This document shows positions 1 to 64,000 of a stretch of 64,000 nucleotides of DNA, one piece after another. Below the pieces are notes generated by a model. The model had not been told where the DNA came from. It saw only the letters and a list, made by a program, of their open reading frames with translations, and did no database searches. Where the stretch lies: positions 124,001-188,000 of the forward strand of contig JAIQEU010000001.1 of assembly GCA_020073665.1 (NCBI GenBank), written 5' to 3'. The stretch's first letter is position 1, and every line of letters begins with the position of its first letter. Source of the stretch: Terriglobia bacterium. GTDB taxonomy: Bacteria > Acidobacteriota > Terriglobia > Terriglobales > Acidobacteriaceae. A program made the position numbers and the translations under genes.

Positions 1-1
1 C

Positions 2-625
2 GGGGAGTTCCACCAGCCTATTTATAGCTTGGTGTACCGCATGGTGTCGGATCCGGCCGATGCCGCAGACACCACGCAGGAGGTCTTCCTGAAGGTGTTC
101 CGCGGCATGAAGCACTTCCACGGCGAATCGAGCCTGAAGACCTGGATCTACCGCATCGCGGTGCATGAAGCATCGAACCGGCGGCGCTGGTGGTTCCGGC
201 ACAAGGCGCATGAGACCTCGATCGAACCGGCACATGCCGAGTTTGAGTCGGGGGCGGCGCCGGCGCTCAAAGACATGCTGGTGGACGGGGGAGAATCTCC
301 ATTCGATAACGTGGTGCACGAAGAAGTGAGCGCACGCGTCGAACAGGAATTGCGCGAGGTTGCCGAACCGTATCGCACCACTGTGGTCTTGCGCGATCTG
401 GAAGGGATGTCGTACGAAGAGATTGCAGAGATAACCCAGGTTTCGCTGGGGACGGTGAAGTCAAGATTGACTCGTGGCCGCAACGCGCTGCGGCAGCGCC
501 TGCTGGCGTACGTGCGGGAAGTTGGGCCGCAGTTGGGTCTGCAGGCTCCGGAGGAGCGCGAAGCCCGGCTGCAAGCGCCTCCCCGGTTCTCTCCAGATGG
601 CAGGGAAGTTGAGGTGACGCCATGA
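2..625 (+). CDS. ECF-family RNA polymerase sigma factor (5' end outside window)
   Basis: Sigma-70 family, extracytoplasmic-function type; directs RNA polymerase to a stress or envelope regulon. The frame is open from base 2 and the start lies outside the window, so at least a short N-terminal stretch of region 2 is missing. Visible region 2 includes YRMVSDPADAADTTQEVFLKV, broken here as the DA-D-TTQEVFLKVF helix that is typical of these proteins; region 4 lies around residues 115-165 with the DLEGMSYEEIAEI and LGTVKSRLTRGR helix-turn-helix. A basic/acidic C-terminal tail of about 35 residues follows region 4. The stop overlaps the ATG of the next gene (ATGA), an anti-sigma factor, which is the standard arrangement for an ECF sigma factor and its inhibitor. 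Family assignment is secure; the regulon is unknown. Confidence 0.93.
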   Translation, partial: GEFHQPIYSLVYRMVSDPADAADTTQEVFLKVFRGMKHFHGESSLKTWIYRIAVHEASNRRRWWFRHKAHETSIEPAHAEFESGAAPALKDMLVDGGESPFDNVVHEEVSARVEQELREVAEPYRTTVVLRDLEGMSYEEIAEITQVSLGTVKSRLTRGRNALRQRLLAYVREVGPQLGLQAPEEREARLQAPPRFSPDGREVEVTP

Positions 626-1293
626 AATGCGCCCAGGCCAAATCGTTGTTCTCGCCTTACCTGGACGGCGCGGTGACTGGTACCGAGATGCACATGCTCG
701 GCCAGCATCTGGATACCTGTGCTGCCTGCCGGCAGGAATATTTCTCTTTGCACCAGGTGGCGCAATTGCTGAACCAGGTGGGCCGCAAGAAAGCTCCGGC
801 GGATTTGAGTTTGCGGCTGCGGGTGGCGATGTCGCGCGAAATCGCGCACACCCGGCGTCCATATCTCGAAGGCATGCTGGTGCGTCTGGAAAATACCGTC
901 AACGCATTCATGGTTCCGGTGACCGCGGGACTGGCCACTGCCGTGGTGATCTTTGGACTGCTCATGGGTTTTTTGGCCCTGCCCGGACAGTTGCAGGCCG
1001 ACAATGACGATGTGCCGCTGATGCTCTACACCGCGCCGCAGTTGCAGCAGTCCGGCTTCGGTACCACGCTGGAGTCCATCAGTGATGACTCCCTGGTGAT
1101 TGAGGCGTATGTGGATTCGAACGGCCGGGTGCAGGACTACCGCATCCTGTCGCATCCCCAGGAGACCCAGACCTTGCTGCCGCAGGTGAAGAACATGCTG
1201 ATCTTCACCACTTTCCGCCCGGCTTTGTCCATGGGCAGGCCGACTGCGGGAAAAGCCGTGCTGTCGTTCTCAAACATCAAGGTGCGGGGATAG
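622..1293 (+). CDS. Membrane anti-sigma factor, zinc-finger (zf-HC2) with TonB_C-like C-terminus
   Basis: Predicted partner and inhibitor of the upstream sigma factor; starts inside its stop codon. Residues 1-45 carry the anti-sigma zinc-finger pattern, including HLDTCAAC (H-x3-C-x2-C) and an upstream Cys in MKCAQAKSLFSPYLDG. A single membrane segment lies at about residues 93-118. The periplasmic part, about residues 150-220, has the order 'VDSNGRVQDYRILS ... FTTFRPALSMGRPTAGKAVLSF', which resembles the TonB C-terminal fold seen in many acidobacterial exported proteins. That last assignment is by pattern only. If right, the outside domain could be the sensing part that releases the sigma factor. 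Anti-sigma call is strong, TonB_C-like call moderate. Confidence 0.85.
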   Translation: MKCAQAKSLFSPYLDGAVTGTEMHMLGQHLDTCAACRQEYFSLHQVAQLLNQVGRKKAPADLSLRLRVAMSREIAHTRRPYLEGMLVRLENTVNAFMVPVTAGLATAVVIFGLLMGFLALPGQLQADNDDVPLMLYTAPQLQQSGFGTTLESISDDSLVIEAYVDSNGRVQDYRILSHPQETQTLLPQVKNMLIFTTFRPALSMGRPTAGKAVLSFSNIKVRG

Positions 1294-1302
1294 GAAGCTT
1301 CT

Positions 1303-1376
1303 AGCTCTTAGCCATTAGCTCTCAGCGTGAACCTGGGCGCGGCAGCCCCGTGCGCACTGGCTAAAGGCCAAAAGCT
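1303..1376. repeat. Word-type palindromic repeat, TTAGC family
   Basis: Spacer after the anti-sigma gene. Words of AGCTCTTAGCC / ATTAGCT type at 1303-1320 are largely complementary to TGGCTAAAGGCC and AAAAGCT at 1358-1376, giving an imperfect hairpin. Related words occur at 34283-34312 and 34350-34378. No gene signal seen in the spacer. Confidence 0.55.
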
Positions 1377-1449
1377 CGGCTGTTTCGTTTGACCCTCTGC
1401 GGAGAACCCCTTAAACTACCAAGTTAGCCCGCACATCCCACCGACCGGC

Positions 1450-1455
1450 AGGAGG
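1450..1455 (+). promoter_or_regulatory. Strong Shine-Dalgarno that supports a CTG start
   Basis: AGGAGG lies five bases before CTG at 1461. No ATG, GTG or TTG lies at a suitable distance in the open frame, and the frame from 1461 begins with a well-formed signal peptide, so this site decides the start of the next gene. Confidence 0.6.
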
Positions 1456-1460
1456 CTTTC

Positions 1461-2966
1461 CTGAGTTTTCGGTTACGACCCTGGCAGTACGCTGCTGTCC
1501 TCGCGCTGTGCGCACAGGTGTCTGTGGCCCAACCGTCTCCCCAGGTAGTTCTGGATACCAATGAAAGCCTGTTCAGCGTGCTGGTGGCCATCAACACCTG
1601 TGGATACGACCAGGAACTGGGCGCGTCATCGCCGTTGCGCACCCAGATTCGGAGCGAAGTCGCGAAAGCGATTCAAGCCTCGCCCGAAACCAAGGATGCC
1701 AGCAAGTTGATGTGCGAGTATTACGATGAACATCAATTGCCGGATTCTTCCCGTACCCTGGCGCAATACATTTCGCTGGCGCTTTATCTGGGCCCACCGC
1801 CCGAGTTTACTCCCAAGGTAAAAGAGGCCGAACTGCCGCCCGACGCCAGGGGGGTGGTCGGCTTGGTGCAGTTTCTGCGGACCTTCTCGCAAAAAGCGGG
1901 ATTGCACGCCATCTGGCAGCGCCACGAACAGGCTTACCTGGGCCTGAGTGACCGCTACCACGAACCGCTGGCCAAGATGTTGTTCGACACCGAGGTATAT
2001 CTGAAGCTGCCCTCGTCGCAGTACCTGGGGCGCGGCTTTACTGTTTATCTCGACCCCATGGGCGCGCCGGGACAGACTAACGCCCGCAACTACGCTTCGG
2101 ATTACTACGTGGTGATCTCTCCCGGGACGGGATCCTCGCTCAAGATGGAGCAAATCCGGCACACCTATCTGCACTACCTGCTGGATCCGCTGGCGCTGAA
2201 ATACCCTACCGCGCTGAAACGCATCGAGCCGCTGCTGGAGGCGGTGAAGACCGCGCCCATGGACGAGGCCTTCAAGAACGATACTTCCCTGCTGGTCACG
2301 GAGTGCCTGATCCGGGCCGTCGAAGCCCGGACTCCCGGGGCAAAGGTTCCGGAGGCGGAGCGGGACAAGACGGTTGAAGACTCGATGGAGCAGGGGTTTA
2401 TCCTGACTCGCTACTTTTACGAGGCTCTGGCCCAGTTTGAGAAGGATCCGGCGGGCATTCGCAACGTCTTTGGAGAGCTGCTGGCCGGCGTCGACGTAGG
2501 CAAGGAACAGAAGCGCGCGGCGCAGGTGCAGTTTGCTTCTACCGCCGAATCCGAGCTGCTGCATTTGTCACGGCCGATCGAGGGCAAACTGCTGTTGACG
2601 GCGGAGCAGCGGCTGTCCGCCGGCGACTCGGCGACCGCCCAGAAGCTGGCGCAAGAGGCGCTGGACGAAAAGAGCGAAGACGCGGGCCGGGCATTGTTCA
2701 TCCTGGCGGAAGTCGCTACTATGAATCGCGACATGCAGGGAGCGCGCGACTATTTCCAGCGCGCGCTCGAAGTGGCCAGTGAGCCCAAGGTGGTCGCGTG
2801 GTCGCATATTTACCTGGGCAGGATTTTTGATTTGCAGGAAGAGCGCGCTGCCGCTCTCGATCATTACCGGGCTGCGCTGGACTCGGGCGCGTCGTTACCG
2901 GAAGTGAAAGCCGCTGCGGAACGCGGGCTACAGGCGCCCTACGAACCACCCAGCCACCCGCAGTAG
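1461..2966 (+). CDS. Exported TPR protein with degenerate HExxH-like motif
   Basis: About 501 residues if started at CTG 1461 (AGGAGG five bases upstream); the next in-frame ATG/GTG-type start at 1518 would cut into the signal peptide, whose hydrophobic core reads WQYAAVLALCAQVSVA followed by QPS. The middle of the protein contains RHTYLHYLLDPL, spaced like a zinc-metallopeptidase HExxH helix but with Thr instead of the catalytic Glu. The C-terminal 120 residues are two to three TPR-like helical repeats (ALFILAEVATMNRDMQGARDYF; HIYLGRIFDLQEERAAALDHY). Role unknown; I infer a periplasmic or outer-membrane-facing scaffold descended from a peptidase. The next gene also encodes an exported TPR protein, 64 bases downstream. 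Confidence 0.75.
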   Translation: MSFRLRPWQYAAVLALCAQVSVAQPSPQVVLDTNESLFSVLVAINTCGYDQELGASSPLRTQIRSEVAKAIQASPETKDASKLMCEYYDEHQLPDSSRTLAQYISLALYLGPPPEFTPKVKEAELPPDARGVVGLVQFLRTFSQKAGLHAIWQRHEQAYLGLSDRYHEPLAKMLFDTEVYLKLPSSQYLGRGFTVYLDPMGAPGQTNARNYASDYYVVISPGTGSSLKMEQIRHTYLHYLLDPLALKYPTALKRIEPLLEAVKTAPMDEAFKNDTSLLVTECLIRAVEARTPGAKVPEAERDKTVEDSMEQGFILTRYFYEALAQFEKDPAGIRNVFGELLAGVDVGKEQKRAAQVQFASTAESELLHLSRPIEGKLLLTAEQRLSAGDSATAQKLAQEALDEKSEDAGRALFILAEVATMNRDMQGARDYFQRALEVASEPKVVAWSHIYLGRIFDLQEERAAALDHYRAALDSGASLPEVKAAAERGLQAPYEPPSHPQ

Positions 2967-3030
2967 GCGCAGCAAGCAAGGCAAGCAGGCGAACGATCCG
3001 CGATCCCAACATCGCAACCAAGGAGAAAGC

Positions 3031-3909
3031 ATGAAGCGAGCAGCGATTTTTGTGGCAACCATGGCGTTGGCGGGGGCGTTGTCGGCGCAGCAGACGGGCA
3101 CTCCAACGCCGCCCCCAGCCCAGCCCGGAGCAGCCCAGGCTGGAGCAGCCCAAGCCGGAGCAGCAGCGACAACGCCTGCGGTCAAGCGGCCCCCCCAAGC
3201 CAAGACCCAGCCGGAGTATGACGCCTACAAGGCGGCCATGGGCAGCGCCAGCGATCCCGCGGCCATGGAGAAAGCCTCGGATGATTTCGCCACCAAGTAT
3301 CCCGACAGCGAACTACGGGTGTTGCTGTACCGGCAAACCATGCACAGCTACCAGAGCGCCAACAACGCCGACAAGATGATGGATGCCGGGCGGAAGGTGC
3401 TGAAGATCGATGCCGACGATCCGGAAGCGCTGATTGGAGTGGCCGAAGTCCTGGCCGAGCGCACCCGCGATACCGATCTCGATAAGGACCAGCGGCTGGA
3501 CGAGGCCATGAAGCTGGCCCAGCATGCCACTGAGACGGTGGATACCGATGTCGCAGCGCCGGTGGGCACGCCTCAGGAAAGGCTCGATGCTTACAAGGGT
3601 TTCTTGCGCTCCAGCGCCTATTCGATTCTGGGCACGCTGAACTTCAACAAGGATAAGTTCGCCGAGGCCGAAGGCTATTTCCGGAAGTCGATCGACGCTT
3701 TGCCCTCGCAACCAGACCCGATCGCGGTGTTGCGTTTGGCCATCTGTCTCGACAAACAGGAAAAATATCCGGAAGCGTTGAAGTATTCGGAGCAGGCGGT
3801 TCAGTTAACGCAAGACGGCACCAACGAGGGTAAGGTTGCCCGCAGCGAGCACAGCCGGCTGGTGCAACTGACCAGCGGTAGCGCTCCGGCAGCGCAACCG
3901 CCGAAGTAG
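3031..3909 (+). CDS. Exported TPR-repeat protein
   Basis: 292 residues. ATG 3031 follows AAGGAGA at good spacing. A signal peptide (ATMALAGALSAQQ) is followed by a low-complexity Ala/Pro/Gln/Gly segment (residues about 22-55) encoded by a 15-base tandem repeat, then about 200 residues of TPR-like helices, for example DADDPEALIGVAEVLAERT, LRSSAYSILGTLNFNKDKFAEAE and LRLAICLDKQEKYPEALKY. This is a typical periplasmic protein-protein interaction scaffold; no enzymatic motif seen. It may work with the preceding TPR protein, with which it is probably co-transcribed. Confidence 0.8.
   Translation: MKRAAIFVATMALAGALSAQQTGTPTPPPAQPGAAQAGAAQAGAAATTPAVKRPPQAKTQPEYDAYKAAMGSASDPAAMEKASDDFATKYPDSELRVLLYRQTMHSYQSANNADKMMDAGRKVLKIDADDPEALIGVAEVLAERTRDTDLDKDQRLDEAMKLAQHATETVDTDVAAPVGTPQERLDAYKGFLRSSAYSILGTLNFNKDKFAEAEGYFRKSIDALPSQPDPIAVLRLAICLDKQEKYPEALKYSEQAVQLTQDGTNEGKVARSEHSRLVQLTSGSAPAAQPPK
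3127..3171 (+). repeat. 15-base tandem repeat, three copies, inside the TPR gene
   Basis: Three consecutive 15-mers (3127-3141, 3142-3156, 3157-3171), each beginning GGAGCAGC, encode GAAQA, GAAQA and GAAAT in the linker after the signal peptide. The first two copies differ only in their last bases. Length variation here would change only linker length. Confidence 0.85.
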
Positions 3910-4013
3910 TGCAGCGGTCAGCCAGTCGAAACGCAGGCGAGGCGCGCCCGGGCTCCGTCCGACTGAGCTGAATTGCGTTTCCCGCGGCTGGCTGGTTCGC
4001 CAGCTCTTCAACC

Positions 4014-4814
4014 ATGAAGTCACATGACATTGCCGGCCTGGTGGCAGCTCTGGGCTACCAATTTCTCCGCTCTGAATTGCTCGACCAGGCGCTCACGCAC
4101 ACCTCACAGGCTCGCGAACTGGAGGCCCTGCAGCCATCCGGGGCTTCGCGGATCGGCGACAATGAGCAACTGGAATTCCTGGGAGACGCGGTCCTGTCGC
4201 TGGTCACGACCGAGGAGCTGTTCCACCGCTTTCCTCATTTCCGGGAGGGCGAACTCTCCAAGTTGCGGGCGCACCTGGTGAGTGAGAAGCACCTGATCCG
4301 GGTAGCCCAGGAGCTTGGGCTGGGGCATTACCTGCGGCTGGGACGAGGCGAAGAGAAAAGCGGCGGCCGCAACAAGACCGCCCTGCTGGTGGACGCTTTG
4401 GAGGCAGTCCTGGGAGCCATGTATCTGGACGGTGGTTTCGAACCTGCGCGCCGCTTCGTGGTACAACGAGTGGTGGCGCCCGAAATGGAGCGCATGGCCT
4501 TGCACGGCAACGGGCTTCCGCTCACCGATTACAAGTCCGCCCTGCAGGAGAAAATGCAGGCCACCGGACATCCGCAGCCCGCATATGTGCTGGTGAAGGA
4601 ACACGGCCCGGAACATAGCAAGACCTTCACGGTCGAAGTCCGAATGCAGGGGCCCAGCACCCAGAGCAAGCCCGAATTCGTAGGCCGGGCCGAAGGCTCA
4701 ACCAAGAAGAATGCGGAGCAGGAGGCGGCGCGGCAGGTGCTCGAGTACATGGCGTCGCTGCCCCAGGGTGCAGACCGGCCGGAAGCGCGCAAAGGCAGGT
4801 CACCCTCACTGTGA
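4014..4814 (+). CDS. rnc: Ribonuclease III
   Basis: Double-strand-specific endoribonuclease for rRNA and mRNA processing. 266 residues. The RNase III signature is at about residues 48-58 (NEQLEFLGDAVL) with the metal-binding Glu and Asp; the second acidic cluster is DALEAVLGAMYLDGG. The C-terminal 75 residues form a dsRNA-binding domain (DYKSALQEKMQATG ... GRAEGSTKKNAEQEAARQVLEYM). The stop overlaps the GTG of lepB (GTGA). rnc-lepB linkage is common in bacteria and here extends to a second lepB and an asmA-like gene, suggesting one long transcript. Confidence 0.97.
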   Translation: MKSHDIAGLVAALGYQFLRSELLDQALTHTSQARELEALQPSGASRIGDNEQLEFLGDAVLSLVTTEELFHRFPHFREGELSKLRAHLVSEKHLIRVAQELGLGHYLRLGRGEEKSGGRNKTALLVDALEAVLGAMYLDGGFEPARRFVVQRVVAPEMERMALHGNGLPLTDYKSALQEKMQATGHPQPAYVLVKEHGPEHSKTFTVEVRMQGPSTQSKPEFVGRAEGSTKKNAEQEAARQVLEYMASLPQGADRPEARKGRSPSL

Positions 4815-5554
4815 GCGGCAAACAACCACCAGCGGATTGGACGATGTCGGTGCAGTCGCTGCTGGCGACAGTGGTGATCGCGGTATTCGTAATCACCTTC
4901 GTCGTGCAGGCGTTCCAGATCCCCTCCGAGTCGATGGAAAACACGCTGCTGATCGGCGATTACCTGCTGGTCGACAAGTTTCGTTATGGCGGAAGCGACT
5001 TCTGGGACCACATCATGCCCTACCGGGCAATCCATCGCGGGGATATTGTGGTCTTCCGCTATCCGGTGAACCCCACGCAACACTTTGTAAAGCGCGTGGT
5101 GGGCGTCCCCGGGGACCATGTGCGGCTGGTGGCCCGCCGGGTGTATGTCAACGGCGTGGCCATCGACGAACCTTACGTCCGTTACAGTTCGCGGCTCCAT
5201 GACGTCTTCCGGGACGAGTTTCCCCGCACTAACATCCCGGTGCCGGGGCTGGAGGGCGCGTGGTGGCTGCAAATGCAGAAGCTGGTGGAAGACGGCCAGT
5301 TGATCATCCCCGAAGATAGTTATTTTGTGCTGGGCGATAATCGCGATGAAAGCCTGGACAGCCGCTACTGGGGCTTCGTCCCGCGAGAAAATGTCATCGG
5401 GCGGCCCCTGCTTATCTATTGGTCGGTACGCGAACTGGACCAGGATTCTCCGGCGGCTTCATCCCCGGGTGATAAACTCGTTCACTTCGCATATGCAGCG
5501 ACCCACTTGTTCCAGATCACGCGCTGGGACCGCACGTTTCGATTAGTCAAATAA
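4811..5554 (+). CDS. lepB: Signal peptidase I (first of two)
   Basis: 247 residues from GTG 4811, overlapping the rnc stop. Cleaves signal peptides from exported proteins at the inner membrane. One N-terminal membrane helix (SLLATVVIAVFVITFVVQAF), then the catalytic Ser in PSESMENTLLIGDYLL, the catalytic Lys in FVKRVVGVPGDHV, and the conserved YFVLGDNRDESLDSRYWGFV box. All S26 catalytic residues are present. The next gene encodes a paralogue with the same boxes. Confidence 0.95.
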   Translation: MSGKQPPADWTMSVQSLLATVVIAVFVITFVVQAFQIPSESMENTLLIGDYLLVDKFRYGGSDFWDHIMPYRAIHRGDIVVFRYPVNPTQHFVKRVVGVPGDHVRLVARRVYVNGVAIDEPYVRYSSRLHDVFRDEFPRTNIPVPGLEGAWWLQMQKLVEDGQLIIPEDSYFVLGDNRDESLDSRYWGFVPRENVIGRPLLIYWSVRELDQDSPAASSPGDKLVHFAYAATHLFQITRWDRTFRLVK

Positions 5555-5589
5555 AGGGCAGAGACCGCCCTGGAAGCGGACGAATTCTG

Positions 5590-6357
5590 GTGGCCAAGAA
5601 AGAAATCAAAGAGATCGAAAAACCGCGCGAGACCACGGTCGAGTTTCTCGCCTCGCTGGCGGCGGTGCTGGTGACCGGCCTGTTCATCATCACCTTTATC
5701 GTGCAGGCCTTCGAGATACCTTCCAGTTCCATGGAGAACACGCTGCTGATCGGCGATCACGTGTTCGTGAACCGGGTGCAGTTTGCTCCTGAGACCCGCT
5801 GGATGGGACCGCTGCTCCCCTATCGCCCGATACGGCGGCAGGATATCGTAGTGTTCCTGTCTCCCGCGGAACCAGGGCTCTACGTGGTCAAGCGCATCAT
5901 CGGCGTGCCCGGTGACCACATTCACCTGCGCGATGGTGCGGTGTACCGCAATGGCGAGAAGCTGGACGAGCCTTACGTAGTCCATAGCGGGCGCGAGCCG
6001 TACAACCCGTATCGCGACAATTTCCCGGCAGTGCCTCCCTCGGAATTTAACAACGTCACGCCGGACTGGGAAATGCACTTGCCGGAGTACGTCAAGGGCG
6101 ATGACCTGGTGGTCCCGCCAGGCAGTTACTTCGGCATGGGCGACAACCGCGATGTCAGCTACGACAGCCGCTACTGGGGCTTCATCCCCCAGGACAATGT
6201 CATTGGGCGCCCCATGTTCGTCTACTGGTCGTTTGAGACGCCTCCCGATCAATATAAGCAGACCCAGATCAGCGACCGGCTCGGATTCCTGGCCCACGTG
6301 GTCATCCACTTTTTCGACGAGACCCGCTGGCGGCGCACCTTCAAGGTGGTACGTTGA
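5590..6357 (+). CDS. lepB: Signal peptidase I (second of two)
   Basis: 255 residues from GTG 5590, 35 bases after the first copy. Single N-terminal membrane helix (LAAVLVTGLFIITFIVQAFE), catalytic Ser in PSSSMENTLLIGDHV, catalytic Lys in YVVKRIIGVPGDHI, and GMGDNRDVSYDSRYWGFI. Both copies thus look active. The two differ in the segment between the Lys and GDNRD boxes, so they may have different substrate preference or regulation. Its stop overlaps the TTG start of the asmA-like gene (TTGA). Confidence 0.94.
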   Translation: MAKKEIKEIEKPRETTVEFLASLAAVLVTGLFIITFIVQAFEIPSSSMENTLLIGDHVFVNRVQFAPETRWMGPLLPYRPIRRQDIVVFLSPAEPGLYVVKRIIGVPGDHIHLRDGAVYRNGEKLDEPYVVHSGREPYNPYRDNFPAVPPSEFNNVTPDWEMHLPEYVKGDDLVVPPGSYFGMGDNRDVSYDSRYWGFIPQDNVIGRPMFVYWSFETPPDQYKQTQISDRLGFLAHVVIHFFDETRWRRTFKVVR

Positions 6358-8906
6358 AGTTTTTCAATTCCAGATTTCTACGCTCGAAGCCCGGATGGAT
6401 AACAGCCGCGTTTGTGCTGCTGCTGGCCATGTTTCTGGTGCGGCCCGGGGCGGAGCGTCTGCGGACGCGAATCACGCACTCCATCAGCATGGCGCTGGGG
6501 CGGCAGGTAGAAATTGGCGCGGTGCAGTTGCGTTTCCTGCCGCAGCCCGGATTTGACCTGGAAAACTTCGTGGTACACGATGACCCGGCCTTCAGCGACG
6601 AACCCATGTTGCGCGCTGACGAGGTCACGGCCGCGCTGCGAGTTAGTTCGCTGTTGCGCGGCCGCCTCGAGGTTGCCCACCTGAGCCTTACCGAGCCCAG
6701 CCTCAACCTGGTGCGCAACGGCGAAGGGCATTGGAACCTGGAGGACCTGCTGGAACGCGCCGCGAAAACGCCGGTCGCGCCCACCAGCAAACCCAAGAGC
6801 GAGGCGCGGCCCGGCTTCCCCTACATCGAAGCCGGCCGCGGCCGGATCAACTTCAAGATCGGCCGGGAAAAAACTCCGTACGCTCTCACCGAGGCCGACT
6901 TCAGCTTGTGGCAGGACTCAGAGAACGCGTGGGGCATGCGTTTGAAAGCGCAGCCGCTGCGTACCGACCTCAACCTCACTGACACCGGATTGCTCAAGGT
7001 CAACGGAACTTGGCAGAGGGCCGAAAGCCTGCGGCAGACGCCGGTTCAGTTCAGCCTGCTGTGGGACGGCGCACAACTCGGCCAGGCTACCAAGCTGGCC
7101 TTCGGCAACGACAAAGGCTGGCGCGGCACGCTCAAGCTGGCTGCCACGATCAGCGGTATGCCGGCCGACCTCACACTGCAGACCGACGCTTCCATCCAGG
7201 ACTTTCGCCGCTACGACATCCTGGGCGGCAATGCCCTTCGCATGGCCGCGCAGTGCAGTGGTCACTACAGCACTGTGGACCACGCGCTCTCGCAACTGGC
7301 TTGTCGAGCTCCGGTCGCGGATGGTCTCGTTTCGGTAAGTGGCACAATTGCGGGCGCGCCAGGGGCCCGCACTTATGAGCTGGCGATGACCGCTCAGGAT
7401 GTACCCATACAATCGTTAGCCGCATTCGCGCGTCACGCCAAGAAAGATATGCCCGACGATCTGGTGGCGACGGGAAAGCTGAACGGCAGCCTCGGCGTAC
7501 GCCGGAAAGCCACCGGCACCATCGCCACCTGGACCGGAAGAGGGGAAGCCAGGGGGGTCCGGCTGGCCTCAAAAACTACTAATACCGACCTGGCAGTAGA
7601 CACAATCCCCTTTGCGATTTCGCCCCAGCTGGAGCCGGGCCCTAAGAGAGAGAACCGCCACGGAAGTCACCGTTCGGCACCGGCCCCAGCGGAGACCCAA
7701 GTCGAAGTCGGTCCGTTCGATCTGGAACTGGGAAGGCCAGCGCCGGCCACGGTGCGCGGCTGGGTCGCGCGCTCGGGATACAGCCTCAGCCTCGTGGGAG
7801 ACGCGCAGGTGCAGCGCGTGCTGCAGGTGGCCAGGACGGTTGGGCTGCCGGTGCCTTTGTACCCTGCCGTCGGGATCGCCAAAGTTGACCTGCAAATCTC
7901 TGGCACGTGGCAGGGGTTCAGCGCTCCCCAGGCGACCGGGAAGGCGCAGCTGCACTCGGTACGTGCCGAATTTCCCGGAGTCAACACGCCGCTCGAGATC
8001 GCCACGGCCAACCTGCAGCTCACTCCGGATGAGATCAACGTAGAGAACCTGGCAGTCACCATGGCTGATACCTCGTTACGCGGCTCGCTCGCGGTGCAGC
8101 GACAATGCGGCGTGACCGGCAAGTGCCCTGTCCGTTTTGACCTGCACGCCGAACAAATCACCACCGATGAATTAAGCCAGTTGCTCAACCCGCATCCGCG
8201 GAAACGGCCCTGGTACCGCTTTCTGGCATCGGCTACCCAGCCCGGAACCCCTTACCTTTTGAGGTTGCACGCCATCGGCAAGCTCACCGCCAATCGCGTG
8301 ACGGTTCACAAGCTGGTGGGAACGCACGTCTCGGTTAATGCCGAGTTGGCAGGTGGCGTACTCCGGCTGTCGGACTTGCGGGGCGAAGTCCTGGGCGGCA
8401 CACATGTAGGCGAGTGGACTGCCGACTTCACCGCGAAACCGCCAGCCTACAGCGGCAGTGGCACCTTCGACCGGATTGCGCTGTCACAACTCGCCGACGC
8501 CATGCACGACGGCTGGATCACCGGCACTGCAACCGCAACCTACCGGGCGACTGCGTCTGGGCTGACCGCACCTGACCTGCTGGCTTCCGCCGAAGCCACG
8601 TTGCAAATCGAAGCGCGAGATGGATCGCTCCCCCACCTTGTGCTTGCAGTTGCTGGTGCCCCGCTGCGTGTGCGCCGGTCTTCGGCACGGCTTATCCTGC
8701 GTCGCGGCACGTTCGAAATTGAGCAAGGCAAACTGGAGACGCCCGCCGGCATCTATCACTTGAGCGGCACTGCATCTCTGGGACGCGTCCTCGACTTGAA
8801 GCTGGTACGCGATAGCGCACACGGTTTCAATGTCACCGGGACGCTGACCGAACCGCGCGTGGCTGCAGCCACGACACCGGAGACCCAAGCCGCCTTGAAA
8901 CCATGA
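6354..8906 (+). CDS. AsmA-like inner-membrane-anchored protein
   Basis: 850 residues from TTG 6354, overlapping the upstream lepB stop. N-terminal membrane anchor (AAFVLLLAMFLVRPGAERL) followed by the AsmA N-terminal pattern: 'RITHSISMALGRQVEIGAVQLRFLPQPGF' type beta strands, then ADEVTAALRVSSLLRGRLEV and LSLTEPSLNLVRNGEGHWNL, which are typical of AsmA/TamB relatives. The C-terminal third has the AsmA_2-like strands (GSGTFDRIALSQLADAM, LETPAGIYHLSGTASLG). Family members are large periplasmic proteins implicated in outer-membrane lipid transport and assembly. Position after two signal peptidase genes fits an envelope biogenesis transcript. Confidence 0.82.
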   Translation: MKFFNSRFLRSKPGWITAAFVLLLAMFLVRPGAERLRTRITHSISMALGRQVEIGAVQLRFLPQPGFDLENFVVHDDPAFSDEPMLRADEVTAALRVSSLLRGRLEVAHLSLTEPSLNLVRNGEGHWNLEDLLERAAKTPVAPTSKPKSEARPGFPYIEAGRGRINFKIGREKTPYALTEADFSLWQDSENAWGMRLKAQPLRTDLNLTDTGLLKVNGTWQRAESLRQTPVQFSLLWDGAQLGQATKLAFGNDKGWRGTLKLAATISGMPADLTLQTDASIQDFRRYDILGGNALRMAAQCSGHYSTVDHALSQLACRAPVADGLVSVSGTIAGAPGARTYELAMTAQDVPIQSLAAFARHAKKDMPDDLVATGKLNGSLGVRRKATGTIATWTGRGEARGVRLASKTTNTDLAVDTIPFAISPQLEPGPKRENRHGSHRSAPAPAETQVEVGPFDLELGRPAPATVRGWVARSGYSLSLVGDAQVQRVLQVARTVGLPVPLYPAVGIAKVDLQISGTWQGFSAPQATGKAQLHSVRAEFPGVNTPLEIATANLQLTPDEINVENLAVTMADTSLRGSLAVQRQCGVTGKCPVRFDLHAEQITTDELSQLLNPHPRKRPWYRFLASATQPGTPYLLRLHAIGKLTANRVTVHKLVGTHVSVNAELAGGVLRLSDLRGEVLGGTHVGEWTADFTAKPPAYSGSGTFDRIALSQLADAMHDGWITGTATATYRATASGLTAPDLLASAEATLQIEARDGSLPHLVLAVAGAPLRVRRSSARLILRRGTFEIEQGKLETPAGIYHLSGTASLGRVLDLKLVRDSAHGFNVTGTLTEPRVAAATTPETQAALKP

Positions 8907-9481
8907 GGGCTTGGCCCGCGCTTCTGCTCACTACCGTCCTGATTCAGTTCAATGCAGCCCAAACTCCTCCGGTTGCCGGCTCCGCTGTCGCCAGCATGGA
9001 GCAGAAGTTGCAACATATCCAGAGCAACGCCGCTCTGCCGCAACCGGACCAGAGCCCTACAGAGTTTTCCGAGCGTGAGATCAATGCTTACGTTGCTTCC
9101 GGAAAGGTAAAGCTGCCGCCAGGGGTACAGTCGGTCCGTTTTGCAGGCCAACCAGGCATGGTGGCCGGTACTGCGCAGGTTGATTTCGACAAGCTCAAAG
9201 CGGGACGCAGTTCATACAACCCGCTGCTCTCGATCTTCAGCGGCGTCCACGAGGTGGTCGTGGCTGCACACGCCCATGGCGTCGCACGTCAGGGCCTGGT
9301 CCACGTGGACTCAGTTACCCTCGACGGTATGGAGATTCCCAGATTCGTATTGCAGATGTTCGTGGAGAAATTCCTCCAGCCCAAGTACCCGAATATTGGG
9401 CTGGATTCGCGGTTTGCGCTGCCCGACAGGATTGACACCGCTACGGTTGGCACGCAAAAGCTGACACTGGTACAAAAGTAG
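8903..9481 (+). CDS. Small exported protein, unknown function
   Basis: 192 residues; the ATG overlaps the asmA-like stop (ATGA), so it is likely translated together with it. A signal peptide (WPALLLTTVLIQFNAAQ) precedes a soluble domain with FSEREINAYVASGKVKLPPGV, SVRFAGQPGMVAGTAQVDFD and FVEKFLQPKYPNIGLDSRFALP. The alternating strands look like a lipid- or surface-interacting beta fold, but I do not recognise a named family. Linkage suggests a role beside the AsmA-like protein in the envelope. Confidence 0.75.
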   Translation: MRAWPALLLTTVLIQFNAAQTPPVAGSAVASMEQKLQHIQSNAALPQPDQSPTEFSEREINAYVASGKVKLPPGVQSVRFAGQPGMVAGTAQVDFDKLKAGRSSYNPLLSIFSGVHEVVVAAHAHGVARQGLVHVDSVTLDGMEIPRFVLQMFVEKFLQPKYPNIGLDSRFALPDRIDTATVGTQKLTLVQK

Positions 9482-9498
9482 CGCGTCTGGGACTATGC

Positions 9499-11187
9499 CT
9501 AGGGCTTGTAACCGGGTCCGCGCAACACCCTCCCCGGCTTCGCGCCGGTCATCTTTCCCTGATCAATGACGGGCACGCCATTTACCAGCACATACTCCAT
9601 TCCCTGCGATAACTGGTTGGGATTTTCGTACGTTGCCACGTCGCGCACGGTCGCGGGATCAAAAACCACTACATCGGCCCACATGCCCGATTTCAGTACA
9701 CCGCGATCGGTCAACCGCATACGCTGCGCCGGCAGGGCGGAGAACTTCCGGATGGCATCTTCCAGGGTCAACTTCTTGTCTTCTCGTACATACTTCCTCA
9801 GGATGCGGGGGAAGGTGCCATAAGCCCGCGGGTGCGGATGCTCTTCACCCAGAATTCCTTCCGGCGACGTGCCTGAGGAATCGTTATCGACCGAGACCCA
9901 GGGCTGTTGCAACGCGAGGACGACGTCAGGCTCAGACATGCCGAAAGCCACAATATCGGCGATGGGGTCCTGAATCAGGAGATCGAAGATCGCGTCAATC
10001 GGGTCTTTCCCCCATTGCTTGGCGATTTCATCGAGGGTCTTGCCCTGTAAGCTGATCAGGGCCGGGTTGCTCACCCCGGAAATCAGGATAGCTTGAGCAC
10101 CCGGAAGTTCGTCCCACTCGTTGTCCCACTCTTTGCTCGGGGTCTCCATCTCCTTGCGAATGCGCGCACGCAGCGCGGGATCTTTGAGGCGCCCAATCAT
10201 CTTGGCATCGCCGCCGTCATGGACCCAAGGTGGCACAATAGCGGAGAGACTATTGGACCAGGCCGTGTACGCGTAAGTGTCGGCGGTGACATCGGCACCC
10301 GCAGCGCGCGCCGCATCGATTTTCGCGACCACCTCCGGCATGCGTCCGAAATTGGTTTTGCCAGCCACCTTCAGGTGCCAGATTTCGACAGGGATGTGGC
10401 CTTCGCGCCCGATACGCAGGGCTTCATCAATTCCTGCAAGGACCGCATCGCCTTCACTGCGCATATGCGTGGCATAGATCCCGCCGAACGGTGACGCCTC
10501 CCCTGCCAGCGCGATCAACTCTTCGGTCTTGGCGTAGGGTGCGGGCGCGTACTCCAGCGAGGTCGAGACTCCGACAGCGCCATCGCGCATAGCCTGCCCT
10601 ACCAGCTCTTTCATCTGCTCGAGTTGCGCAGGCGTGGGCTGCTTGTCGTCGTCGCCCAGCACCATGCGCCGGACTTGCGTGGCGCCCACGTACGAAGCAA
10701 GATTGATGCCCATCCCTTGCTTTTCCAGGCGAGCGAAGTACTCCCGCAAGGTCCGCCAGTCCGGCGTGATGCGGTAATGCTCGTATTCATCATGGTCCGC
10801 CTGAATGATGGCCGGGTTCAAAGGCGCGACTGATCCGCCCTCGCCGGTGATCTCCGTGGTAATACCCTGATAGATTTTTGACGGCAACCGCGGATCGACC
10901 AGGATAGTCAGTTCCGACTGGCCCAGCATGTCAATGAAGCCAGGGGCCACGACCATGCCGTGAGCGTCAATGGTGCGAGTGCGGGCGGCGTCCTTGAGAT
11001 TGCCAATCTCAGCAACTCTGCCGCTGCGGATGCCGACGTCTCCCGAATACCACGGCGATCCGGTGCCGTCGACGACGTGGCCGTTGGTGATGACCAGATC
11101 GAACTTTGCAGGTGAAGCCGGTGCTTGCGCCAACGACAGATGCGCACCGCTGATGAGCAAAATGAGAACGCACAGATGGTTTTTCAT
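9499..11187 (-). CDS. Exported D-aminoacylase / N-acyl-D-amino-acid deacylase family
   Basis: 562 residues with a signal peptide (LCVLILLISGAHLSLAQ). Amidohydrolase-superfamily pattern: VITNGHVVDGTGSPWYSGDVGI at the N-terminal beta sandwich, VVAPGFIDMLGQSE, ATHMRSEGDAVLAGIDEAL and HLKVAG, and a C-terminal return sandwich with GMWADVVVFDPATV. Family members hydrolyse N-acyl-D-amino acids with a metal in the active site; related proteins include dihydroorotase-like enzymes, so the substrate is not fixed. The export signal suggests periplasmic turnover of D-amino-acid conjugates or peptidoglycan fragments. It lies upstream-to-downstream with an APC permease and a ureohydrolase on the same strand. 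Confidence 0.87.
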   Translation of the reverse strand: MKNHLCVLILLISGAHLSLAQAPASPAKFDLVITNGHVVDGTGSPWYSGDVGIRSGRVAEIGNLKDAARTRTIDAHGMVVAPGFIDMLGQSELTILVDPRLPSKIYQGITTEITGEGGSVAPLNPAIIQADHDEYEHYRITPDWRTLREYFARLEKQGMGINLASYVGATQVRRMVLGDDDKQPTPAQLEQMKELVGQAMRDGAVGVSTSLEYAPAPYAKTEELIALAGEASPFGGIYATHMRSEGDAVLAGIDEALRIGREGHIPVEIWHLKVAGKTNFGRMPEVVAKIDAARAAGADVTADTYAYTAWSNSLSAIVPPWVHDGGDAKMIGRLKDPALRARIRKEMETPSKEWDNEWDELPGAQAILISGVSNPALISLQGKTLDEIAKQWGKDPIDAIFDLLIQDPIADIVAFGMSEPDVVLALQQPWVSVDNDSSGTSPEGILGEEHPHPRAYGTFPRILRKYVREDKKLTLEDAIRKFSALPAQRMRLTDRGVLKSGMWADVVVFDPATVRDVATYENPNQLSQGMEYVLVNGVPVIDQGKMTGAKPGRVLRGPGYKP

Positions 11188-11223
11188 TTTTTTATCGATT
11201 CCCTTGTTTTCCCAAAATTACAT

Positions 11224-11313
11224 CGTCATCCTGAGTGGCCTTCCAGGGCGCGAAGGACCTGTTTCTTGCTGGCATCGAGAAAAAGCAGGTTCTTCACTCC
11301 GCTCAGAATGACA
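11224..11313. repeat. Dispersed palindromic repeat, GTCATCCTGAG / CTCAGAATGAC family
   Basis: Fills the spacer upstream of the D-aminoacylase gene. GTCATCCTGAGTGG and GCGAAGGACCTG on the left are complementary to CAGGTTCTTC and CCGCTCAGAATGAC on the right, making a long imperfect hairpin. The words resemble the GTCATTCTGAGCGAAGC-type elements that recur in many bacterial genomes. Confidence 0.65.
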
Positions 11314-11318
11314 GGCGT

Positions 11319-12674
11319 TTAATTTATTGCATCACTCGCCACAGAGGCGGTTGCGAGCCTGCGCTCCCTCCAGCCCAAACCCACACCCACCGCGCTCCAG
11401 ATCCCTAACGCCAGCCATTCGTACCCGCTGAAGTGTCCGGGGACGGCTGGAACAATCTTCATCAGGATCATCAGCATCCCGACGGTGGCTCCAACGACGG
11501 CAACTGCACGCTCGCGGGGTGCGGGCCCCATACGATAGTACGCCGCGCAAGCCGCAAACCATCCCGCCGCCGAAGCGACCGAACCAACCTCAGAAATCGG
11601 CACCAGAATCGCATCTCCCAGAAACATGCATGCCGCGGTGGCCAGGCCGACCCACAGCACCGCGACCGATGGAGTCTGGTTGCGCGGATGTATTTCCGCC
11701 ACTCTACGATCGATTAACCCGCGACGGCCCATGGCAAACAGCAAGCGGCTGGAGGCTACAAAGTTGCCGTTGAACACTTTGAACAGCGAAAGCAGCGCTG
11801 CCGCCAGAATGACGCTGACAATCCAGCGCGAGCCGACAGCATGCTCAAAAGCCACCGCGGTCATGAACTTCTCACCGGTCAACTGCCGCCAGGGCGCAAC
11901 ATATCCCACCGCGGCGATCACGATGGTATAGAACAAAATCCCGACGATAATCGCCATCCAGATCGCTTTAAAGAAGCCGCGTGAACGGAAATCGGGACTG
12001 GCCTCCTCCGCGGCTTTGGCCACCGACTCGTAGCCCGTCATGAAATACGGGACGATTTGCAGCACCAGCAGGATCGAGATGAATTCGCCGTGCGTGAACA
12101 ACGGCGGAAAATTCCGGGGCGAGCCCTTGGCCACGCCGAAGCTGACGAACACCACAAATAACGCCAGGGTTCCGAAAGCAGTCCAGTTCTGGAACGTGGC
12201 GCTCAGACGGATGCCGCGATAATTCAAGGCCGTCAGAAGCCCGGTCAATCCCAGCCCGATGATGAGATGGGGCAGATATACCGGCCGCCCCGCGATGCGA
12301 TATAGTTCGAGCGAATCCAGCGCCGGGAAGATGTATCCCGCGATCCGTCCCACCGCCACCGCTTCCCACGGACAGACAATAAAATAGGCCAACACCATCA
12401 TCCAGCCGGTGGCAAAACTGATGGACTGCGGGAACACTTTCGCGGTGTAGGCAACTTCCCCCGCCGCATCGGGCATAGCCTTGACCAGTTGACCGTAGAC
12501 GTAACCGATGGGCAACAGCAGCGCGCCGCCGATGGCGAAGCCCAGGATGCCGCCCAGCACCCCACCGCGGAGCAGCCAGTCGTCCATCACCACCAGCCAG
12601 CCCACGCCCACCATGGTGCCCCAACCCAGGGCAAAGTAATCAACCACGCGGAGTTTGCGAGCTAGGGTAACCAT
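11319..12674 (-). CDS. APC-family amino-acid permease
   Basis: 451 residues with about twelve hydrophobic segments, for example LGGILGFAIGGALLLPIGYV, SFATGWMMVLAYFIVCPW and IVGILFYTIVIAAVGYV. The N-terminal FALGWGTMVGVGW matches the glycine-rich first helix of amino acid-polyamine-organocation transporters, and the central GYESVAKAAEEAS loop is the usual cytoplasmic landmark. Likely a proton- or exchange-driven uptake system for an amino acid or amine. Between an exported D-aminoacylase and an agmatinase-like enzyme on the same strand, it may import products of the one or substrate of the other. Substrate cannot be read from sequence. Confidence 0.88.
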   Translation of the reverse strand: MVTLARKLRVVDYFALGWGTMVGVGWLVVMDDWLLRGGVLGGILGFAIGGALLLPIGYVYGQLVKAMPDAAGEVAYTAKVFPQSISFATGWMMVLAYFIVCPWEAVAVGRIAGYIFPALDSLELYRIAGRPVYLPHLIIGLGLTGLLTALNYRGIRLSATFQNWTAFGTLALFVVFVSFGVAKGSPRNFPPLFTHGEFISILLVLQIVPYFMTGYESVAKAAEEASPDFRSRGFFKAIWMAIIVGILFYTIVIAAVGYVAPWRQLTGEKFMTAVAFEHAVGSRWIVSVILAAALLSLFKVFNGNFVASSRLLFAMGRRGLIDRRVAEIHPRNQTPSVAVLWVGLATAACMFLGDAILVPISEVGSVASAAGWFAACAAYYRMGPAPRERAVAVVGATVGMLMILMKIVPAVPGHFSGYEWLALGIWSAVGVGLGWRERRLATASVASDAIN

Positions 12675-12678
12675 GAGG

Positions 12679-12741
12679 TAGTCGTCAGTCGTCCGTCATC
12701 GGTCGTCAGCGTCGCCGGGGTTTGCTGACGACGGACGACTA
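12679..12741. repeat. Word-type hairpin, GTCGTC / GACGAC family
   Basis: TAGTCGTC at 12679 and GGTCGTCAGC at 12701-12710 are complementary to GCTGACGACGGACGACTA at 12724-12741. The right end forms the stop codon of the agmatinase-like gene. Related words lie at 17482-17510, 19134-19284, 22431-22500 and 26501-26540. Confidence 0.7.
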
Positions 12742-13692
12742 GAACAAGCAAATCAGCTCATACAGCAGGTTCGCGGCCAGTAACGACGTAATCTCTCCGT
12801 TGTCGTAGGGAGGCGAAACTTCCACCAAGTCGCATCCCACCAGCTTCAAGCCTTTCAGGGCGCGTACCAGGTCGAGGATCTGCGCGCTGGAGAGTCCGCC
12901 GACCTGCGGCGTGCCCGTGCCGGGCGCAAATGCCGGGTCCACTACGTCGATGTCGAGCGTGATGTAGGTAGGCCGGTTGCGGAATTTCTTTAGATAGCCT
13001 TTTACCAGATCGACACCGCCGCGGTGAAACTCCTCCGAGGTCACGATCTGGATGTCATGCTTCCGGGCGAAATCAAAGTCGCCTTGGGAGTAGACCTGGC
13101 CGCGCAGCCCGACCTGCAATGCGCAACCCTCCGCGATGAGTCCCTCCTCAACCGCGTACTTGACCGGAGTGCCATGGGAATGGGGGCTGCCGAAGTACCC
13201 GCCCCAAGTGTCTCCATGAGCATCGAGTTGTACAAACGCTACCGGCCCGAACTGCCGGTGGATGGCGCGCAGAATCGGCAGCAGGATGGAGTGGTCGCCG
13301 CCCACGCACACCGGCCGCGCCCCGGCATGCAGTACGTCGCCCAATTGCTCGGTGATGCGCTGGTAGGTGTCTTCAATGGAAAGCGGATTGATGGACAAGT
13401 CCCCGAAATCGGCGATTCGCCACTTGGCAAACGGGTTTACCTTCAACACCGGGTTCCACGGCCGGATCATGGCCGATTGGACGCGAATGTTACGCGGCCC
13501 GAAGCGCGGTCCCGGTCGGTAGGTGGTGCCGCCATCGAAGGGCACGCCAATCAGAGCAATGTCGAGTTCCTCCGCATGCGGGATGTGGGGCAGCCGCATG
13601 AACGTCGGGATTCCGGAGAAGCGTGGGTAGACCAGCGCGTCAACTGGCTGGGGATGGGCCGTCTTTCCGGCCTTTCTTTTTCTGGACTTCAT
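12739..13692 (-). CDS. Agmatinase-like ureohydrolase
   Basis: 317 residues, arginase/agmatinase superfamily, a dinuclear manganese enzyme releasing urea from a guanidino compound. Metal ligands are visible in CVGGDHSILLP (His), FVQLDAHGDTWG (D-x-H-x-D) and ITLDIDVVDPAFAPGTGTP (D-x-D); the end motif VEVSPPYDNGEITSLLAA is the family C-terminal helix. The HGTP loop (SHGTPVKYAVEEGLI) favours agmatinase or guanidino-acid hydrolase over arginase. The stop codon lies inside a dispersed repeat. Divergent from the acyltransferase gene at 13809, with the promoters of both in the 116-base gap. Confidence 0.88.
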   Translation of the reverse strand: MKSRKRKAGKTAHPQPVDALVYPRFSGIPTFMRLPHIPHAEELDIALIGVPFDGGTTYRPGPRFGPRNIRVQSAMIRPWNPVLKVNPFAKWRIADFGDLSINPLSIEDTYQRITEQLGDVLHAGARPVCVGGDHSILLPILRAIHRQFGPVAFVQLDAHGDTWGGYFGSPHSHGTPVKYAVEEGLIAEGCALQVGLRGQVYSQGDFDFARKHDIQIVTSEEFHRGGVDLVKGYLKKFRNRPTYITLDIDVVDPAFAPGTGTPQVGGLSSAQILDLVRALKGLKLVGCDLVEVSPPYDNGEITSLLAANLLYELICLF

Positions 13693-13808
13693 CGGTGGCG
13701 CGAATTATAAAGCATCGCCGGTGGCCATCGGCCGTCGAATCCCGTAGCCCGCCCTGCATCGGCGGCTGTGCTATGTTTCTAGTCTCGTCAAAGCCAGGAG
13801 AGGCAGCT

Positions 13809-14621
13809 ATGCCCCGATACGAATATCGCGTTCTTAACCCCACTCCGCCAGCAGAAAAGGCCTTTCTCGCCTGGATTGACCGCCTCGACCAGGAGTTCAT
13901 GAATCGCGACCCCGAGCATCGCAGCAAGGTGGTGCGCAATGCTCTCCATGAGCTGTATATGGGACGAGCTTATTTCGCGCCCGATCCTTCTGCGCCGCTG
14001 GCGGAGCAAGCGTTGATCCACTCCTTTGACCCGCGCAATGCCACCCTCGAGCCCGAATATTACGGCGACGTGGATGCTGTGAAGTATGCGGAACGCAAGC
14101 CGCTCATCTGGTTCTGGATGATGTACGACCGCTCTCCGGCGGGCCTGAATCACTGGCTCGGCTATCGCGTACGCACCATGCTCGCCCGTCACGTGCTCAA
14201 GCATTGCGGCAAGAACGTAAAGATCTTTCACGGAGTGGAAGTCTCGTTCGGCTACAACCTGACCATCGAAGACAACTGCGTCATCCACAAGTATGTGCTG
14301 CTCGACGACCGCGGCGAGATCATCATCCACGAAGGCAGTTCCGTATCCGACTACGCCAACATCTATTCGCACGCCCACGACCTGAACGACGGCATGATCG
14401 TCAACAATCACACCACCGAAATCGGTCCGAAAGCACGCATTACCTACCATGCGGCCGTGATGAGCGGCGTAAGAGTAGCGGAGCACGGGATGGTGGGATC
14501 GATGGGAGTGGCATCAAAGAATGTAGAACCATTCCACGTGGTGGCCGGCGTCCCCGCCAAGCCAGTCAAGGTAAAACCAATCGCGCCGGAAGAATTTCGA
14601 AACAAGCTGGAGAGACCGTAG
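13809..14621 (+). CDS. Hexapeptide-repeat (left-handed beta-helix) acyltransferase
   Basis: 270 residues from ATG 13809, preceded by AGGAGAGG; the frame is open further upstream but that part overlaps the divergent gene. Residues about 130-260 contain the imperfect hexapeptides of the LbH fold (VKIFHGVEVSFGYNLTIED, GEIIIHEGSSVSDYANIYSH, GPKARITYHAAVMSGVRVAE) ending in the classic VVAGVPAKPVKV. Such enzymes transfer an acetyl or other acyl group from CoA to a sugar or small molecule. The N-terminal 120 residues are helical and specific to this protein. The substrate is unknown. Confidence 0.85.
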   Translation: MPRYEYRVLNPTPPAEKAFLAWIDRLDQEFMNRDPEHRSKVVRNALHELYMGRAYFAPDPSAPLAEQALIHSFDPRNATLEPEYYGDVDAVKYAERKPLIWFWMMYDRSPAGLNHWLGYRVRTMLARHVLKHCGKNVKIFHGVEVSFGYNLTIEDNCVIHKYVLLDDRGEIIIHEGSSVSDYANIYSHAHDLNDGMIVNNHTTEIGPKARITYHAAVMSGVRVAEHGMVGSMGVASKNVEPFHVVAGVPAKPVKVKPIAPEEFRNKLERP

Positions 14622-14735
14622 CGCTGGCGTCCCGCCGGCTGTCCGGTGGGCGTCCCCGCCTGCCGCGCACGTGAGCGAACGTTCGTCGTGGCCTGCAGGA
14701 TGCCGGCCCTACCGCCCATTTGGCGTGCCTCGCAT
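14622..14735. repeat. GC-rich GGGCGTCC-type repeat spacer
   Basis: Spacer before the M50 protease gene with repeated GGCGTCCCGCC / GGGCGTCCCCGCC words and GCAGGATGCCGGCCCTAC. The words resemble the extra segment inside mutM at about 22105-22215. No gene seen. Confidence 0.45.
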
Positions 14736-14758
14736 GGTAGTATCGAAGCCAACCTTCG

Positions 14759-15466
14759 ATGACCCTGCAGAACTTTGACATCCTGATCAAGGTGATCGTA
14801 TTTGTGTTCGCCATCAGCGTTCATGAGTCGGCGCACGCCTGGATGGCCAATCTTCGGGGCGATCCGACGGCACGCATGTTGGGACGCATCACGCTGAATC
14901 CCCTCAAACACATCGATCCCGTCGGAACGATCGTGCTTCCAGTTATTGCCCTCTACTATCAAGTTCCCATACTGGGTTGGGCCAAACCTACGCCAGTCGA
15001 TCCGCGGAATTTCAAGAACCACGTATTGGACGACATTCTGACCTCGGTCGTCGGTCCCGTGAGCAATTTTGTGATCGCCACTGGCGCTCTGGTGGTGCTG
15101 GTCGCTATTTCGCATTCGTCGGATCTAGGGCGATCGATGATCGATACCATTGCCAATCGTTCCGTCTATCAGGATCATCTGGAAATTCTCGCGAACCAGA
15201 GCAACTCGTTTCTGATGCCAGCGATCCTGATCACGTATGAGTTGATGTTCATCAACATCATTCTCGGGGTCTTCAACCTGATTCCCGTGCCACCGCTCGA
15301 CGGCAGCCACGTGTTGCGGCATTTCCTCCCGGAGGCGGTCCGGCGCGCCTACGACACCATGGGTTGGATCGCCCTTCTGGCGCTGGTCTATTTCGGTGGT
15401 AACTTTCTGGGTAGACTGATCTACCCTGTAGTTGATCTCTTCAATTCTGTACTAACGAGAAACTGA
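14759..15466 (+). CDS. Site-2-protease-like M50 family membrane metalloprotease
   Basis: 235 residues, polytopic. HESAHAW (HExxH, residues 22-28) sits in the first membrane helix, and NLIPVPPLDGSHVL carries the third zinc ligand Asp, the hallmark of the short, PDZ-less M50B proteases. Other helices include IVLPVIALYYQVPILGW and ALVVLVAISHS. Members of this small group are very common just upstream of trpS or scpAB. Substrate unknown. The stop overlaps the ATG of trpS. Confidence 0.92.
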   Translation: MTLQNFDILIKVIVFVFAISVHESAHAWMANLRGDPTARMLGRITLNPLKHIDPVGTIVLPVIALYYQVPILGWAKPTPVDPRNFKNHVLDDILTSVVGPVSNFVIATGALVVLVAISHSSDLGRSMIDTIANRSVYQDHLEILANQSNSFLMPAILITYELMFINIILGVFNLIPVPPLDGSHVLRHFLPEAVRRAYDTMGWIALLALVYFGGNFLGRLIYPVVDLFNSVLTRN

Positions 15467-16506
15467 TGGCTGCTCGCTCCAATCATCGTAAACGCGTGCT
15501 CAGCGGTATGCGTTCCACCGGCAAGCTGCACCTGGGCAACTATGTGGGCGCGCTCGACAACTGGGTACGCATGCAGAATGACTACGAATGTTTCTTCTTC
15601 GTCGCCGACTGGCACGCACTCACCACCGATTACGCCGACACTTCCAAGGTGAAGGATAGCTCCGTGGAAGTGCTGCTCGACTGGCTGGCGGCAGGGTTGG
15701 ACCCCGAACGCTGCACCATGTTCATCCAGTCGCACGTGCCACAGCACGCCGAACTGCACCTCCTTTTTTCCATGATTACGCCTCTGGGCTGGCTGGAGCG
15801 CGTGCCCACTTACAAGGAGCAGCGGGAAAACATCACCGAAAAAGACCTGGGCACGTACGGATTCTTGGGCTATCCCGTGCTGCAAGCGGCCGACATCCTG
15901 ATCTACAAGGGCGATTTCGTTCCCGTGGGTGAGGACCAAGTACCGCACGTGGAACTGACCCGCGAGATCGCGCGGCGTTTCAACATGTTCTACAACCGCA
16001 GGGGTACATCGGTGTTCCCCGAACCGCAGCCCCTGCTGACACCCGCCGCCAAGTTGCCGGGAACCGACGGCCGTAAGATGTCGAAATCGTACGGCAATAC
16101 CGTCATGCTCACCGATCCCGAGCCGGTAGTGCGGCAGAAGCTCAAGACCATGGTCACCGACCCGGCGCGGGTCCGCCGCAGCGATCCCGGCAATCCGGAC
16201 GTTTGTCCAGTGGGGGACCTGCACAAGATTTTCAGCAGCCCGGACACCATGGCGAAAGTGAACGCCGGCTGCCGTTCCGCGGGCATCGGGTGCATCGAGT
16301 GCAAGGGCTGGGCCGCCGATGCACTAGTGAGTATCTTGAATCCCATGCAGGAACGGCGCAAAAAATACGAGGAGAATCCGCGCCTCGCCTGGGATATTCT
16401 GGAGGAGGGTTCCAGCCGGGCCCGCAAGGTGGCCACGGCCACCCTGGAGGAAGTTCGCGACGCCATGCACATGTCGCTGGGGTATGAGGCGGAGGGCTCA
16501 AAGTGA
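15466..16506 (+). CDS. trpS: Tryptophanyl-tRNA synthetase
   Basis: 346 residues; class Ic aminoacyl-tRNA synthetase that charges tRNA-Trp. The HIGH-like motif is TGKLHLGNYVG (residues about 17-27) and the KMSKS loop is GRKMSKSYGN (about 203-212). Other family landmarks include FVADWHALTTDY, GYPVLQAADILIY and GEDQVPHVELTREIA. The A of its ATG is the last base of the upstream stop. Probably co-transcribed with the M50 gene and scpA. Confidence 0.97.
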   Translation: MAARSNHRKRVLSGMRSTGKLHLGNYVGALDNWVRMQNDYECFFFVADWHALTTDYADTSKVKDSSVEVLLDWLAAGLDPERCTMFIQSHVPQHAELHLLFSMITPLGWLERVPTYKEQRENITEKDLGTYGFLGYPVLQAADILIYKGDFVPVGEDQVPHVELTREIARRFNMFYNRRGTSVFPEPQPLLTPAAKLPGTDGRKMSKSYGNTVMLTDPEPVVRQKLKTMVTDPARVRRSDPGNPDVCPVGDLHKIFSSPDTMAKVNAGCRSAGIGCIECKGWAADALVSILNPMQERRKKYEENPRLAWDILEEGSSRARKVATATLEEVRDAMHMSLGYEAEGSK

Positions 16507-16516
16507 AACGGGAAAT

Positions 16517-16582
16517 CCACCGCAGAGTTACGGAAACAGAAATTAGTTTTTTCTCTGTGCCTCTGTGCCTCTGTGGTGAAAT
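16517..16582 (+). repeat. CTCTGTG-type repeat hairpin upstream of scpA
   Basis: CTCTGTGCCTCTGTGCCTC and CTCTGTGGTGAAA at 16552-16582 pair with the inverted words CCACCGCAGAG and GGAAACAGAAA at 16517-16542. Sister copies in the same orientation relative to the downstream gene occur at 57042-57075 and 58860-58890. Confidence 0.7.
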
Positions 16583-16594
16583 GATGTCCAACTA

Positions 16595-17476
16595 ATGGCA
16601 GAACCAGTCAAAGCCGTGCCCCAAGCCGATTTGCAGCCGACGCCTGCCCCGCAGTCCGGCCCAACCCTGGTGTCACCCGACCAGCGGAAGAAAAAAGAAG
16701 AAAGTGATTTCCCCTTCGCGGTCGCGGTCAGCGATGTCTACGAAGGCCCGCTCGACCTGCTGCTCGACCTCATCCGCAAGCAGGACATCGACATCTACGA
16801 TATCCCGATCGCCAAGATCACGGCGCAATACCTGGCCTACGTCGAGAAACTGCGCGAGTTGGATGTGAATGTGGCCGCCGACTTCATTTACATGGCTGCG
16901 GTGCTGATTCACATAAAGTCAAAGATGCTGCTGCCGCGCGATCCCATGGCGGTGGAGGACGGGCAGGACGATCCGCGCTCCGAACTGGTCAATCGGCTGA
17001 TCGAGCATGAGAAATTCAAGTCGGCGGCCCAGATGCTGATGCAGAAGCAACAGATCGAAGACGCCGTCTGGTCGAACCCGTCGCTCAAGGAGTTCCAGGA
17101 TGCCGAGGGCGCCGAGCCGGAGCTTGCGGCCGACGTCATCGACCTGGTGAAAACCTTCCAGCAGATTATGGACCGGCTCCGCAACCGCCCCATCATCGAG
17201 GTGAACGAGGAGACGGTCACGGTCGGCCAGATGATCGACTATTTGCGTCGCCGGCTGGCCATCGAAGACCGCCCAGTCCGCTTGAAGCAGCTATTGCGCC
17301 ACGTGAATTCGCGCCAGGCACTGGTTTGCATGTTCCTGGCGCTGCTGGAAATGGTCCGGCTGCAGGCAGTCCAACTGCGGCAGGACCGTCTGTTCGGCGA
17401 AATCCTGCTGCGCAAGCATGCAGGATTCGATGCGGTCATGGCCGAGCAAGCAGCAGTACGGGACGACTGGAAGTAA
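16595..17476 (+). CDS. scpA: Segregation and condensation protein A
   Basis: 293 residues, kleisin subunit of the SMC-ScpAB condensin. The N-terminal domain is clear: YEGPLDLLLDLIRKQDIDIYDIPIAKITAQYLAYV, quoted here in part as EGPLDLLLDLIRKQDIDIYD, followed by AADFIYMAAVLIHIKSKMLLP. The C-terminal winged helix contains FLALLEMVRLQAVQLRQDRLFGEI. A Pro/Lys-rich N-terminal extension of about 40 residues precedes the domain. scpB follows directly, as in most bacteria. Confidence 0.96.
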   Translation: MAEPVKAVPQADLQPTPAPQSGPTLVSPDQRKKKEESDFPFAVAVSDVYEGPLDLLLDLIRKQDIDIYDIPIAKITAQYLAYVEKLRELDVNVAADFIYMAAVLIHIKSKMLLPRDPMAVEDGQDDPRSELVNRLIEHEKFKSAAQMLMQKQQIEDAVWSNPSLKEFQDAEGAEPELAADVIDLVKTFQQIMDRLRNRPIIEVNEETVTVGQMIDYLRRRLAIEDRPVRLKQLLRHVNSRQALVCMFLALLEMVRLQAVQLRQDRLFGEILLRKHAGFDAVMAEQAAVRDDWK

Positions 17477-17481
17477 GAAGA

Positions 17482-17510
17482 ACAGTCGTGACCAACGACG
17501 AACGACCAAC
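17482..17510. repeat. Short GACCAACGACG-type repeat before scpB
   Basis: ACAGTCGTGACCAACGACG and AACGACCAAC end immediately before the ATG of scpB. This is a half copy of the GGTCGTTGGTCGTTGG family seen at 19134 and 26501. Confidence 0.5.
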
Positions 17511-18239
17511 ATGAGCCTCAAAGCCAAACTCGAAGCCATCATTTACGCGGCGGAAACGCCGATTACGCTGGAACACCTGGTGCAACTGGTCAAGGACTCG
17601 GTCATCGCCGAGGGCGCGGCCGACGACGCCGAAGTCAAGTCCCGGGTGCGGGCATCGCTGGAAGACCTGGCCGCCGATTACGGCACCGCCGAGCACGGCA
17701 TCGAAGTCCGCCAGGTGGCCGGCGGATACCGCATGTCCACCAAGCCCGAGCAGCACGACATGGTGCGCGCCTTCGCCAAGAGTCTGAAGCCGCCGATCCG
17801 CCTGTCGCTGCCCGCCCTCGAAACCTTGGCGGTCATCGCCTACAAGCAGCCGGTGACCGTGCCCGAGATCAGCGAAATTCGGGGCGTGGATTCCAGCGGT
17901 GTCATCGCCACCCTGCTGGATCGCAAGTTGATCACCACCGCCGGACGCAAAGCCGTGATCGGACGCCCCATCCTCTACAAGACGACCAAGGAATTCCTGC
18001 TCCGCTTCGGCCTGAAGGATGTGACGGAGTTGCCCAGCATGGAGGAGTTCGAGAAGTTGGTGGCCGAATCTTTCCAGAGTGACCTGCTGCCGCTCGAGGG
18101 AACAGACCAAGCGCGGGATTCTGCGCCGGAAGCGGTTGCCGCCGAGGAGTCGGCCGCGGTCGCGCGGGAAGAAGATGAGGACGGCGATCTGGCCAGCGTG
18201 CAGCAGCACGCCTCAGGAGAGAATGATCCAGCGGCTTGA
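17511..18239 (+). CDS. scpB: Segregation and condensation protein B
   Basis: 242 residues from ATG 17511 (MSLKAKLEAIIYAAETPIT, the usual ScpB start); the open frame upstream is repeat plus the scpA tail. Two winged-helix domains are visible: EAIIYAAETPITLEHL ... VRQVAGGYRMSTKPE and SLPALETLAVIAYKQPVTVPEI ... RKLITTAGRKAVIGRPILYKTT with EFLLRFGLKDVTELP. Forms the SMC accessory complex with ScpA. The last 45 residues are an acidic, probably disordered tail. Confidence 0.95.
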   Translation: MSLKAKLEAIIYAAETPITLEHLVQLVKDSVIAEGAADDAEVKSRVRASLEDLAADYGTAEHGIEVRQVAGGYRMSTKPEQHDMVRAFAKSLKPPIRLSLPALETLAVIAYKQPVTVPEISEIRGVDSSGVIATLLDRKLITTAGRKAVIGRPILYKTTKEFLLRFGLKDVTELPSMEEFEKLVAESFQSDLLPLEGTDQARDSAPEAVAAEESAAVAREEDEDGDLASVQQHASGENDPAA

Positions 18240-18394
18240 GTCGTGGCTTTTACACCTCAGAGGCTAAGGTTTCCCTCTTGGTTGACCACTTAGCGCAGGG
18301 CCCAAGGCCCTGCTCCACTCGCTTTCACCTCTTCTGCTCTCCCTTCTCCGCGGAAATACGAATCTCAATACGTTCTGTTAATCTGGAAGTACAC

Positions 18395-19129
18395 ATGCCC
18401 GCTGAACGCCTGCAAAAGATTATCGCCGCCGCTGGAATTGCCTCGCGCCGCAAAGCTGAGGAATTCATTACCGGCGGACTGGTTTCGGTCAACGGGCAGA
18501 TGGTCACCGAGTTGGGTACCAAGGCCGACCCCGAGCACGACCACATCCGGGTCAATGGAAAGCTGCTGCACGGTCCCGAGCGGCACGTTTATCTGCTGAT
18601 GAACAAGCCCAAGGGATACGTGACCACTCTGAAGGACCCTGAGCACCGCCCCACCGTAATGGACCTGTTGCACGGCGTGGGGGCGCGCGTCTACCCGGTC
18701 GGACGTCTCGACTACGCCAGCGAAGGCTTGCTGCTGCTTACCAATGACGGCGAGTTCGCCAACTTCCTGATGAAGGCCGCATCGCATGTCCCCAAGACCT
18801 ACATGGTGAAAGTTGCCGGAACGCCCGATGCAGAAGCCTTGGCTCGGTTACGCGCCGGGCTGTTCATCGCCTCGGAACGCGGCCGGCGTGTGAAAACTGC
18901 GCCCGCGCGGGTTCGCGTCATTCGAGAAGCCAATAATCCGTGGTACGAAGTAACGCTGATTGAGGGCAAGAACCGCCAGATCCGCCGCATGTTCGAAGAG
19001 ATCGGCCACCACGTGGAAAAGATCAAGCGTGTCCGCTACGGGCCGCTCGAGTTGGACGTGCATCCGGGAAAGTTCCGTCGACTCACGCCGCAGGAAGTCG
19101 CAAAGGTAAAAGCGGCAGCGAAGAGGTAG
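18395..19129 (+). CDS. rluB: 23S rRNA pseudouridine synthase, RluB/RsuA family
   Basis: 244 residues from ATG 18395. The N-terminal S4 RNA-binding domain reads RLQKIIAAAGIASRRKAEEFI; the catalytic domain has VGRLDYASEGLLLLTNDGEFA with the catalytic Asp, LMNKPKGYVTTLKDPEHRPT and EGKNRQIRRMFEEIGHHVEKI. These are the hallmarks of RsuA/RluB-type enzymes that isomerise a specific uridine in rRNA. Short length and basic C-terminus fit RluB, although RsuA-like specificity cannot be excluded. Start chosen because the 53 codons before it read spacer sequence. Confidence 0.93.
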   Translation: MPAERLQKIIAAAGIASRRKAEEFITGGLVSVNGQMVTELGTKADPEHDHIRVNGKLLHGPERHVYLLMNKPKGYVTTLKDPEHRPTVMDLLHGVGARVYPVGRLDYASEGLLLLTNDGEFANFLMKAASHVPKTYMVKVAGTPDAEALARLRAGLFIASERGRRVKTAPARVRVIREANNPWYEVTLIEGKNRQIRRMFEEIGHHVEKIKRVRYGPLELDVHPGKFRRLTPQEVAKVKAAAKR

Positions 19130-19133
19130 GAAA

Positions 19134-19284
19134 AAGGTCGTTGGCCTTTAGTCGTTGGCCAAGAATCCTTGAACCTCCGAGTTCGCCCAGAAACTTTGAT
19201 CCCCTGATTTCTCGCGCTTTCGGCGATTTCTGCGGTTAGAGTTTCTTGACCTTTGGCTAACGACCAATGACTGCTACCGACCAA
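19134..19284. repeat. Composite repeat spacer between rluB and hisC
   Basis: Outer words: GGTCGTTGGCC and AGTCGTTGGCCAAGAA at 19136-19165, answered by GACCTTTGGCTAACGACC and ACCGACCAAT at 19248-19285, which can pair over about 150 bases. The interior (19175-19237) contains the GCGCTTTCGGCGATTTCTGC word family, also seen inverted at 62233-62263. This looks like one repeat nested in another. Confidence 0.65.
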
Positions 19285-19335
19285 TCAGTCGGGTGACACC
19301 TCCACTATCGTCATGGTAATCATTGAAGAGCCACG

Positions 19336-20463
19336 ATGAGCGACTTCAGCAAGCTTGTACCCGATCACGTGCGGAAGCTGGGTGGGTACATTCCGGGCAA
19401 ATCGCTCCGCCAGGCGCAGAAGGAGAGCCGCGTGACCTGCATCAAGATGGCCTCGAACGAGACCCCTTATGGCCCATCTCCCCGCGCCGTGCAGGCGATG
19501 CAGGCGGTACTGGCGGACTGCAATTTGTATCCAGACAACGACGCCAGCGAACTGCGCCAGAAGTTGGCCGAACGCCACCAGGTCGCACCCGACCAGGTGG
19601 TGGTGACAGCAGGGTCGAGTTCACTGCTCGGGATCATTGCCCGCGCCCTGCTATCGCCGGGACTGAACGGGGTCACCAGCGAACGTTCATTCATCGTGTA
19701 TCCCATCGTGACCCAGGCTGCGGGCGGACAACTGATCACTGTCCCGATGCAAAACGACGGATTTGACCTCGACGGCGTGGCGGCGGCGATCAATTCGAAC
19801 ACCCGCATCGTTTTTCTGGCGAACCCGAACAATCCGACAGGGACGGTGGTAACTGCCGACCCGCTTGACCGTTTCCTGGCCAAGGTTCCGCAGAATGTGA
19901 TCGTCATCCTGGATGAGGCCTATTCCGACTTCGCCCAGCGGTTCGCCGAGTTGCGCGGCGTGGAGTACTCGCGTTCCCTCGGCTACGTACGGCAAGGACG
20001 CAATGTGGTCGTGCTGCGCACGTTTTCCAAGGCCCACGGCCTGGCCGGAGTGCGCGTGGGATACGGGATCGGCCCGGCGGAACTGATGGCCTATTTTGCC
20101 CGCCTGCGCACCACGTTCTCGGTCTCGGTGCCGGCACAAGCCGCCGCACTGGCCGCGCTTGAGGATGGGGCTCACACTCGCAGGGCAGTAGAGAACAACG
20201 CGGAACAGTCGCAGCGGCTCATCGACGGCATCTCGCAACTTGGATACCGAGCGGTTCCGACCTGGGCTAATTTCGTCTATTGCGAACTGGGCGAAGACGC
20301 GGCCGCCGTCGCCAAGCGTCTGCAAGCCGAAGGAATAATCATCCGCGCCCTGGGACCGTGGGGCGCTCCGACTGCTATCCGGGTCACCATCGGCACTCCG
20401 GAGCAGAACGGAGTCTTCCTGAATGCATTTAAGAAAGTGATGGAGCAGGTGGCGGTGAAGTGA
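19336..20463 (+). CDS. hisC: Histidinol-phosphate aminotransferase
   Basis: 375 residues, class I/II PLP aminotransferase of histidine biosynthesis. Landmarks: KMASNETPYGPSPRA near the N-terminus, NPNNPTGTVV, LDEAYSDFAQRF with the PLP-contacting Asp/Tyr, and FSKAHGLAGVRVGYGIG holding the PLP lysine. C-terminal IRALGPWGAPTAIRVTIGTPEQN is typical of HisC. No other his gene is nearby, so it may also serve aromatic amino acid transamination. ATG 19336 is close behind the repeat spacer. Confidence 0.93.
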   Translation: MSDFSKLVPDHVRKLGGYIPGKSLRQAQKESRVTCIKMASNETPYGPSPRAVQAMQAVLADCNLYPDNDASELRQKLAERHQVAPDQVVVTAGSSSLLGIIARALLSPGLNGVTSERSFIVYPIVTQAAGGQLITVPMQNDGFDLDGVAAAINSNTRIVFLANPNNPTGTVVTADPLDRFLAKVPQNVIVILDEAYSDFAQRFAELRGVEYSRSLGYVRQGRNVVVLRTFSKAHGLAGVRVGYGIGPAELMAYFARLRTTFSVSVPAQAAALAALEDGAHTRRAVENNAEQSQRLIDGISQLGYRAVPTWANFVYCELGEDAAAVAKRLQAEGIIIRALGPWGAPTAIRVTIGTPEQNGVFLNAFKKVMEQVAVK

Positions 20464-20469
20464 AGGAGA

Positions 20470-20506
20470 GTTTCTAGTTTCCCAGCTACCAGCTACTCAC
20501 TACTCG
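20470..20506. repeat. AGCTACC-type repeat at the hisC/glk convergence
   Basis: TTTCTAGTTTCCCAGCTACC and AGCTACTCACTACTCGC lie between the convergent hisC and ROK kinase genes and supply the stop codon and last codons of the kinase. Related to 27473-27521 and 30019-30044. Confidence 0.55.
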
Positions 20507-21512
20507 CAAAAGGCAATCTTGCTGCCCCGTACAATCCAGCGTCGCTCCCTAGCAGTGCTCGCGTGACAATGGTCTTCGTTCCGGCGCGGGCTTCCACTTG
20601 CGCGGACGCTCCCTGGTCGCCGGCTGCGCTCGCCGGGGCCGTGGCCGCGAAGACCATCGAGCGCTGAGTTAGTTCTTCAAAAATTGACGGTGCGAATGCC
20701 TCCCACGCACTGGATACGCCTCCGCCAACTACGTACATGGGAAGGTTGAGGGCATTCACCAGTCCGGCGATCACAACACCCAGGGCTCGCCCCACGCGGC
20801 GGAAAATCTTTCTGGCATCTTCATCACCCTGGATGGCCAGGTTGTAGATGGCCTTGGCGCTGAACTCGGCGTCCGAACTGGCGGCACGCGCCAAGCTTGG
20901 GGCTCCGCTGTCAATCGCCTCCCTCGCCATGCGCACCACCGCGGTGGCCGAGGCGTATTGCTCTACGCAACCGCGGTTGCCGCACTTGCAGGGAACTCCA
21001 TCCGGCTCGACCGTCATGTGACCAAATTCTCCGGCCATGCCAGTCATGCCGTGCCAGATGCGTCCGCCCAGCACTAGGCCTCCGCCCACGCCGGTGCCAA
21101 GCGTCAGCATGGCCATGTCGTCCACGTCGCGGGCCGCGCCCAGCCAACTCTCCCCCAGCGCCGCGGAGTTGGCATCGTTCTCCAGAATCACGCGCGTACC
21201 CAAGCGTCGCTCGATTTCGGTTCGCACGGGATAATCCGCCCAGCCGGGCAGATTGGGTGACTCACGCAGCAAGCCGGTCCGCATGTCTAAAATGCCGGGC
21301 ACACCGATACCGATCCCCTGGAGCGCGGCCTTGCCATCGTACTTGTCGGCGAGGCCGCGGATGGCCTGGCACATCGCGTCGATCACCCGATCCCGGCCCA
21401 GGGCAACCTGGGTGCCGAGCGTCACCTTCTCTAGCAGACGTCCTTGCGCGTCCATCGCCGCAATGCGGAGATTGGTCCCGCCCAGGTCAACGCCGATGGA
21501 ATAATCGGTCAT
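20493..21512 (-). CDS. ROK-family glucokinase
   Basis: 339 residues; phosphorylates glucose or a related hexose with ATP. N-terminal phosphate-binding motif IGVDLGGTNLRIAAMDAQG, sugar-binding ENDANSAALGE, and the ROK zinc signature CKCGNRGCVEQYAS (Cys-rich, around residues 175-190). LTLGTGVGGGLVLGGRI is the second ATP-site motif. Repressor-type ROK proteins carry an N-terminal HTH, absent here, so an enzyme is favoured. An Ala-rich insertion lies near residues 300-320 (ATAPASAAGDQGASAQVEA). Its 3' end runs into a dispersed repeat. Confidence 0.92.
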   Translation of the reverse strand: MTDYSIGVDLGGTNLRIAAMDAQGRLLEKVTLGTQVALGRDRVIDAMCQAIRGLADKYDGKAALQGIGIGVPGILDMRTGLLRESPNLPGWADYPVRTEIERRLGTRVILENDANSAALGESWLGAARDVDDMAMLTLGTGVGGGLVLGGRIWHGMTGMAGEFGHMTVEPDGVPCKCGNRGCVEQYASATAVVRMAREAIDSGAPSLARAASSDAEFSAKAIYNLAIQGDEDARKIFRRVGRALGVVIAGLVNALNLPMYVVGGGVSSAWEAFAPSIFEELTQRSMVFAATAPASAAGDQGASAQVEARAGTKTIVTRALLGSDAGLYGAARLPFASSE

Positions 21513-21518
21513 AAGTTG

Positions 21519-22418
21519 TCATTTCTGGCACTTGGGACAATAGTGGCTGCTGCGTCCCGCGATCACGACCCGCTTGATCGGTGTCTTGCACACCAGGCAG
21601 GGTTCCCCTTCGCGGCCGTAAACCCGGTGCTGCAATTGGAAGAATCCCTCGTCGCCGTCGGCGTCCACATAGTCCGAAACCGAGGACCCGCCCAGCGCAA
21701 TGGCCTCCTTAAGCACGTCCTGCAAACCGAGATAGAGCAGCCGAAGCTCTTCCCGAGTGAGGGAGGCAGCGCGGCGACGCGGCCGAACTCCGGCCCGAAA
21801 CAGTGATTCGTCTGCATAGATGTTGCCAACGCCGCTTAGCAGCTTCTGGTTCAGCAATGCGCTCTTGATCGGAGTCTTGCGGCCGCGAAACAGGGGAACA
21901 AAGCGATCTAGTTCTACCTCCAGCGGCTCGGAACCGGGGGCTTGAAAACCATGGGTGACGCTCAAACGTCCAAAGCGCCGGGGATCGACGAAGCGCAACT
22001 CCCGGCCCGAGGCCAACCGCAGAATGGCGTGGGTGTGCTTGGCCACATCCGATTTCGGCTCGCACACCACCATGCGCCCGGTCATGCCCAGGTGGACAAT
22101 CCACTGCGCGCTGGGCGTTCTTCGCTCTGCGGGGCGGGCGCCACCGCCCACCTTTTTCTTCGCCCTTGACCTATTGCCACCTGCCTGCGCGGGCGAGGGC
22201 GCCCGCGCCACACGAACCGGTTCCAGGTCGAACACAATGTGCTTTCCGACCCGCCGCACACCGGCAATGCGCTTGGATTCGAGCGTAGCCGCAATTTCTC
22301 CAGCCGGCGACTTCAGCGGCTCCGGCTTCGACCCCAGCCAGACCGACTCGATCCGGTCGCCAGCCACCCGGCTGGCCAGTCCCCGGGCAATGGTTTCAAC
22401 TTCGGGTAGTTCGGGCAT
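21519..22418 (-). CDS. mutM: Formamidopyrimidine-DNA glycosylase with in-frame insertion
   Basis: 299 residues; base-excision repair enzyme removing 8-oxoguanine. Catalytic N-terminus PELPEVETIARGL, H2TH region LLNQKLLSGVGNIYADESLF, and C-terminal zinc finger with C-x2-C ... YCPKCQK (CLVCKTPIKR, GRSSHYCPKC). The family is usually about 270 residues: here about 35 extra residues (VARAPSPAQAGGNRSRAKKK and following) separate GKHIVFDLEP from WIVHLGMTGRMVV. The DNA of that insertion is palindromic and GC-rich. Core motifs are intact, so the protein is probably active. Confidence 0.95.
   Translation of the reverse strand: MPELPEVETIARGLASRVAGDRIESVWLGSKPEPLKSPAGEIAATLESKRIAGVRRVGKHIVFDLEPVRVARAPSPAQAGGNRSRAKKKVGGGARPAERRTPSAQWIVHLGMTGRMVVCEPKSDVAKHTHAILRLASGRELRFVDPRRFGRLSVTHGFQAPGSEPLEVELDRFVPLFRGRKTPIKSALLNQKLLSGVGNIYADESLFRAGVRPRRRAASLTREELRLLYLGLQDVLKEAIALGGSSVSDYVDADGDEGFFQLQHRVYGREGEPCLVCKTPIKRVVIAGRSSHYCPKCQK
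22105..22215. repeat. GC-rich palindromic segment inserted in mutM
   Basis: Corresponds to the extra 35 or so residues of MutM. On the minus strand GGCGCGGGCG and TCGCCCGCGC pair around a short CCC loop, and GGGCG / CGCCC pair again further on. The words resemble the GGGCGTCC-type spacer at 14622-14735, suggesting a dispersed repeat that inserted in frame. Confidence 0.5.
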
Positions 22419-22430
22419 GGGAACCAGTCT

Positions 22431-22500
22431 ACAGTCGTCGGTCGTCCGTCGTCAGCCGGTTGATGTCGGTTTGCCCTGACCACTGGAGACTGACGACAGA
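22431..22500. repeat. GTCGTC-type repeat spacer between mutM and purA
   Basis: CAGTCGTCGGTCGTCCGTC and GTCAGCC face ACCACTGGAGACTGACGACA. Same word family as 12679-12741. The rest of the spacer to 22693 holds no gene I can support. Confidence 0.55.
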
Positions 22501-22693
22501 TGAGTGCCTGGATTGCCCATCCACAGCCCGGCAGGTTATCATCCGGAGTACACCTCTGCTTAGCTCATATCCCTGTAATTCAGCAGTTGCGCGATACATC
22601 GCGGGCAACGAGTGTGTGCGACCCCGGGGATGCGGTCCGGGTTATCCCTGCAACCCGCCACCTGCCATCCGCGACCTGAAACGGAGTTGGCTT

Positions 22694-24040
22694 TTGAAAA
22701 AAGGAAAAACTGCGGTCATCGTCGGTGCGCAATGGGGCGACGAGGGTAAGGGCAAAATCGTCGACGTCCTCTCGGAGAACTTCTCCGTCGTAGCGCGCTA
22801 TGCCGGCGGACACAACGCCGGACACACCGTCATCATCAAGGGCAAGAAGTTCGTCCTGCAGTTGGTTCCCTGCGGGATACTGCGGGCGGGATGCCGCAGC
22901 GTCATCGGGAACGGCGTGGTGCTTGATCCCGTGGCGTTTCTCAAAGAAGTCGGCGCGCTGCGCGATGCGGGAGTGCAAGTCGACGGCAATATCTTTATCA
23001 GCAACCGCGCCCACGTTATCCTGCCGTACCACCGCATGATCGAGCTGGCCTCCGAAAACGCGCCTGGGCGGGTGAAGATCGGCACCACCTCCCGCGGTAT
23101 TGGGCCGGCTTACGAGGACAAGATGGGCCGCCGCGGCCTGCGCGTGGCCGACCTCCTGGACCTGAAGCTGCTGAAGACGCACATCGAAAACGCCTGCCGC
23201 GAGAAGAACATGATCGCGCATGCGCTGTTCAACTCCGAGCCGCTCGATCCCGACAAGATGTACCAGGAGTATGCCGAAGCCTCAGCCCGGATTGCTCCAT
23301 TTGTCTGCGACACCGCCGCCCTGCTAAACAAAGCGCTGGCCCAGGGAGAGTCGGTCGTGTTCGAAGGCGCGCAGGGCACCATGCTCGACATCGATCACGG
23401 CACCTATCCTTTCGTGACCTCGTCGAGCGCCACCTCCGGCGGGGCGGTGATTGGGACTGGCGTGGCACCCACCGCGATCGATACCGTCATCGGGGTCACC
23501 AAGGCTTATTGCACGCGCGTGGGTGGCGGCCCGTTCCCCAGCGAAGCCCTCGACGCCACGGGCGACCAGCTCCGCGCCCGGGGTAACGAATATGGGGCGG
23601 TGACCGGGCGCCCCCGCCGTTGCGGCTGGCTTGATTTGCCTCTATTGCGATACGCTGGCATGATTAACGGCATCGCCTGGCTGGTCGTCACCAAGCTGGA
23701 CGTGCTGGACGAACTGCCCGAGATTCCGGTTTGCGTGGGGTACAAGATCAACGGCAAATCCACCGACGAAGTCCCGGCGCATGCCAGTGGCTATGACCAG
23801 ATCGAGTGTGTGTACCAGAAGATGCCCGGCTGGTGCACCTCCACCGAGGGAATCACGCAGATGGAGAAGCTGCCCAAGCCGGCTCGCGAGTACCTGGCTT
23901 TCCTGGAGAAGGAGAGCGGAGCGCGTATCGGCATGGTTTCAACCGGCCCGGGGCGCGAGCAGACCATGTTGGTGGATGAGTTTGCGGCGGCGCTGAAGGC
24001 GTTGACCGAAGAAAGCACAAGGGCCCAGGCAAGAAACTAA
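22694..24040 (+). CDS. purA: Adenylosuccinate synthetase
   Basis: 448 residues from TTG 22694, preceded by GGAG at seven bases; the frame is open for 78 further codons upstream but these are spacer and repeat. Converts IMP, Asp and GTP to adenylosuccinate. The N-terminal IVGAQWGDEGKGKIVDVL is the family signature, followed by GGHNAGHTVIIKGKKF, EGAQGTMLDIDHGTYPFVTS and GVTKAYCTRVGGGPFPSE. Length is normal for bacteria. Monocistronic or with the small downstream monooxygenase gene 20 bases after its stop. Confidence 0.96.
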   Translation: MKKGKTAVIVGAQWGDEGKGKIVDVLSENFSVVARYAGGHNAGHTVIIKGKKFVLQLVPCGILRAGCRSVIGNGVVLDPVAFLKEVGALRDAGVQVDGNIFISNRAHVILPYHRMIELASENAPGRVKIGTTSRGIGPAYEDKMGRRGLRVADLLDLKLLKTHIENACREKNMIAHALFNSEPLDPDKMYQEYAEASARIAPFVCDTAALLNKALAQGESVVFEGAQGTMLDIDHGTYPFVTSSSATSGGAVIGTGVAPTAIDTVIGVTKAYCTRVGGGPFPSEALDATGDQLRARGNEYGAVTGRPRRCGWLDLPLLRYAGMINGIAWLVVTKLDVLDELPEIPVCVGYKINGKSTDEVPAHASGYDQIECVYQKMPGWCTSTEGITQMEKLPKPAREYLAFLEKESGARIGMVSTGPGREQTMLVDEFAAALKALTEESTRAQARN

Positions 24041-24060
24041 CCTACTGAACGGAGCAGGCA

Positions 24061-24348
24061 ATGGTGGTGCTGGCGGTAACCTGGATGGCGAAGGTAGGAC
24101 ACGAAAACGAAGTGGCTGCGATTTTTTCCAAGCTGACCGAGGCGTCCCGCACCGAGCCTGGCTGCGTCATGTACCAGGTGCATCGGCACAAGACCGAGCC
24201 GCGCCGCTTCTTCATCTACGAGCAATACAAGGACGATGGCGCGCTCGAAGCCCATCGCGCCGCGCCCCATTTCCTGCAACACGCCCGCAAAGAGCTCCCC
24301 AAGTTCGCCGAGCGCACGGAAGGGCATTTGTACGAACCACTGGGGTAA
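24061..24348 (+). CDS. Putative quinol monooxygenase (ABM domain)
   Basis: 95 residues, antibiotic-biosynthesis-monooxygenase ferredoxin-like fold. Landmarks: TWMAKVGHENEVAAIFSKL, RTEPGCVMYQVHRH, RRFFIYEQYKDDGALEAHRA and HFLQHARKELP, matching YgiN-like quinol monooxygenases and related cofactor-free oxygenases. A dimer of such subunits usually forms the active site. Start 24061 is 20 bases after purA; the hairpin following it suggests termination. Confidence 0.85.
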   Translation: MVVLAVTWMAKVGHENEVAAIFSKLTEASRTEPGCVMYQVHRHKTEPRRFFIYEQYKDDGALEAHRAAPHFLQHARKELPKFAERTEGHLYEPLG

Positions 24349-24364
24349 CCTCGTGTGGCGCAAA

Positions 24365-24402
24365 CGCCCCCGCCCGCGAGGACTGAAAAAAGGCGGGGGG
24401 CG
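24365..24402. terminator. Bidirectional hairpin between convergent genes
   Basis: CGCCCCCGCC (24365-24374) pairs with GGCGGGGGGCG (24392-24402) with one bulged G. Runs of A before the right arm give a U run for transcription from the right. Lies between the + strand monooxygenase gene and the - strand tautomerase gene. Confidence 0.65.
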
Positions 24403-24408
24403 GCGACT

Positions 24409-24594
24409 CTACTTATCCACCATCAGCACGCCGCCCGAAGCGTAGCTCTCTTTCGACACTTCGACGAAGATCACTACGATGGCCTCCCGTCGGGCGCCTG
24501 CTTCTTCCACCATGGTGTCGGTGATCCGCTGGGCGATTTTGCGCTTCTGGTCGGCGGTGCGGCCGTTGAGCATTGTGACTTGCACGAGTGGCAT
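24409..24594 (-). CDS. 4-oxalocrotonate tautomerase family protein
   Basis: 61 residues, the normal subunit size of the family. The catalytic N-terminal proline follows the initiator Met (MPLVQVTMLNGRTADQKRKI), and the helix LAQRI-type segment reads IAQRITDTMVEEAGARREA, then VIFVEVSKESYASGG, with a final VDK. Arg residues expected for substrate carboxylate binding are present at RTADQKRK and RREA. The tautomerised substrate is unknown; small size does not allow more. Confidence 0.9.
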   Translation of the reverse strand: MPLVQVTMLNGRTADQKRKIAQRITDTMVEEAGARREAIVVIFVEVSKESYASGGVLMVDK

Positions 24595-24689
24595 GGAACC
24601 CGCTCCTGGGAATGAGATTTCACGGATAGTATTTCACGGCCGGAAGGATTCTGGGCAATCGCCGGCCGTGATGTCCTCAGAGCGAGGCT

Positions 24690-25865
24690 CTAATAGGTAA
24701 ACGACTGCAGCGACGTCAGGTCCGGGGTTACGATCACAAACCCGGTGCGGGTGTTGGGATTAAGCGCCATCTTCGCGGGACTGGCGGGAAGACTGAGGCC
24801 ATTGATTCCCTCCACGAAATCGCCCCGTTCGTTGTACACATGGATGCTGCTGCCGCTAGGAGCAAGGCTCGAAAATTCCTGGCCCACCAGGAAAACTTTG
24901 TTCACGGGATCGAACGCCACTGCACCGCCGCTTTGCGATTGGTTGGTGGCATTGTGGAGCGGCTCTACCAGAATGCTGGCGTGCTTGGCCACATCGTAAT
25001 ACTCGATGCTGAAATCGATTTCGGTTGTGGTTACTGCTCGGTTCTTCACGGAATCGGCAGCAATGCCGTTGACGAAGCCGAATCCCAGGCCTTGGATCTG
25101 AGTAGTCGTGCCATCGCTCAGGTTCACGAATGCTACCTGCGGGCGCGAAAAGACGCCTCCATTCGAGGCGGCCACTATGGCCTCGTTCGTCTGCGTGTCG
25201 ATATCCACCACCGGAGAGTCATTCTCAGCGAAGATCGAATCCGACAGCGTGAACGTCGGCCCGAAGGTGTTGTTGGCAACGTCAGAGCTGAACACAAACG
25301 AACTGAAGTTCCGTGCCGCCAGCACCACTGTGTTGGCCGCTCCCTGGCTGTTTCCCATGCCAAGAATTAGGTCGCCCTTCTGCAAAGGAGGTGTCCACAT
25401 TCCGGTGATTTTGCCCGAGTTGACCGGGTTCATCGTGCCGTACACGCGCTGATTGACGAAGCCGCCCTTTACTTTTTCGAACTCAATCAGCCCAACGTTA
25501 TTGCCGAAAATTCCCAGCGCAACGAAGTCATTCTGGGTTTCGGTCAACTGCTTGACCATCTTCAGGATCATGCCGGTGGACTGGTCGAACGTCTCAACCG
25601 CCACGTCGAAATTGCCATCGGGCAGGGAGACCGCCTCAGCCAGCACGCCCTCGGTACCGTTCGAATCGATGTCGTAGCCCAGGATGAATCCGCCCAAGGC
25701 CGTGTGAACAAACACGGTGCCCGGCGCCAGTCGTACCTTCTGCGCCTGAGTGACAGAAACCAGAACAAGGCAAAAGCAAATGAGGGCCGCCGTCAGCATT
25801 ACACACGAAGACTTCCGATTCGTCGTTCTTAGAGATGTGAAAGTAAATATGTTGCTCAGCTTCAC
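24690..25865 (-). CDS. Exported protein of unknown function, possible beta-propeller
   Basis: 391 residues from GTG 25865 with GGAGGG eight bases upstream. A long N-terminal region ends in a signal-type segment (MLTAALICFCLVLVSVTQAQ). The mature part is rich in short strands with repeated xxVxFDPxNK / GxIAADSxKNR units (GGAVAFDPVNKVFLVGQEF, GIAADSVKNRAVTTTEID, TNEAIVAASNGGVFS), compatible with an NHL/YVTN-like propeller. No catalytic motif seen. It stands alone between the tautomerase and ndk on the same strand. Confidence 0.7.
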   Translation of the reverse strand: MKLSNIFTFTSLRTTNRKSSCVMLTAALICFCLVLVSVTQAQKVRLAPGTVFVHTALGGFILGYDIDSNGTEGVLAEAVSLPDGNFDVAVETFDQSTGMILKMVKQLTETQNDFVALGIFGNNVGLIEFEKVKGGFVNQRVYGTMNPVNSGKITGMWTPPLQKGDLILGMGNSQGAANTVVLAARNFSSFVFSSDVANNTFGPTFTLSDSIFAENDSPVVDIDTQTNEAIVAASNGGVFSRPQVAFVNLSDGTTTQIQGLGFGFVNGIAADSVKNRAVTTTEIDFSIEYYDVAKHASILVEPLHNATNQSQSGGAVAFDPVNKVFLVGQEFSSLAPSGSSIHVYNERGDFVEGINGLSLPASPAKMALNPNTRTGFVIVTPDLTSLQSFTY

Positions 25866-26030
25866 GAGATCGCCCTCCAGTTAGTCGCCAAACAAATTTG
25901 CTACCAACGCTCTGTTGACGCGTGCACACTCTACACCGGATGAAACCTGTCTGTGTTAATGGGGAGGGAGTATTTGTAAAAGTTTTGTCAAACGTGGTGA
26001 GTGAAAAAGCGGTGGAAGCGGACATCGAGC

Positions 26031-26060
26031 AATGCTGCCCACAGGGCGAAAGGCAGCATT
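26031..26060. terminator. Hairpin downstream of ndk
   Basis: AATGCTGCC (26031-26039) pairs perfectly with GGCAGCATT (26052-26060). It begins 15 bases beyond the ndk stop on the minus strand. No clear U tract, so it may be a stabilising hairpin rather than an intrinsic terminator. Confidence 0.5.
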
Positions 26061-26074
26061 CCCGATAACAGTAG

Positions 26075-26500
26075 TTATTTTGCCAGTTCGTATCCGGCGA
26101 AGAAGAAGCTCAACTCGAAGCGTGCAGTGTCCTCGGCGTCGGAGCCGTGGATGGCGTTGTGTTCGATGTTAGTTGCCCACTTTTTGCGGATGGTACCTTC
26201 CTCGGCGCTGGCCGGGTTGGTGGCCCCCATGAGCTTGCGCAGGTCGGCAATGGCATTTTCCTTTTCCAACGCTAGCGCAACAATTGGTCCGCTCGACATG
26301 AAATCAGTCAGTGAGGTGTAGAAGGGACGGCTGGCGTGCACGGCGTAAAACTGCTCTGCCTGGTGCTTGGAAATTTCCAGCATCTTCATGGCAAGGATGC
26401 GAAAACCCTGCTTTTCAAACTGCTCAATGATGTCGCCCACGGCGTTCTTGCGCACCGCATCGGGTTTAATGATGGTAAGAGTTCGCTGCAATGTCTTCAT
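26075..26500 (-). CDS. ndk: Nucleoside diphosphate kinase
   Basis: 141 residues, equilibrates nucleoside di- and triphosphates. N-terminal [12 protein letters not shown], the Kpn loop region [19 protein letters not shown], and the catalytic His in [11 protein letters not shown] (about residue 118). All phosphate-contacting residues appear in place. It is the distal gene of a minus-strand group sucC-sucD-ndk; linkage of succinyl-CoA ligase with NDK makes biochemical sense since the ligase can form GTP or ATP. Confidence 0.97.
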
Positions 26501-26576
26501 GCTGGTCGTTGGTCCTTGGTCGTTAGTTGTTGGTCGTTCATTTTTCTAGGTACTCGGTACTGGTTACTCAGTACTG
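26501..26576. repeat. Two repeat families side by side between ndk and sucD
   Basis: 26501-26540: GGTCGTTGGTCCTTGGTCG and TTGTTGGTCGTT words. 26549-26576: GGTACTCGGTACTGGTTACT and CAGTACT words. The first family recurs at 19134 and the second at 36511 and 36602. Confidence 0.7.
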
Positions 26577-26579
26577 TCT

Positions 26580-27458
<879 letters not shown>

Positions 27459-27472
27459 ATTTTCTCTCTGGC

Positions 27473-27521
27473 AGTTGGTAGCTGGTGGCTGGGTCCGACT
27501 CCCAGCGACCAGCTACCAACT
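27473..27521. repeat. Near-perfect 21-bp hairpin between sucC and sucD
   Basis: Arms 27473-27493 and 27501-27521 are complementary at 20 of 21 positions around a seven-base loop (TCCGACT). The arms are iterations of AGCTGGT / ACCAGCT. It sits inside the sucCD transcript, so it will form in mRNA and may set the SucC:SucD ratio or protect one end. Confidence 0.8.
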
Positions 27522-27532
27522 ACCACCTACCC

Positions 27533-28702
<1,170 letters not shown>

Positions 28703-28722
28703 AAGAATTCCAACAACACTCG

Positions 28723-28765
28723 CCGGTCTTCAGTCATCAGCCAGAAATCACTGATCGCTGGATAT
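28723..28765. repeat. TCAGTCATCAGCC-type repeat in the sucC/trpD gap
   Basis: GTCTTCAGTCATCAGCCAG and AATCACTGATCGCTGG, words akin to the CTCAGCATTCAGC family at 34283-34312. The remaining gap to 28906 must hold the divergent promoters, but I cannot assign them with confidence. Confidence 0.4.
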
Positions 28766-28906
28766 TGTCCTGGGATGGGCCTCTGCTTGCAGCTTCCGAC
28801 TCATGGCAGCAAACTATTGATTCTATAGAACGCTCTGCCATTGGGCAAACGGGAAGCGTCACATTGCGGAGTGACTGCCTACGCGAGATGGTACCCTTGG
28901 TTTTTC

Positions 28907-29959
28907 ATGATCACCGACATCCTCCACCTCGTCGCGAATCACCGCCAGTCGCTGTCCCGCGAGCAGGCACGCGGGGTCATGTCGGAAATCCTGGCTGGCG
29001 AATGCACCGATGCGCAGATTGCCGCCCTGCTGGTGGCGCTGCACATGAAGGGCGAGACGGTCGAAGAGATTGTCGGCTTTGCCGAAGCCATTCGCGCAGC
29101 CGCCGCGCCGTTGAGCTTGGATCAGAACTCGACGGTCGACGTCAGCGGCACCGAACGCGACGCTTTGGTCGACACCTGTGGCACTGGCGGCGATACCAGC
29201 GGCACCTTCAACATTTCCACCGCAACCGCGCTGGTGGTGGCGGGCGCGGGCGTGCGCGTGGCCAAGCATGGCAACCGCAGCGTGACTTCCAAGTGCGGCT
29301 CGGCCGACGTCATGGAAGCCCTGGGCGTGAACATCAATCTGCCGCCGGCACGCCTGGCCGCGTGCCTCGAGGAAGTTGGAATAGTGTTTCTCTTCGCCCC
29401 CGCCATGCATTCAGCAATGAAATACGTGCAGCCCGCCCGCCGCGAGTTGCGCTTGCGCACAGTCTTCAATCTGTTGGGCCCGCTCACCAATCCGGCCCGG
29501 GCATCGGCACAGGTGGTCGGGGTCTACTCATCCGAACTGGTGGAAAAGCTGGCGGAAGCCCTTAGCATGCTGGGATTACACCGCGCCGTGGTGGTCCACG
29601 GCTTGGACGGCCTGGATGAGATTACGGTGACCGCGCCCACCCGTATCGCCGAGGTGCGCGAGGGCAGCGTCCGCACTTATGAGGTAACCCCGGAAGAGTT
29701 TGGGATAAAACGTGCCCCGATGGAGAACATCATGGGCGGGGATGCCAACGCCAACGCGGCGATCATTCGCGAAGTCCTGGGCGGAGTCAAATCACCGCAA
29801 CGCGATGTAGTGCTGTTGAACGCGGCCGCGGCCCTGGTGGCCGCCAGCCGAGCCGATCATCTTGCCGACGCGTTGCCCCTGGCAGCGCAAGCCATCGATT
29901 CGGGAGAGGCAGCAGAAAAATTAAATGCGTTGGTAAAATTCACCAACGCGCATCATTAA
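28907..29959 (+). CDS. trpD: Anthranilate phosphoribosyltransferase
   Basis: 350 residues from ATG 28907; the 22 codons upstream in frame are spacer. Joins anthranilate and PRPP in tryptophan synthesis. The PRPP loop is [19 protein letters not shown], followed by [19 protein letters not shown] and [11 protein letters not shown], all family signatures; GLDGLDEIT and [14 protein letters not shown] complete the fold. No other trp biosynthetic gene is adjacent, so the pathway genes are scattered here. Confidence 0.96.
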
Positions 29960-29976
29960 AGCCATAGTGTATTGCA

Positions 29977-30044
29977 AGGGCACAGCTGAAGCCGTGCCTT
30001 CCCAAGACCCGACTTAGGAACCAGCTACCAGCCACCAACCACCA
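29977..30044. repeat. GGCACAGCTGAAGCCGTGCC hairpin plus AGCTACC repeat
   Basis: 29979-29998: GGCACAGCT pairs with AGCCGTGCC across a GA loop with one mismatch, a form common as dispersed palindrome in acidobacterial genomes (from memory). 30019-30044: ACCAGCTACCAGCCACCAAC, same words as 27473-27521. Together they fill the trpD/ffh convergent spacer. Confidence 0.6.
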
Positions 30045-30047
30045 CGC

Positions 30048-31406
30048 CTACATGCCCGGCATCTTCATTCCCGCCAGCCGTCGCGCAAAACTCGGCTTCC
30101 CCATCTGCTTGAACATCTTCCGCATCTGAGCGTACTGCCGCAGCAGGTTGTTCACCTCCTGCACATTGGTTCCGGACCCGCGCGCGATGCGCTTTCGCCG
30201 GCTGCCGTTGATTACTTCGTGGTGCAGGCGCTCGTGCTGGGTCATCGAGTTGATGATCGCTTCCACGCGATTGAGCTGGCCCTCATCTACTTTGTCGGCG
30301 TGCTTCTGCAGCCCGGCGAACGGACCAATGCTCGGCAGCATGCCCATCAGGCTCTGGATTGATCCCATCTTCTTGACCTGCCGCAGCTGGTCGCGGAAGT
30401 CTTCCAGCGAGAAGCCGTCGCCGCTCAGCATCTTGCTGGCCATCTCGTCGGCTTTCTTCTTGTCGATCTGCGACTCGGCGCGTTCAATCAGCGACAGGAT
30501 GTCGCCCATGCCCAGAATGCGCGACACGATACGGTCAGGGTGGAACGGCTCCAGCGCATCGTACTTTTCACCCACGCCGATGAACTTGATGGGCTGGCCC
30601 GTCACCTGTCGAATGGAAAGCGCCGCGCCGCCGCGGGCATCGCCATCCATCTTGGTCAGCACCACGCCCGTAAGCGAGAGCTTCTTGTGAAACTCGTCGG
30701 CGGAGCGGACCGCGTCCTGCCCGGTCATGGCGTCGGCCACAAACAGGATTTCCGACGGATTCATCAGCCGCTTGAGCGACTGCATCTCTTCCATGAGCTG
30801 GTCGTCAATGTGCAGGCGCCCAGCAGTATCCACGATCAGAACGTCGCAACCGCTGATGATGGCTTCCTTGCGCGCCTCTTTGGCCAGCCGCTCGACGGTA
30901 GCCGTGTTGGCCTCGCCGACTTCACCTTCGTAAATGTGCGCCTTGATCGCCTGGGCAACGACTTTGAGCTGCTCGCGGGCCGCGGGACGGTATACGTCGA
31001 CCGACACCAGCAGCGGACGGTGTCCGCCGTTCTTCAGCCAGTTGGCCAGCTTGCCTGACGTGGTCGTCTTGCCCGACCCCTGCAGGCCAGCCATCAGCAC
31101 CACTGTCGGCGGCTGCGAGGCGAACTTCAGCTTGGCAGTGTCCTTTCCCAGGGTCTCGACCAACTCATCGCGCAGGATTTTGATCACCTGTTCACCCGGC
31201 GAGAGCGCCGTCATCACCTGCTGACCGATCGCCTTTTCCTGGATGTGGTCGATGATCTGCTTTACGACTTTGAAGTTGACGTCGGCTTCGAGCAGCGCCA
31301 GCCGGATTTCGCGCAGGGCTTCGCCAATGTTCTCTTCGTTGAGAACCGCCTGCCCGCGCAGGGTCTTGAAGGCACGTTGGAGTTTTTCCTGAAGATTCTC
31401 AAACAT
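30048..31406 (-). CDS. ffh: Signal recognition particle protein Ffh (SRP54)
   Basis: 452 residues. N-domain MFENLQEKLQRAFKTLRG, then the GTPase: GLQGSGKTTTSGKLANWL (P-loop), VDVYRPAAREQL, VDTAGRLHID and LTKMDGDARGGAALS. The methionine-rich M domain occupies the last 150 residues (GSIQSLMGMLPSIGP, MTQHERLHHEVI, GSRRKRIARGSGTNVQEVN) and ends in a Met/Gly tail. Targets membrane proteins co-translationally with 4.5S RNA. Transcribed alone on the minus strand; no ffs RNA gene recognised nearby. Confidence 0.97.
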   Translation of the reverse strand: MFENLQEKLQRAFKTLRGQAVLNEENIGEALREIRLALLEADVNFKVVKQIIDHIQEKAIGQQVMTALSPGEQVIKILRDELVETLGKDTAKLKFASQPPTVVLMAGLQGSGKTTTSGKLANWLKNGGHRPLLVSVDVYRPAAREQLKVVAQAIKAHIYEGEVGEANTATVERLAKEARKEAIISGCDVLIVDTAGRLHIDDQLMEEMQSLKRLMNPSEILFVADAMTGQDAVRSADEFHKKLSLTGVVLTKMDGDARGGAALSIRQVTGQPIKFIGVGEKYDALEPFHPDRIVSRILGMGDILSLIERAESQIDKKKADEMASKMLSGDGFSLEDFRDQLRQVKKMGSIQSLMGMLPSIGPFAGLQKHADKVDEGQLNRVEAIINSMTQHERLHHEVINGSRRKRIARGSGTNVQEVNNLLRQYAQMRKMFKQMGKPSFARRLAGMKMPGM

Positions 31407-31425
31407 AGGTCAGAGGCTATTTTAA

Positions 31426-31626
31426 CAGCCGGGGAGGGAGATCACGGCGAGTCTCAATTCCTGCTTCGCAGGGCCGATCGCGGTAGGGCTGGCGCCTGTC
31501 TCGCTGGGATTCGCGGGAGCGGTGGCACAATTGCATCTCTCCCTGATGTTCGCAGTGGCGGGGGCTCTGGTACTGTTGTCGGTAGGCGTCGCGGGAAGTA
31601 ATCGGACGACGCGGGCGATTGATTGA
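31426..31626 (+). pseudogene. Possible remnant of a membrane transporter C-terminus
   Basis: A frame bounded by stops at about 31425 and 31624 encodes GPIAVGLAPVSLGFAGAV and then SLMFAVAGALVLLSVGVAG followed by SNRTTRAID and a stop. This looks like the last two helices and the basic tail of a major-facilitator-type permease without the rest of the gene. No start codon with a ribosome site is visible. It lies in the 344-base stretch between ffh and the CPBP gene; the rest of that stretch shows nothing I can name. Could be chance hydrophobic coding. Confidence 0.35.
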
Positions 31627-31750
31627 GGGAGGTTCGCTCTTTGATGAGGTGCTCCGCCGCAACCAGAGGGTGTGGGTTAGAGTCAGGTGGCCGGCTGGAC
31701 CCTCCGACTGCGCTCAGGTCAAACTGCGCTACGGCTGGATAGGACATTTC

Positions 31751-32473
31751 ATGGCAACACCGGTCACCACACCTTCGAATCAAGCGAATTCCGGGCTGAT
31801 TGCACCGGCATGGCATACGGCTGCCGTGCTCGTGGTTTTGTTCGGGTTCTCTGCGTTCTCGGTGTGGAGAGCATCGCAGACCACGGCCAGCAATCAGGGG
31901 CCTCGCGCCCGCGCGGTGAGCTATGTGGTGATCATGGTGTTTGAGTGGCTTACCGTGGCGTTCATCGGGTGGGGGGTGCGGCGTCGGGGTATTCGGATTG
32001 CAGATCTGATTGCCGGTAGTTGGCCCAAGTGGACTGCCATCTTGCGGGATCTGGGCATCGCAATGCTGTTCCTGGTTCTATCGAACGTGGTTTTGGGAAT
32101 CATGAGATTTGCTCTCAAGGCAACGCCCACCCGCGCAATGCGCGACATCATCCCGCAAACTCCCGCGGAGATCGGTTTGTGGATCGTACTGGCATTGACG
32201 GCCGGCTTTTGCGAAGAAGTCATTTTCCGCGGCTATTTGCAGAAGCAGCTAGGCCTGATGACCAAGAGCGCGGCCGCGGGGTTAGTGTTACAAGGCATTG
32301 TCTTCGGAGCTTGCCATGGATACCAGGGTGCGAAGTTCATGATCACGATCGCGGTGTACGGCTGTCTATTCGGATGGCTGGCCTACCAGCGGCGGAGCCT
32401 GCGGCCGGGCATGATCGCCCATTTCTTGCAGGATGGCGTGACCGGATTGGTGCTCAGGCGCTTCCTCAGGTAG
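31751..32473 (+). CDS. CPBP-family intramembrane metalloprotease-like protein
   Basis: 240 residues from ATG 31751 with AGGA six bases upstream; earlier in-frame codons read spacer. Polytopic, with the three ABI/CPBP motifs: EEVIFRGYLQ (E-E-x3-R), FGACHGYQG (His) and MIAHFLQDG (H-x3-D). The helices include TAAVLVVLFGFSAFSVW and DLGIAMLFLVLSNVVLGIM. Relatives are Rce1-like glutamic/metalloproteases or bacteriocin self-protection proteins. Its target is unknown, and neighbours give no clue. Confidence 0.85.
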   Translation: MATPVTTPSNQANSGLIAPAWHTAAVLVVLFGFSAFSVWRASQTTASNQGPRARAVSYVVIMVFEWLTVAFIGWGVRRRGIRIADLIAGSWPKWTAILRDLGIAMLFLVLSNVVLGIMRFALKATPTRAMRDIIPQTPAEIGLWIVLALTAGFCEEVIFRGYLQKQLGLMTKSAAAGLVLQGIVFGACHGYQGAKFMITIAVYGCLFGWLAYQRRSLRPGMIAHFLQDGVTGLVLRRFLR

Positions 32474-32519
32474 TTCTCTTCCCGACGACAACATCCCTAC
32501 GTCGGCATTCTTGGCTTAT

Positions 32520-33281
32520 TCACCTCTTGCGTTCGACCCAGTCGCCGTCGCCCGGGATCGCCACCTGTTGAACCACGCGCGCGGCTTCTAGCTGAAAAGC
32601 CAGGTCCGCCCGGGTCAGCAGGCAATGATTGATGGCCTCCATGTGGACTGCGATCACCTGGGCATCGGGAGCGGCCTGGCACACCTTGATCACGTCGTCG
32701 GCAGTCATGGTGATGGGGTCGCCTTCCAGAAACCGGGCTGCACCCGCATTGAGCACCATGACCTTGGGCCTAAATCTGCTTAGTGCCTGCTCGACCTCGG
32801 AGCACCAGATGGTATCGCCAGCAATGTAAAGCGTAGGTTCCCCTTTCGCTCGCAGGACGAAACCCGACACCGGGGCCATCGCTTTGCCAATCTCCCCCGT
32901 TCCATGCTGTCCGCCGGTGCGCGTGATTTCGATTCCATTCCAGGTTGCGGCGTCTCGAATGGACTGTACGGCGGTAAAGCCCCGTCCGTGGAACTTGGCC
33001 TCGTCCTCGACCTGGCCGAACAGCGGCAGATGTTTGGGAATCAGTTTGCCGGCAGTTGCGTCCCAGTGATCGCTGTGGGTATGCGTAACCAGCACGGCCT
33101 CCACACCCGTTAGAACCTCGGGCGCCGGCATAGGCAACGCCACGAGCGGGTTGTTGCGCGGGTTGGGCGAATTCTCGATCGCCGGCCGAGTGCCGCCTTC
33201 ATCCAGCATAGGATCGACAATCAGCGTGTGGCCGCTGTACTCAATAGCCAGCGTGGCATGGCGAATCAGGCGTATGCGCAT
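32520..33281 (-). CDS. Metallo-beta-lactamase-fold hydrolase, UlaG-like
   Basis: 253 residues. Starts MRIRLIRHATLAIEYSGHTL and has the MBL metal motif VLVTHTHSDHWDA (H-x-H-x-D-H), with further ligands at the GGQHGTGE and IAGDTIW segments. The short N-terminal strand pattern 'HATLAIEYSGHTLIVDP' matches the L-ascorbate-6-phosphate lactonase-like group (UlaG / YtkL) rather than beta-lactamases. Substrate unknown. Lies just downstream of the histone-deacetylase-family gene, five bases apart on the same strand, so the two are likely co-transcribed. Confidence 0.85.
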   Translation of the reverse strand: MRIRLIRHATLAIEYSGHTLIVDPMLDEGGTRPAIENSPNPRNNPLVALPMPAPEVLTGVEAVLVTHTHSDHWDATAGKLIPKHLPLFGQVEDEAKFHGRGFTAVQSIRDAATWNGIEITRTGGQHGTGEIGKAMAPVSGFVLRAKGEPTLYIAGDTIWCSEVEQALSRFRPKVMVLNAGAARFLEGDPITMTADDVIKVCQAAPDAQVIAVHMEAINHCLLTRADLAFQLEAARVVQQVAIPGDGDWVERKR

Positions 33282-33286
33282 AGGAC

Positions 33287-34282
33287 CTACCTGGCTCCGA
33301 ACACCTCTTTGGCCGCCTGCACCGTGTTGCAGTGAATGACGACCGTGTCTTCCACTCGCTGGGCATAACCTCCGGCCAGCGTCACCATGACCGGGATGTC
33401 GCGGGTGCGGGCGACACGAAACATCAGTTCGTCGCGCTTCTTCAATCCTTCAATGGTCAGCGAGAGCCCGCCCAGTTGATCTTCCCGGTACGGATCGGCG
33501 CCTGCGACGTAGCAGATCAACTCCGGATCGAACTGCCGCAGGCCCGAACTCAGCGCATTATCCAGCCACGCCAGGTAATCGTCATCCCCAATCTCGTCCG
33601 GCAGATCCACATCAATCGACGACGGCGGCTTGTACGGGGGATAGTTGTTTTCCTGGTGCAGGGAGATGGTGAAGACATCCCCGTCATGCGCATTGCGCAG
33701 CTTCGCCGGGCGCCCCGGGCTCAAGGTGGATGCGGCCATCGAGGGCAGCGGCGCGCTGGGAATCCGGACCCCGGCAAAAATTGCTGCCGTGCCGTTGCCC
33801 TGGTGAACGTCGCAGTCCACGGTCATGGCGCGGGTAATCTTGTCGTCGCGCTGCATGCGACGGATGGCGACTGCCACGTCGTGCACCATGCAGAAGCCCT
33901 CGCCATGGTCGGGAAAGGCATGGTGGAACCCGCCACCCAGGTTGAAGGCGATACGATCGTTTAGAGCAAAATCTGCCGCCAGAATCGACCCACCCGCCGC
34001 CAGCCAGAAAGCCCGCACCAGTTCCGGCGAGTAGGGAACTTCCATCTCCAGTTCTTCGCGCGCCGACAGTGTGCCGGTCTTGAGCTTGTGGACGTACTGC
34101 GGGGTGTGAACCAGAAGGACGTCCTGGTCCGACGCGGGCTGTGGCGTAACAAAATCCGCAGGCTCCGCCAATCCACTTTCGAGCAGCCGCTGGTGAATGC
34201 GCCGGTATTTTTCCGCGGGAAAGACGTGCGTCCCGATGGGAAGGTAATAGTCGTCGGCGTAAACCAGCTTGAAAGGAAGCAT
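33287..34282 (-). CDS. Histone deacetylase / acetoin-utilisation family deacetylase
   Basis: 331 residues, zinc amidohydrolase acting on acetyl-lysine or acetylpolyamine-type substrates. Zinc site: FNLGGGFHHAFPDHGEGFC with the paired catalytic His, and VDCDVHQGNGTA; active-site Tyr region LAGGYAQRVEDT and AGADPYREDQLGGL. Between NGTAAIFAG and GDVFTISLHQENNYP there is an extra segment of about 30 residues (VRIPSAPLPSMAASTLSPGR and following) that interrupts a stretch normally continuous in relatives. Function otherwise looks intact. Paired with the UlaG-like hydrolase gene. Confidence 0.87.
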   Translation of the reverse strand: MLPFKLVYADDYYLPIGTHVFPAEKYRRIHQRLLESGLAEPADFVTPQPASDQDVLLVHTPQYVHKLKTGTLSAREELEMEVPYSPELVRAFWLAAGGSILAADFALNDRIAFNLGGGFHHAFPDHGEGFCMVHDVAVAIRRMQRDDKITRAMTVDCDVHQGNGTAAIFAGVRIPSAPLPSMAASTLSPGRPAKLRNAHDGDVFTISLHQENNYPPYKPPSSIDVDLPDEIGDDDYLAWLDNALSSGLRQFDPELICYVAGADPYREDQLGGLSLTIEGLKKRDELMFRVARTRDIPVMVTLAGGYAQRVEDTVVIHCNTVQAAKEVFGAR

Positions 34283-34378
34283 TCAGCACTCAGCCATCAG
34301 CATTCAGCCAATCCAGTGCGGAAAACTTCTTATGATACGCGGGAAGCTGGCGCTTGGCATTTAGCATTTCGCCATTCC
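34283..34378. repeat. CAGCATTCAGC and TTGGCATTTAGC word repeats
   Basis: ATTCAGCACTCAGCCATCAG and CATTCAGCC directly upstream of the deacetylase start, then GCTTGGCATTTAGCATTTCG at 34353-34372. Two related words in opposite sense. They occupy the spacer to hspR. Confidence 0.5.
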
Positions 34379-34430
34379 CGGTCCGAGACGGGAGGCATGA
34401 TTACCGACCGAGCGGGCTGAGTGCTTGGAC

Positions 34431-34832
34431 CTACTTCTTCCGGTTCGCGATCGGCGCCGGTGCCACCGCCACCCGCCGCACTGGCACAATTGCTCCCTTG
34501 GAGGGATCGGCGGCGGCCGTCGCTCGCAACAGCACTTCTTCCTGGATATACTTCACGAAGTCCTGGATCTGCCGCTGCATCTCCTCCATGCGCTCGCGCA
34601 TTTGCAGGATGATGGCGATGCCGGAGATATTCACTCCCAAGTCGCGCGCCAGCGACAGAATGAATTCCAGCCGCTGCAGGTCCTCGTCGGTATAGAAGCG
34701 GGTGTTGCCCTCGGTGCGCGACGGCTTGAGCAGCCCCTCGCGTTCGTACAGCCGCAGCGTCTGGGGATGAATCTCATACATCTCGGCGACCGCCGAGATC
34801 ATGTACGCCCCTTTGGACTTACGCTTGGTCAT
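34431..34832 (-). CDS. hspR: Heat-shock repressor HspR (MerR family)
   Basis: 133 residues. Winged-helix MerR DNA-binding domain near residues 9-75: GAYMISAVAEMYEIHPQTLR (helix-turn-helix), LYEREGLLKPSRTEGNTRFY and LQRLEFILSLARDLGVNISG. A coiled-coil follows (MRERMEEMQRQIQDFVKYI), then a basic Ala/Pro tail. HspR represses the dnaK operon in actinobacteria and relatives using DnaK as co-repressor and binding HAIR (CTTGAGT-N7-ACTCAAG). A HAIR-like site lies upstream of dnaK at 39975-39995. A permease gene separates hspR from dnaJ. Confidence 0.93.
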   Translation of the reverse strand: MTKRKSKGAYMISAVAEMYEIHPQTLRLYEREGLLKPSRTEGNTRFYTDEDLQRLEFILSLARDLGVNISGIAIILQMRERMEEMQRQIQDFVKYIQEEVLLRATAAADPSKGAIVPVRRVAVAPAPIANRKK

Positions 34833-34863
34833 CTATTGAGAGTATAAACAACCCAAAAAACAA

Positions 34864-34928
34864 GCCACGGATTTACGCAGATATCACGGGTTTTTCGTAA
34901 TCCGTGATGATCCGCGTAAATCCGTGGC
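34864..34928. repeat. 26-bp hairpin of the ATCCGTGG family
   Basis: 34864-34889 (GCCACGGATTTACGC start) is almost fully complementary to 34902-34928 (CGCGTAAATCCGTGGC end), with one mismatch and one bulge. Lies between hspR and the APC permease gene. A sister element is between dnaJ and dnaK. Confidence 0.8.
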
Positions 34929-34940
34929 CAAGAAGCTAAC

Positions 34941-36338
34941 TTACGCTGCCGGTTCGGCCTTCTCTGCCGGAGCCCAGCCCGAGGGCTTAAGCGCGATGTT
35001 CAGCCCGTAGACCACCACCCCAGCGCCGATTAGGATCATGCCGAAGGCGAAAGAACTCATGCCGAACACTTCCTCGGTTTGGCTGCGAAATATCGAAAAG
35101 CCCAGCAGGAGCATAGGCGCTACTCCGACCGCAATAGCGCCGAACAGGCCTCCAGGCACGCGAAACGGGCGCGGCAACTCGGGCTCGCGAATCCGCAACC
35201 AGACCAGCGCGGCAAACTCCAGCGAAAGGCTGGCGCCGTACAGCAGAATGTCGATGGTCACCAGCTTTTCAAAGCCCAGCCCCAGGCAGCACGCCCAGCC
35301 AATCGCACAACCCACGATGGCGACCCAGGGCGACCGGGTGCGCGGATGCAGCTTGCCGAATATCTTGGGTAGCATGCCATCCTGGGCCATCGCCAGAGGC
35401 AGACGCGAATAGCTCATCACCAGGGCATTGAACATGCCGAAAGCACTGACCATGCCGCCGAGCACCAGTGCGGCGCGCAGCAGCGGTCCACCAAGCAATC
35501 CTGCAACCTCAGCCCACGAACCGGTCTCCCACGCGCTGGGAGCCAGGCCGGTCATCCACATGGAGGCCACTGGCACAACGTAGCTCAACGAAACAATGAA
35601 GACCGCCGCCAGCATGGCTTTCGGATAAGTACGCTGCGGGCGCTCAACTTCGGTGGCGATGGTCGAGGCGTTATCCCAGCCCATGTAGTTCCACATGGCG
35701 ATGAGCAGCCCGCCGATAATGTCGACTGTCGAAGTCGTGGGCGTGGTGACTGCATGCAGCAGTGCTCCGTACTTGAACGGAGCCAGCACCGCGATCAGCA
35801 CGAACGGCGCCGACAATACGAAGAACAGCCATAGAGACGTCAAAGAAACCACTTTGACTCCGGCAATATTCAGTAGCGCGGCGACAATCACCACTGCGAG
35901 CCCCACCATTACACCGCGATGCCCTTCGGCAAACCACGGGAACATGCGGGTCAGGTAGAGCACGAACAGCGTGGGATAAATCGCCATGTCGAAAATCGAC
36001 GCCACCAGCGACAGCCAGGCTTCCTGAAATCCCCAGAAGTTTCCCATGGCGCGGCGTACCCAGGCGTAGTATCCGCCTTCGTGGGGCAGGGCGCTCGACA
36101 GCTCGCCGATCATGAACGCGGTGGGCAAGCTCCAGAGAATTGGGGTGAGCAGCAGGATGAGAATCGCGCGTCCATAGCCAGCGCCATGCACGATGTCTTC
36201 GGTGCCGTAGGTACCACCGGACACCATAAAGAACGTCGCGGCCACAAGCGGCCACAAGGTGAGGCGGACGGATTTCTTCCTGGGGGATACTGCGAAAGGA
36301 CACGGTTCAGGTTGGGCGTGCGCGCTAGCGGTTGCCAA
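34941..36338 (-). CDS. APC-family amino-acid permease
   Basis: 465 residues from TTG 36338 (GGAGGAGG lies about 12 bases upstream; an in-frame TAG precludes a longer start). About twelve membrane segments. LVAATFFMVSGGTYGTEDIV is the glycine-rich first helix of APC transporters and EVERPQRTYPKAMLAAVF is the family loop after helix six; GWDNASTIATEVERP is the substrate-side landmark. Specificity unknown. Inserted between dnaJ and hspR on the same strand, an unusual place; a hairpin repeat on each side suggests separate transcription. Confidence 0.87.
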   Translation of the reverse strand: MATASAHAQPEPCPFAVSPRKKSVRLTLWPLVAATFFMVSGGTYGTEDIVHGAGYGRAILILLLTPILWSLPTAFMIGELSSALPHEGGYYAWVRRAMGNFWGFQEAWLSLVASIFDMAIYPTLFVLYLTRMFPWFAEGHRGVMVGLAVVIVAALLNIAGVKVVSLTSLWLFFVLSAPFVLIAVLAPFKYGALLHAVTTPTTSTVDIIGGLLIAMWNYMGWDNASTIATEVERPQRTYPKAMLAAVFIVSLSYVVPVASMWMTGLAPSAWETGSWAEVAGLLGGPLLRAALVLGGMVSAFGMFNALVMSYSRLPLAMAQDGMLPKIFGKLHPRTRSPWVAIVGCAIGWACCLGLGFEKLVTIDILLYGASLSLEFAALVWLRIREPELPRPFRVPGGLFGAIAVGVAPMLLLGFSIFRSQTEEVFGMSSFAFGMILIGAGVVVYGLNIALKPSGWAPAEKAEPAA

Positions 36339-36510
36339 TTTCTATGGCTTCCTCCTCCGGGCGACTCACTCTCACCACCCTGTCTCCCTTGTTGCAGGGC
36401 TCGCGGTACAAGCGATTCCGCGGATTCGGCGAAGTTGGTTCGCAACCAGAGAATACGGCAAATCTGCCGCGCTGTGGAAAAAATTAGAGATTTTTTTTCA
36501 GAACCGAGGT

Positions 36511-36627
36511 AATCAGTGCCGAGTACCGAATACCCAGTACCGAGCAAGAAACCGGTTCAAGGTGGCAGCGGGCAGCGTCGTCGCGGAGGAGTTGTGGTTT
36601 TGACTCGGTACTAGGTACTCGGTACTT
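36511..36627. repeat. GGTACTC repeats flanking the dnaJ/permease spacer
   Basis: GCCGAGTACCGAATACCCAG and TACCGAGCAAG at 36518-36546 face CTCGGTACTAGGTACTCGG and TACTTTC at 36604-36627, able to pair across about 60 bases. The right arm overlaps the dnaJ 3' end and encodes its last residues (VPST) and stop. The spacer upstream to 36338 shows only the promoter-side AT-rich tract 36480-36500. Confidence 0.65.
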
Positions 36628-37852
36628 TCTTCCAAAGTTCCGCGCGGGGATCTTCAGGGTTCAGCTTGGCCAACTCCCGAAGCAATTCTTTGGTCTTCTC
36701 GTCCCGAGGCATGGGCACGGTCACCTTGATCTCTACGATTTCGTCGCCCCGGACTCCGTCCTTGGTCGCCGAAGGCACACCCTTCTCCCGCAGCCGCAGC
36801 TTCTGGCCAGACTGCGTCCCTGGAGGGATCTTGAGCAGGGTACGGCCGTCGATGGTCGGAACCTCGATCTTGGCACCCAAGGCTGCCTCCGTCGCCGTCA
36901 CCGGCACGGTCAACTGGATGTCATCGCCGTCGCGATGAAAAACCGGGTGATCGCCGGTCCGAATAATGACGTACAGGTCGCCGCCCGTCCCCCCACGCGC
37001 CCCGGCATTTCCCTTGCCGGCAATTCGAATACGCTGCCCATCGCGCGTGCCGGCCTTGATCCGCACCTCCAGTGGCTCGGTTCGTTCCAGGCTGCCCTCG
37101 CCGTGGCAGGTGGGGCAAACCGAGATGTTGTGGCCGGTGCCGTTACACCGGGGACAGGTTACGTTGAACTTCATGCGGCCACCGGTCTGGGTGACCTGGC
37201 CCGATCCGCCACAGTCGGGGCAGTTGCCTGAGGCCTCCAGGAAGCCCTTCCCGCTGCACTGGCTGCAAGCATCGCGCCGGGCTATGTTTAGCCGCATCAC
37301 CCCACCCCGGATCGCCGTCCAGAACGGGACGTTAACCTGGTATTCCAGGTCGGAACCCGGCTCGGGCCCCTCGTGTGCAGCCCCGCCCCGCCCGCCAAAG
37401 ATGCCGGAAAAGATATCGCGGAACCCACCGCTGCCGCCGCTCGGCCGCCTACCCCGGGTCCCGCCGCCTTCAAAGAGGTCGGAGAAATCAAATCCGCCAA
37501 AATCGAACTGCGCCCCCTGGCCCCCGGCGCCGCTGGGCTGAGCACCACTAAACCCGCCGGGAAACCCGCCCGCGCCGCCCCCAGACCGCGCATAAGCTTC
37601 GGCGGTGGCCGGGTCGATGTTGTCGGAGTAAAACCCGAGTTGGTCGTAAATCTTGCGCTTCTTGGAGTCGCTCAGGACGTCGTTGGCCTCGGAAAGGACC
37701 TTGAACTTTTCCTCGGCTACCTTGTCGCCGGGATTGACGTCGGGATGGTACTTCCGGGCAAGCTTGCGGAAGGCCTTGCGGATGTCCTCGGCGGAGGCGC
37801 TCTTTTTCACGCCGAGAATTTCGTAGTAGTCCTTTTTGGTGGTCGTAGCCAT
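36611..37852 (-). CDS. dnaJ: Chaperone DnaJ
   Basis: 413 residues, Hsp40 co-chaperone of DnaK. J domain with the HPD motif ([14 protein letters not shown]), a Gly/Phe/Ser-rich linker (residues about 85-150, [21 protein letters not shown]), then four zinc-finger repeats [25 protein letters not shown] and CPTCHGEG, and the C-terminal peptide-binding domain ([20 protein letters not shown]). Full type-I DnaJ. Downstream of dnaK, 113 bases away across a hairpin; no grpE lies between. The final residues are contributed by a dispersed repeat. Confidence 0.97.
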
Positions 37853-37894
37853 TTAGCTAACAGAGCATACTTCAAACCCTGCAAAAAAAATCTA

Positions 37895-37952
37895 GCCACG
37901 GATCTTCACGGACCTCACGGTTAGATCCGTGTTAATCCGTGCAATCCGTGGC
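37895..37952. repeat. Hairpin of the ATCCGTGG family between dnaK and dnaJ
   Basis: GCCACGGATCTTCACGGACC on the left and GTTAATCCGTGCAATCCGTG plus GC on the right are complementary with a few mismatches. Located inside the presumed dnaK-dnaJ message, where it could act as a partial terminator or a 3'-end stabiliser for dnaK mRNA. Confidence 0.75.
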
Positions 37953-37965
37953 CAAGTCTTTTGGC

Positions 37966-39900
37966 TTACTTTTTGTCTTCCACATCCACGTACTCGGCGT
38001 CAATGACGCCTTCGTCTTTCTTGGACTGACCATCGCCGCCTGGTTGCGGACCGGCACCGTCGCCCGGCTTCGGGCCAGCGCCTGGAGTACCTTGCGGTTG
38101 GGCCGCTTTGTACATCTGCTCAGCCAGCTTGTGCGAGGCCTTGGTCAGGTTGTCTCGAGCGCGATCCATCTGCGCCTTATCGTTCGACTCCAGCGCCTTC
38201 TTGGCATCGGCAACGGCGCTTTCCACATCGCCGCGCTCGGAGCCGGAGATCTTGTCACCATGTTCGCGCAGCATCTTCTCCACGCTGTAAACCATGGAGT
38301 CCAACTGGTTCCTGGCTTCGATCTCGTCACGCCGCGCCTTGTCCTCGGCGGCATGGGCGTCGGCGTCCTTGGCCATGCGTTCCACTTCTTCCTTGCTCAG
38401 GCCGGAAGATGACGTGATCGTAATCTTCTGGTCCTTGCCCGTGGCCATGTCCTTCGCGGTCACATTCAGGATGCCGTTGGCGTCAATGTCGAACGTGACT
38501 TCGATCTGAGGCACGCCCCGCGGCGCTGGCGGCAGTCCGGTCAGGTGGAACTTGCCCAGCGTACGGTTCTGTCCCGCCATCGGACGCTCGCCTTGCAGCA
38601 CGTGCACCTCGACCGAAGTCTGGCTGTCGGCGGCAGTCGAGAAAGTCTCCGTCTTGCGCGTCGGGATCGTCGTGTTGCGCGGAATCATCGGCGTAGCCAC
38701 GCCGCCCAGCGTCTCAATTGCCAGCGTCAGCGGAGTCACGTCGAGCAGCAGCAGGTCTTTGACTTCGCCGCCCAACACCCCGCCCTGGATGGCCGCACCC
38801 ACCGCCACGACTTCATCCGGATTCACTCCCCGGTGGGGTTCCTTGCCAAACAGTTCTTTCACCACCGCCTGGATGCGCGGCATGCGAATCTGTCCGCCAA
38901 CCAGCACCACTTCGTTGATCTTGCTGGCATCAATGCCGGCATCTTTCATGCACTGTTTGCAGGGGCCGACTGAGCGCTGGATGATATCTTCCACCATCGA
39001 CTCCAGCTTGGCCCGAGTCAGCCGCTTCACCAGGTGCTTCGGCCCGCTGGCGTCCGCCGTGATGAACGGCAGGTTGATTTCGTGCTCCATGGTGGTGGAG
39101 AGCTCGATCTTGGCGCGCTCGGCCGCGTCCCGCAGACGCTGCAGGGCCATCTCGTTGCCTTTGCCACGCAGGTCGAGGCCTTCGTCCTTCTTGAATTCTT
39201 CAATGAGCCAGTCCACGATGCGCTGGTCGATATTGTCGCCGCCCAGGTGGGTATCGCCGTTGGTGGCCTTTACTTCGATAACGCCTTCGCCGACCTCGAG
39301 AATCGAGATATCGAACGTACCACCCCCGAAGTCGTACACCGCGATGGTTTCGTCTTTCTTCTTGTCGAGACCGTAAGCCAGAGCGGCCGCCGTCGGCTCG
39401 TTGATAATGCGTTTCACTTCGAGCCCGGCAATCTTGCCCGCATCTTTGGTGGCCTGCCGCTGCGCGTCGTTGAAGTACGCCGGCACAGTGATGACCGCCT
39501 CGGTCACTTTCTCGCCGAGATAGTCTTCGGCGGCCTTCTTCAGCTTCTGCAGAATCATGGCCGAGACCTGTGGGGGCGTGTGCTCCTTGCCCTGCGCTAC
39601 AACCGCCACGTGGTCGCCCGACTGCACCACCTTGAAGGGCACCATCTTCATCTCTTCCGACACTTCGTCGTAGCGCCGCCCCATGAAACGCTTGATCGAG
39701 TAAACCGTGTTTTCCGGATTGGTGATGGCCTGGCGCTTGGCCACCTGCCCCACCAGCCGCTCCCCAGTCTTGGTAAAGCCGACGACCGAGGGAGTAGTCC
39801 GGCCTCCTTCTTCATTGGGGATGACCTTGGGCTCGCCACCCTCCATCACCGCCACCACAGAGTTGGTGGTTCCGAGGTCAATTCCGATGATTTTTCCCAT
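37966..39900 (-). CDS. dnaK: Chaperone DnaK (Hsp70)
   Basis: 644 residues. ATPase domain: [57 protein letters not shown] and [20 protein letters not shown]. Substrate domain: [20 protein letters not shown], followed by the lid helices. The end is Gly/Pro-rich with [13 protein letters not shown], the conserved DnaK tail (EDAEFEEV-like). AAGGAG lies eight bases before the ATG. Promoter and HAIR-like operator are at 39966-39995, consistent with HspR control. No grpE adjacent. Confidence 0.98.
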
Positions 39901-39965
39901 AACGTCTTCTCCTTGATTCCTATAAGTGCTTTATAATCATTGCATTATTGAATGCTAGCAAGCAT

Positions 39966-39994
39966 ATGCTAAGACTTGAGTGAGTTGTTGTCAA
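39966..39994 (-). promoter_or_regulatory. Sigma-70-type promoter of dnaK
   Basis: On the minus strand TTGACA (39994-39989, perfect -35) is followed after exactly 17 bases by TAGCAT (39971-39966, four of six matches to TATAAT). Transcription would begin about 60 bases before the dnaK ATG. It overlaps the HAIR-like element, as in repressor-controlled heat-shock operons. Confidence 0.7.
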
Positions 39995-39995
39995 G
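39975..39995. promoter_or_regulatory. HAIR-like HspR operator upstream of dnaK
   Basis: CTTGAGT (39975-39981), seven bases, then TGTCAAG (39989-39995). The HspR consensus is CTTGAGT-N7-ACTCAAG: left arm perfect, right arm five of seven. It covers the -35 and spacer of the dnaK promoter, and hspR is encoded 5 kb downstream on the same strand. Confidence 0.72.
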
Positions 39996-40059
39996 GTTTT
40001 AGATGCGCGGAAAGGTCAACCGGACGCACAACTTAAGGCGGCCCGCGGACTTGAGTTCC

Positions 40060-40085
40060 CGCTGAAAGCTGCCAGCTGAAAGCGG
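40060..40085. repeat. GCTGAAAGC word repeat after glmS
   Basis: GCTGAAAGCTGCCAGCTGAA and AGCGGCC, iterated GCTGAAAGC words with partial dyad symmetry, at the 3' end of glmS. No gene in this spacer. Confidence 0.4.
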
Positions 40086-40087
40086 CC

Positions 40088-41962
40088 TTACTCCACCGTC
40101 ACCGACTTCGCCAGATTCCGCGGCTGGTCCACGTCGCACCCGCGCCGCACCGCGATGTGATACGCCAGCAACTGCAGCGGCACGATTTCCAGGATGGGCA
40201 GCAAAGCTTCCGGCGCCGGGGGCACGTACAGCACGTGGTCGGCGGCTTCTTTGATTTCTTCGTCGCCCTCGGTCGCTAAAGCGATCACAATTCCCGACCG
40301 GGCCTTGACTTCCTTCAGGTTCGAGATGGTTTTCTCGTAGCGCACCATCGAAAGCGCGTCGTTGGGATCGCGGGTAGCAATGATCACCACCGGAAGATTC
40401 TCGTCGATCAGAGCGTTGGGACCGTGCTTCATTTCTCCCGCGGGATAACCTTCGGCGTGGATGTAGGAGATTTCTTTCAACTTCAGCGCGCCTTCGAGCG
40501 CGATCGGATAGTGGATGCCGCGTCCCAGGAACAGGAAGTCCTGCGAGCGCACGTACTCTTTGGCCAGGTCCTCGCAAGCCTCATCGTGAGTGAGCAGGTG
40601 CTCCAGTTTGCCAGGCAACCGCGTCAGTTCCTGCACCGCCGTCTTCGCCTGCTCGGGGGTCATGGTCCCGCGCACCTGGGCCAGGTACAACGCAAATAGG
40701 TAGAGTGCGGTGAGCTGCGCGGTGAACGCCTTGGTCGACGCCACACCGATTTCGGGGCCGGCGTGGGTATAAATGGTGCCCGCAGCTTCGCGCGTGATCA
40801 TTGACCCAACTACGTTGCAGATGGCCAGGGTCTTGGAACCTTTGGCCTTGGCCTCGCGCTGCGCCGCGATGGTGTCGGCAGTCTCACCCGACTGCGAGAT
40901 CAGCATGGTGATGGTATCGGGGGAAAGGATGGGGTCGCGGTACCGCCATTCGCTGGCGTAGTCCACTTCTACCGGGACCCGCGCCATACTCTCGATCATG
41001 AACTTGCCGGCCTGGGCGGCGTGCCAACTGGTGCCGCAGGCGGCGATGTTGATTTTCTTGGCCGAACGCAGCTCTGCCTCGCTGATCTCCATCTCGTCCA
41101 GGAAAACCTGGCCGGTCTCCTGCGAAATCCGTCCCAGCGTGGTATCGCGCACCGAGCGCGGTTGCTCGTAAATTTCCTTCAGCATGAAATGCTTGAACCC
41201 GCCCTTTTCCGCCATGATCGGGTCCCAGGTCACATGCTGCACTTGCCGGACTACCGGCTGGCCGTTGAAGTCGGTCAGCTGCACGCCTTCGGGAGTAAGC
41301 ACTGCCAAGTCGCCGTCTCCCAGGAAAAACAAGTCGCGGGTGTGATAGAGGATCGCGGGCACGTCCGACGCCACGAAGTATTCGTCCTGGCCTAGCCCGA
41401 TTACGGCCGGCGGGCCATTGCGCGCGGCCACGATCTTGTTGGTCGCGTCGGCGGCAATCACCGCCAGGGCAAACACGCCGCTCAACTGGCCCACGGCCTT
41501 GCGCACCGCGTCTTCGAGCGAAGGCTGGCTGCCGTTCGATTTCTGCAGAAAATACTTTTCCACCAAGTGGGCGATGACCTCGGTATCGGTCTCGGTGGTG
41601 AACTTGTGTCCTTCCTCGATGAGCTTCTTCTTCAGGACAACGTAGTTCTCGATGATGCCGTTGTGTACCACCACGATCCGTCCCGTGCAGTCGCGGTGGG
41701 GATGTGCGTTTTCTTCCGTCGGACGTCCGTGCGTAGCCCAGCGGGTATGGCCGATGCCGTAGCTGCCGTCGAGCGGCTTCAAGCGGATGACTTCTTCCAA
41801 GTTGCGCAGCTTGCCCTCGGCACGGCGGACCTGCAAGCCTTCGCCGTTTCCGCAGACCGCGATCCCGGCCGAGTCATAGCCGCGATACTCCAGCCGCCTC
41901 AAACCTTCAATGATGACGGGGACAACGCGCTTTTTCCCTACGTATCCGACGATGCCGCACAT
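40088..41962 (-). CDS. glmS: Glutamine--fructose-6-phosphate aminotransferase
   Basis: 624 residues, first committed step of amino-sugar and peptidoglycan precursor synthesis. Class II glutaminase with Cys as residue 2 (MCGIVGYVG), [18 protein letters not shown] and [11 protein letters not shown]. Two SIS domains follow: [40 protein letters not shown], and [20 protein letters not shown]. The C-terminus LAKSVTVE is the invariant GlmS tail that contributes to the sugar site. Length normal. Preceded by purS 109 bases upstream; no glmS ribozyme recognised in the short leader. Confidence 0.97.
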
Positions 41963-42070
41963 GGCGACTCTCCTTGATCCTTAAACACTACCCGCAGCCG
42001 GGGGGGGACCTTATTACTTGATTCCTTAGCTACCGCAGACGATTCCAGGGGAGTACGGCTTAAGCGCACG

Positions 42071-42316
42071 TTACTCTTCGAGGGAGAAGCGAAACTCTTC
42101 GATCACAGGATTGGTGAGGACCTCGCGGGCAATGCGCCCGATCTCGGCCTCCGCCTCTGGGCGGGTCAAGCCCCCGTCCAGCGTAAGCTCAAAATATTTG
42201 CCTTGGCGGACTTCCTCCAAGCCCCTGTAGCCCATCTTCTTAAGCGCGCTGTGGATGGTCTTGCCTTGCGGGTCCAAAACGCTCTTCTTGAGTGAAACGT
42301 ACACGTATGCCTTCAT
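42071..42316 (-). CDS. purS: Phosphoribosylformylglycinamidine synthase subunit PurS
   Basis: 81 residues if started at ATG 42316 (MKAYVYVSLKKSVLDPQGKT, the usual PurS N-terminus); an in-frame ATG at 42331 adds five residues. Small subunit of the split FGAM synthase PurSQL of purine synthesis. Landmarks include IHSALKKMGYRGLEEVRQGKYFELTL and REVLTNPVIEEFRFSLEE. purQ and purL are not in the window. A TATAAT hexamer overlaps the upstream ATG; without a fitting -35 I do not call it a promoter. Confidence 0.93.
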   Translation of the reverse strand: MKAYVYVSLKKSVLDPQGKTIHSALKKMGYRGLEEVRQGKYFELTLDGGLTRPEAEAEIGRIAREVLTNPVIEEFRFSLEE

Positions 42317-42371
42317 GGGGGTAGCCAACATTATACGTCAGAACCCTGACAAAGCGAGCCACTCCACGGAC

Positions 42372-42614
42372 TTAGCCCATCTGGCTCAGGCGTGCATCCA
42401 AGGCCGCCAAGGCATCTTCCAGCATCTTGCGGTGCCGCGGGTTCTGCGCGGCTTCGAGCTGCCGCAGGACGTCTTTGCGGGCCAGGCCCAGTTCGTCCTG
42501 CTCCCGCCGCTTGGCGAGTTCCAGGGGAGTGAGTTGGCGTTTCCCCTTGGCGGGGGCTTCCATGGATTCGGCCTGCTGGTCTTCCACTGACTTGCTCTCC
42601 CAACCTCTGGCCAT
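42372..42614 (-). CDS. Small hydrophilic protein of unknown function
   Basis: 80 residues from ATG 42614 (MARGWESKSVEDQQAESMEA); a longer frame upstream reads spacer. Highly charged and helical, with a likely coiled-coil (PLELAKRREQDELGLARKDV, LRQLEAAQNPRHRKMLEDAL). No Cys, no membrane segment. Upstream of purS by about 55 bases on the same strand. I recognise no named family; composition suggests a small interacting or regulatory protein. Confidence 0.65.
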   Translation of the reverse strand: MARGWESKSVEDQQAESMEAPAKGKRQLTPLELAKRREQDELGLARKDVLRQLEAAQNPRHRKMLEDALAALDARLSQMG

Positions 42615-42983
42615 ATTGCGATTATATGCAATTTGGCAACCTTGCTCCGTCTTTTGGCGCAGTCCACCTGGTTTCGCCAGCCTCTCAAGGCTGTTCTGAA
42701 AACAGGAATTGTGGGCGAGTGGCACCAAGGAATCTTCCCCAAAGGCCGTTAATGTTCTTTGCCTGTAACGAAATCAGGTTTATGATTTCGCCTCAGTCCT
42801 CCCCCCAGCTTGGTGGGCTCTCGCAGTTGGTGTGCACCCACCCATGATCCCTTCGCAGGGGGGTCTTCAAGACAGTGGGCTTTTTATTCCATTGTCCCGT
42901 TTGTTTTGGCTTGGAGGATAGCTGGGCACCGCTCGCTAGCGCGGGTGGGTGGCGCCCTATTGGGCCCTTGAGAGGAGGCACTC
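42615..42983. other. 369-base intergenic region with inverted repeat and structured leader
   Basis: Divergent spacer between the small minus-strand gene and the XRE-type regulator. It holds an 8-bp perfect inverted repeat (42769-42790), then about 190 bases with several possible stems (GGTGGG 42812-42817 with CCCACC 42837-42842; GATCCC with GGGGTC near 42845-42864) leading to the GAGGAGG ribosome site at 42972-42978. I see no open frame worth calling and no known riboswitch core. Confidence 0.5.
42769..42790. promoter_or_regulatory. 8-bp perfect inverted repeat, candidate operator
   Basis: CGAAATCA (42769-42776) and TGATTTCG (42783-42790) are perfect reverse complements around GGTTTA. No U run follows, so an operator is likelier than a terminator. 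Position about 200 bases before the XRE-type regulator makes autoregulation possible. Confidence 0.45.
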
Positions 42984-43790
42984 GTGCCAACTGCAGGCTT
43001 GAATCTTCGGCTTTCCCGTGAAAGTCTGGGCCTCACCATGCGCGATGTCGAGAGCGCGAGCACGCGCCTCGCCGAGAAGCATGCCAATAACGAATTCGTC
43101 ATTAGCCCCAGCCGTCTGTCCGATATCGAAACCAAAGGCTTGGTTCCCAGTATCTTTCGACTGTACTCGCTGGCGGTAATTTACCGTCGTGACCTGCGCG
43201 AGATCCTGTCCTGGTACGGCATTGACCTCAATGTCGCGGCTGCGGATCTGCACGTGAGTCTGCCGCGTAAATCTCATCGTGCCGGCATTCTGAAGAGTGC
43301 TTCGGTGGTGCAGATGCCGGTCCGGCTCGATCCCGCCTTTGATGCCCGCCGTACGACCAATCTGGGCCGCATGGTCGAACAGTGGGGACTGGTTCCGCTC
43401 GCCTACCTCGCCCAGTTCAGCACCAATCAGTTCACTTACGGATACATTGGTAGCGAGGATTTCACCATGTATCCCATCCTGCCCCCTGGCACCTTCCTGC
43501 AGGTGGATGAATCCCGAAACAAGGTTGCACAGGGAATGTGGCGGTCGGAATACGAGCGGCCCATCTACTTTGTGGAAACTCGCGACGGGTTTACCTGCTG
43601 CTGGTGCACGTTGAAGGGCGACAACCTGGTGCTGCAGCCGCACCCCTTGTCGCCGGCGGCGGTTCGCATCCTGCGGCATCCGCAGTCGGCCGAAGTGATT
43701 GGGCAGGTGGTGGGAATGGCGGTCAGGCTCGGGGAGTGGCGTGCCGTCGACTCTTTGTCAGACTCGAAAGAGCCTGCAGCACTGAACTGA
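42984..43790 (+). CDS. XRE-type helix-turn-helix transcriptional regulator with large effector domain
   Basis: 268 residues from GTG 42984 with GAGGAGG five bases upstream. The N-terminal 75 residues form a Cro/CI-type HTH (LRLSRESLGLTMRDVESAST, FVISPSRLSDIETKGLVPS, FRLYSLAVIYRRDLREILSW). The remaining 190 residues include an MVEQWGLVPLAYLAQFST segment and strands such as YTMYPILPPG-type FTMYPILPPGTFLQVDESR and RPIYFVETRDGFTCCWCTLK, which recall the LexA/peptidase-S24 or cupin-like beta folds without a visible Ser-Lys pair. A ligand-sensing role is inferred. Its end overlaps the convergent gene at 43723. Confidence 0.8.
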   Translation: MPTAGLNLRLSRESLGLTMRDVESASTRLAEKHANNEFVISPSRLSDIETKGLVPSIFRLYSLAVIYRRDLREILSWYGIDLNVAAADLHVSLPRKSHRAGILKSASVVQMPVRLDPAFDARRTTNLGRMVEQWGLVPLAYLAQFSTNQFTYGYIGSEDFTMYPILPPGTFLQVDESRNKVAQGMWRSEYERPIYFVETRDGFTCCWCTLKGDNLVLQPHPLSPAAVRILRHPQSAEVIGQVVGMAVRLGEWRAVDSLSDSKEPAALN

Positions 43791-44136
43791 AGTGTCGGGC
43801 TGAGCCCCCGCCTAAGTCCGGAGGCAGCAACTCCGCCGATTGACGGCGCAGATTTTCTGCGTACTCCTCGGGATTGACCTGCAACCCCTCGCTGGATACT
43901 TCCACGTCCTCCCGCAGATCGCGCAGAGGGGTCCGCAATAATTTCAGGAACAGCAAGCGATGCGACTCGGCCAAGGCTTTCTGCGCCGGTTCCTCGCCGT
44001 GGACCCTGGCGAGACCCCAATGGCTGTACCCTTCGCGCCTTCGCAAGCGGGAAACATAATCCAACTTGCCGATCGTCCCCGTAACTGCAGCCAACGTGGT
44101 GCCTATCACATCCTCGAAAGCGGACTTCAAAGTCAT
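43723..44136 (-). CDS. Conserved-looking helical protein of unknown function
   Basis: 137 residues. Begins MTLKSAFEDVIGTTLAAVTG and continues with SHWGLARVHGEEPAQKALAE, LLRTPLRDLREDVEVSSEG and LPPDLGGGSARHFSSVLQAL. The sequence reads as a genuine soluble helical protein, and I have the impression that similar proteins occur widely in acidobacteria, though I cannot name a family. Its 3' end overlaps the convergent XRE-type regulator by 68 bases, and it is divergent from the small secreted peptide gene across a 111-base gap, so the three may be a functional group. Confidence 0.7.
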   Translation of the reverse strand: MTLKSAFEDVIGTTLAAVTGTIGKLDYVSRLRRREGYSHWGLARVHGEEPAQKALAESHRLLFLKLLRTPLRDLREDVEVSSEGLQVNPEEYAENLRRQSAELLPPDLGGGSARHFSSVLQALSSLTKSRRHATPRA

Positions 44137-44189
44137 GGTTTTTGTTCAGATTTCCGAAAACCGAGTGCGGTGCGACTAACTCGTCCAGA

Positions 44190-44216
44190 TTGACGTAATC
44201 GGGGTCACCTTATCAC
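44190..44216 (+). promoter_or_regulatory. Candidate promoter of the small peptide gene
   Basis: TTGACG (44190-44195) and TATCAC (44211-44216) are separated by 15 bases, two short of ideal. Transcription would start near 44223, ten bases before the AAAAGGAGA ribosome site at 44232-44240. Confidence 0.3.
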
Positions 44217-44247
44217 GGTTCCACCACTCACAAAAGGAGATTCTACC

Positions 44248-44379
44248 GTGAAAAAAAGCCTCTTCGTATTGATTAGTACTTTGTTGCTGTTCAGCGCACT
44301 TTCCGCCCCTGCACTGTTGCTGGCCGATGGCGGTCCGGACCCTAACTGTTCGCCAACGGGAAAAATGTGCAAACCCTAG
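44248..44379 (+). CDS. Small secreted peptide precursor with two cysteines (43 aa)
   Basis: Too short for routine calling. GTG 44248 is preceded at seven bases by AAAAGGAGA, a near-perfect ribosome site. The product has a basic start (MKKS), a 20-residue hydrophobic core (LFVLISTLLLFSALSAP, then ALLLADG) and a short mature end ADGGPDPNCSPTGKMCKP containing two Cys six residues apart and three prolines. A signal peptidase site after ALLLA fits, and two signal peptidase I genes are in the window. Candidate extracellular signal, bacteriocin-like or disulphide-loop peptide. Divergent from the 137-aa protein gene and followed by a polytopic membrane protein gene. Confidence 0.65.
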   Translation: MKKSLFVLISTLLLFSALSAPALLLADGGPDPNCSPTGKMCKP

Positions 44380-44503
44380 AGACAGCGGAACTGCGGCCGC
44401 GGGACGGCGAAGGCAGAACCCAGAGTCGCGGAGGGCGCTCGTGGATGCGGCAGGTCAGGGTTGCGGGTTGCTTCGAAACGGGATATAGTGCGCCGGAGGC
44501 GCT

Positions 44504-45265
44504 ATGTATCCGCACTCCTTCCTGTGGCATTACCTGTGGCTCGCACCACACGCCCTCCAAATTCTGGTTGTGGTGGCGATGATCCGGCGCCGGTTGGTCC
44601 GCGAATTCCCGATCTTCCTGGTCTACACCGTGTTGCAGATGACGCAGGAAGGAATTCTGTTCGTACTGGACCACAGTTCCGCGGTCTCCCCCGAACAGTA
44701 TTGGCATGCCCACTGGGCGGGAATGATTGTAAGCATTGTGATCCGATCGGCGGTTATTTACGAGATATCTTCCCATGTCTTCCGTCCTTACCCGGCGATT
44801 GGCGAGCTGGGCCGCATCGCCTTCCGCTGGGCTGCCGTCGTCCTGCTACTGGTCGCCGTAGCCATCGCGGCGTACGCGCCCGGGGATAACTCAGCCCGCA
44901 TCTTCTCTTACGTCTATGTGGTCAACCGTGCCGTCAACCTGGTGCAGTGCGGCCTGTTGTTTTTCCTCTTCTTGTTTTCTTCCTACTTTGGCCTAACTTG
45001 GCGAAACTACGTGTTCGGGATCGCGGTGGGTTTGGGAATCTATTCCAGCGTTGAACTGGCCGCCGCGGCCATCCAGGTCCAGACTTGGCCTGCGCCCGGC
45101 AGCTACGTGCTGGATTTTGTCACCATGGCGACGTACCATTGCTGCGTGCTGATATGGCTGGCGTATTTTCTAGCCCCCGAACCGGCCCCGCACACGGTGA
45201 AGGAACTGCCCAGGAGTGACTTGGAGAAGTGGAACGCTGAACTTCAGCGCTTGCTGCTGCAATGA
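44504..45265 (+). CDS. Polytopic (about seven-helix) membrane protein of unknown function
   Basis: 253 residues; GGAGG lies before ATG 44504. About seven hydrophobic helices: LWLAPHALQILVVVAMI, FLVYTVLQMTQEGILFVL, WAGMIVSIVIRSAVIYEI, WAAVVLLLVAVAIAAYA, LVQCGLLFFLFLFSSYF, VFGIAVGLGIYSSVELAAAA and FVTMATYHCCVLIWLAYFLA. No transporter or kinase motif seen. The stop overlaps the ATG of the next gene (ATGA). Could be a sensor-like membrane protein; the position after a secreted peptide gene is suggestive only. Confidence 0.75.
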   Translation: MYPHSFLWHYLWLAPHALQILVVVAMIRRRLVREFPIFLVYTVLQMTQEGILFVLDHSSAVSPEQYWHAHWAGMIVSIVIRSAVIYEISSHVFRPYPAIGELGRIAFRWAAVVLLLVAVAIAAYAPGDNSARIFSYVYVVNRAVNLVQCGLLFFLFLFSSYFGLTWRNYVFGIAVGLGIYSSVELAAAAIQVQTWPAPGSYVLDFVTMATYHCCVLIWLAYFLAPEPAPHTVKELPRSDLEKWNAELQRLLLQ

Positions 45266-45801
45266 TTTTTTCGATCACTCTCGTAGTAGCCTCTTTGGTC
45301 GCGCTCGCCTTGCTGCTGCGTGCCGCGCGCGGGAGAGGCCTGCTGCCCGTCAGCCCGGACGACCTTGCCCGACGCATCCGGCCGGTCGATATCGAGGCCT
45401 TCCGCAACCTCATTGATCCTTCGGAAGAACAATTCCTGCGTGCCCACCTGTCTCGGCGGGCGTTCCGCTCCGTCCAACGCCAGCGCCTGCTGGCGACACT
45501 GGATTACGTCCGCGGCGCCTCCCACAACGCCGCCATCCTGTTGCGACTCGGCGAAGCTGCCCGTCGCGATCTAGATCCCCGTATCGCCGAAGCCGGACAG
45601 CGCTTGGTGGATAACGCGGTTCGTCTTCGCATGTTCGCCCTGTTCTCGATGGCCCAATTGTGCATCGGCATCGCATTACCGGGAGCCCACATCTCGGCAG
45701 GCCGCATGGTAGAGAGTTATCAGCAACTTAGTGGCCTCGCTAGCCAGCTGGCAGTTATGCAACGTCCGCAGCCGTCCTCCCCCCTGGTGGCCGCGAGTTA
45801 G
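45262..45801 (+). CDS. Membrane-anchored protein of unknown function
   Basis: 179 residues, translationally coupled to the preceding membrane protein gene. An N-terminal hydrophobic helix (FSITLVVASLVALALLLRAA) is followed by a soluble helical region rich in Arg and Leu (RRAFRSVQRQRLLATLDYVR, AILLRLGEAARRDLDPRIAE). A second weak hydrophobic stretch lies near residues 118-140 (MFALFSMAQLCIGIALPGAH). No family recognised. Probably acts together with the upstream membrane protein. Confidence 0.68.
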   Translation: MIFSITLVVASLVALALLLRAARGRGLLPVSPDDLARRIRPVDIEAFRNLIDPSEEQFLRAHLSRRAFRSVQRQRLLATLDYVRGASHNAAILLRLGEAARRDLDPRIAEAGQRLVDNAVRLRMFALFSMAQLCIGIALPGAHISAGRMVESYQQLSGLASQLAVMQRPQPSSPLVAAS

Positions 45802-45858
45802 GCTCCATCAAGTCGCGCGCCCATCAATCACATCATGTCTTGTTTTGGCCCCCTGCAG

Positions 45859-45880
45859 CTTGTTCGGAAAACCGAACAAG
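45859..45880. promoter_or_regulatory. 9-bp perfect inverted repeat upstream of the sigma-54 activator
   Basis: CTTGTTCGG and CCGAACAAG separated by AAAA. It is 95 bases before the start of the GAF-sigma-54 regulator and 58 bases after the membrane protein gene. A short poly-T is absent. Candidate operator or weak terminator; a similar core (TTCCGAAAACCGA) lies at 44152-44164. Confidence 0.5.
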
Positions 45881-45974
45881 AACGAACACTCCATAGCCGG
45901 GGGGATTTGCTGACTATCATCGCTGTCAGTTTGTAACGGCTCGCCTGGCGGGGCGCCGACAGCCGGTGAGGTGA

Positions 45975-48026
45975 ATGCGATCGAAAAGCCACTTCGAAGC
46001 AGATGACGATCTTGGCCGCTATGAAGCCCTGCTTCAGACTGCGGATGCCATGGTCCATCACCAGAACCTGCCGGAACTGTTCACTCAGTTGGCGGAACAG
46101 CTCCACGCCGTTGCGCACTTCGAAATCGCCAACTTCGCGTTGCGCGATCCCGCCACCAACACCATGCGGCTGCACTTCTGGGCCGGCAGCTTTCTGACGT
46201 CGATGCCGAGAGAAGTGCCCATTGACGAATCCGCCAGTGGCTGGGTGTGGCAGAACCAGTTGCCGCTGATCACATCCGATCTGCACACTGAACCCCGCTT
46301 TCCCAAAATGGCAGCCGTTCTCAAAGAGCGCGGCATCCGCGCCTATTGCACCCTGCCCCTCACTACCGCCCGCAAGAGCTTTGGCGCGCTTGGCTTCGGC
46401 AGTTCGCAGGTTGACGCCTATGGCGAGAGGGACGTGCGCTTCCTTAGCCGGGTCGCAGAACTGGTGGCCTTGGCAGTGGAGAACTCGCTCACTCGCATGG
46501 CCCTGGAAGAGGAGAAGGAACGGCTGCAAATGTTGCTGCAAGTTCACCGCTCCCTGGTTTCCAACCTGGAGATGCAACAGCTGTTTCCCACCATTTCCGA
46601 TTCGATCCGCAAGGTCATGAAACACGATTTCGCCCGGCTGGCGGTCTACGAAGAACCGACCAAGTCTATGCACCTGTACCCCCTGGATGCCGCACCCGCC
46701 CGAACTGTGCCTTCCCCCAGTTTGACTTTTCCCGTCGGGGAAGCTGCCTTCGGCGTAGCTTTCCAGAGAACGGAAGCCAAGGTCTGGAATCTCCAGTCGA
46801 TGGCGGATGCTGAAATCGATTTCGTGAAGCAGATGATGGGGCAAGAGATTCAGTCGTTTTGCTCTGTTCCCCTCGTCTCACCCAAGGGCTGGCTTGGAAC
46901 TCTGAACCTGGGCAGCCGGCAAGAGAATGCTTTTGCATCCCAAAACATGGGCCTCATGGAACAGGTGGCGACGGCAATTGCCATCGCGCTCGACAATGCC
47001 CGTGCCTACCGTGAGATCGCAGAACTGAAAGACAAACTGGCCTCGGAAAAGCTGTACCTGGAAGATGAGATTCGCACCGAACTGAACTTCGAGGAGATCA
47101 TCGGGGAGAGCCCCGCCCTCAAGCAAGTACTCGGGCAAGTCAAGACCGTTGCGCCCAGCCATGCCACGGTTCTGATCCTGGGTGAAACCGGTACCGGCAA
47201 GGAACTGATTGCGCGGGCCATCCACCGCATGAGTTCTTGCAAGGATGCCAGTTTCATCAAGATGAACTGCGCCGCTATTCCGACCGGACTGCTGGAGAGC
47301 GAACTCTTTGGCCATGAAAAGGGCGCTTTTACCGGAGCTATCAACCAGAAAATCGGTCGCCTGGAACTCGCCGATAAAGGAACCCTCTTTCTTGATGAAG
47401 TGGGCGATATCCCCCTCGAGTTGCAGCCTAAGTTGCTGCGGGTGCTGCAGGACCAGGAATTCGAGCGCTTGGGCAGCAACCGCACCATCAAGGTCAACAT
47501 TCGTCTGATCGCCGCGACCAACCGAAACCTGGCAAAAAGTGTGCTCGATCACGAATTTCGCAGCGATCTGTTTTACCGTTTGAATGTTTTTCCCATCCAA
47601 ATGCCTACCTTGCGCGAGCGCCGGCAAGACATTACGTTGCTGGCGCGGCATTTCGTGCAAAGGTTTGCCCGCAAAATGGACAAGGACATCGAAACCATAC
47701 CGACCGAGACCATGACTGCGTTGGCCAACTGGGAGTGGCCGGGCAATATCCGGGAACTGGAGAACTTCATCGAGCGGTCGGTCATTCTCACCGATGGCCC
47801 GGTTTTGAGAGCCCCGCTCGCGGAACTGCGGCCCGTCTACGAGGGTCCGCCCCTGTCCGGTTCGCTGCGAGACGTGGAACGCCAGCACATCCTGCGCGTC
47901 CTGCGCGAAACCCACGGAGTACTGGCCGGACCGCGGGGAGCGGCGGCTCGGCTTGGGCTCAAGCGTACTACTCTCCAGTCAAGGATCCAGAAGCTGGACA
48001 TCACTCGCAAAGAGTATGGCGGTTAG
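45975..48026 (+). CDS. Sigma-54-dependent transcriptional activator with two GAF domains
   Basis: 683 residues. Two N-terminal GAF domains (about residues 25-170 and 190-345; [30 protein letters not shown]-type [19 protein letters not shown]). Central AAA+ domain: [20 protein letters not shown] (Walker A), [16 protein letters not shown] (GAFTGA loop for sigma-54 contact), [20 protein letters not shown] (Walker B), [21 protein letters not shown]-terminal Fis-type [23 protein letters not shown]. Same architecture as FhlA/NorR/NifA. GAF domains bind small ligands or redox signals; which one is unknown. No -24/-12 promoter was recognised near. Confidence 0.93.
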
Positions 48027-48196
48027 CTTTGTTTGGCCCGGGGTGACGGAGGGTCGGCATTCTGCCACGCCAGCGTCAGCCAAGTCCACGGAGGCGCAAC
48101 CTGCCCGGCTTGCCGTTTACCCGTGTTTCCTTCGACTTACGGCAACCTTACCCTTTGGAATGCCGCCTGCCACCAGTTCCCTTGAGGCACTCCCAG

Positions 48197-48484
48197 ATGT
48201 TGAGGATCCACGTGGAAGAGCAAGGCGACTCGGCTACCATCCGGCTGGAAGGAAAGTTGGTAGGAGACTGGGTGGAGGAACTGGAACGGTGTTTCGAGCG
48301 CGAACTGTCCCACGGTGGGAAACGAACCCTGACCATCGAACTTGAGGCCGTGTCGTTCATCGACGAGCCGGGTGAGTCACTGCTCCGAGAGATGCATCGG
48401 GCCGGCGCGACACTGCGGGCGAAGGGTGCTTTGTCGAGCTACCTGGTGGAGCAAATCCAGAAACGCCACGCGGACTCACCGTGA
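48197..48484 (+). CDS. Small STAS-like protein
   Basis: 95 residues from ATG 48197. MLRIHVEEQGDSATIRLEGK followed by WVEELERCFERELSHGGKRT and LTIELEAVSFIDEPGESLLR matches the strand-helix order of STAS (anti-sigma-factor antagonist / SpoIIAA) domains, including the DEPGE loop where STAS proteins usually have the phosphorylatable DSSG; here the residue expected to be Ser is Pro or Gly, so classical phospho-control is doubtful. Stop overlaps the GTG of the CRP-type gene (GTGA). Confidence 0.72.
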   Translation: MLRIHVEEQGDSATIRLEGKLVGDWVEELERCFERELSHGGKRTLTIELEAVSFIDEPGESLLREMHRAGATLRAKGALSSYLVEQIQKRHADSP

Positions 48485-49476
48485 CCGAAGACCAGGAAGG
48501 GCGTGACTCACCTGCCGAGTTGCCTGCCGATCCGCTGTATCTGTTCTTCTGCGCTTTGCTTTGGCAGCGTGGCGATACTGGTACCGGCTGGGACCTGATC
48601 AAAACCGCTCGCTCCCGGAATGAGCGGGAGCGCGCGGTGGCCGCAGCGCTGCTGGCGAGAACCTGCGATGTGCGATTGCCGGCTGCCAAACGCGGCAGGT
48701 GCGAGCCTCCGCAGCCGGCACCCCGCGGCGACCTCAACTTCAACCGCATTAAGGAGGCAGCCATGAATACCCCGTATGGACTGGACATTGTCGAAAGTTG
48801 TTTGCGCTGCAAACTTCGGCAGCAGAATTGGTTTTGCAGCCTGCCTCCTGACGTCTTGAAGTCGTTCAGCAACTCCAGCCATCCCTCCACCTATCCCGGC
48901 GGGGCGCTCCTGTTTCTTGAGGGACAGATGCCGCGGGGGGTGTATGTTCTCTGCTCGGGCCGGGTAAAGCTGTCCACCACCTCTCGCGACGGCAAGGTGC
49001 TCATCCTCAAGATCGCCGAGGCGGGAGACCTGCTGGGCCTGAGTGCAGCCATTTCCGGCACACCTTATGAGCTCTGCGCCGAAACCTCCAGCCCCTGCCA
49101 GGTAAATTTCATCGAGCGTCAGACCCTGATCAGCCTGGTGAGAAAGCACGGAGAACTGGGCCTGCACGCCGCCTTGGCGTTGAGCCAGGAATTCCAGTCG
49201 GCTTACCGCGACATTCATGACCTGGTGCTGGCGCGCTCTTCCGCGGGCAAGTTGGCCAAGCTGTTACTCTCCTGGACCGCCGGCCGCGAAGACGAAGCCA
49301 AAGACATCCGTATCCGCTCCAGCTTGACCCACGAAGAAATCGCGCAAATGATCGGAGCCTCGCGTGAGACCGTCACTCGCCTGCTGAGCACGCTTAAGAA
49401 GAAACAATTGATCAGCTTGGAAGGCTCGACCCTGGTTATCCACAACCGGACCGCATTGGAAGCGCTAGCGGCCTAG
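48481..49476 (+). CDS. CRP/FNR-family transcriptional regulator with in-frame N-terminal extension
   Basis: Two starts are possible. GTG 48481 overlaps the preceding stop and gives 331 residues; ATG 48763, with AAGGAGG five bases upstream, gives 237 residues, the normal CRP length. The first 94 residues (DPLYLFFCALLWQRGDTGTG, LIKTARSRNERERAVAAALL) look like an independent helical protein. The regulator proper has CLRCKLRQQNWFC (C-x2-C-x8-C), a cNMP-binding barrel (PGGALLFLEGQMPRGVYVLC, GDLLGLSAAISG) and a C-terminal HTH (LTHEEIAQMIGASRETVTRL). The Cys set could hold an iron-sulphur cluster or act as a redox switch, by analogy with FNR. Confidence 0.85.
   Translation: MTEDQEGRDSPAELPADPLYLFFCALLWQRGDTGTGWDLIKTARSRNERERAVAAALLARTCDVRLPAAKRGRCEPPQPAPRGDLNFNRIKEAAMNTPYGLDIVESCLRCKLRQQNWFCSLPPDVLKSFSNSSHPSTYPGGALLFLEGQMPRGVYVLCSGRVKLSTTSRDGKVLILKIAEAGDLLGLSAAISGTPYELCAETSSPCQVNFIERQTLISLVRKHGELGLHAALALSQEFQSAYRDIHDLVLARSSAGKLAKLLLSWTAGREDEAKDIRIRSSLTHEEIAQMIGASRETVTRLLSTLKKKQLISLEGSTLVIHNRTALEALAA
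48751..48757 (+). promoter_or_regulatory. Internal ribosome binding site before ATG 48763
   Basis: AAGGAGG five bases before ATG 48763, inside the open frame that begins at 48481. Stronger than the site at 48481. Suggests a second, shorter product with a normal CRP/FNR start. Confidence 0.6.
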
Positions 49477-49490
49477 CACGACAGCCCAAT

Positions 49491-49518
49491 GGCGGCTGGC
49501 TTCCTTCTGCCAGCCGCC
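49491..49518. terminator. 10-bp hairpin between the convergent crp-type and receptor genes
   Basis: GGCGGCTGGC (49491-49500) pairs perfectly with GCCAGCCGCC (49509-49518) around TTCCTTCT. Centred between converging genes, it probably ends transcripts from both sides, although the flanking U runs are weak. Confidence 0.65.
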
Positions 49519-49548
49519 TCCCCCTACCTTGTCTGAATCGCCAGACTC

Positions 49549-52197
49549 CTAGAAGTGGAACCCGATCTGAGCCGTAAACGTGCGCGGTGAAACGTAGTGT
49601 GTCCCGCTGAACGTGGACAGGAAGTTGTACAGCGCTGCCTTGTTCGTAAGGTTAATCGCCGTCAGGCTGAGGCTCCATTTGTAACGTTCGCCTTTGAACA
49701 GGTTGTCGTCGCCCACCGCTAGGTCGAACAGGTGACGTGGCGCGATGCGCGGCGGATTGTGGTCGTCGTTCTCCGTTCCTGGCGCGGGTATCTTAATGAG
49801 CGTCGAACCAAGTTGTGCCGGAGCGCAACTGGAGAGACCGGCGAACAAGGTCGGGCGCTGGTTTCCACAGAACAGTCCGGCTTGCAGTTGTTGATCTCCT
49901 GTTAGCCCGCTCAGGTCCACGGCAGTAGTCGTGTCGCTCGCAAATGGCACCTCTCCGGCGACCAGTCCACTGTCGTACCGCCAGTTGAAGCTGACATAGG
50001 GTCCCTGTTTCCAAGGTTGGTATTGCAAGTGGGTGGTCTGGTTGAATTTTTCGTCGTGATCGATGCGGAACGGCAACCCACTCTGCCCGACCGTCACCCC
50101 CAAGCCGCTATTTTGCGGCGGGAAGAACCGGGCGGCCACGCTGGAGAACACCACCAAAGCCGTAAATCCGTGAATGTCAGGCAGACTCACGCGCACCGCG
50201 TATCCAGGAATCTTGGAACTTTGCCATCCGATCGGGAAGAAGATGGGAGTGGCTCCCAGGATGCTGAAGTCGTAAGCAGTGTGGGTGTATTTCCAGATGT
50301 AGTCACCACTCACTACGGCCCAGCGCCCGATCGCTTGCTGCAAGCCCGCGTGAAACTCATTGCGATAGCCGGGTGTGTTAGGCGCCGGCACGCAAGGAAT
50401 GAGCGTGGCGAAAATAGTTTGATTGCAGCCTTCGCTCGCCAGCACCAGGTTTTCGTTGAAGGGAGTTTCTAGACTGCGGGCATACGAGACGCGGAGAATG
50501 GTATTGCTCGGCTTGATGTTGTACGCGACCCCCACTCGGGGTTCAGCTTGCCGAGCCGTGACCAGCCCGTTGTAAAGATCGCCGCGTATCCCCAGATTAA
50601 GCGACCAGTTCCCTTTGGTGATCTGATCCTGAACGTAGAGAGCAAGTTCCTTCACATCAGTGTGCCCGTGAAACGGGAACAGGCCGCCACCACGCGTGAG
50701 ATCAAAAGGAAACAGCACCGCGCAAGGTGTTCCGGGTAGTGGCTGGCCGTTCACATCGAGACAATTCAGAGGGTTGCCATTCGCATCCTGCAGGCCCGGA
50801 AGCAGCGTCGGATCGACGATCCCGAACTTGAAGTTTTCCGTCAGAAAAGTCTGCTCATAGGTGGCGCCCACCTTTATGTTGTGTATCCCTTTCACATACG
50901 ACACGTCCGACCTAAGTCCGGTGTTGGCTAAAGTCCGATCCTGGCTGACCGTCTCCTGCTGCAGGTTAGACGGGCCAAGGTCGGAGAACGGGTTGTTGCT
51001 GGGATAGTAGTGAAACGCGTCTCGGCGAACGAAGGCGCCCAGGGTGAATACCGCATTCGGACTGAGAACCCGAGTCCAAGTGGGAGCGATATTGAAGGTC
51101 TGAATCTTTGAGCGCTGATCCGTCGGATCCAGAAAGCCACCCGTGACCGGATTTACCACCCCTGGATGAAACTGCTGGTCAAAGGAATTGGGCGTCTGAA
51201 ACCACGACCGGGTGTAGCCGAGATTCAGGTGAATGGAATCTGCCGATGAGAGTTGATAGTCCACCCGATCAAATGCGTTCTGCTCGTTGCCTTTATCGTG
51301 CAGCACGAAGAATTCCGGGGGGTCGAGAAACCGGCTGGTCTCCAGCCCACTCAGCGAAACGAAGTTTCCCCACTCCTTGCCGCCGTAAGCCAGATCGAAA
51401 CCAACATTGGCCGACCCGAAGCTCCCATAGGAAGTAGTGATGCTGCCATGCGGTGCGGTGACGCCCTGGCCGGAGCGGGTGGTCGCCCTGATGATCAGGC
51501 TGGTCTTGCCCCCGTATTCGGCGGGTGGGGCGCCCTCGATAACCTCCAGCGAATCAATCGAATCCACCGGAATCTGGTTGGAAAAAATCTTGCTCTGCTG
51601 ATCAGTGATGGGTTGGCCATCGACATTGAATGAATTGGAGGCGTGGTCGCCCAGTCCATGGAACAGGCCGTTCGAGTCGGCCGCAACCCCGGGTGCCGCC
51701 AGCGTGACCAGAGAACTGATCGACGAGGACTGACTTTCCAGAGGAATTTTGTCGAACAGTCCACGGTCCACGTCGGTGTGGCCGGTGGGATCGTTCTCGA
51801 GCAAGTCGCTGGCGGTACTTTCGACGGTCACTGTCTCCGAGGACCCGGATATCTGCAGCGTGATGCTCAGTACCAGTGGCACGTTGGAGCGTACGTCAAC
51901 GTCCTGCGCGTAGGCTGCGAACCCCTGCCGGGTGACGGTCATGTGATAGGGATTGAACGGCACGTTTGGAAAACCGAATTTCCCAGCGTTGTCGGTAAGC
52001 GCGGTGCGGTCAAACCCGCTCACCGGGTTGTGAATTTCGACGGTAGCATTTGGGACTACTGCGCCTGACGGATCGACGACGCTGCCGCTAATGAGGCTCG
52101 AACTTCCGCCCGACTGCCCATAAGCGTTCAGGCCCAAACCCAAATAGAAGAACACCAATACAGTCGCACGCAGCGACTCCTTATAAGAAGCCAGCAT
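49549..52197 (-). CDS. TonB-dependent receptor-like outer membrane protein, Oar type
   Basis: 882 residues with a signal peptide (LVFFYLGLGLNAYGQ). A carboxypeptidase-regulatory-like beta domain at about residues 36-115 (ISGSVVDPSGAVVPNATVEI, LTDNAGKFGFPNVPFNPYHM) is followed by a plug-like region (FNVDGQPITDQQSKIFSNQI, LEVIEGAPPAEYGGKTSLII) and a large strand-rich barrel ending in TAQIGFHF with an aromatic last residue. The TonB box is not obvious. Such receptors are abundant in acidobacteria and import or sense large substrates. The upstream small CxxC protein gene is 59 bases away on the same strand, which hints at metal or haem relation. Confidence 0.9.
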   Translation of the reverse strand: MLASYKESLRATVLVFFYLGLGLNAYGQSGGSSSLISGSVVDPSGAVVPNATVEIHNPVSGFDRTALTDNAGKFGFPNVPFNPYHMTVTRQGFAAYAQDVDVRSNVPLVLSITLQISGSSETVTVESTASDLLENDPTGHTDVDRGLFDKIPLESQSSSISSLVTLAAPGVAADSNGLFHGLGDHASNSFNVDGQPITDQQSKIFSNQIPVDSIDSLEVIEGAPPAEYGGKTSLIIRATTRSGQGVTAPHGSITTSYGSFGSANVGFDLAYGGKEWGNFVSLSGLETSRFLDPPEFFVLHDKGNEQNAFDRVDYQLSSADSIHLNLGYTRSWFQTPNSFDQQFHPGVVNPVTGGFLDPTDQRSKIQTFNIAPTWTRVLSPNAVFTLGAFVRRDAFHYYPSNNPFSDLGPSNLQQETVSQDRTLANTGLRSDVSYVKGIHNIKVGATYEQTFLTENFKFGIVDPTLLPGLQDANGNPLNCLDVNGQPLPGTPCAVLFPFDLTRGGGLFPFHGHTDVKELALYVQDQITKGNWSLNLGIRGDLYNGLVTARQAEPRVGVAYNIKPSNTILRVSYARSLETPFNENLVLASEGCNQTIFATLIPCVPAPNTPGYRNEFHAGLQQAIGRWAVVSGDYIWKYTHTAYDFSILGATPIFFPIGWQSSKIPGYAVRVSLPDIHGFTALVVFSSVAARFFPPQNSGLGVTVGQSGLPFRIDHDEKFNQTTHLQYQPWKQGPYVSFNWRYDSGLVAGEVPFASDTTTAVDLSGLTGDQQLQAGLFCGNQRPTLFAGLSSCAPAQLGSTLIKIPAPGTENDDHNPPRIAPRHLFDLAVGDDNLFKGERYKWSLSLTAINLTNKAALYNFLSTFSGTHYVSPRTFTAQIGFHF

Positions 52198-52256
52198 AAT
52201 TCCTCCAGAGAATGAGGTTGCAGAATGAATTTCAGTTTCGGTCGGTTCTTCTCAAC

Positions 52257-52526
52257 CTAAGCTGCTGGAGGCGGGCGAACGGAGAGCGCGAACCCTATCA
52301 GGCGCTGCTTGGCGGAAACTGGTTGCGGAATGGAACTGTACAGCTCAAGAAACATCGTCTTGGTGGGACTTGAAGCGGCGTGCGGGACCGCCGAATGAGC
52401 CGCTACGCATACCTGGCATGTCAGCGAGTCGGCCGCGCTCGAATGGCGGTGCGCGACAAATGCCAGCGCCGACCATACGGTCAGCAACAAGCAAACGCAG
52501 GCGATTCGCTTCGAAATCGAGCGCAC
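52257..52526 (-). CDS. Small exported or membrane-anchored CxxC protein, DUF2946-like
   Basis: 89 residues from GTG 52526. An N-terminal hydrophobic helix (IACVCLLLTVWSALAFVAH) is followed by RHSSAADSLTCQVCVAAHSA, the CxxC-plus-His arrangement typical of small proteins of the DUF2946 type, which often sit next to metal-related outer membrane receptors. The rest is short and Pro-rich. It precedes the receptor gene, with which it is probably co-transcribed. Family resemblance is by pattern only. Confidence 0.65.
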   Translation of the reverse strand: MRSISKRIACVCLLLTVWSALAFVAHRHSSAADSLTCQVCVAAHSAVPHAASSPTKTMFLELYSSIPQPVSAKQRLIGFALSVRPPPAA

Positions 52527-52732
52527 AGCAACACCCCACTAGGACTTTGACTGAATCTACCCCGAATCGGTCGGCGGATGCAACGAGATTCCTCCGACTG
52601 AAAGTTCTTGGCCTTCCGGGAACCCACAGGTGATCCGTGTCTTGTATTGGAAGCAGAGTTCGGCCCCGCTCACCTGGGCACTGAAGTTAAGGAAGGTTAG
52701 ATGCTGAAAACTCGAATGATAGGTGCTTCTGT

Positions 52733-53512
52733 CTACAGCCCGAACAACTCCCGCAACCGTTTGGTCTGCGCCCGGCTGACCGGGACTTCGGTCTGCTTCT
52801 TGTCGTCCATGCGCAGCTGGTACGAGCTTTTGAACCAGGGGACAACTTCCTTGATGCGGTTGATGTTCACCAGGTAGGAGCGGTGCGCCCGCCAGAACAG
52901 GTTGGGATCGAGGCTGTCGAGCAGTTCCTCAAGCGTCCGGCAGTTGGATTGCCCTTCCATGCCGTTGGCCCCAGCGGTCACAACTGTGATCACACCGTCC
53001 TCGATCGAGGCATAACAGATATCTTTCTGGTTAATCAGGAACAGCCGGCCGGTGGATTTTAGCAGCACCTTGGAGGCTTGCGGCTTCTGCGACTCCAGCA
53101 TGCTGATCAGCGTTTCCAGCTTCTCTGCCGGAGTAGCGCCGACCTCCACCTTGGCGCGCGCCTTTTGCACCGATTGCGCCACCCGCTTTTTGTCGAACGG
53201 CTTCAGCAGGTAGTCCACCGCGTTGACCTCGAACGCCTTTACTGCGTACTGGTCGAAGGCGGTGGCAAAAACGATCTTGGGCAATGGGATTTTCTTGTCC
53301 AGCAGTTTCTTGATGACGCCGAAGCCATCCAGCCCGGGCATCTGCACGTCGAGAAAAACGAGATCGGGATTGTGTTCGCGGATCAGGTTGACGCCTTCTA
53401 GGCCGTTCTTGCCCTGGGCCACGACGTCGACGTCGCCGATGTTCTTGAGCAGGTAGGCGAGTTCATCCCGCGCCAACTGCTCATCATCGACGATCACTGC
53501 AGACAGGGGCAT
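52733..53512 (-). CDS. LytTR-family response regulator (orphan)
   Basis: 259 residues from ATG 53512 (GGAG five bases upstream; an in-frame TTG one codon earlier is the alternative). Receiver domain: AVIVDDEQLARDEL, LVFLDVQMPGLDGFGVIKKL with the phospho-acceptor Asp, and VDYLLKPFDKKRV with the conserved Lys. The C-terminal LytTR DNA-binding domain has VLLKSTGRLFLINQKDICYAS-type strands, FWRAHRSYLVNINRIKEVVP and ELRMDDKKQTEVPVSRAQTK-like end. Members bind imperfect direct repeats and control virulence, exopolysaccharide or competence. No histidine kinase gene is adjacent. Confidence 0.93.
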   Translation of the reverse strand: MPLSAVIVDDEQLARDELAYLLKNIGDVDVVAQGKNGLEGVNLIREHNPDLVFLDVQMPGLDGFGVIKKLLDKKIPLPKIVFATAFDQYAVKAFEVNAVDYLLKPFDKKRVAQSVQKARAKVEVGATPAEKLETLISMLESQKPQASKVLLKSTGRLFLINQKDICYASIEDGVITVVTAGANGMEGQSNCRTLEELLDSLDPNLFWRAHRSYLVNINRIKEVVPWFKSSYQLRMDDKKQTEVPVSRAQTKRLRELFGL

Positions 53513-53751
53513 CAAAGCTCCATCCTGGTGGCTGGTTTTGAGTATAGCGACCGGTTGGAATGAGGGTCAATGCAGGCTGATCGCACAGCGCTACGTGACT
53601 CTGTTCACAGACATGACGCACAGGTTGGTGTCGAATGGGTATGTCTCGCCTTCCCGAAGAGCAACTCCTTATACCGGGCTGCAGCACCCCCCGAGGCGAA
53701 ATCGCTCCGCATGGAGCTTGACCTGTTCGGAATCTCCGCAGGAGGTAGCCT

Positions 53752-54897
53752 ATGAAGTGCAGCTTTGTACGTTTCGCCGTCTTAGCTTGTGGCTTGCTTA
53801 TGCTCGTGTCGGGTCTGAGCGGATGCGGCAGCAGTTCCCATCCGGCTCCGGTGCAAACTGCGGCTAAAGCGGAATATGTCTATGCTGCCAATCTGAACCA
53901 GGTAACCGGATTCACGGTCAACCAGACCACCGGCGCACTCTCTGCCCTGTCCAACGTACTGGGCCCCAATGGCGCTGGTGACATGGTCGCGGATCCCTCC
54001 GCCAACTTCCTTTACGTCTCAGATTTCGCTGGCGCGATCGACGCGTACGCAATCAACGCAGCTACCGGTGGGTTGACTCCAATCAGCGGGTCTCCCTTCC
54101 AAGTCGGGAGCGGTACTGGACCTTACGGGTTGGCTATTGACTCGGTCGGAAAATTCCTTTTCCTCACTCACGTCAATACCCAAAGCATCTACGTATTTAC
54201 CCGGGACGCGAATACCGGCGCTTTGACCTCCGTGCCTAGCTCGCCGTTTGCGGCCAACGATCCATGGCAACTTGTAGTGCATCCATCCGACAATTTCTTA
54301 TACGCAAGCAACACTTACGATCTCATGGGAAGCATATCGGCGTATGCGATTGACCGTTCCACGGGTGCGCTGACGGAGATCGCCGGTTCGCCCTTCACCA
54401 CCGTTGCCGGTTGGCCCGGGCCCAGCGGGCTCGCGATAAGCAGCAGCGGGAAGTTTCTCTACGCAGGCCTTGGCGGGACGGCCAATGCAAACCACCTGGT
54501 AGCAGCATTCTCGATCGACTCCTCCACCGGCGCGCTCACTCCCGTCTCAGGTTCACCCTTTACCACTGGAGACGGTCCGTTCCGTGTCGTGCTCGACCAA
54601 TCGGGGAAATACCTGTACACAGCCAACAGTCACGGCAACACCATTTCTGCATTCGCCATTGACTCCTCTACCGGCGCCCTAACCGCGATGAGCGGTTCGC
54701 CTTTCACAACCGGAAACTTTCCCTTTGCGTTAGCAATGGACCCTGTGGGCAAGTTCTTGTATACGGCCAATCAAGACTCCGGCGACATCTCCGGCTTCAG
54801 CGTCAACGCCACGACTGGAGCTCTGACGCCCCTTCCCAGTTCGCCTTTTTCCGGTCTAATAGGCCCTACTAACATGGTGATTGTGAAAATTCCGTAA
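53752..54897 (+). CDS. Beta-propeller (YVTN / lactonase-like) lipoprotein
   Basis: 381 residues. ATG 53752 follows AGGAGG. Signal peptide ends in the lipobox LSGLSGC, so Cys27 or thereabouts is lipidated. The mature part contains at least six repeats of about 45 residues with the pattern IDSSTGALTPVSGSPFTTG ... DQSGKYLYTANSHGNTISAF, the seven-bladed 6-phosphogluconolactonase-like propeller. In other bacteria such propellers are surface-exposed adhesion or binding proteins rather than enzymes; no catalytic residues are evident here. Ends at a clear hairpin terminator. Confidence 0.88.
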   Translation: MKCSFVRFAVLACGLLMLVSGLSGCGSSSHPAPVQTAAKAEYVYAANLNQVTGFTVNQTTGALSALSNVLGPNGAGDMVADPSANFLYVSDFAGAIDAYAINAATGGLTPISGSPFQVGSGTGPYGLAIDSVGKFLFLTHVNTQSIYVFTRDANTGALTSVPSSPFAANDPWQLVVHPSDNFLYASNTYDLMGSISAYAIDRSTGALTEIAGSPFTTVAGWPGPSGLAISSSGKFLYAGLGGTANANHLVAAFSIDSSTGALTPVSGSPFTTGDGPFRVVLDQSGKYLYTANSHGNTISAFAIDSSTGALTAMSGSPFTTGNFPFALAMDPVGKFLYTANQDSGDISGFSVNATTGALTPLPSSPFSGLIGPTNMVIVKIP

Positions 54898-54951
54898 TGC
54901 GTAGAATTGCTGGAGGTAGGTTGCCGTAGCTGTGGATTGCTGCCGAGACTT

Positions 54952-54985
54952 AAGCCGCTCGCTGTTTGGGCGGCTTTCTCTTTTG
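54952..54985 (+). terminator. Intrinsic terminator after the propeller lipoprotein gene
   Basis: AAGCCGC (54952-54958) pairs with GCGGCTT (54970-54976), followed by TCTCTTTT, a U-rich tail. It is 54 bases beyond the stop and faces the convergent thiolase gene. Confidence 0.75.
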
Positions 54986-55018
54986 CATCGCGCGAAAGGC
55001 GAGAGTTCGGCTCGTAGG

Positions 55019-56200
55019 CTAGGCCACGTTCTCCAGCGCCAGCGCCATTCCCATCCCGCCGCTGACGCATAGCGTCGCCACCCCGCGCCTGGCTTTGCGC
55101 TTCAGCATCTCATGCAGCAGCGTGACCGTGATCCGCGTGCCGGTGCAGCCAATAGGATGCCCCAGCGCGATGGCCCCGCCGTTGACGTTGAGCGTTTCGC
55201 GGTCGAAGTGCAGCTCGCGGTCGCAGGCCAGCACCTGCGCGGCAAACGCTTCGTTCAGCTCCACCAGGTCAAAGTCCGCCAGCCGGAGCTGGTGCTTCTG
55301 TTCCATCTTTCTCATGGCTGGGACCGGGCCAATCCCCATGGTTCGCGGGTCCACACCCGCCGCGGTCACCGCCAGAATCCGCGCCAGCGGTTTCAGATTG
55401 TTCTTCTTCACAAATGATTCGCCGGCGATCACCACCGCCGCCGCCCCGTCGGTGATTCCCGAAGAATTCCCGGCGGTAATGGTGCCCGTCTTCGAAAATA
55501 CCGGCGACAGCTTGGCCAGCTTTTCCAGGCTCGCACCCAGGAATGGATGCTCGTCACGGTTGAAGGTCTGTGTTCCCTTCTTGCTTTCGAGCGTGACCGG
55601 CGCCAGTTCGCTTTCGAACCGTCCAGCATTAATCGCCGCTTCCGCGCGGGTCTGCGAACTCAATGCGAACTCATCCTGTTCCTCGCGCGAAATCTTATAC
55701 TGTCCGGCCAGCACTTCGGCGGTTTCTCCCATCACCATCTTTGCCAAGGGACAGAAAAAGCCGTCGCGATACATGCCATCAACCAACTCCTGGTGGCCCA
55801 GCCGGTACCCCCAGCGTGCGCCGTCCAGGTAGTAGGGCAGACGCGACATGGACTCGGTGCCCCCGGCCAGCACGCACTCCAGGTTGCCGGTGGCAATCTC
55901 CTGGTATCCCAGCGCGATGGTCTTCATACCCGAAGCGCAGGCTTTGTTCACCGTGTAAGCGGAAACTTCCTGCGGCACGCCGCTGCGAATCGAGACCTGC
56001 CGCGCCGGGTTTGGACCGCCTCCCGCCTGCCGCGCATTGCCAAAAATCGTCTCCTCAATCTGCTCGGGGCGCACGCCGGCACGCGCCATGGCCGCTTTCC
56101 CTGCCACCACACCTATGTCGACTGCCGTCAGCGATGCCAGCGAGCCGCCAAACTTTCCAATAGGAGTGCGCACCGCGGAGAGGATATACACGTCGCTCAA
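55019..56200 (-). CDS. Acetyl-CoA acetyltransferase / thiolase
   Basis: 393 residues, thiolase superfamily. Begins MSDVYILSAVRTPIGKFGGSL. Acyl-accepting Cys in NKACASGMKTIALGYQEIA, active His in [19 protein letters not shown] (GHP), and second Cys in TLCVSGGMGMA. Cleaves or condenses acetyl-CoA units; a biosynthetic (acetoacetyl-CoA) role is likely, since a second thiolase of FadA type is at 61056. Stands alone; the C-terminal end LALENVA is normal. Confidence 0.96.
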   Translation of the reverse strand: MSDVYILSAVRTPIGKFGGSLASLTAVDIGVVAGKAAMARAGVRPEQIEETIFGNARQAGGGPNPARQVSIRSGVPQEVSAYTVNKACASGMKTIALGYQEIATGNLECVLAGGTESMSRLPYYLDGARWGYRLGHQELVDGMYRDGFFCPLAKMVMGETAEVLAGQYKISREEQDEFALSSQTRAEAAINAGRFESELAPVTLESKKGTQTFNRDEHPFLGASLEKLAKLSPVFSKTGTITAGNSSGITDGAAAVVIAGESFVKKNNLKPLARILAVTAAGVDPRTMGIGPVPAMRKMEQKHQLRLADFDLVELNEAFAAQVLACDRELHFDRETLNVNGGAIALGHPIGCTGTRITVTLLHEMLKRKARRGVATLCVSGGMGMALALENVA

Positions 56201-56289
56201 AGAGCACCTCCAAACCCTTTAGTCTAGCACCCAGGCGAAAGGCCGCACCCTCGCCCGCGGACGCTGTCAGGCATTACACTTGATGATTC

Positions 56290-57042
56290 ATGAATTACAT
56301 CTACGGCATCAACGCCGTTGCCGAAGCGATCAAAGCGCGGGGGCGCTCTTTCGAGTGGGTGGGCGTGGCCAAGGAGCGCCACGATCTGCGCCTGCAGCGC
56401 GTGGTCGACGAGTGCCGCAAGAACGGCATCGCGGTGCGCTTCGTGGGACGCGCCGAACTCGATCGCATGGCCGGCAACAACGCCCACCAGGGCGTGGTGG
56501 CCGTCACTTCCGCCAAGCAGTACAACGAACTCGACGATGTGGTCGCCGCCAAGCGCGGTCAATACTCGTTGCTGGTGGTGCTCGATGGCATTGAAGATCC
56601 GCACAATCTTGGCGCCATCCTGCGCACCGCCGATGCCGCCGGCGCTGACGGTGTCGTCATCCCCGAGCGCCGTGCCGCGGGAGTAACGCCCACCGTGATC
56701 AAGGCCTCCGCCGGCGCCAGCGAGCACTTGCCCATCGCCAAGGTGACCAACATCGCCCGCACGGTCGAAGAACTGAAAGAGAAAAACATCTGGATCGTGG
56801 GCTTGGACGAGCGTGGCACGCAGACTTATGACTCGCTCGACTACAACCTGGATTGCGCCATCGTGCTGGGCGCCGAAGGCAAGGGCGTTCACGACCTGGT
56901 CCGCCGCAAGTGCGATTTTGTGGCCTCGATTCCCATGCTGGGCAAGGTACCGTCGTTGAATGTGTCGGTCGCAGCCGGGGTCGTGCTCTATGAAATCGTG
57001 CGCCAGCGTCGCAAGAAGCAGGAGTCGCTGGATTCCAAATGA
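56290..57042 (+). CDS. rlmB: 23S rRNA 2'-O-methyltransferase, SpoU/RlmB family
   Basis: 250 residues. N-terminal substrate-binding domain (GINAVAEAIKARGRSFEWVG), then the SPOUT methyltransferase: LVVLDGIEDPHNLGAILRTA, GADGVVIPERRAAGVTPTVI and VLGAEGKGVHDLVRRKCDF with IPMLGKVPSLNVSVAAGVVL (knot motifs binding AdoMet). Methylates a 2'-hydroxyl in 23S rRNA, G2251 in E. coli. The stop overlaps the ATG of the next gene (ATGA), so the two are translated together. Confidence 0.96.
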   Translation: MNYIYGINAVAEAIKARGRSFEWVGVAKERHDLRLQRVVDECRKNGIAVRFVGRAELDRMAGNNAHQGVVAVTSAKQYNELDDVVAAKRGQYSLLVVLDGIEDPHNLGAILRTADAAGADGVVIPERRAAGVTPTVIKASAGASEHLPIAKVTNIARTVEELKEKNIWIVGLDERGTQTYDSLDYNLDCAIVLGAEGKGVHDLVRRKCDFVASIPMLGKVPSLNVSVAAGVVLYEIVRQRRKKQESLDSK

Positions 57043-58772
57043 AGTTCCTCCGTGTCCTCTGCGTCCTCTGTGGTTTATTGGTTCCCGCCTTTGCGCTCGA
57101 CCGCGAAGCCTTCACCTTCACCAACTACGATCTCGACGTCCGCGTAGAACCCGAGCAGCAGCGCCTGGCCGTTCGTGGCAAGCTTGCGTTGCGCAACGAC
57201 TCCGCCACGCCGCAGAAGAACCTTGTCCTGCAGATTTCGTCCAGCCTCGATTGGCGATCCATCCAACTGAACAGCAAGCCCGTGCAATTCGTTTCCCAAC
57301 CCTACACTTCCGATATCGACCACACCGGAAGCCTCTCGGAAGCCGTCGTAACTTTGCCGCAGCAGGTTCTGCCGAAGGACACTGTCGAACTGGAAATCGG
57401 CTACGAAGGCGTCGTCCCGCTCGACGCCACGCGCTTGACCCGCATCGGCGTCCCCGAAGACGCCGCCAAGCATAGCGATTGGGACCAGATCGGCAAATGG
57501 TCCACCGCGGTGCGCGGCATCGGCTATGTCGTGTGGTATCCCGTCGCCACCGACTCGGCGAATCTCTCCGAGGCCAACAGCGTCTTCGAAACTGTGGGGC
57601 GTTGGAAAGCACGAGAAACCAAGAGCAAGATGCAGTTCAAGCTCTGCGACCTGCAGGCCGGTCCCCCGTTTCAAACCATGGTCATGAATGATCCCATGCC
57701 CTTGGGCGTGCCGGGAGGGATGGAGGGCGGCGTCACCGACGGCAAGTACTACGCCTGCGAGGAGCATGCCTTCACTCCCCTGGATGCGACTGTGCCCGCA
57801 TTCGCGTTCGGGCTTTATTCGATTCTCGATCGCCCAGCCGCTCACATTTATCACTTCCCGGTGCATAAGTCCGCCGCCGACGATTACTCCCTGGCTCTCG
57901 AGTTAGCCACTCCGTTTGTGACCGAGTGGTTCGGAGCTCCGAACCTCAGGTTCCGGATCGTTGAACTCGCCGACTCCGACGCTGCACCGTTCGAAACTGG
58001 CAGCATTATGTTTACGCCGCTGGCCCGCAGCGATTCGCGGCTGGCGCAGATGACCGTTGTCCACCAACTTACGCACGCCGCCTTCCCGTCGTCGCGTCCC
58101 TGGATTTACGAAGGGCTGGCCCACTTTGTCCAGGCTGCCGATCTCGAGCGCCAGAGTGGACGCCAAGCCGCGCTCGACTTTATGGGCCTGCACCGCACCG
58201 CACTGGCCGATGCAGAAAAAGCCCTCGCGCAGGAGAAGAAACCGAACACCGCCGCCGACCAGTCGCTGATCAACACCAGCAGCGAAGAGTTCTACCGCAG
58301 CAAGGCCATGTTTGTCTGGTGGATGCTGCGCGACATGATCGGTGAACCTGTGCTCAAGAAAGCCCTGGCCCAGTACCGCCCGGAGCAGGATAAAGAACCT
58401 TCCTACGTGCAGCGCCTGATCGAAGCCCAGACCAAGCAGGACCTGGAATGGTTCTTCGACGACTGGGTCTACCGTGACCGCGGCTTGCCCGACTTCAAAG
58501 TGGACTCAGCGGTTCAGCGCCCAACCGTGGGCGGCGGCTCGATTGTTACCATTAACGTTGCCAACCTCGGCGAGGCCGGCGCGGAAGTCCCTGTGACCTT
58601 GCGCATGGAAGGCGGCGAAGCGAGCAAGCGGCTCCAGGTGCGAGCAAAGTCCACGGCGACCATCCGTATCGAGGCCGCCGCGACGCCGCTTGAGGTCGTA
58701 GTAAACGACGGCAGTGTCCCGGAAAGCGACTTGGGCAACAATCGGCTTAAGATCGAGGCGGCGGCAAAGTAA
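57039..58772 (+). CDS. Gluzincin-like exported protein with HQLTH in place of HELTH (probable pseudo-peptidase)
   Basis: 577 residues; ATG overlaps the rlmB stop. Signal peptide MKFLRVLCVLCGLLVPAFA is encoded by a copy of the CTCTGTG repeat family. The middle holds MTVVHQLTHAAF and YEGLAHFVQA, i.e. His-x3-His and a downstream Glu in the order of the M1/MA peptidase zinc site, but the catalytic Glu of HExxH is Gln. Front part is a beta-rich domain (YDLDVRVEPEQQRLAVRGKL); the end is a CARDB-like adhesion fold (VPVTLRMEGGEASKRLQVRA). Could be a zinc-binding non-hydrolytic protein or have altered chemistry. Confidence 0.78.
   Translation: MKFLRVLCVLCGLLVPAFALDREAFTFTNYDLDVRVEPEQQRLAVRGKLALRNDSATPQKNLVLQISSSLDWRSIQLNSKPVQFVSQPYTSDIDHTGSLSEAVVTLPQQVLPKDTVELEIGYEGVVPLDATRLTRIGVPEDAAKHSDWDQIGKWSTAVRGIGYVVWYPVATDSANLSEANSVFETVGRWKARETKSKMQFKLCDLQAGPPFQTMVMNDPMPLGVPGGMEGGVTDGKYYACEEHAFTPLDATVPAFAFGLYSILDRPAAHIYHFPVHKSAADDYSLALELATPFVTEWFGAPNLRFRIVELADSDAAPFETGSIMFTPLARSDSRLAQMTVVHQLTHAAFPSSRPWIYEGLAHFVQAADLERQSGRQAALDFMGLHRTALADAEKALAQEKKPNTAADQSLINTSSEEFYRSKAMFVWWMLRDMIGEPVLKKALAQYRPEQDKEPSYVQRLIEAQTKQDLEWFFDDWVYRDRGLPDFKVDSAVQRPTVGGGSIVTINVANLGEAGAEVPVTLRMEGGEASKRLQVRAKSTATIRIEAAATPLEVVVNDGSVPESDLGNNRLKIEAAAK
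57042..57075 (+). repeat. CTCTGTG-type repeat that encodes a signal peptide
   Basis: AGTTCCTCCGTGTCCTCTG, CGTCCTCTGTGGTTTATT: the same iterated words as 58860-58890 and 16552-16582, here in the first codons of a gene and in the same orientation. They read FLRVLCVLCGLL. Confidence 0.7.
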
Positions 58773-58783
58773 ATTGGTACATT

Positions 58784-58857
58784 GCAGATTTCAGATTTCA
58801 GGATTTCAGCTTGTGGGTGAATGGAAGTCTGCCATCTGAAGTCTTCAAGCTGAAATC
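58784..58857. repeat. ATTTCAG-type palindromic repeat
   Basis: Iterated CAGATTTCAG words (58784-58800), then GATTTCAGCTTG (58802-58813), perfectly complementary to CAAGCTGAAATC (58846-58857). Spacer after the gluzincin-like gene. Confidence 0.7.
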
Positions 58858-58859
58858 GT

Positions 58860-58890
58860 TTTCCCCGTGTCTCCGTGTCTCTGTGGTAGG
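58860..58890 (+). repeat. CTCTGTG-type repeat upstream of the beta-CASP gene
   Basis: TTCCCCGTGTCTCCGTGTCT, then CTGTGGTAGG. Same word family and orientation relative to the following gene as 16552-16582 and 57042-57075. Ends 33 bases before the TTG start. Confidence 0.7.
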
Positions 58891-58922
58891 TTTGCTTTTA
58901 TCGCCCTGCAGGAGCGCAATCC

Positions 58923-60356
58923 TTGCCCTACATACAATTTCTCGGCGCAGCCGGCACCGTTACCGGCTCCAAGCACCTGATCAACACCAGCCCTGATGCC
59001 AGCGGCAAGAACGGCTTCCAGGCCCTGATTGACTGCGGCCTGTTCCAGGGCCCCAAGGAATGGCGCGAGCGCAACTGGCAGGATACGCCCATCCCGGCCC
59101 GCGAAATTGACGCCCTCGTGCTCACCCACGCACATCTTGACCATTGCGGATGGATTCCGCGCCTGGTGAAAGAAGGGTTCCGTGGGCCCATCTACGCCAC
59201 GCCTTCCACCATTGACCTATGTGGCATCCTGCTGCCTGATTCCGGCCATCTGCAGGAAGAAGACGCAGAGTTTTACAACAAGACCCGCAAATCAAAGCAC
59301 GACCCAGCCCTGCCGCTCTACACCTTTGAGGAGGCTCAGGAGTGCCTGCAGTATTTTCACCCGGTGCAATTCGGAGAAACCCGGCAGCTTTGCCCAGAGA
59401 TGTCGTTCCGCTTCGTCCAGGCGGCGCACATCCTGGGATCGTCGATGGTCGAACTCAGTCTGAAAGTGGATGGCCAGAGCCGTCGCCTGTTGTTCACCGG
59501 CGACATCGGACGCGTGCGTGACCGCGACATCGCCCCCGGCAAGGTAGTGCACAGCGGCCCCACCGAGGGCGAGACTGCGGACTTCCTGGTGATGGAATCC
59601 ACCTACGGCAACCGCCAGCACCCCACCGACGATCCCCGTCCGCAACTGGCCACGCTCATTCGCCAGACCGTCGAGCGCGGTGGCACCGTGATCGTTCCCG
59701 CGTTCGCGGTGGAACGCACCCAGAAATTTCTCTTCATGCTCAAGGAACTGATGGAGTCCGGCCAGATCCCCCGCATCCCGGTCTACGCCGACAGCCCCAT
59801 GGCGATCCAGGCGGTGCAGATTTTCCTGAAGCACAGCGAGGAGTTCAGCCCGGAAGCCCGCCAGCTCATCAGCAAATACGGATCACCCCTGGAGTGGCCG
59901 GGTTTCACCTTCGCATCCACGCCCGAAGAGTCAAAAAAGATCAACCAGAGCCACTATCCTGCAATCATCGTCTCTTCCAGCGGCATGGTCACCGGCGGAC
60001 GCATCCAGCATCATCTCGCCCAACGGCTGCCGGACCCCAAGAACACCGTCATCTTCATAGGATTCCAGGCCCAGGGTACCCGCGGGGCTACCATCAAGAG
60101 TGGAGCGCCTGAAGTAAAGATCTACGGGGAAATCGTGCCCATCCGCGCCCAGATCGCAGCCCTGGAACAGTTCAGCGACCACGCCGACACCCCGGAACTG
60201 CTGCAGTGGCTGCACACCTTTCCCCGCAAACCAGGCGCAACCTATCTGGTGCACGGCGATCCCGCAGCCTCGGCACAGCTGCACGACACCATGACCAAGC
60301 AGCTGGGATGGAACGTGCAGGTGGCGCAGTGGATGCAGAAAGTGCAGATAAGTTAG
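58923..60356 (+). CDS. Beta-CASP metallo-beta-lactamase (RNA nuclease-like)
   Basis: 477 residues from TTG 58923. N-terminus PYIQFLGAAGTVTGSKHLI is typical of CPSF73/YsgH-like enzymes. Metal motif VLTHAHLDHCGWIPRLVKEG (H-x-H-x-D-H), and beta-CASP features DFLVMESTYGNRQHP, PAFAVERTQKFLFMLKELM, FASTPEESKKINQSHYPAII, and VSSSGMVTGGRIQHHLAQRL; terminal HDFSDHADTPELLQWL-type motif reads EQFSDHADTPELLQWLHTFP. Predicted exo- or endoribonuclease. Stands before the DinB gene. Confidence 0.92.
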   Translation: MPYIQFLGAAGTVTGSKHLINTSPDASGKNGFQALIDCGLFQGPKEWRERNWQDTPIPAREIDALVLTHAHLDHCGWIPRLVKEGFRGPIYATPSTIDLCGILLPDSGHLQEEDAEFYNKTRKSKHDPALPLYTFEEAQECLQYFHPVQFGETRQLCPEMSFRFVQAAHILGSSMVELSLKVDGQSRRLLFTGDIGRVRDRDIAPGKVVHSGPTEGETADFLVMESTYGNRQHPTDDPRPQLATLIRQTVERGGTVIVPAFAVERTQKFLFMLKELMESGQIPRIPVYADSPMAIQAVQIFLKHSEEFSPEARQLISKYGSPLEWPGFTFASTPEESKKINQSHYPAIIVSSSGMVTGGRIQHHLAQRLPDPKNTVIFIGFQAQGTRGATIKSGAPEVKIYGEIVPIRAQIAALEQFSDHADTPELLQWLHTFPRKPGATYLVHGDPAASAQLHDTMTKQLGWNVQVAQWMQKVQIS

Positions 60357-60384
60357 GATTGTCGTCGGCGATTCGTAAATCCCT

Positions 60385-60861
60385 ATGACTGAAGCTGAAT
60401 TCAAGTCCCACCTCGACTTGGCTGAAAAAAGTCCGAAGCAAATCGCCGCGGCGGTCTCTGGCCTACCCGACAAAACCCTGCGTTACAAGCCCGCGCCCGG
60501 CAAGTGGTGCATCCTGGAGATTCTGGCCCATCTCGCCGACATCGAAATCCTCTACGCCTACCGCATGCGCCAGATGCTGGCCGACGAAAAGCCGGTCATC
60601 GCCCCCATTGACCAGGACGCCTGGGCGCGCAACCTTGGTTACATGGAGTCGAGCCCCATGGAACTGGTTGCGCTCTACGGATTGAATCGACACGCCAACC
60701 TGCAACTGCTGCGGCGGTTGAAGGCCGCGGACCTGGAGAAATCCGCCTATCATCCCGAAAAGAAGAACCAGGTCACGGTGGCCGAAATCGTCCAGATGAT
60801 GTCGAAGCACGACCCCAATCATCTGGAGCAGATTGAAAAGCTGAAACAGCAGGCCCGCTAG
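60385..60861 (+). CDS. DinB/YfiT-like four-helix protein
   Basis: 158 residues. ATG 60385. Landmarks of DinB_2 proteins: MTEAEFKSHLDLAEKSPKQI, KPAPGKWCILEILAHLADIE with the first metal His, YGLNRHANLQLLRRLK and MMSKHDPNHLEQIEKL with the last His pair. These form a metal-binding triad in a four-helix bundle; related enzymes transfer bacillithiol or mycothiol, but many have no known function. No thiol-pathway gene nearby. Probably co-transcribed with the preceding nuclease gene (29-base gap). Confidence 0.85.
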   Translation: MTEAEFKSHLDLAEKSPKQIAAAVSGLPDKTLRYKPAPGKWCILEILAHLADIEILYAYRMRQMLADEKPVIAPIDQDAWARNLGYMESSPMELVALYGLNRHANLQLLRRLKAADLEKSAYHPEKKNQVTVAEIVQMMSKHDPNHLEQIEKLKQQAR

Positions 60862-61004
60862 CAACCCATGGTGCAAGTGCGATTCGTGTCAGGGCATCCC
60901 TTCCGGCATGCCGTTTAGTGCAGCGTTATCAAAGTTTACGAACTGCAGCCCGGCTGCACGCGGCGCGCCCCTCGCATGCTTTGCGTTTAAGGAATAAACT
61001 GTGC

Positions 61005-61043
61005 TTTGGCTGGTGCTAGTTGCCAAGTACTGATTGCTGGTTG
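61005..61043. repeat. GCTGGTTG-type word repeat before the thiolase
   Basis: TTGGCTGGTGCTAGTTGCCA and GTACTGATTGCTGGTTGCAG: related to the AGCTACC/GGTAGCT family. A weaker GGGCATCCCTTCCGGCATGCC hairpin-like word lies at 60897-60918 in the same 194-base spacer. Confidence 0.45.
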
Positions 61044-61055
61044 CAGGAGCCTCCT

Positions 61056-62234
61056 ATGCGTGAAGTCATCATTGCCTCTTCCGTCCGCACCCCCGTAGGC
61101 CGCGCTTTCAAAGGCACGCTGCGCGCCACCCGTCCCGATGAACTGGCTGCCGTCGCGATCAAGGGCGCTCTCGAGTGTGTACCGCAGGTCGATCCCAAAG
61201 AAATTGAAGATGTTATCCTCGGCTGCGCGATGCCCGAAGCTGAGCAAGGCATGAACGTGGCCCGCATCGCCTCCTTGCGCGCGGGCTTGCCGGTAGAAGT
61301 TTCGGCGCTCACCATCAACCGCTTCTGTTCCTCCGGCCTGCAGGCGATTGCCATGGCGGCCGAGCGCATCATGGCGGGAGGTGCCGACATCATTGTGGCC
61401 GGCGGCACCGAGTCCATGTCCATGATCCCCATGGGCGGACACAAAATCTCGCCCAACCCCTGGCTCGTCGACCATTACCCCGATGCGTATCTCTCCATGG
61501 GTCTGACCGCCGAGCGCCTGGCGCAACGCTTCGGCATCACCCGCGAGCAGTCGGACGAGTTCTCCTACAGCAGCCACCAGAAAGCTGTGGCCGCCATCCA
61601 GGCAGGCAAGTTCGCGGAAGAAACCGTCGCTGTTCCCGTGAGCTTTACCACGCCAAACGGCTCGAAGCCCAAGAGACAGGAAATTACTTTCAAAGTAGAC
61701 GAGGGCCCCCGCGCCGACACCTCGCTCGAAGCATTGCTCGCGCTAAAGCCGGCATTTCATGTCAAGGGCACGGTAACCGCCGGCAATTCCTCGCAGATGT
61801 CCGACGGCGCGGCCGCCGCAGTGGTCATGTCCGCCGAACGCGCGAAGGCTCTGGGAATCAAGCCGCTCGCCCGCTACATTTCCTTCGCCACCGCGGGATA
61901 TAAGCCCGAAGAGATGGGCCTGGGCCCGGTGCACGCGATTCCCAAGGCCCTGAAAATAGCCGGATTGAAACTAGACCAGATAGACGTGATCGAACTGAAC
62001 GAAGCCTTCGCCGCGCAATCTCTGGCGGTAATCAAAGAAGCGGCGCTCGATCCCGAGAAAGTCAATCCCAACGGAGGCGCCATCGCGCTTGGCCATCCTC
62101 TGGGCTGCACCGGGGCCAAGCTGACCGCTACCGTAATTCGCGAAATGAAGCGCCAAAATGCGCGTTATGGGATGGTGACCATGTGCGTCGGTGGGGGCAT
62201 GGGCGCGGCGGGGATATTCGAAAATCTTAGTTGA
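61056..62234 (+). CDS. fadA: Acetyl-CoA acyltransferase (beta-oxidation thiolase)
   Basis: 392 residues from ATG 61056, AGGAG six bases upstream. Active Cys in [19 protein letters not shown], catalytic His in [20 protein letters not shown] and second Cys in [16 protein letters not shown]. Cleaves 3-ketoacyl-CoA. Resembles FadA/FadI-type thiolases; linkage to an acyl-CoA dehydrogenase 340 bases downstream supports a beta-oxidation role. The start is chosen over one 36 bases earlier on the ribosome site and on homologue-like N-terminus [16 protein letters not shown]. Confidence 0.94.
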
Positions 62235-62263
62235 CCGCCGAGCACGCCGAGATCGCCAAGGAG
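62233..62263 (+). repeat. GCGAGATCGCCAAGG-type repeat carrying a ribosome site
   Basis: GACCGCCGAGCACGCCGAG then ATCGCCAAGGAG. Inverse relative of the words at 19199-19237 (CGCGCTTTCGGCGATTTCTG). It supplies AAGGAG for the small gene at 62269. Confidence 0.5.
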
Positions 62264-62268
62264 AAACG

Positions 62269-62475
62269 GTGAGTCAAATGAGTTCGATCGAGATCGCATG
62301 GGTAGAGCGCAAGCTTCGGCAGATGCGGGAAGATGAACCGCATTTCTTGCAACGCATAGCGGATCTGGAGCCGGACCAACAAACCTTGGCGAAAGATCAG
62401 TTTGCCAAGGCAATAGCTGGGCGGGAATCGGAATTGCGCACACTCACTACCAAGAACCCGCAGCCCTCGGCCTGA
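62269..62475 (+). CDS. Small hydrophilic protein of unknown function
   Basis: 68 residues from GTG 62269, with AAGGAG five bases upstream, or 65 from ATG 62278. Mostly helical and charged (IAWVERKLRQMREDEPHFLQ, RIADLEPDQQTLAKDQFAKA). No membrane or Cys signal. It lies between thiolase and acyl-CoA dehydrogenase genes, but I do not recognise a family; a small accessory or chance reading frame are both possible. The ribosome site is good, the upstream 26 in-frame codons are repeat and thiolase tail. Confidence 0.55.
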   Translation: MSQMSSIEIAWVERKLRQMREDEPHFLQRIADLEPDQQTLAKDQFAKAIAGRESELRTLTTKNPQPSA

Positions 62476-62571
62476 CCGCTGCGGTGACCTTTCATCCCCA
62501 GTCCTGTCCCATTTACAATTGATTAGTTCTCTCGACATGCTCTGCGATCTCGCCGGTTGAAAGAAGGTTCC

Positions 62572-64000
62572 ATGGCCACAGCGACAGTTCCGAAGTCCAA
62601 AATTTCCGGCGGTAGCTTTCTTCTCGAAGCCCGCACTCCGCACGAGGTCTTCACCCCCGAGGATTTCACCGAGCAGCACCAACTCATTGGCCAGACCACG
62701 GAAGAGTTTGCCACCAACGAAATTCTTCCCAACGTCGAGAAGATTGAACACAAAGATTTCTCGGTCACCCGCGACCTGCTGAAGAAAGCCGGTGAGCTCG
62801 GCTTGAGCTCCGTCGAGATTCCAGAAGCCTACGGCGGTCTGGAAATGGACAAGGTCACGGCCGCGGTGATTGCCGACCACATCGCCAAATACGCCGGCTT
62901 CGCCACCACCTGGGGCGGACACACCGGCATTGGAACGCTACCCATTGTGTACTTCGGTACCGAGGAACAGAAAAAGAAATACTTGCCCCGCCTGGCCGCC
63001 GGAGAAATCGTCGGCGCCTACGCGCTTTCAGAAGCCTCGTCCGGGTCCGACGCCCTCAACTGCCGCGCCCGCGCCGAGCTTTCCAGCGACCAGAAACACT
63101 ACATCCTGAACGGCGAAAAAATGTGGATCACCAACGCCGGTTTCGCCGACTTGTTCACGGTTTTCGCCAAAATCGACGGCGAGAAGTTCACTACGTTTCT
63201 GGTCGAAAAAACTTTCCCCGGCTTTTCCATCGGCGCCGAAGAACACAAGATGGGCATTCGCGGGTCATCCACCTGCCCCATCATTCTTAACGATTGCAAA
63301 GTCCCGGTAGAAAACCTGCTGGGCGAGATCGGCAAGGGCCACGTCATCGCCTTCAACATCCTGAACGTAGGCCGTTTCAAGCTGGGCGCCATGTGCGTCG
63401 GCGGCGGCCGGGTCTCGCTCGAAAACGCCATTGGCTATGCCAAGCAACGCAAGGCGTTCGGCAAGGTCATCGCTGACTTCGGCCTGGTGCGCGAAAAAAT
63501 CGCCAACATGGCGACACTGATCTACGTGGGCGAATCGCTCGTTTACCGCACTGTGGGCCTGATGGACGTCGCACTGGGCGAAGTGGACAAGTCGGCCGCC
63601 GATGCCGCCAAGCAGACGCTCAAGGCGATTGAAGAATATGCCGTCGAGTGCTCCATCATCAAAGTCTGGGGCTCGGAGATGATCGACTACGTGGTCGATG
63701 AGACGGTGCAGATCTACGGCGGCTACGGCTTCGTCGAAGAATACCCCGCCGAGCGCGCCTACCGAGACGCCCGCATCAACCGCATCTTCGAAGGGACCAA
63801 CGAAATCAACCGCCTGATCATCACCGGCTTCTTGCTGAAACGCGCCATGACTGGCCAGTTGCCGCTGATGCCTGCCATCAAGAAGTTGATGGACGAAGTG
63901 CTCTCCGGCCCCAGCCAGAGCGAAGAACTCGAAGGCCCGCTCGCCGAAGAGCGCAAGCTGGTGGCGCAAGCCAAGAAGCTCGGCCTGTTCGTCGCGGGCT
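62572..64000 (+). CDS. Acyl-CoA dehydrogenase (3' end outside window)
   Basis: At least 476 residues from ATG 62572 (AAGAAGG upstream); the frame stays open to base 64000. FAD flavoenzyme for the first oxidation of acyl-CoA. Visible: TEEFATNEILPNVEKIEHKD, YALSEASSGSDALNCRARAE, YILNGEKMWITNAGFADLF, GIRGSSTCPIILNDC, QIYGGYGFVEEYPAERAYRD, and catalytic Glu in RIFEGTNEINRLIITGFLLK. The segment beyond EGTNEINR is longer than in short-chain enzymes, suggesting the VLCAD-like group with an extra C-terminal helical domain. Paired with the thiolase at 61056. Confidence 0.96.
   Translation, partial: MATATVPKSKISGGSFLLEARTPHEVFTPEDFTEQHQLIGQTTEEFATNEILPNVEKIEHKDFSVTRDLLKKAGELGLSSVEIPEAYGGLEMDKVTAAVIADHIAKYAGFATTWGGHTGIGTLPIVYFGTEEQKKKYLPRLAAGEIVGAYALSEASSGSDALNCRARAELSSDQKHYILNGEKMWITNAGFADLFTVFAKIDGEKFTTFLVEKTFPGFSIGAEEHKMGIRGSSTCPIILNDCKVPVENLLGEIGKGHVIAFNILNVGRFKLGAMCVGGGRVSLENAIGYAKQRKAFGKVIADFGLVREKIANMATLIYVGESLVYRTVGLMDVALGEVDKSAADAAKQTLKAIEEYAVECSIIKVWGSEMIDYVVDETVQIYGGYGFVEEYPAERAYRDARINRIFEGTNEINRLIITGFLLKRAMTGQLPLMPAIKKLMDEVLSGPSQSEELEGPLAEERKLVAQAKKLGLFVAG

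Follow-up and report, generated by a model that had tools for sequence, protein, structure and literature searches.

Signal peptides evolve fast, and the origin of new ones is seldom visible. A Yersinia palindromic sequence, RU-2, lies in YPO1552, and YPO1552-like proteins in other genera carry unrelated signal sequences, according to the relevant sections of Delihas 2007 (PMC2759123, PMC2229807), where RU-2 is a 168-bp element whose locus is reported in Y. pestis and Y. pseudotuberculosis. Rickettsia palindromic elements are, in the passages of PMC2229807 that treat them, in-frame palindromes of 105-146 bp inside protein genes. REP and REPIN sequences, with RAYT transposases (PMC3733652, PMC8049555, PMC8266576), are short, multi-copy intergenic palindromes occurring in inverted pairs, with a hairpin tag given as GTAG or CGTC in the title of PMC3733652.

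The locus described here resembles RU-2 in that signal sequences are unrelated among similar proteins of other genera, the Rickettsia elements in having a palindrome in frame within a protein gene, and REP/REPIN in its many short intergenic palindromes in inverted pairs, insofar as the sections cited above describe those systems. Unlike RU-2 as portrayed there, it involves a short unit-repeat palindrome; its orthologues span many genera and show the repeat at various stages of decay, and a gene family of another phylum is probably a second case. Ogata et al. in 2000 reportedly found the Rickettsia elements in many unrelated genes, whereas here the repeat was seen to serve as signal peptide in only a single gene per lineage. 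The repeat consensus lacks the GTAG/CGTC tag of REP elements, and copies are not convincingly beside Y1 (RAYT) genes: all 12 genomes searched contain Y1-transposase genes (62 matches), and the 30 loci examined among these matches held no convincing linked copy, the single Y1-linked match (L359) having 2 mismatches, so that mobilisation by Y1 transposases was rejected. We read the locus as signal-peptide capture from an intergenic palindrome, akin to RU-2 and the Rickettsia palindromic elements, with recurrent capture or renewal. In the open-licence literature searched by string no description of the repeat sequence was found, the sole match being an unrelated connexin paper; descriptions of the element, of a many-genus capture and decay series at one boundary, of the double rewriting of overlapping genes or of the probable second gene family in another phylum were likewise not found in the open-licence literature.

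The window, i.e. the whole stretch of 64,000 nucleotides that was analysed, is part of the 5.42-Mb genome (G000, contig C27) of a soil bacterium. Within it a SpoU gene ends, as ATGA, on the start of gene 57039, and four features define the locus.

56290..57042, + strand, SpoU-family rRNA methyltransferase gene (Pfam SpoU_methylase, SpoU_sub_bind)
57039..58772, + strand, exported M1-peptidase-like protein of 577 aa with HQLTH replacing HEXXH (Pfam Peptidase_M1, sub-cut-off)
57039..57095, + strand, signal peptide MKFLRVLCVLCGLLVPAFA (translation of the first 19 codons; cleavage site by eye)
57045..57075, + strand, repeat block of three 9-nt units ending GTGGTT, within codons 3-13 of gene 57039

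Judged by eye, the signal peptide consists of an n-region MK, a hydrophobic core FLRVLCVLCGLLV supplied by the repeat, and PAFA, with A-F-A preceding LDREAF, the beginning of the mature protein directly after MKFLRVLCVLCGLLVPAFA. The original prediction held that the first codons of this gene are read from the repeat, and this is borne out: codons 3-13 (57045-57075, TTCCTCCGTGTCCTCTGCGTCCTCTGTGGTT) match the repeat template at 31 of 31 positions. When the peptide was kept and its codons were redrawn, as was done for each orthologue, none of 2000 synonymous redraws using the gene's own mature codon usage reached 31 (mean 24.1), and with codon usage taken from the signal peptides of non-repeat orthologues the match was reached by 0 of 20,000; convergence of the peptide is therefore not the explanation. 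The template was composed after sight of the DNA of gene 57039 and of other copies in the genome, which could flatter the G000 figure only and not those of other genomes.

The repeat, with consensus (CTCYGYGTC)n CTCYGTGGTT, is dispersed through the genome. A 19-mer, CTCYGYGTCCTCTGTGGTT, was found with up to 3 mismatches at 71 places genome-wide, against 4 for a reversed-pattern control, and CTCYGYGTCCTCYGYGG, searched without mismatches, has 15 occurrences where its control has 0; a 17-mer of the 8-nt form was noisier (108 places against 66 for its control in the same genome). The window taken alone makes a weak case, its 2 matches being equalled by 4 of 100 shuffles. Among the 60 best-matching copies in G000, 56 lie outside called ORFs (codon-usage script), the remaining four being that in gene 57039 (L037), one that lies within a different gene and has 2 mismatches (L058), and L030 and L032. 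At the last two (near 1501) the copy is overlapped by the last or first 20-40 nt of a called ORF, and these overlaps may be start or end artefacts of the ORF script or further small captures. Several copies are arranged as inverted pairs; the repeat is thus mainly intergenic and often palindromic, and, in terms of what is looked for in MITE/RPE-like elements, it has dispersed, mainly intergenic copies, a hairpin at some loci, and a part that is in frame within a conserved protein. Rfam gave no match above the gathering score within 56900-59000.

Repeat words had also been noted in two other spacers of the window, and both contain them, as 8-nt units at 16553-16578 and 58864-58887.

16517..16579, + strand, intergenic palindromic copy of 8-nt units, left arm CCACCGCAGAG, right arm CTCTGTGCCTCTGTGCCTCTGTGGTG (sequence, RNA fold)
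58864..58887, + strand, intergenic copy of 8-nt units, right arm only (sequence)

The first of these is predicted to fold as a hairpin (z -5.3, window 16507-16596), with 0 of 200 shuffles as stable. The second precedes a metallo-beta-lactamase-fold gene (Beta-Casp, RMMBL; Pfam), and no hairpin was detected across 58776-58922 (fold z -1.4). That the words always lie in the sense orientation holds for the three copies of the window only. Orientation was scored for 55 of the 60 best-matching loci, after dropping the four that overlap called ORFs and one with no downstream gene; 27 of the 55 point in the sense orientation into the start of the facing gene, i.e. without sense bias, and a general orientation rule was rejected. 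The ...GGT end is nearer the gene boundary in 43 of the 55, at a median distance of 15 nt.

Other short repeats occur in the same window. Immediately before the third repeat copy, 58781-58860 holds ATTTCAG/GATTTCAG repeats and an inverted AAGCTGAAATC arm, perhaps a second palindromic repeat, and short arrays of differing 7-nt tandem units lie at 12680-12713, 22434-22453, 26503-26575, 27502-27531, 30020-30044, 34278-34310, 36515-36544 and 36603-36626.

Homologues of the protein were found in 302 of 398 genomes of the family (E<=1e-60), and 117 orthologue loci from 116 genomes, G000 included and G353 counted twice, were compared. These are the best-scoring loci plus 30 from an earlier set, out of the 302 genomes with a match; they were mostly picked by score, and fractions of 117 are therefore not those of a random sample. 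As predicted, the signal peptide varies while the mature protein aligns, and it is the DNA, not merely the peptide, that matches the repeat in 23 of the 117 loci. These strongly repeat-coded signal peptides (matches minus mismatches of at least 24, with at most 10 of 1000 redraws equally good) are scattered on the tree, the other orthologues having a decayed version of the repeat or an unrelated signal peptide. With the 9-nt template and each gene's own mature codon usage, 0 of 2000 redraws reached the match in 14 of 117 loci, G000 included; with three templates 18 of 117 loci gave 0 of 1000 and 32 gave at most 10 of 1000, and with codon usage derived from signal peptides all 16 tested rows, picked for strong match, gave at most 41 of 20,000. 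The exact repeat (31/31) is present in G000 (L064), G003 (L073) and G150 (L196), and a 9-8 form encoding FLCVLCASVVN is matched at 32/32 in G381 (L166) and G309 (L156), so that two repeat forms, 9-9 and 9-8, are found at the signal-peptide site. G009 and G216 have four units, the fourth in frame, compared with three in G000.

The outcome named in advance as refuting, a shared peptide with synonymous codon variation, was observed in part: it applies to L214, L218, L194 and L202, which keep LCVFCVLCG- or LCVLCVLCG-like peptides while their codons are matched by 461, 122, 683 and 521 of 1000 redraws, respectively, and does not apply to the strong rows. We read these four as old decayed captures rather than as convergence, because the wobble matches of other orthologues far exceed chance, and their existence implies that signal-peptide codon bias alone does not yield the match. 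Genus g29 shows a graded series from repeat-like to decayed signal peptides. Most non-repeat orthologues start with a hydrophobic stretch that looks signal-like by eye, and the repeat therefore seems to replace an export signal rather than to create one from nothing.

On the mature-protein tree, a quick one in which 42 of 114 inner branches are weakly supported, the 23 strong rows of 117 require 19 label changes; the 12 strong 9-9 rows require 7 even when only well-supported branches are counted. Across the 66 pairs of those 12 rows, identity is 0.57 for the mature protein, 0.44 at fourfold sites and 0.87 in the repeat block; the rows were picked for matching, so the redraw tests weigh more than the 0.87. 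An exact 9-nt double unit is present in 166 of the 398 family genomes and the 8-nt form in 141, controls being almost all zero. It was also examined whether the number of copies elsewhere in the genome predicts how strongly the signal peptide matches: uncorrected for relatedness the two correlate (Spearman 0.40, p 7e-6), and none of the 14 loci in genomes with no other exact copy is strong (hypergeometric p 0.038, likewise uncorrected), but the link is lost on independent pairs (5.5 the same way, 2.6 opposite, median p 0.51), and the predictor was dropped.

The boundary between the two genes differs among relatives. In four genomes of genus g72 (G132, G178, G079 and G159; loci L206, L213, L215 and L217) a whole palindrome spans it, with a left arm starting 65-74 nt upstream of the block (0 of 300 shuffles) and predicted hairpins of z -5.5 to -8.0 at all four loci. 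The left arm (ACCACAGAGAACACAGAG in L206) encodes the SpoU C-terminal tail, STTENTEEHRKTQ-stop / RQRRKRQSTTENTEEHRKTQ-stop (TTENTEEHRK) in L206, the loop contains the overlapping stop and start, and the right arm encodes the signal peptide. G003 has a similar, weaker arrangement, with a left arm matching at 13 of 18 positions that is reached by 5% of shuffles and a boundary fold of z -5.1, or -2.1 with another window and shuffle; G084 has a left arm of the 8-nt type further upstream, at 17/17. At the G000 boundary no hairpin was detected (57005-57100, fold z +1.2), and strong rows are on average without one, the mean z being -0.34 for loci scoring at least 24 versus -0.16 for those below 16. 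These differing arrangements speak for more than one event, without proving it.

Taken together, these data make it probable that a palindromic intergenic repeat was captured at the SpoU/M1-like boundary and that its right arm came to encode the hydrophobic core of the signal peptide. Copies of the repeat are scattered through the genome, mostly between genes; the DNA of the signal peptide matches the repeat beyond what the peptide needs; the signal peptides of orthologues differ; and palindromes cross the boundary in the four g72 genomes, with a weaker example in G003. The source element would be a palindromic intergenic repeat of 8- or 9-nt CTCYGYG units, and the core would arise from translation of this arm in the Leu-(Cys/Arg)-Val frame. 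Each capture would have displaced an older signal peptide, and capture or overwriting, by insertion or by gene conversion from other copies, may have happened on several occasions among these relatives; from one event to the next, point mutations would erode the arm with the signal peptide still working. A 9-nt unit equals three codons, and loss or gain of units thus preserves the frame. The comparison of relatives suggests that repeats overwrote this export tag more than once.

How general such captures are was examined by scanning. In 398 family genomes, a search for ATGA followed by a 9-nt double unit within 36 nt yielded 104 places, spread over 61 genomes, and 88 ORFs that could be read (35, 25 and 28 in the three frames); candidates whose frame closed before the repeat end were dropped, as were 2 of the 104 places, each sharing its repeat copy with another place. 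Frame 0 has 12 ORFs of at least 150 aa, frame 1 has 3 and frame 2 has 2. Of the frame-0 set, which is in the signal-peptide frame, 10 are orthologues of gene 57039, and the other two (L448 and L423) were set aside as spurious-looking by eye. An earlier scan of 100 genomes had given 49 reading cases (frames 20/13/16, one G009 site counted twice), in which the only frame-0 ORFs of more than 200 aa were orthologues of gene 57039, in four genomes. Within the reach of both scans, which detect only ATGA starts and near-exact units, capture is rare, and within the family gene 57039 was the sole gene in which it was seen. The proposal that such a repeat can make export signals is partly supported, for gene 57039 and probably for the gene described next; as a general rule it finds no support, 10 of the 12 long ORFs being one gene.

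A scan of a collection of named genomes gave 77 stretches and 82 reading cases, with 10 ORFs of at least 150 aa in frame 0 versus 1 and 3 in the other frames (one locus counted twice). Four Bacteroides genomes read LLCVLCVLCG in NamZ (PF07075, PF20732), the DNA matching at 29-30 of 31 positions (0 of 500 redraws, the last base of the template set to G). Orthologues of NamZ at 76-84% identity mostly have other signal peptides; closer relatives have decayed ones and more distant relatives mostly unrelated ones. Counting the one in NamZ itself, the three of these four genomes that were scanned hold 21, 7 and 7 copies of the repeat (control 0), and NamZ in Bacteroides is probably a second captured gene family. 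An esterase of Neolewinella reads FSVLCVLCVL with matching DNA in a genome with 0 other copies of the searched pattern, so convergence probably occurs too, this esterase being the probable case; a scan of such size can turn up single chance cases. The scan also gave a planctomycete MFS protein (L267) and a Thiobacillus locus with no Pfam match (L296). Counting the acidobacterial family, three Bacteroides and one Rhodocyclales genome, the repeat is multi-copy in at least three lineages.

The repeat is also read in other frames. In a Rhodocyclales genome with 17 copies it enters the start of the signal peptide of a LolA gene (PF03548; L277, 4676-5314) in another frame, and in L409 an ORF (from position 64) that by eye looks like an ATP-dependent DNA ligase is extended at its N-terminus by SANSASSAV, which is the repeat in another frame.

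The best-surviving alternative, which we regard as unlikely, is a single early capture, at the root of the family, with vertical inheritance from then on, the repeat DNA being kept in some lineages by a constraint on DNA or RNA such as translation of the overlapping gene pair. It would fit the sharing of gene, frame and nearly the same place among the strong cases, and the g29 series together with the peptide-like, codon-drifted rows; with capture seen in no second gene of the family, and the copy-number link gone once relatedness is corrected for, a single old capture with uneven decay therefore keeps some probability. It sits poorly with the palindromes that encode the SpoU tail in the four g72 genomes, and less clearly in G003, with spacings that differ, with the occupation of the site by both the 9-9 and the 9-8 form, and with the free drift of codons in other orthologues such as L214. 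A wrongly placed gene start, with the repeat as an untranslated leader, seems very improbable. In its favour, the nearest AGGAG lies 14 nt upstream of the ATG, rather far, and in G000 there is a TTG codon after the repeat; against it, the ATG forms the ATGA overlap with the SpoU stop, an open frame and a signal-like stretch ahead of the mature part are retained in most orthologues, and a start after the repeat would leave no hydrophobic core. Least credible of all is convergence, in which a preference of signal peptides for Leu, Val and Cys leaves the match to a coincidence of codons, since the Neolewinella esterase leaves room for single cases of that kind but not for 23 strong loci of 117, with redraw counts of zero in G000 and at most 41 of 20,000 in the 15 other tested rows. 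The GTGGTT end speaks against it too, as do the left arms of some genomes.

Under capture from the intergenic repeat, the donor DNA of a signal peptide is identifiable, with a decay series, in a gene having hundreds of sequenced homologues, so that the way a non-coding repeat takes the place of an export signal becomes datable and testable; one small element would also rewrite the ends of two overlapping genes together. A broader proposal, which we offer tentatively and at somewhat less than even confidence, is that intergenic palindromes may form a standing reservoir of export signals that repeatedly overwrites the signal peptide and the upstream C-terminal tail at one boundary, so that the signal peptide would co-evolve with non-coding repeats instead of with its own gene, and that this may have happened independently in Bacteroides NamZ.

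The protein itself matched nothing in PDB or NCBIfam, and its earlier label of gluzincin-like is only weakly upheld, as the Pfam Peptidase_M1 score of 22.8 bits falls below the cut-off of 27.7. The HEXXH zinc motif has no match in the G000 protein, which carries HQLTH in its place; HQLTH...WxxEG is the form with the catalytic Glu changed to Gln. At this position the 117 loci have HQxxH in 65 cases, HExxH in 18 and other residues in 9, with 25 unmatched by the pattern used, and from these residues the M1-like family could possibly be one of inactive gluzincins.
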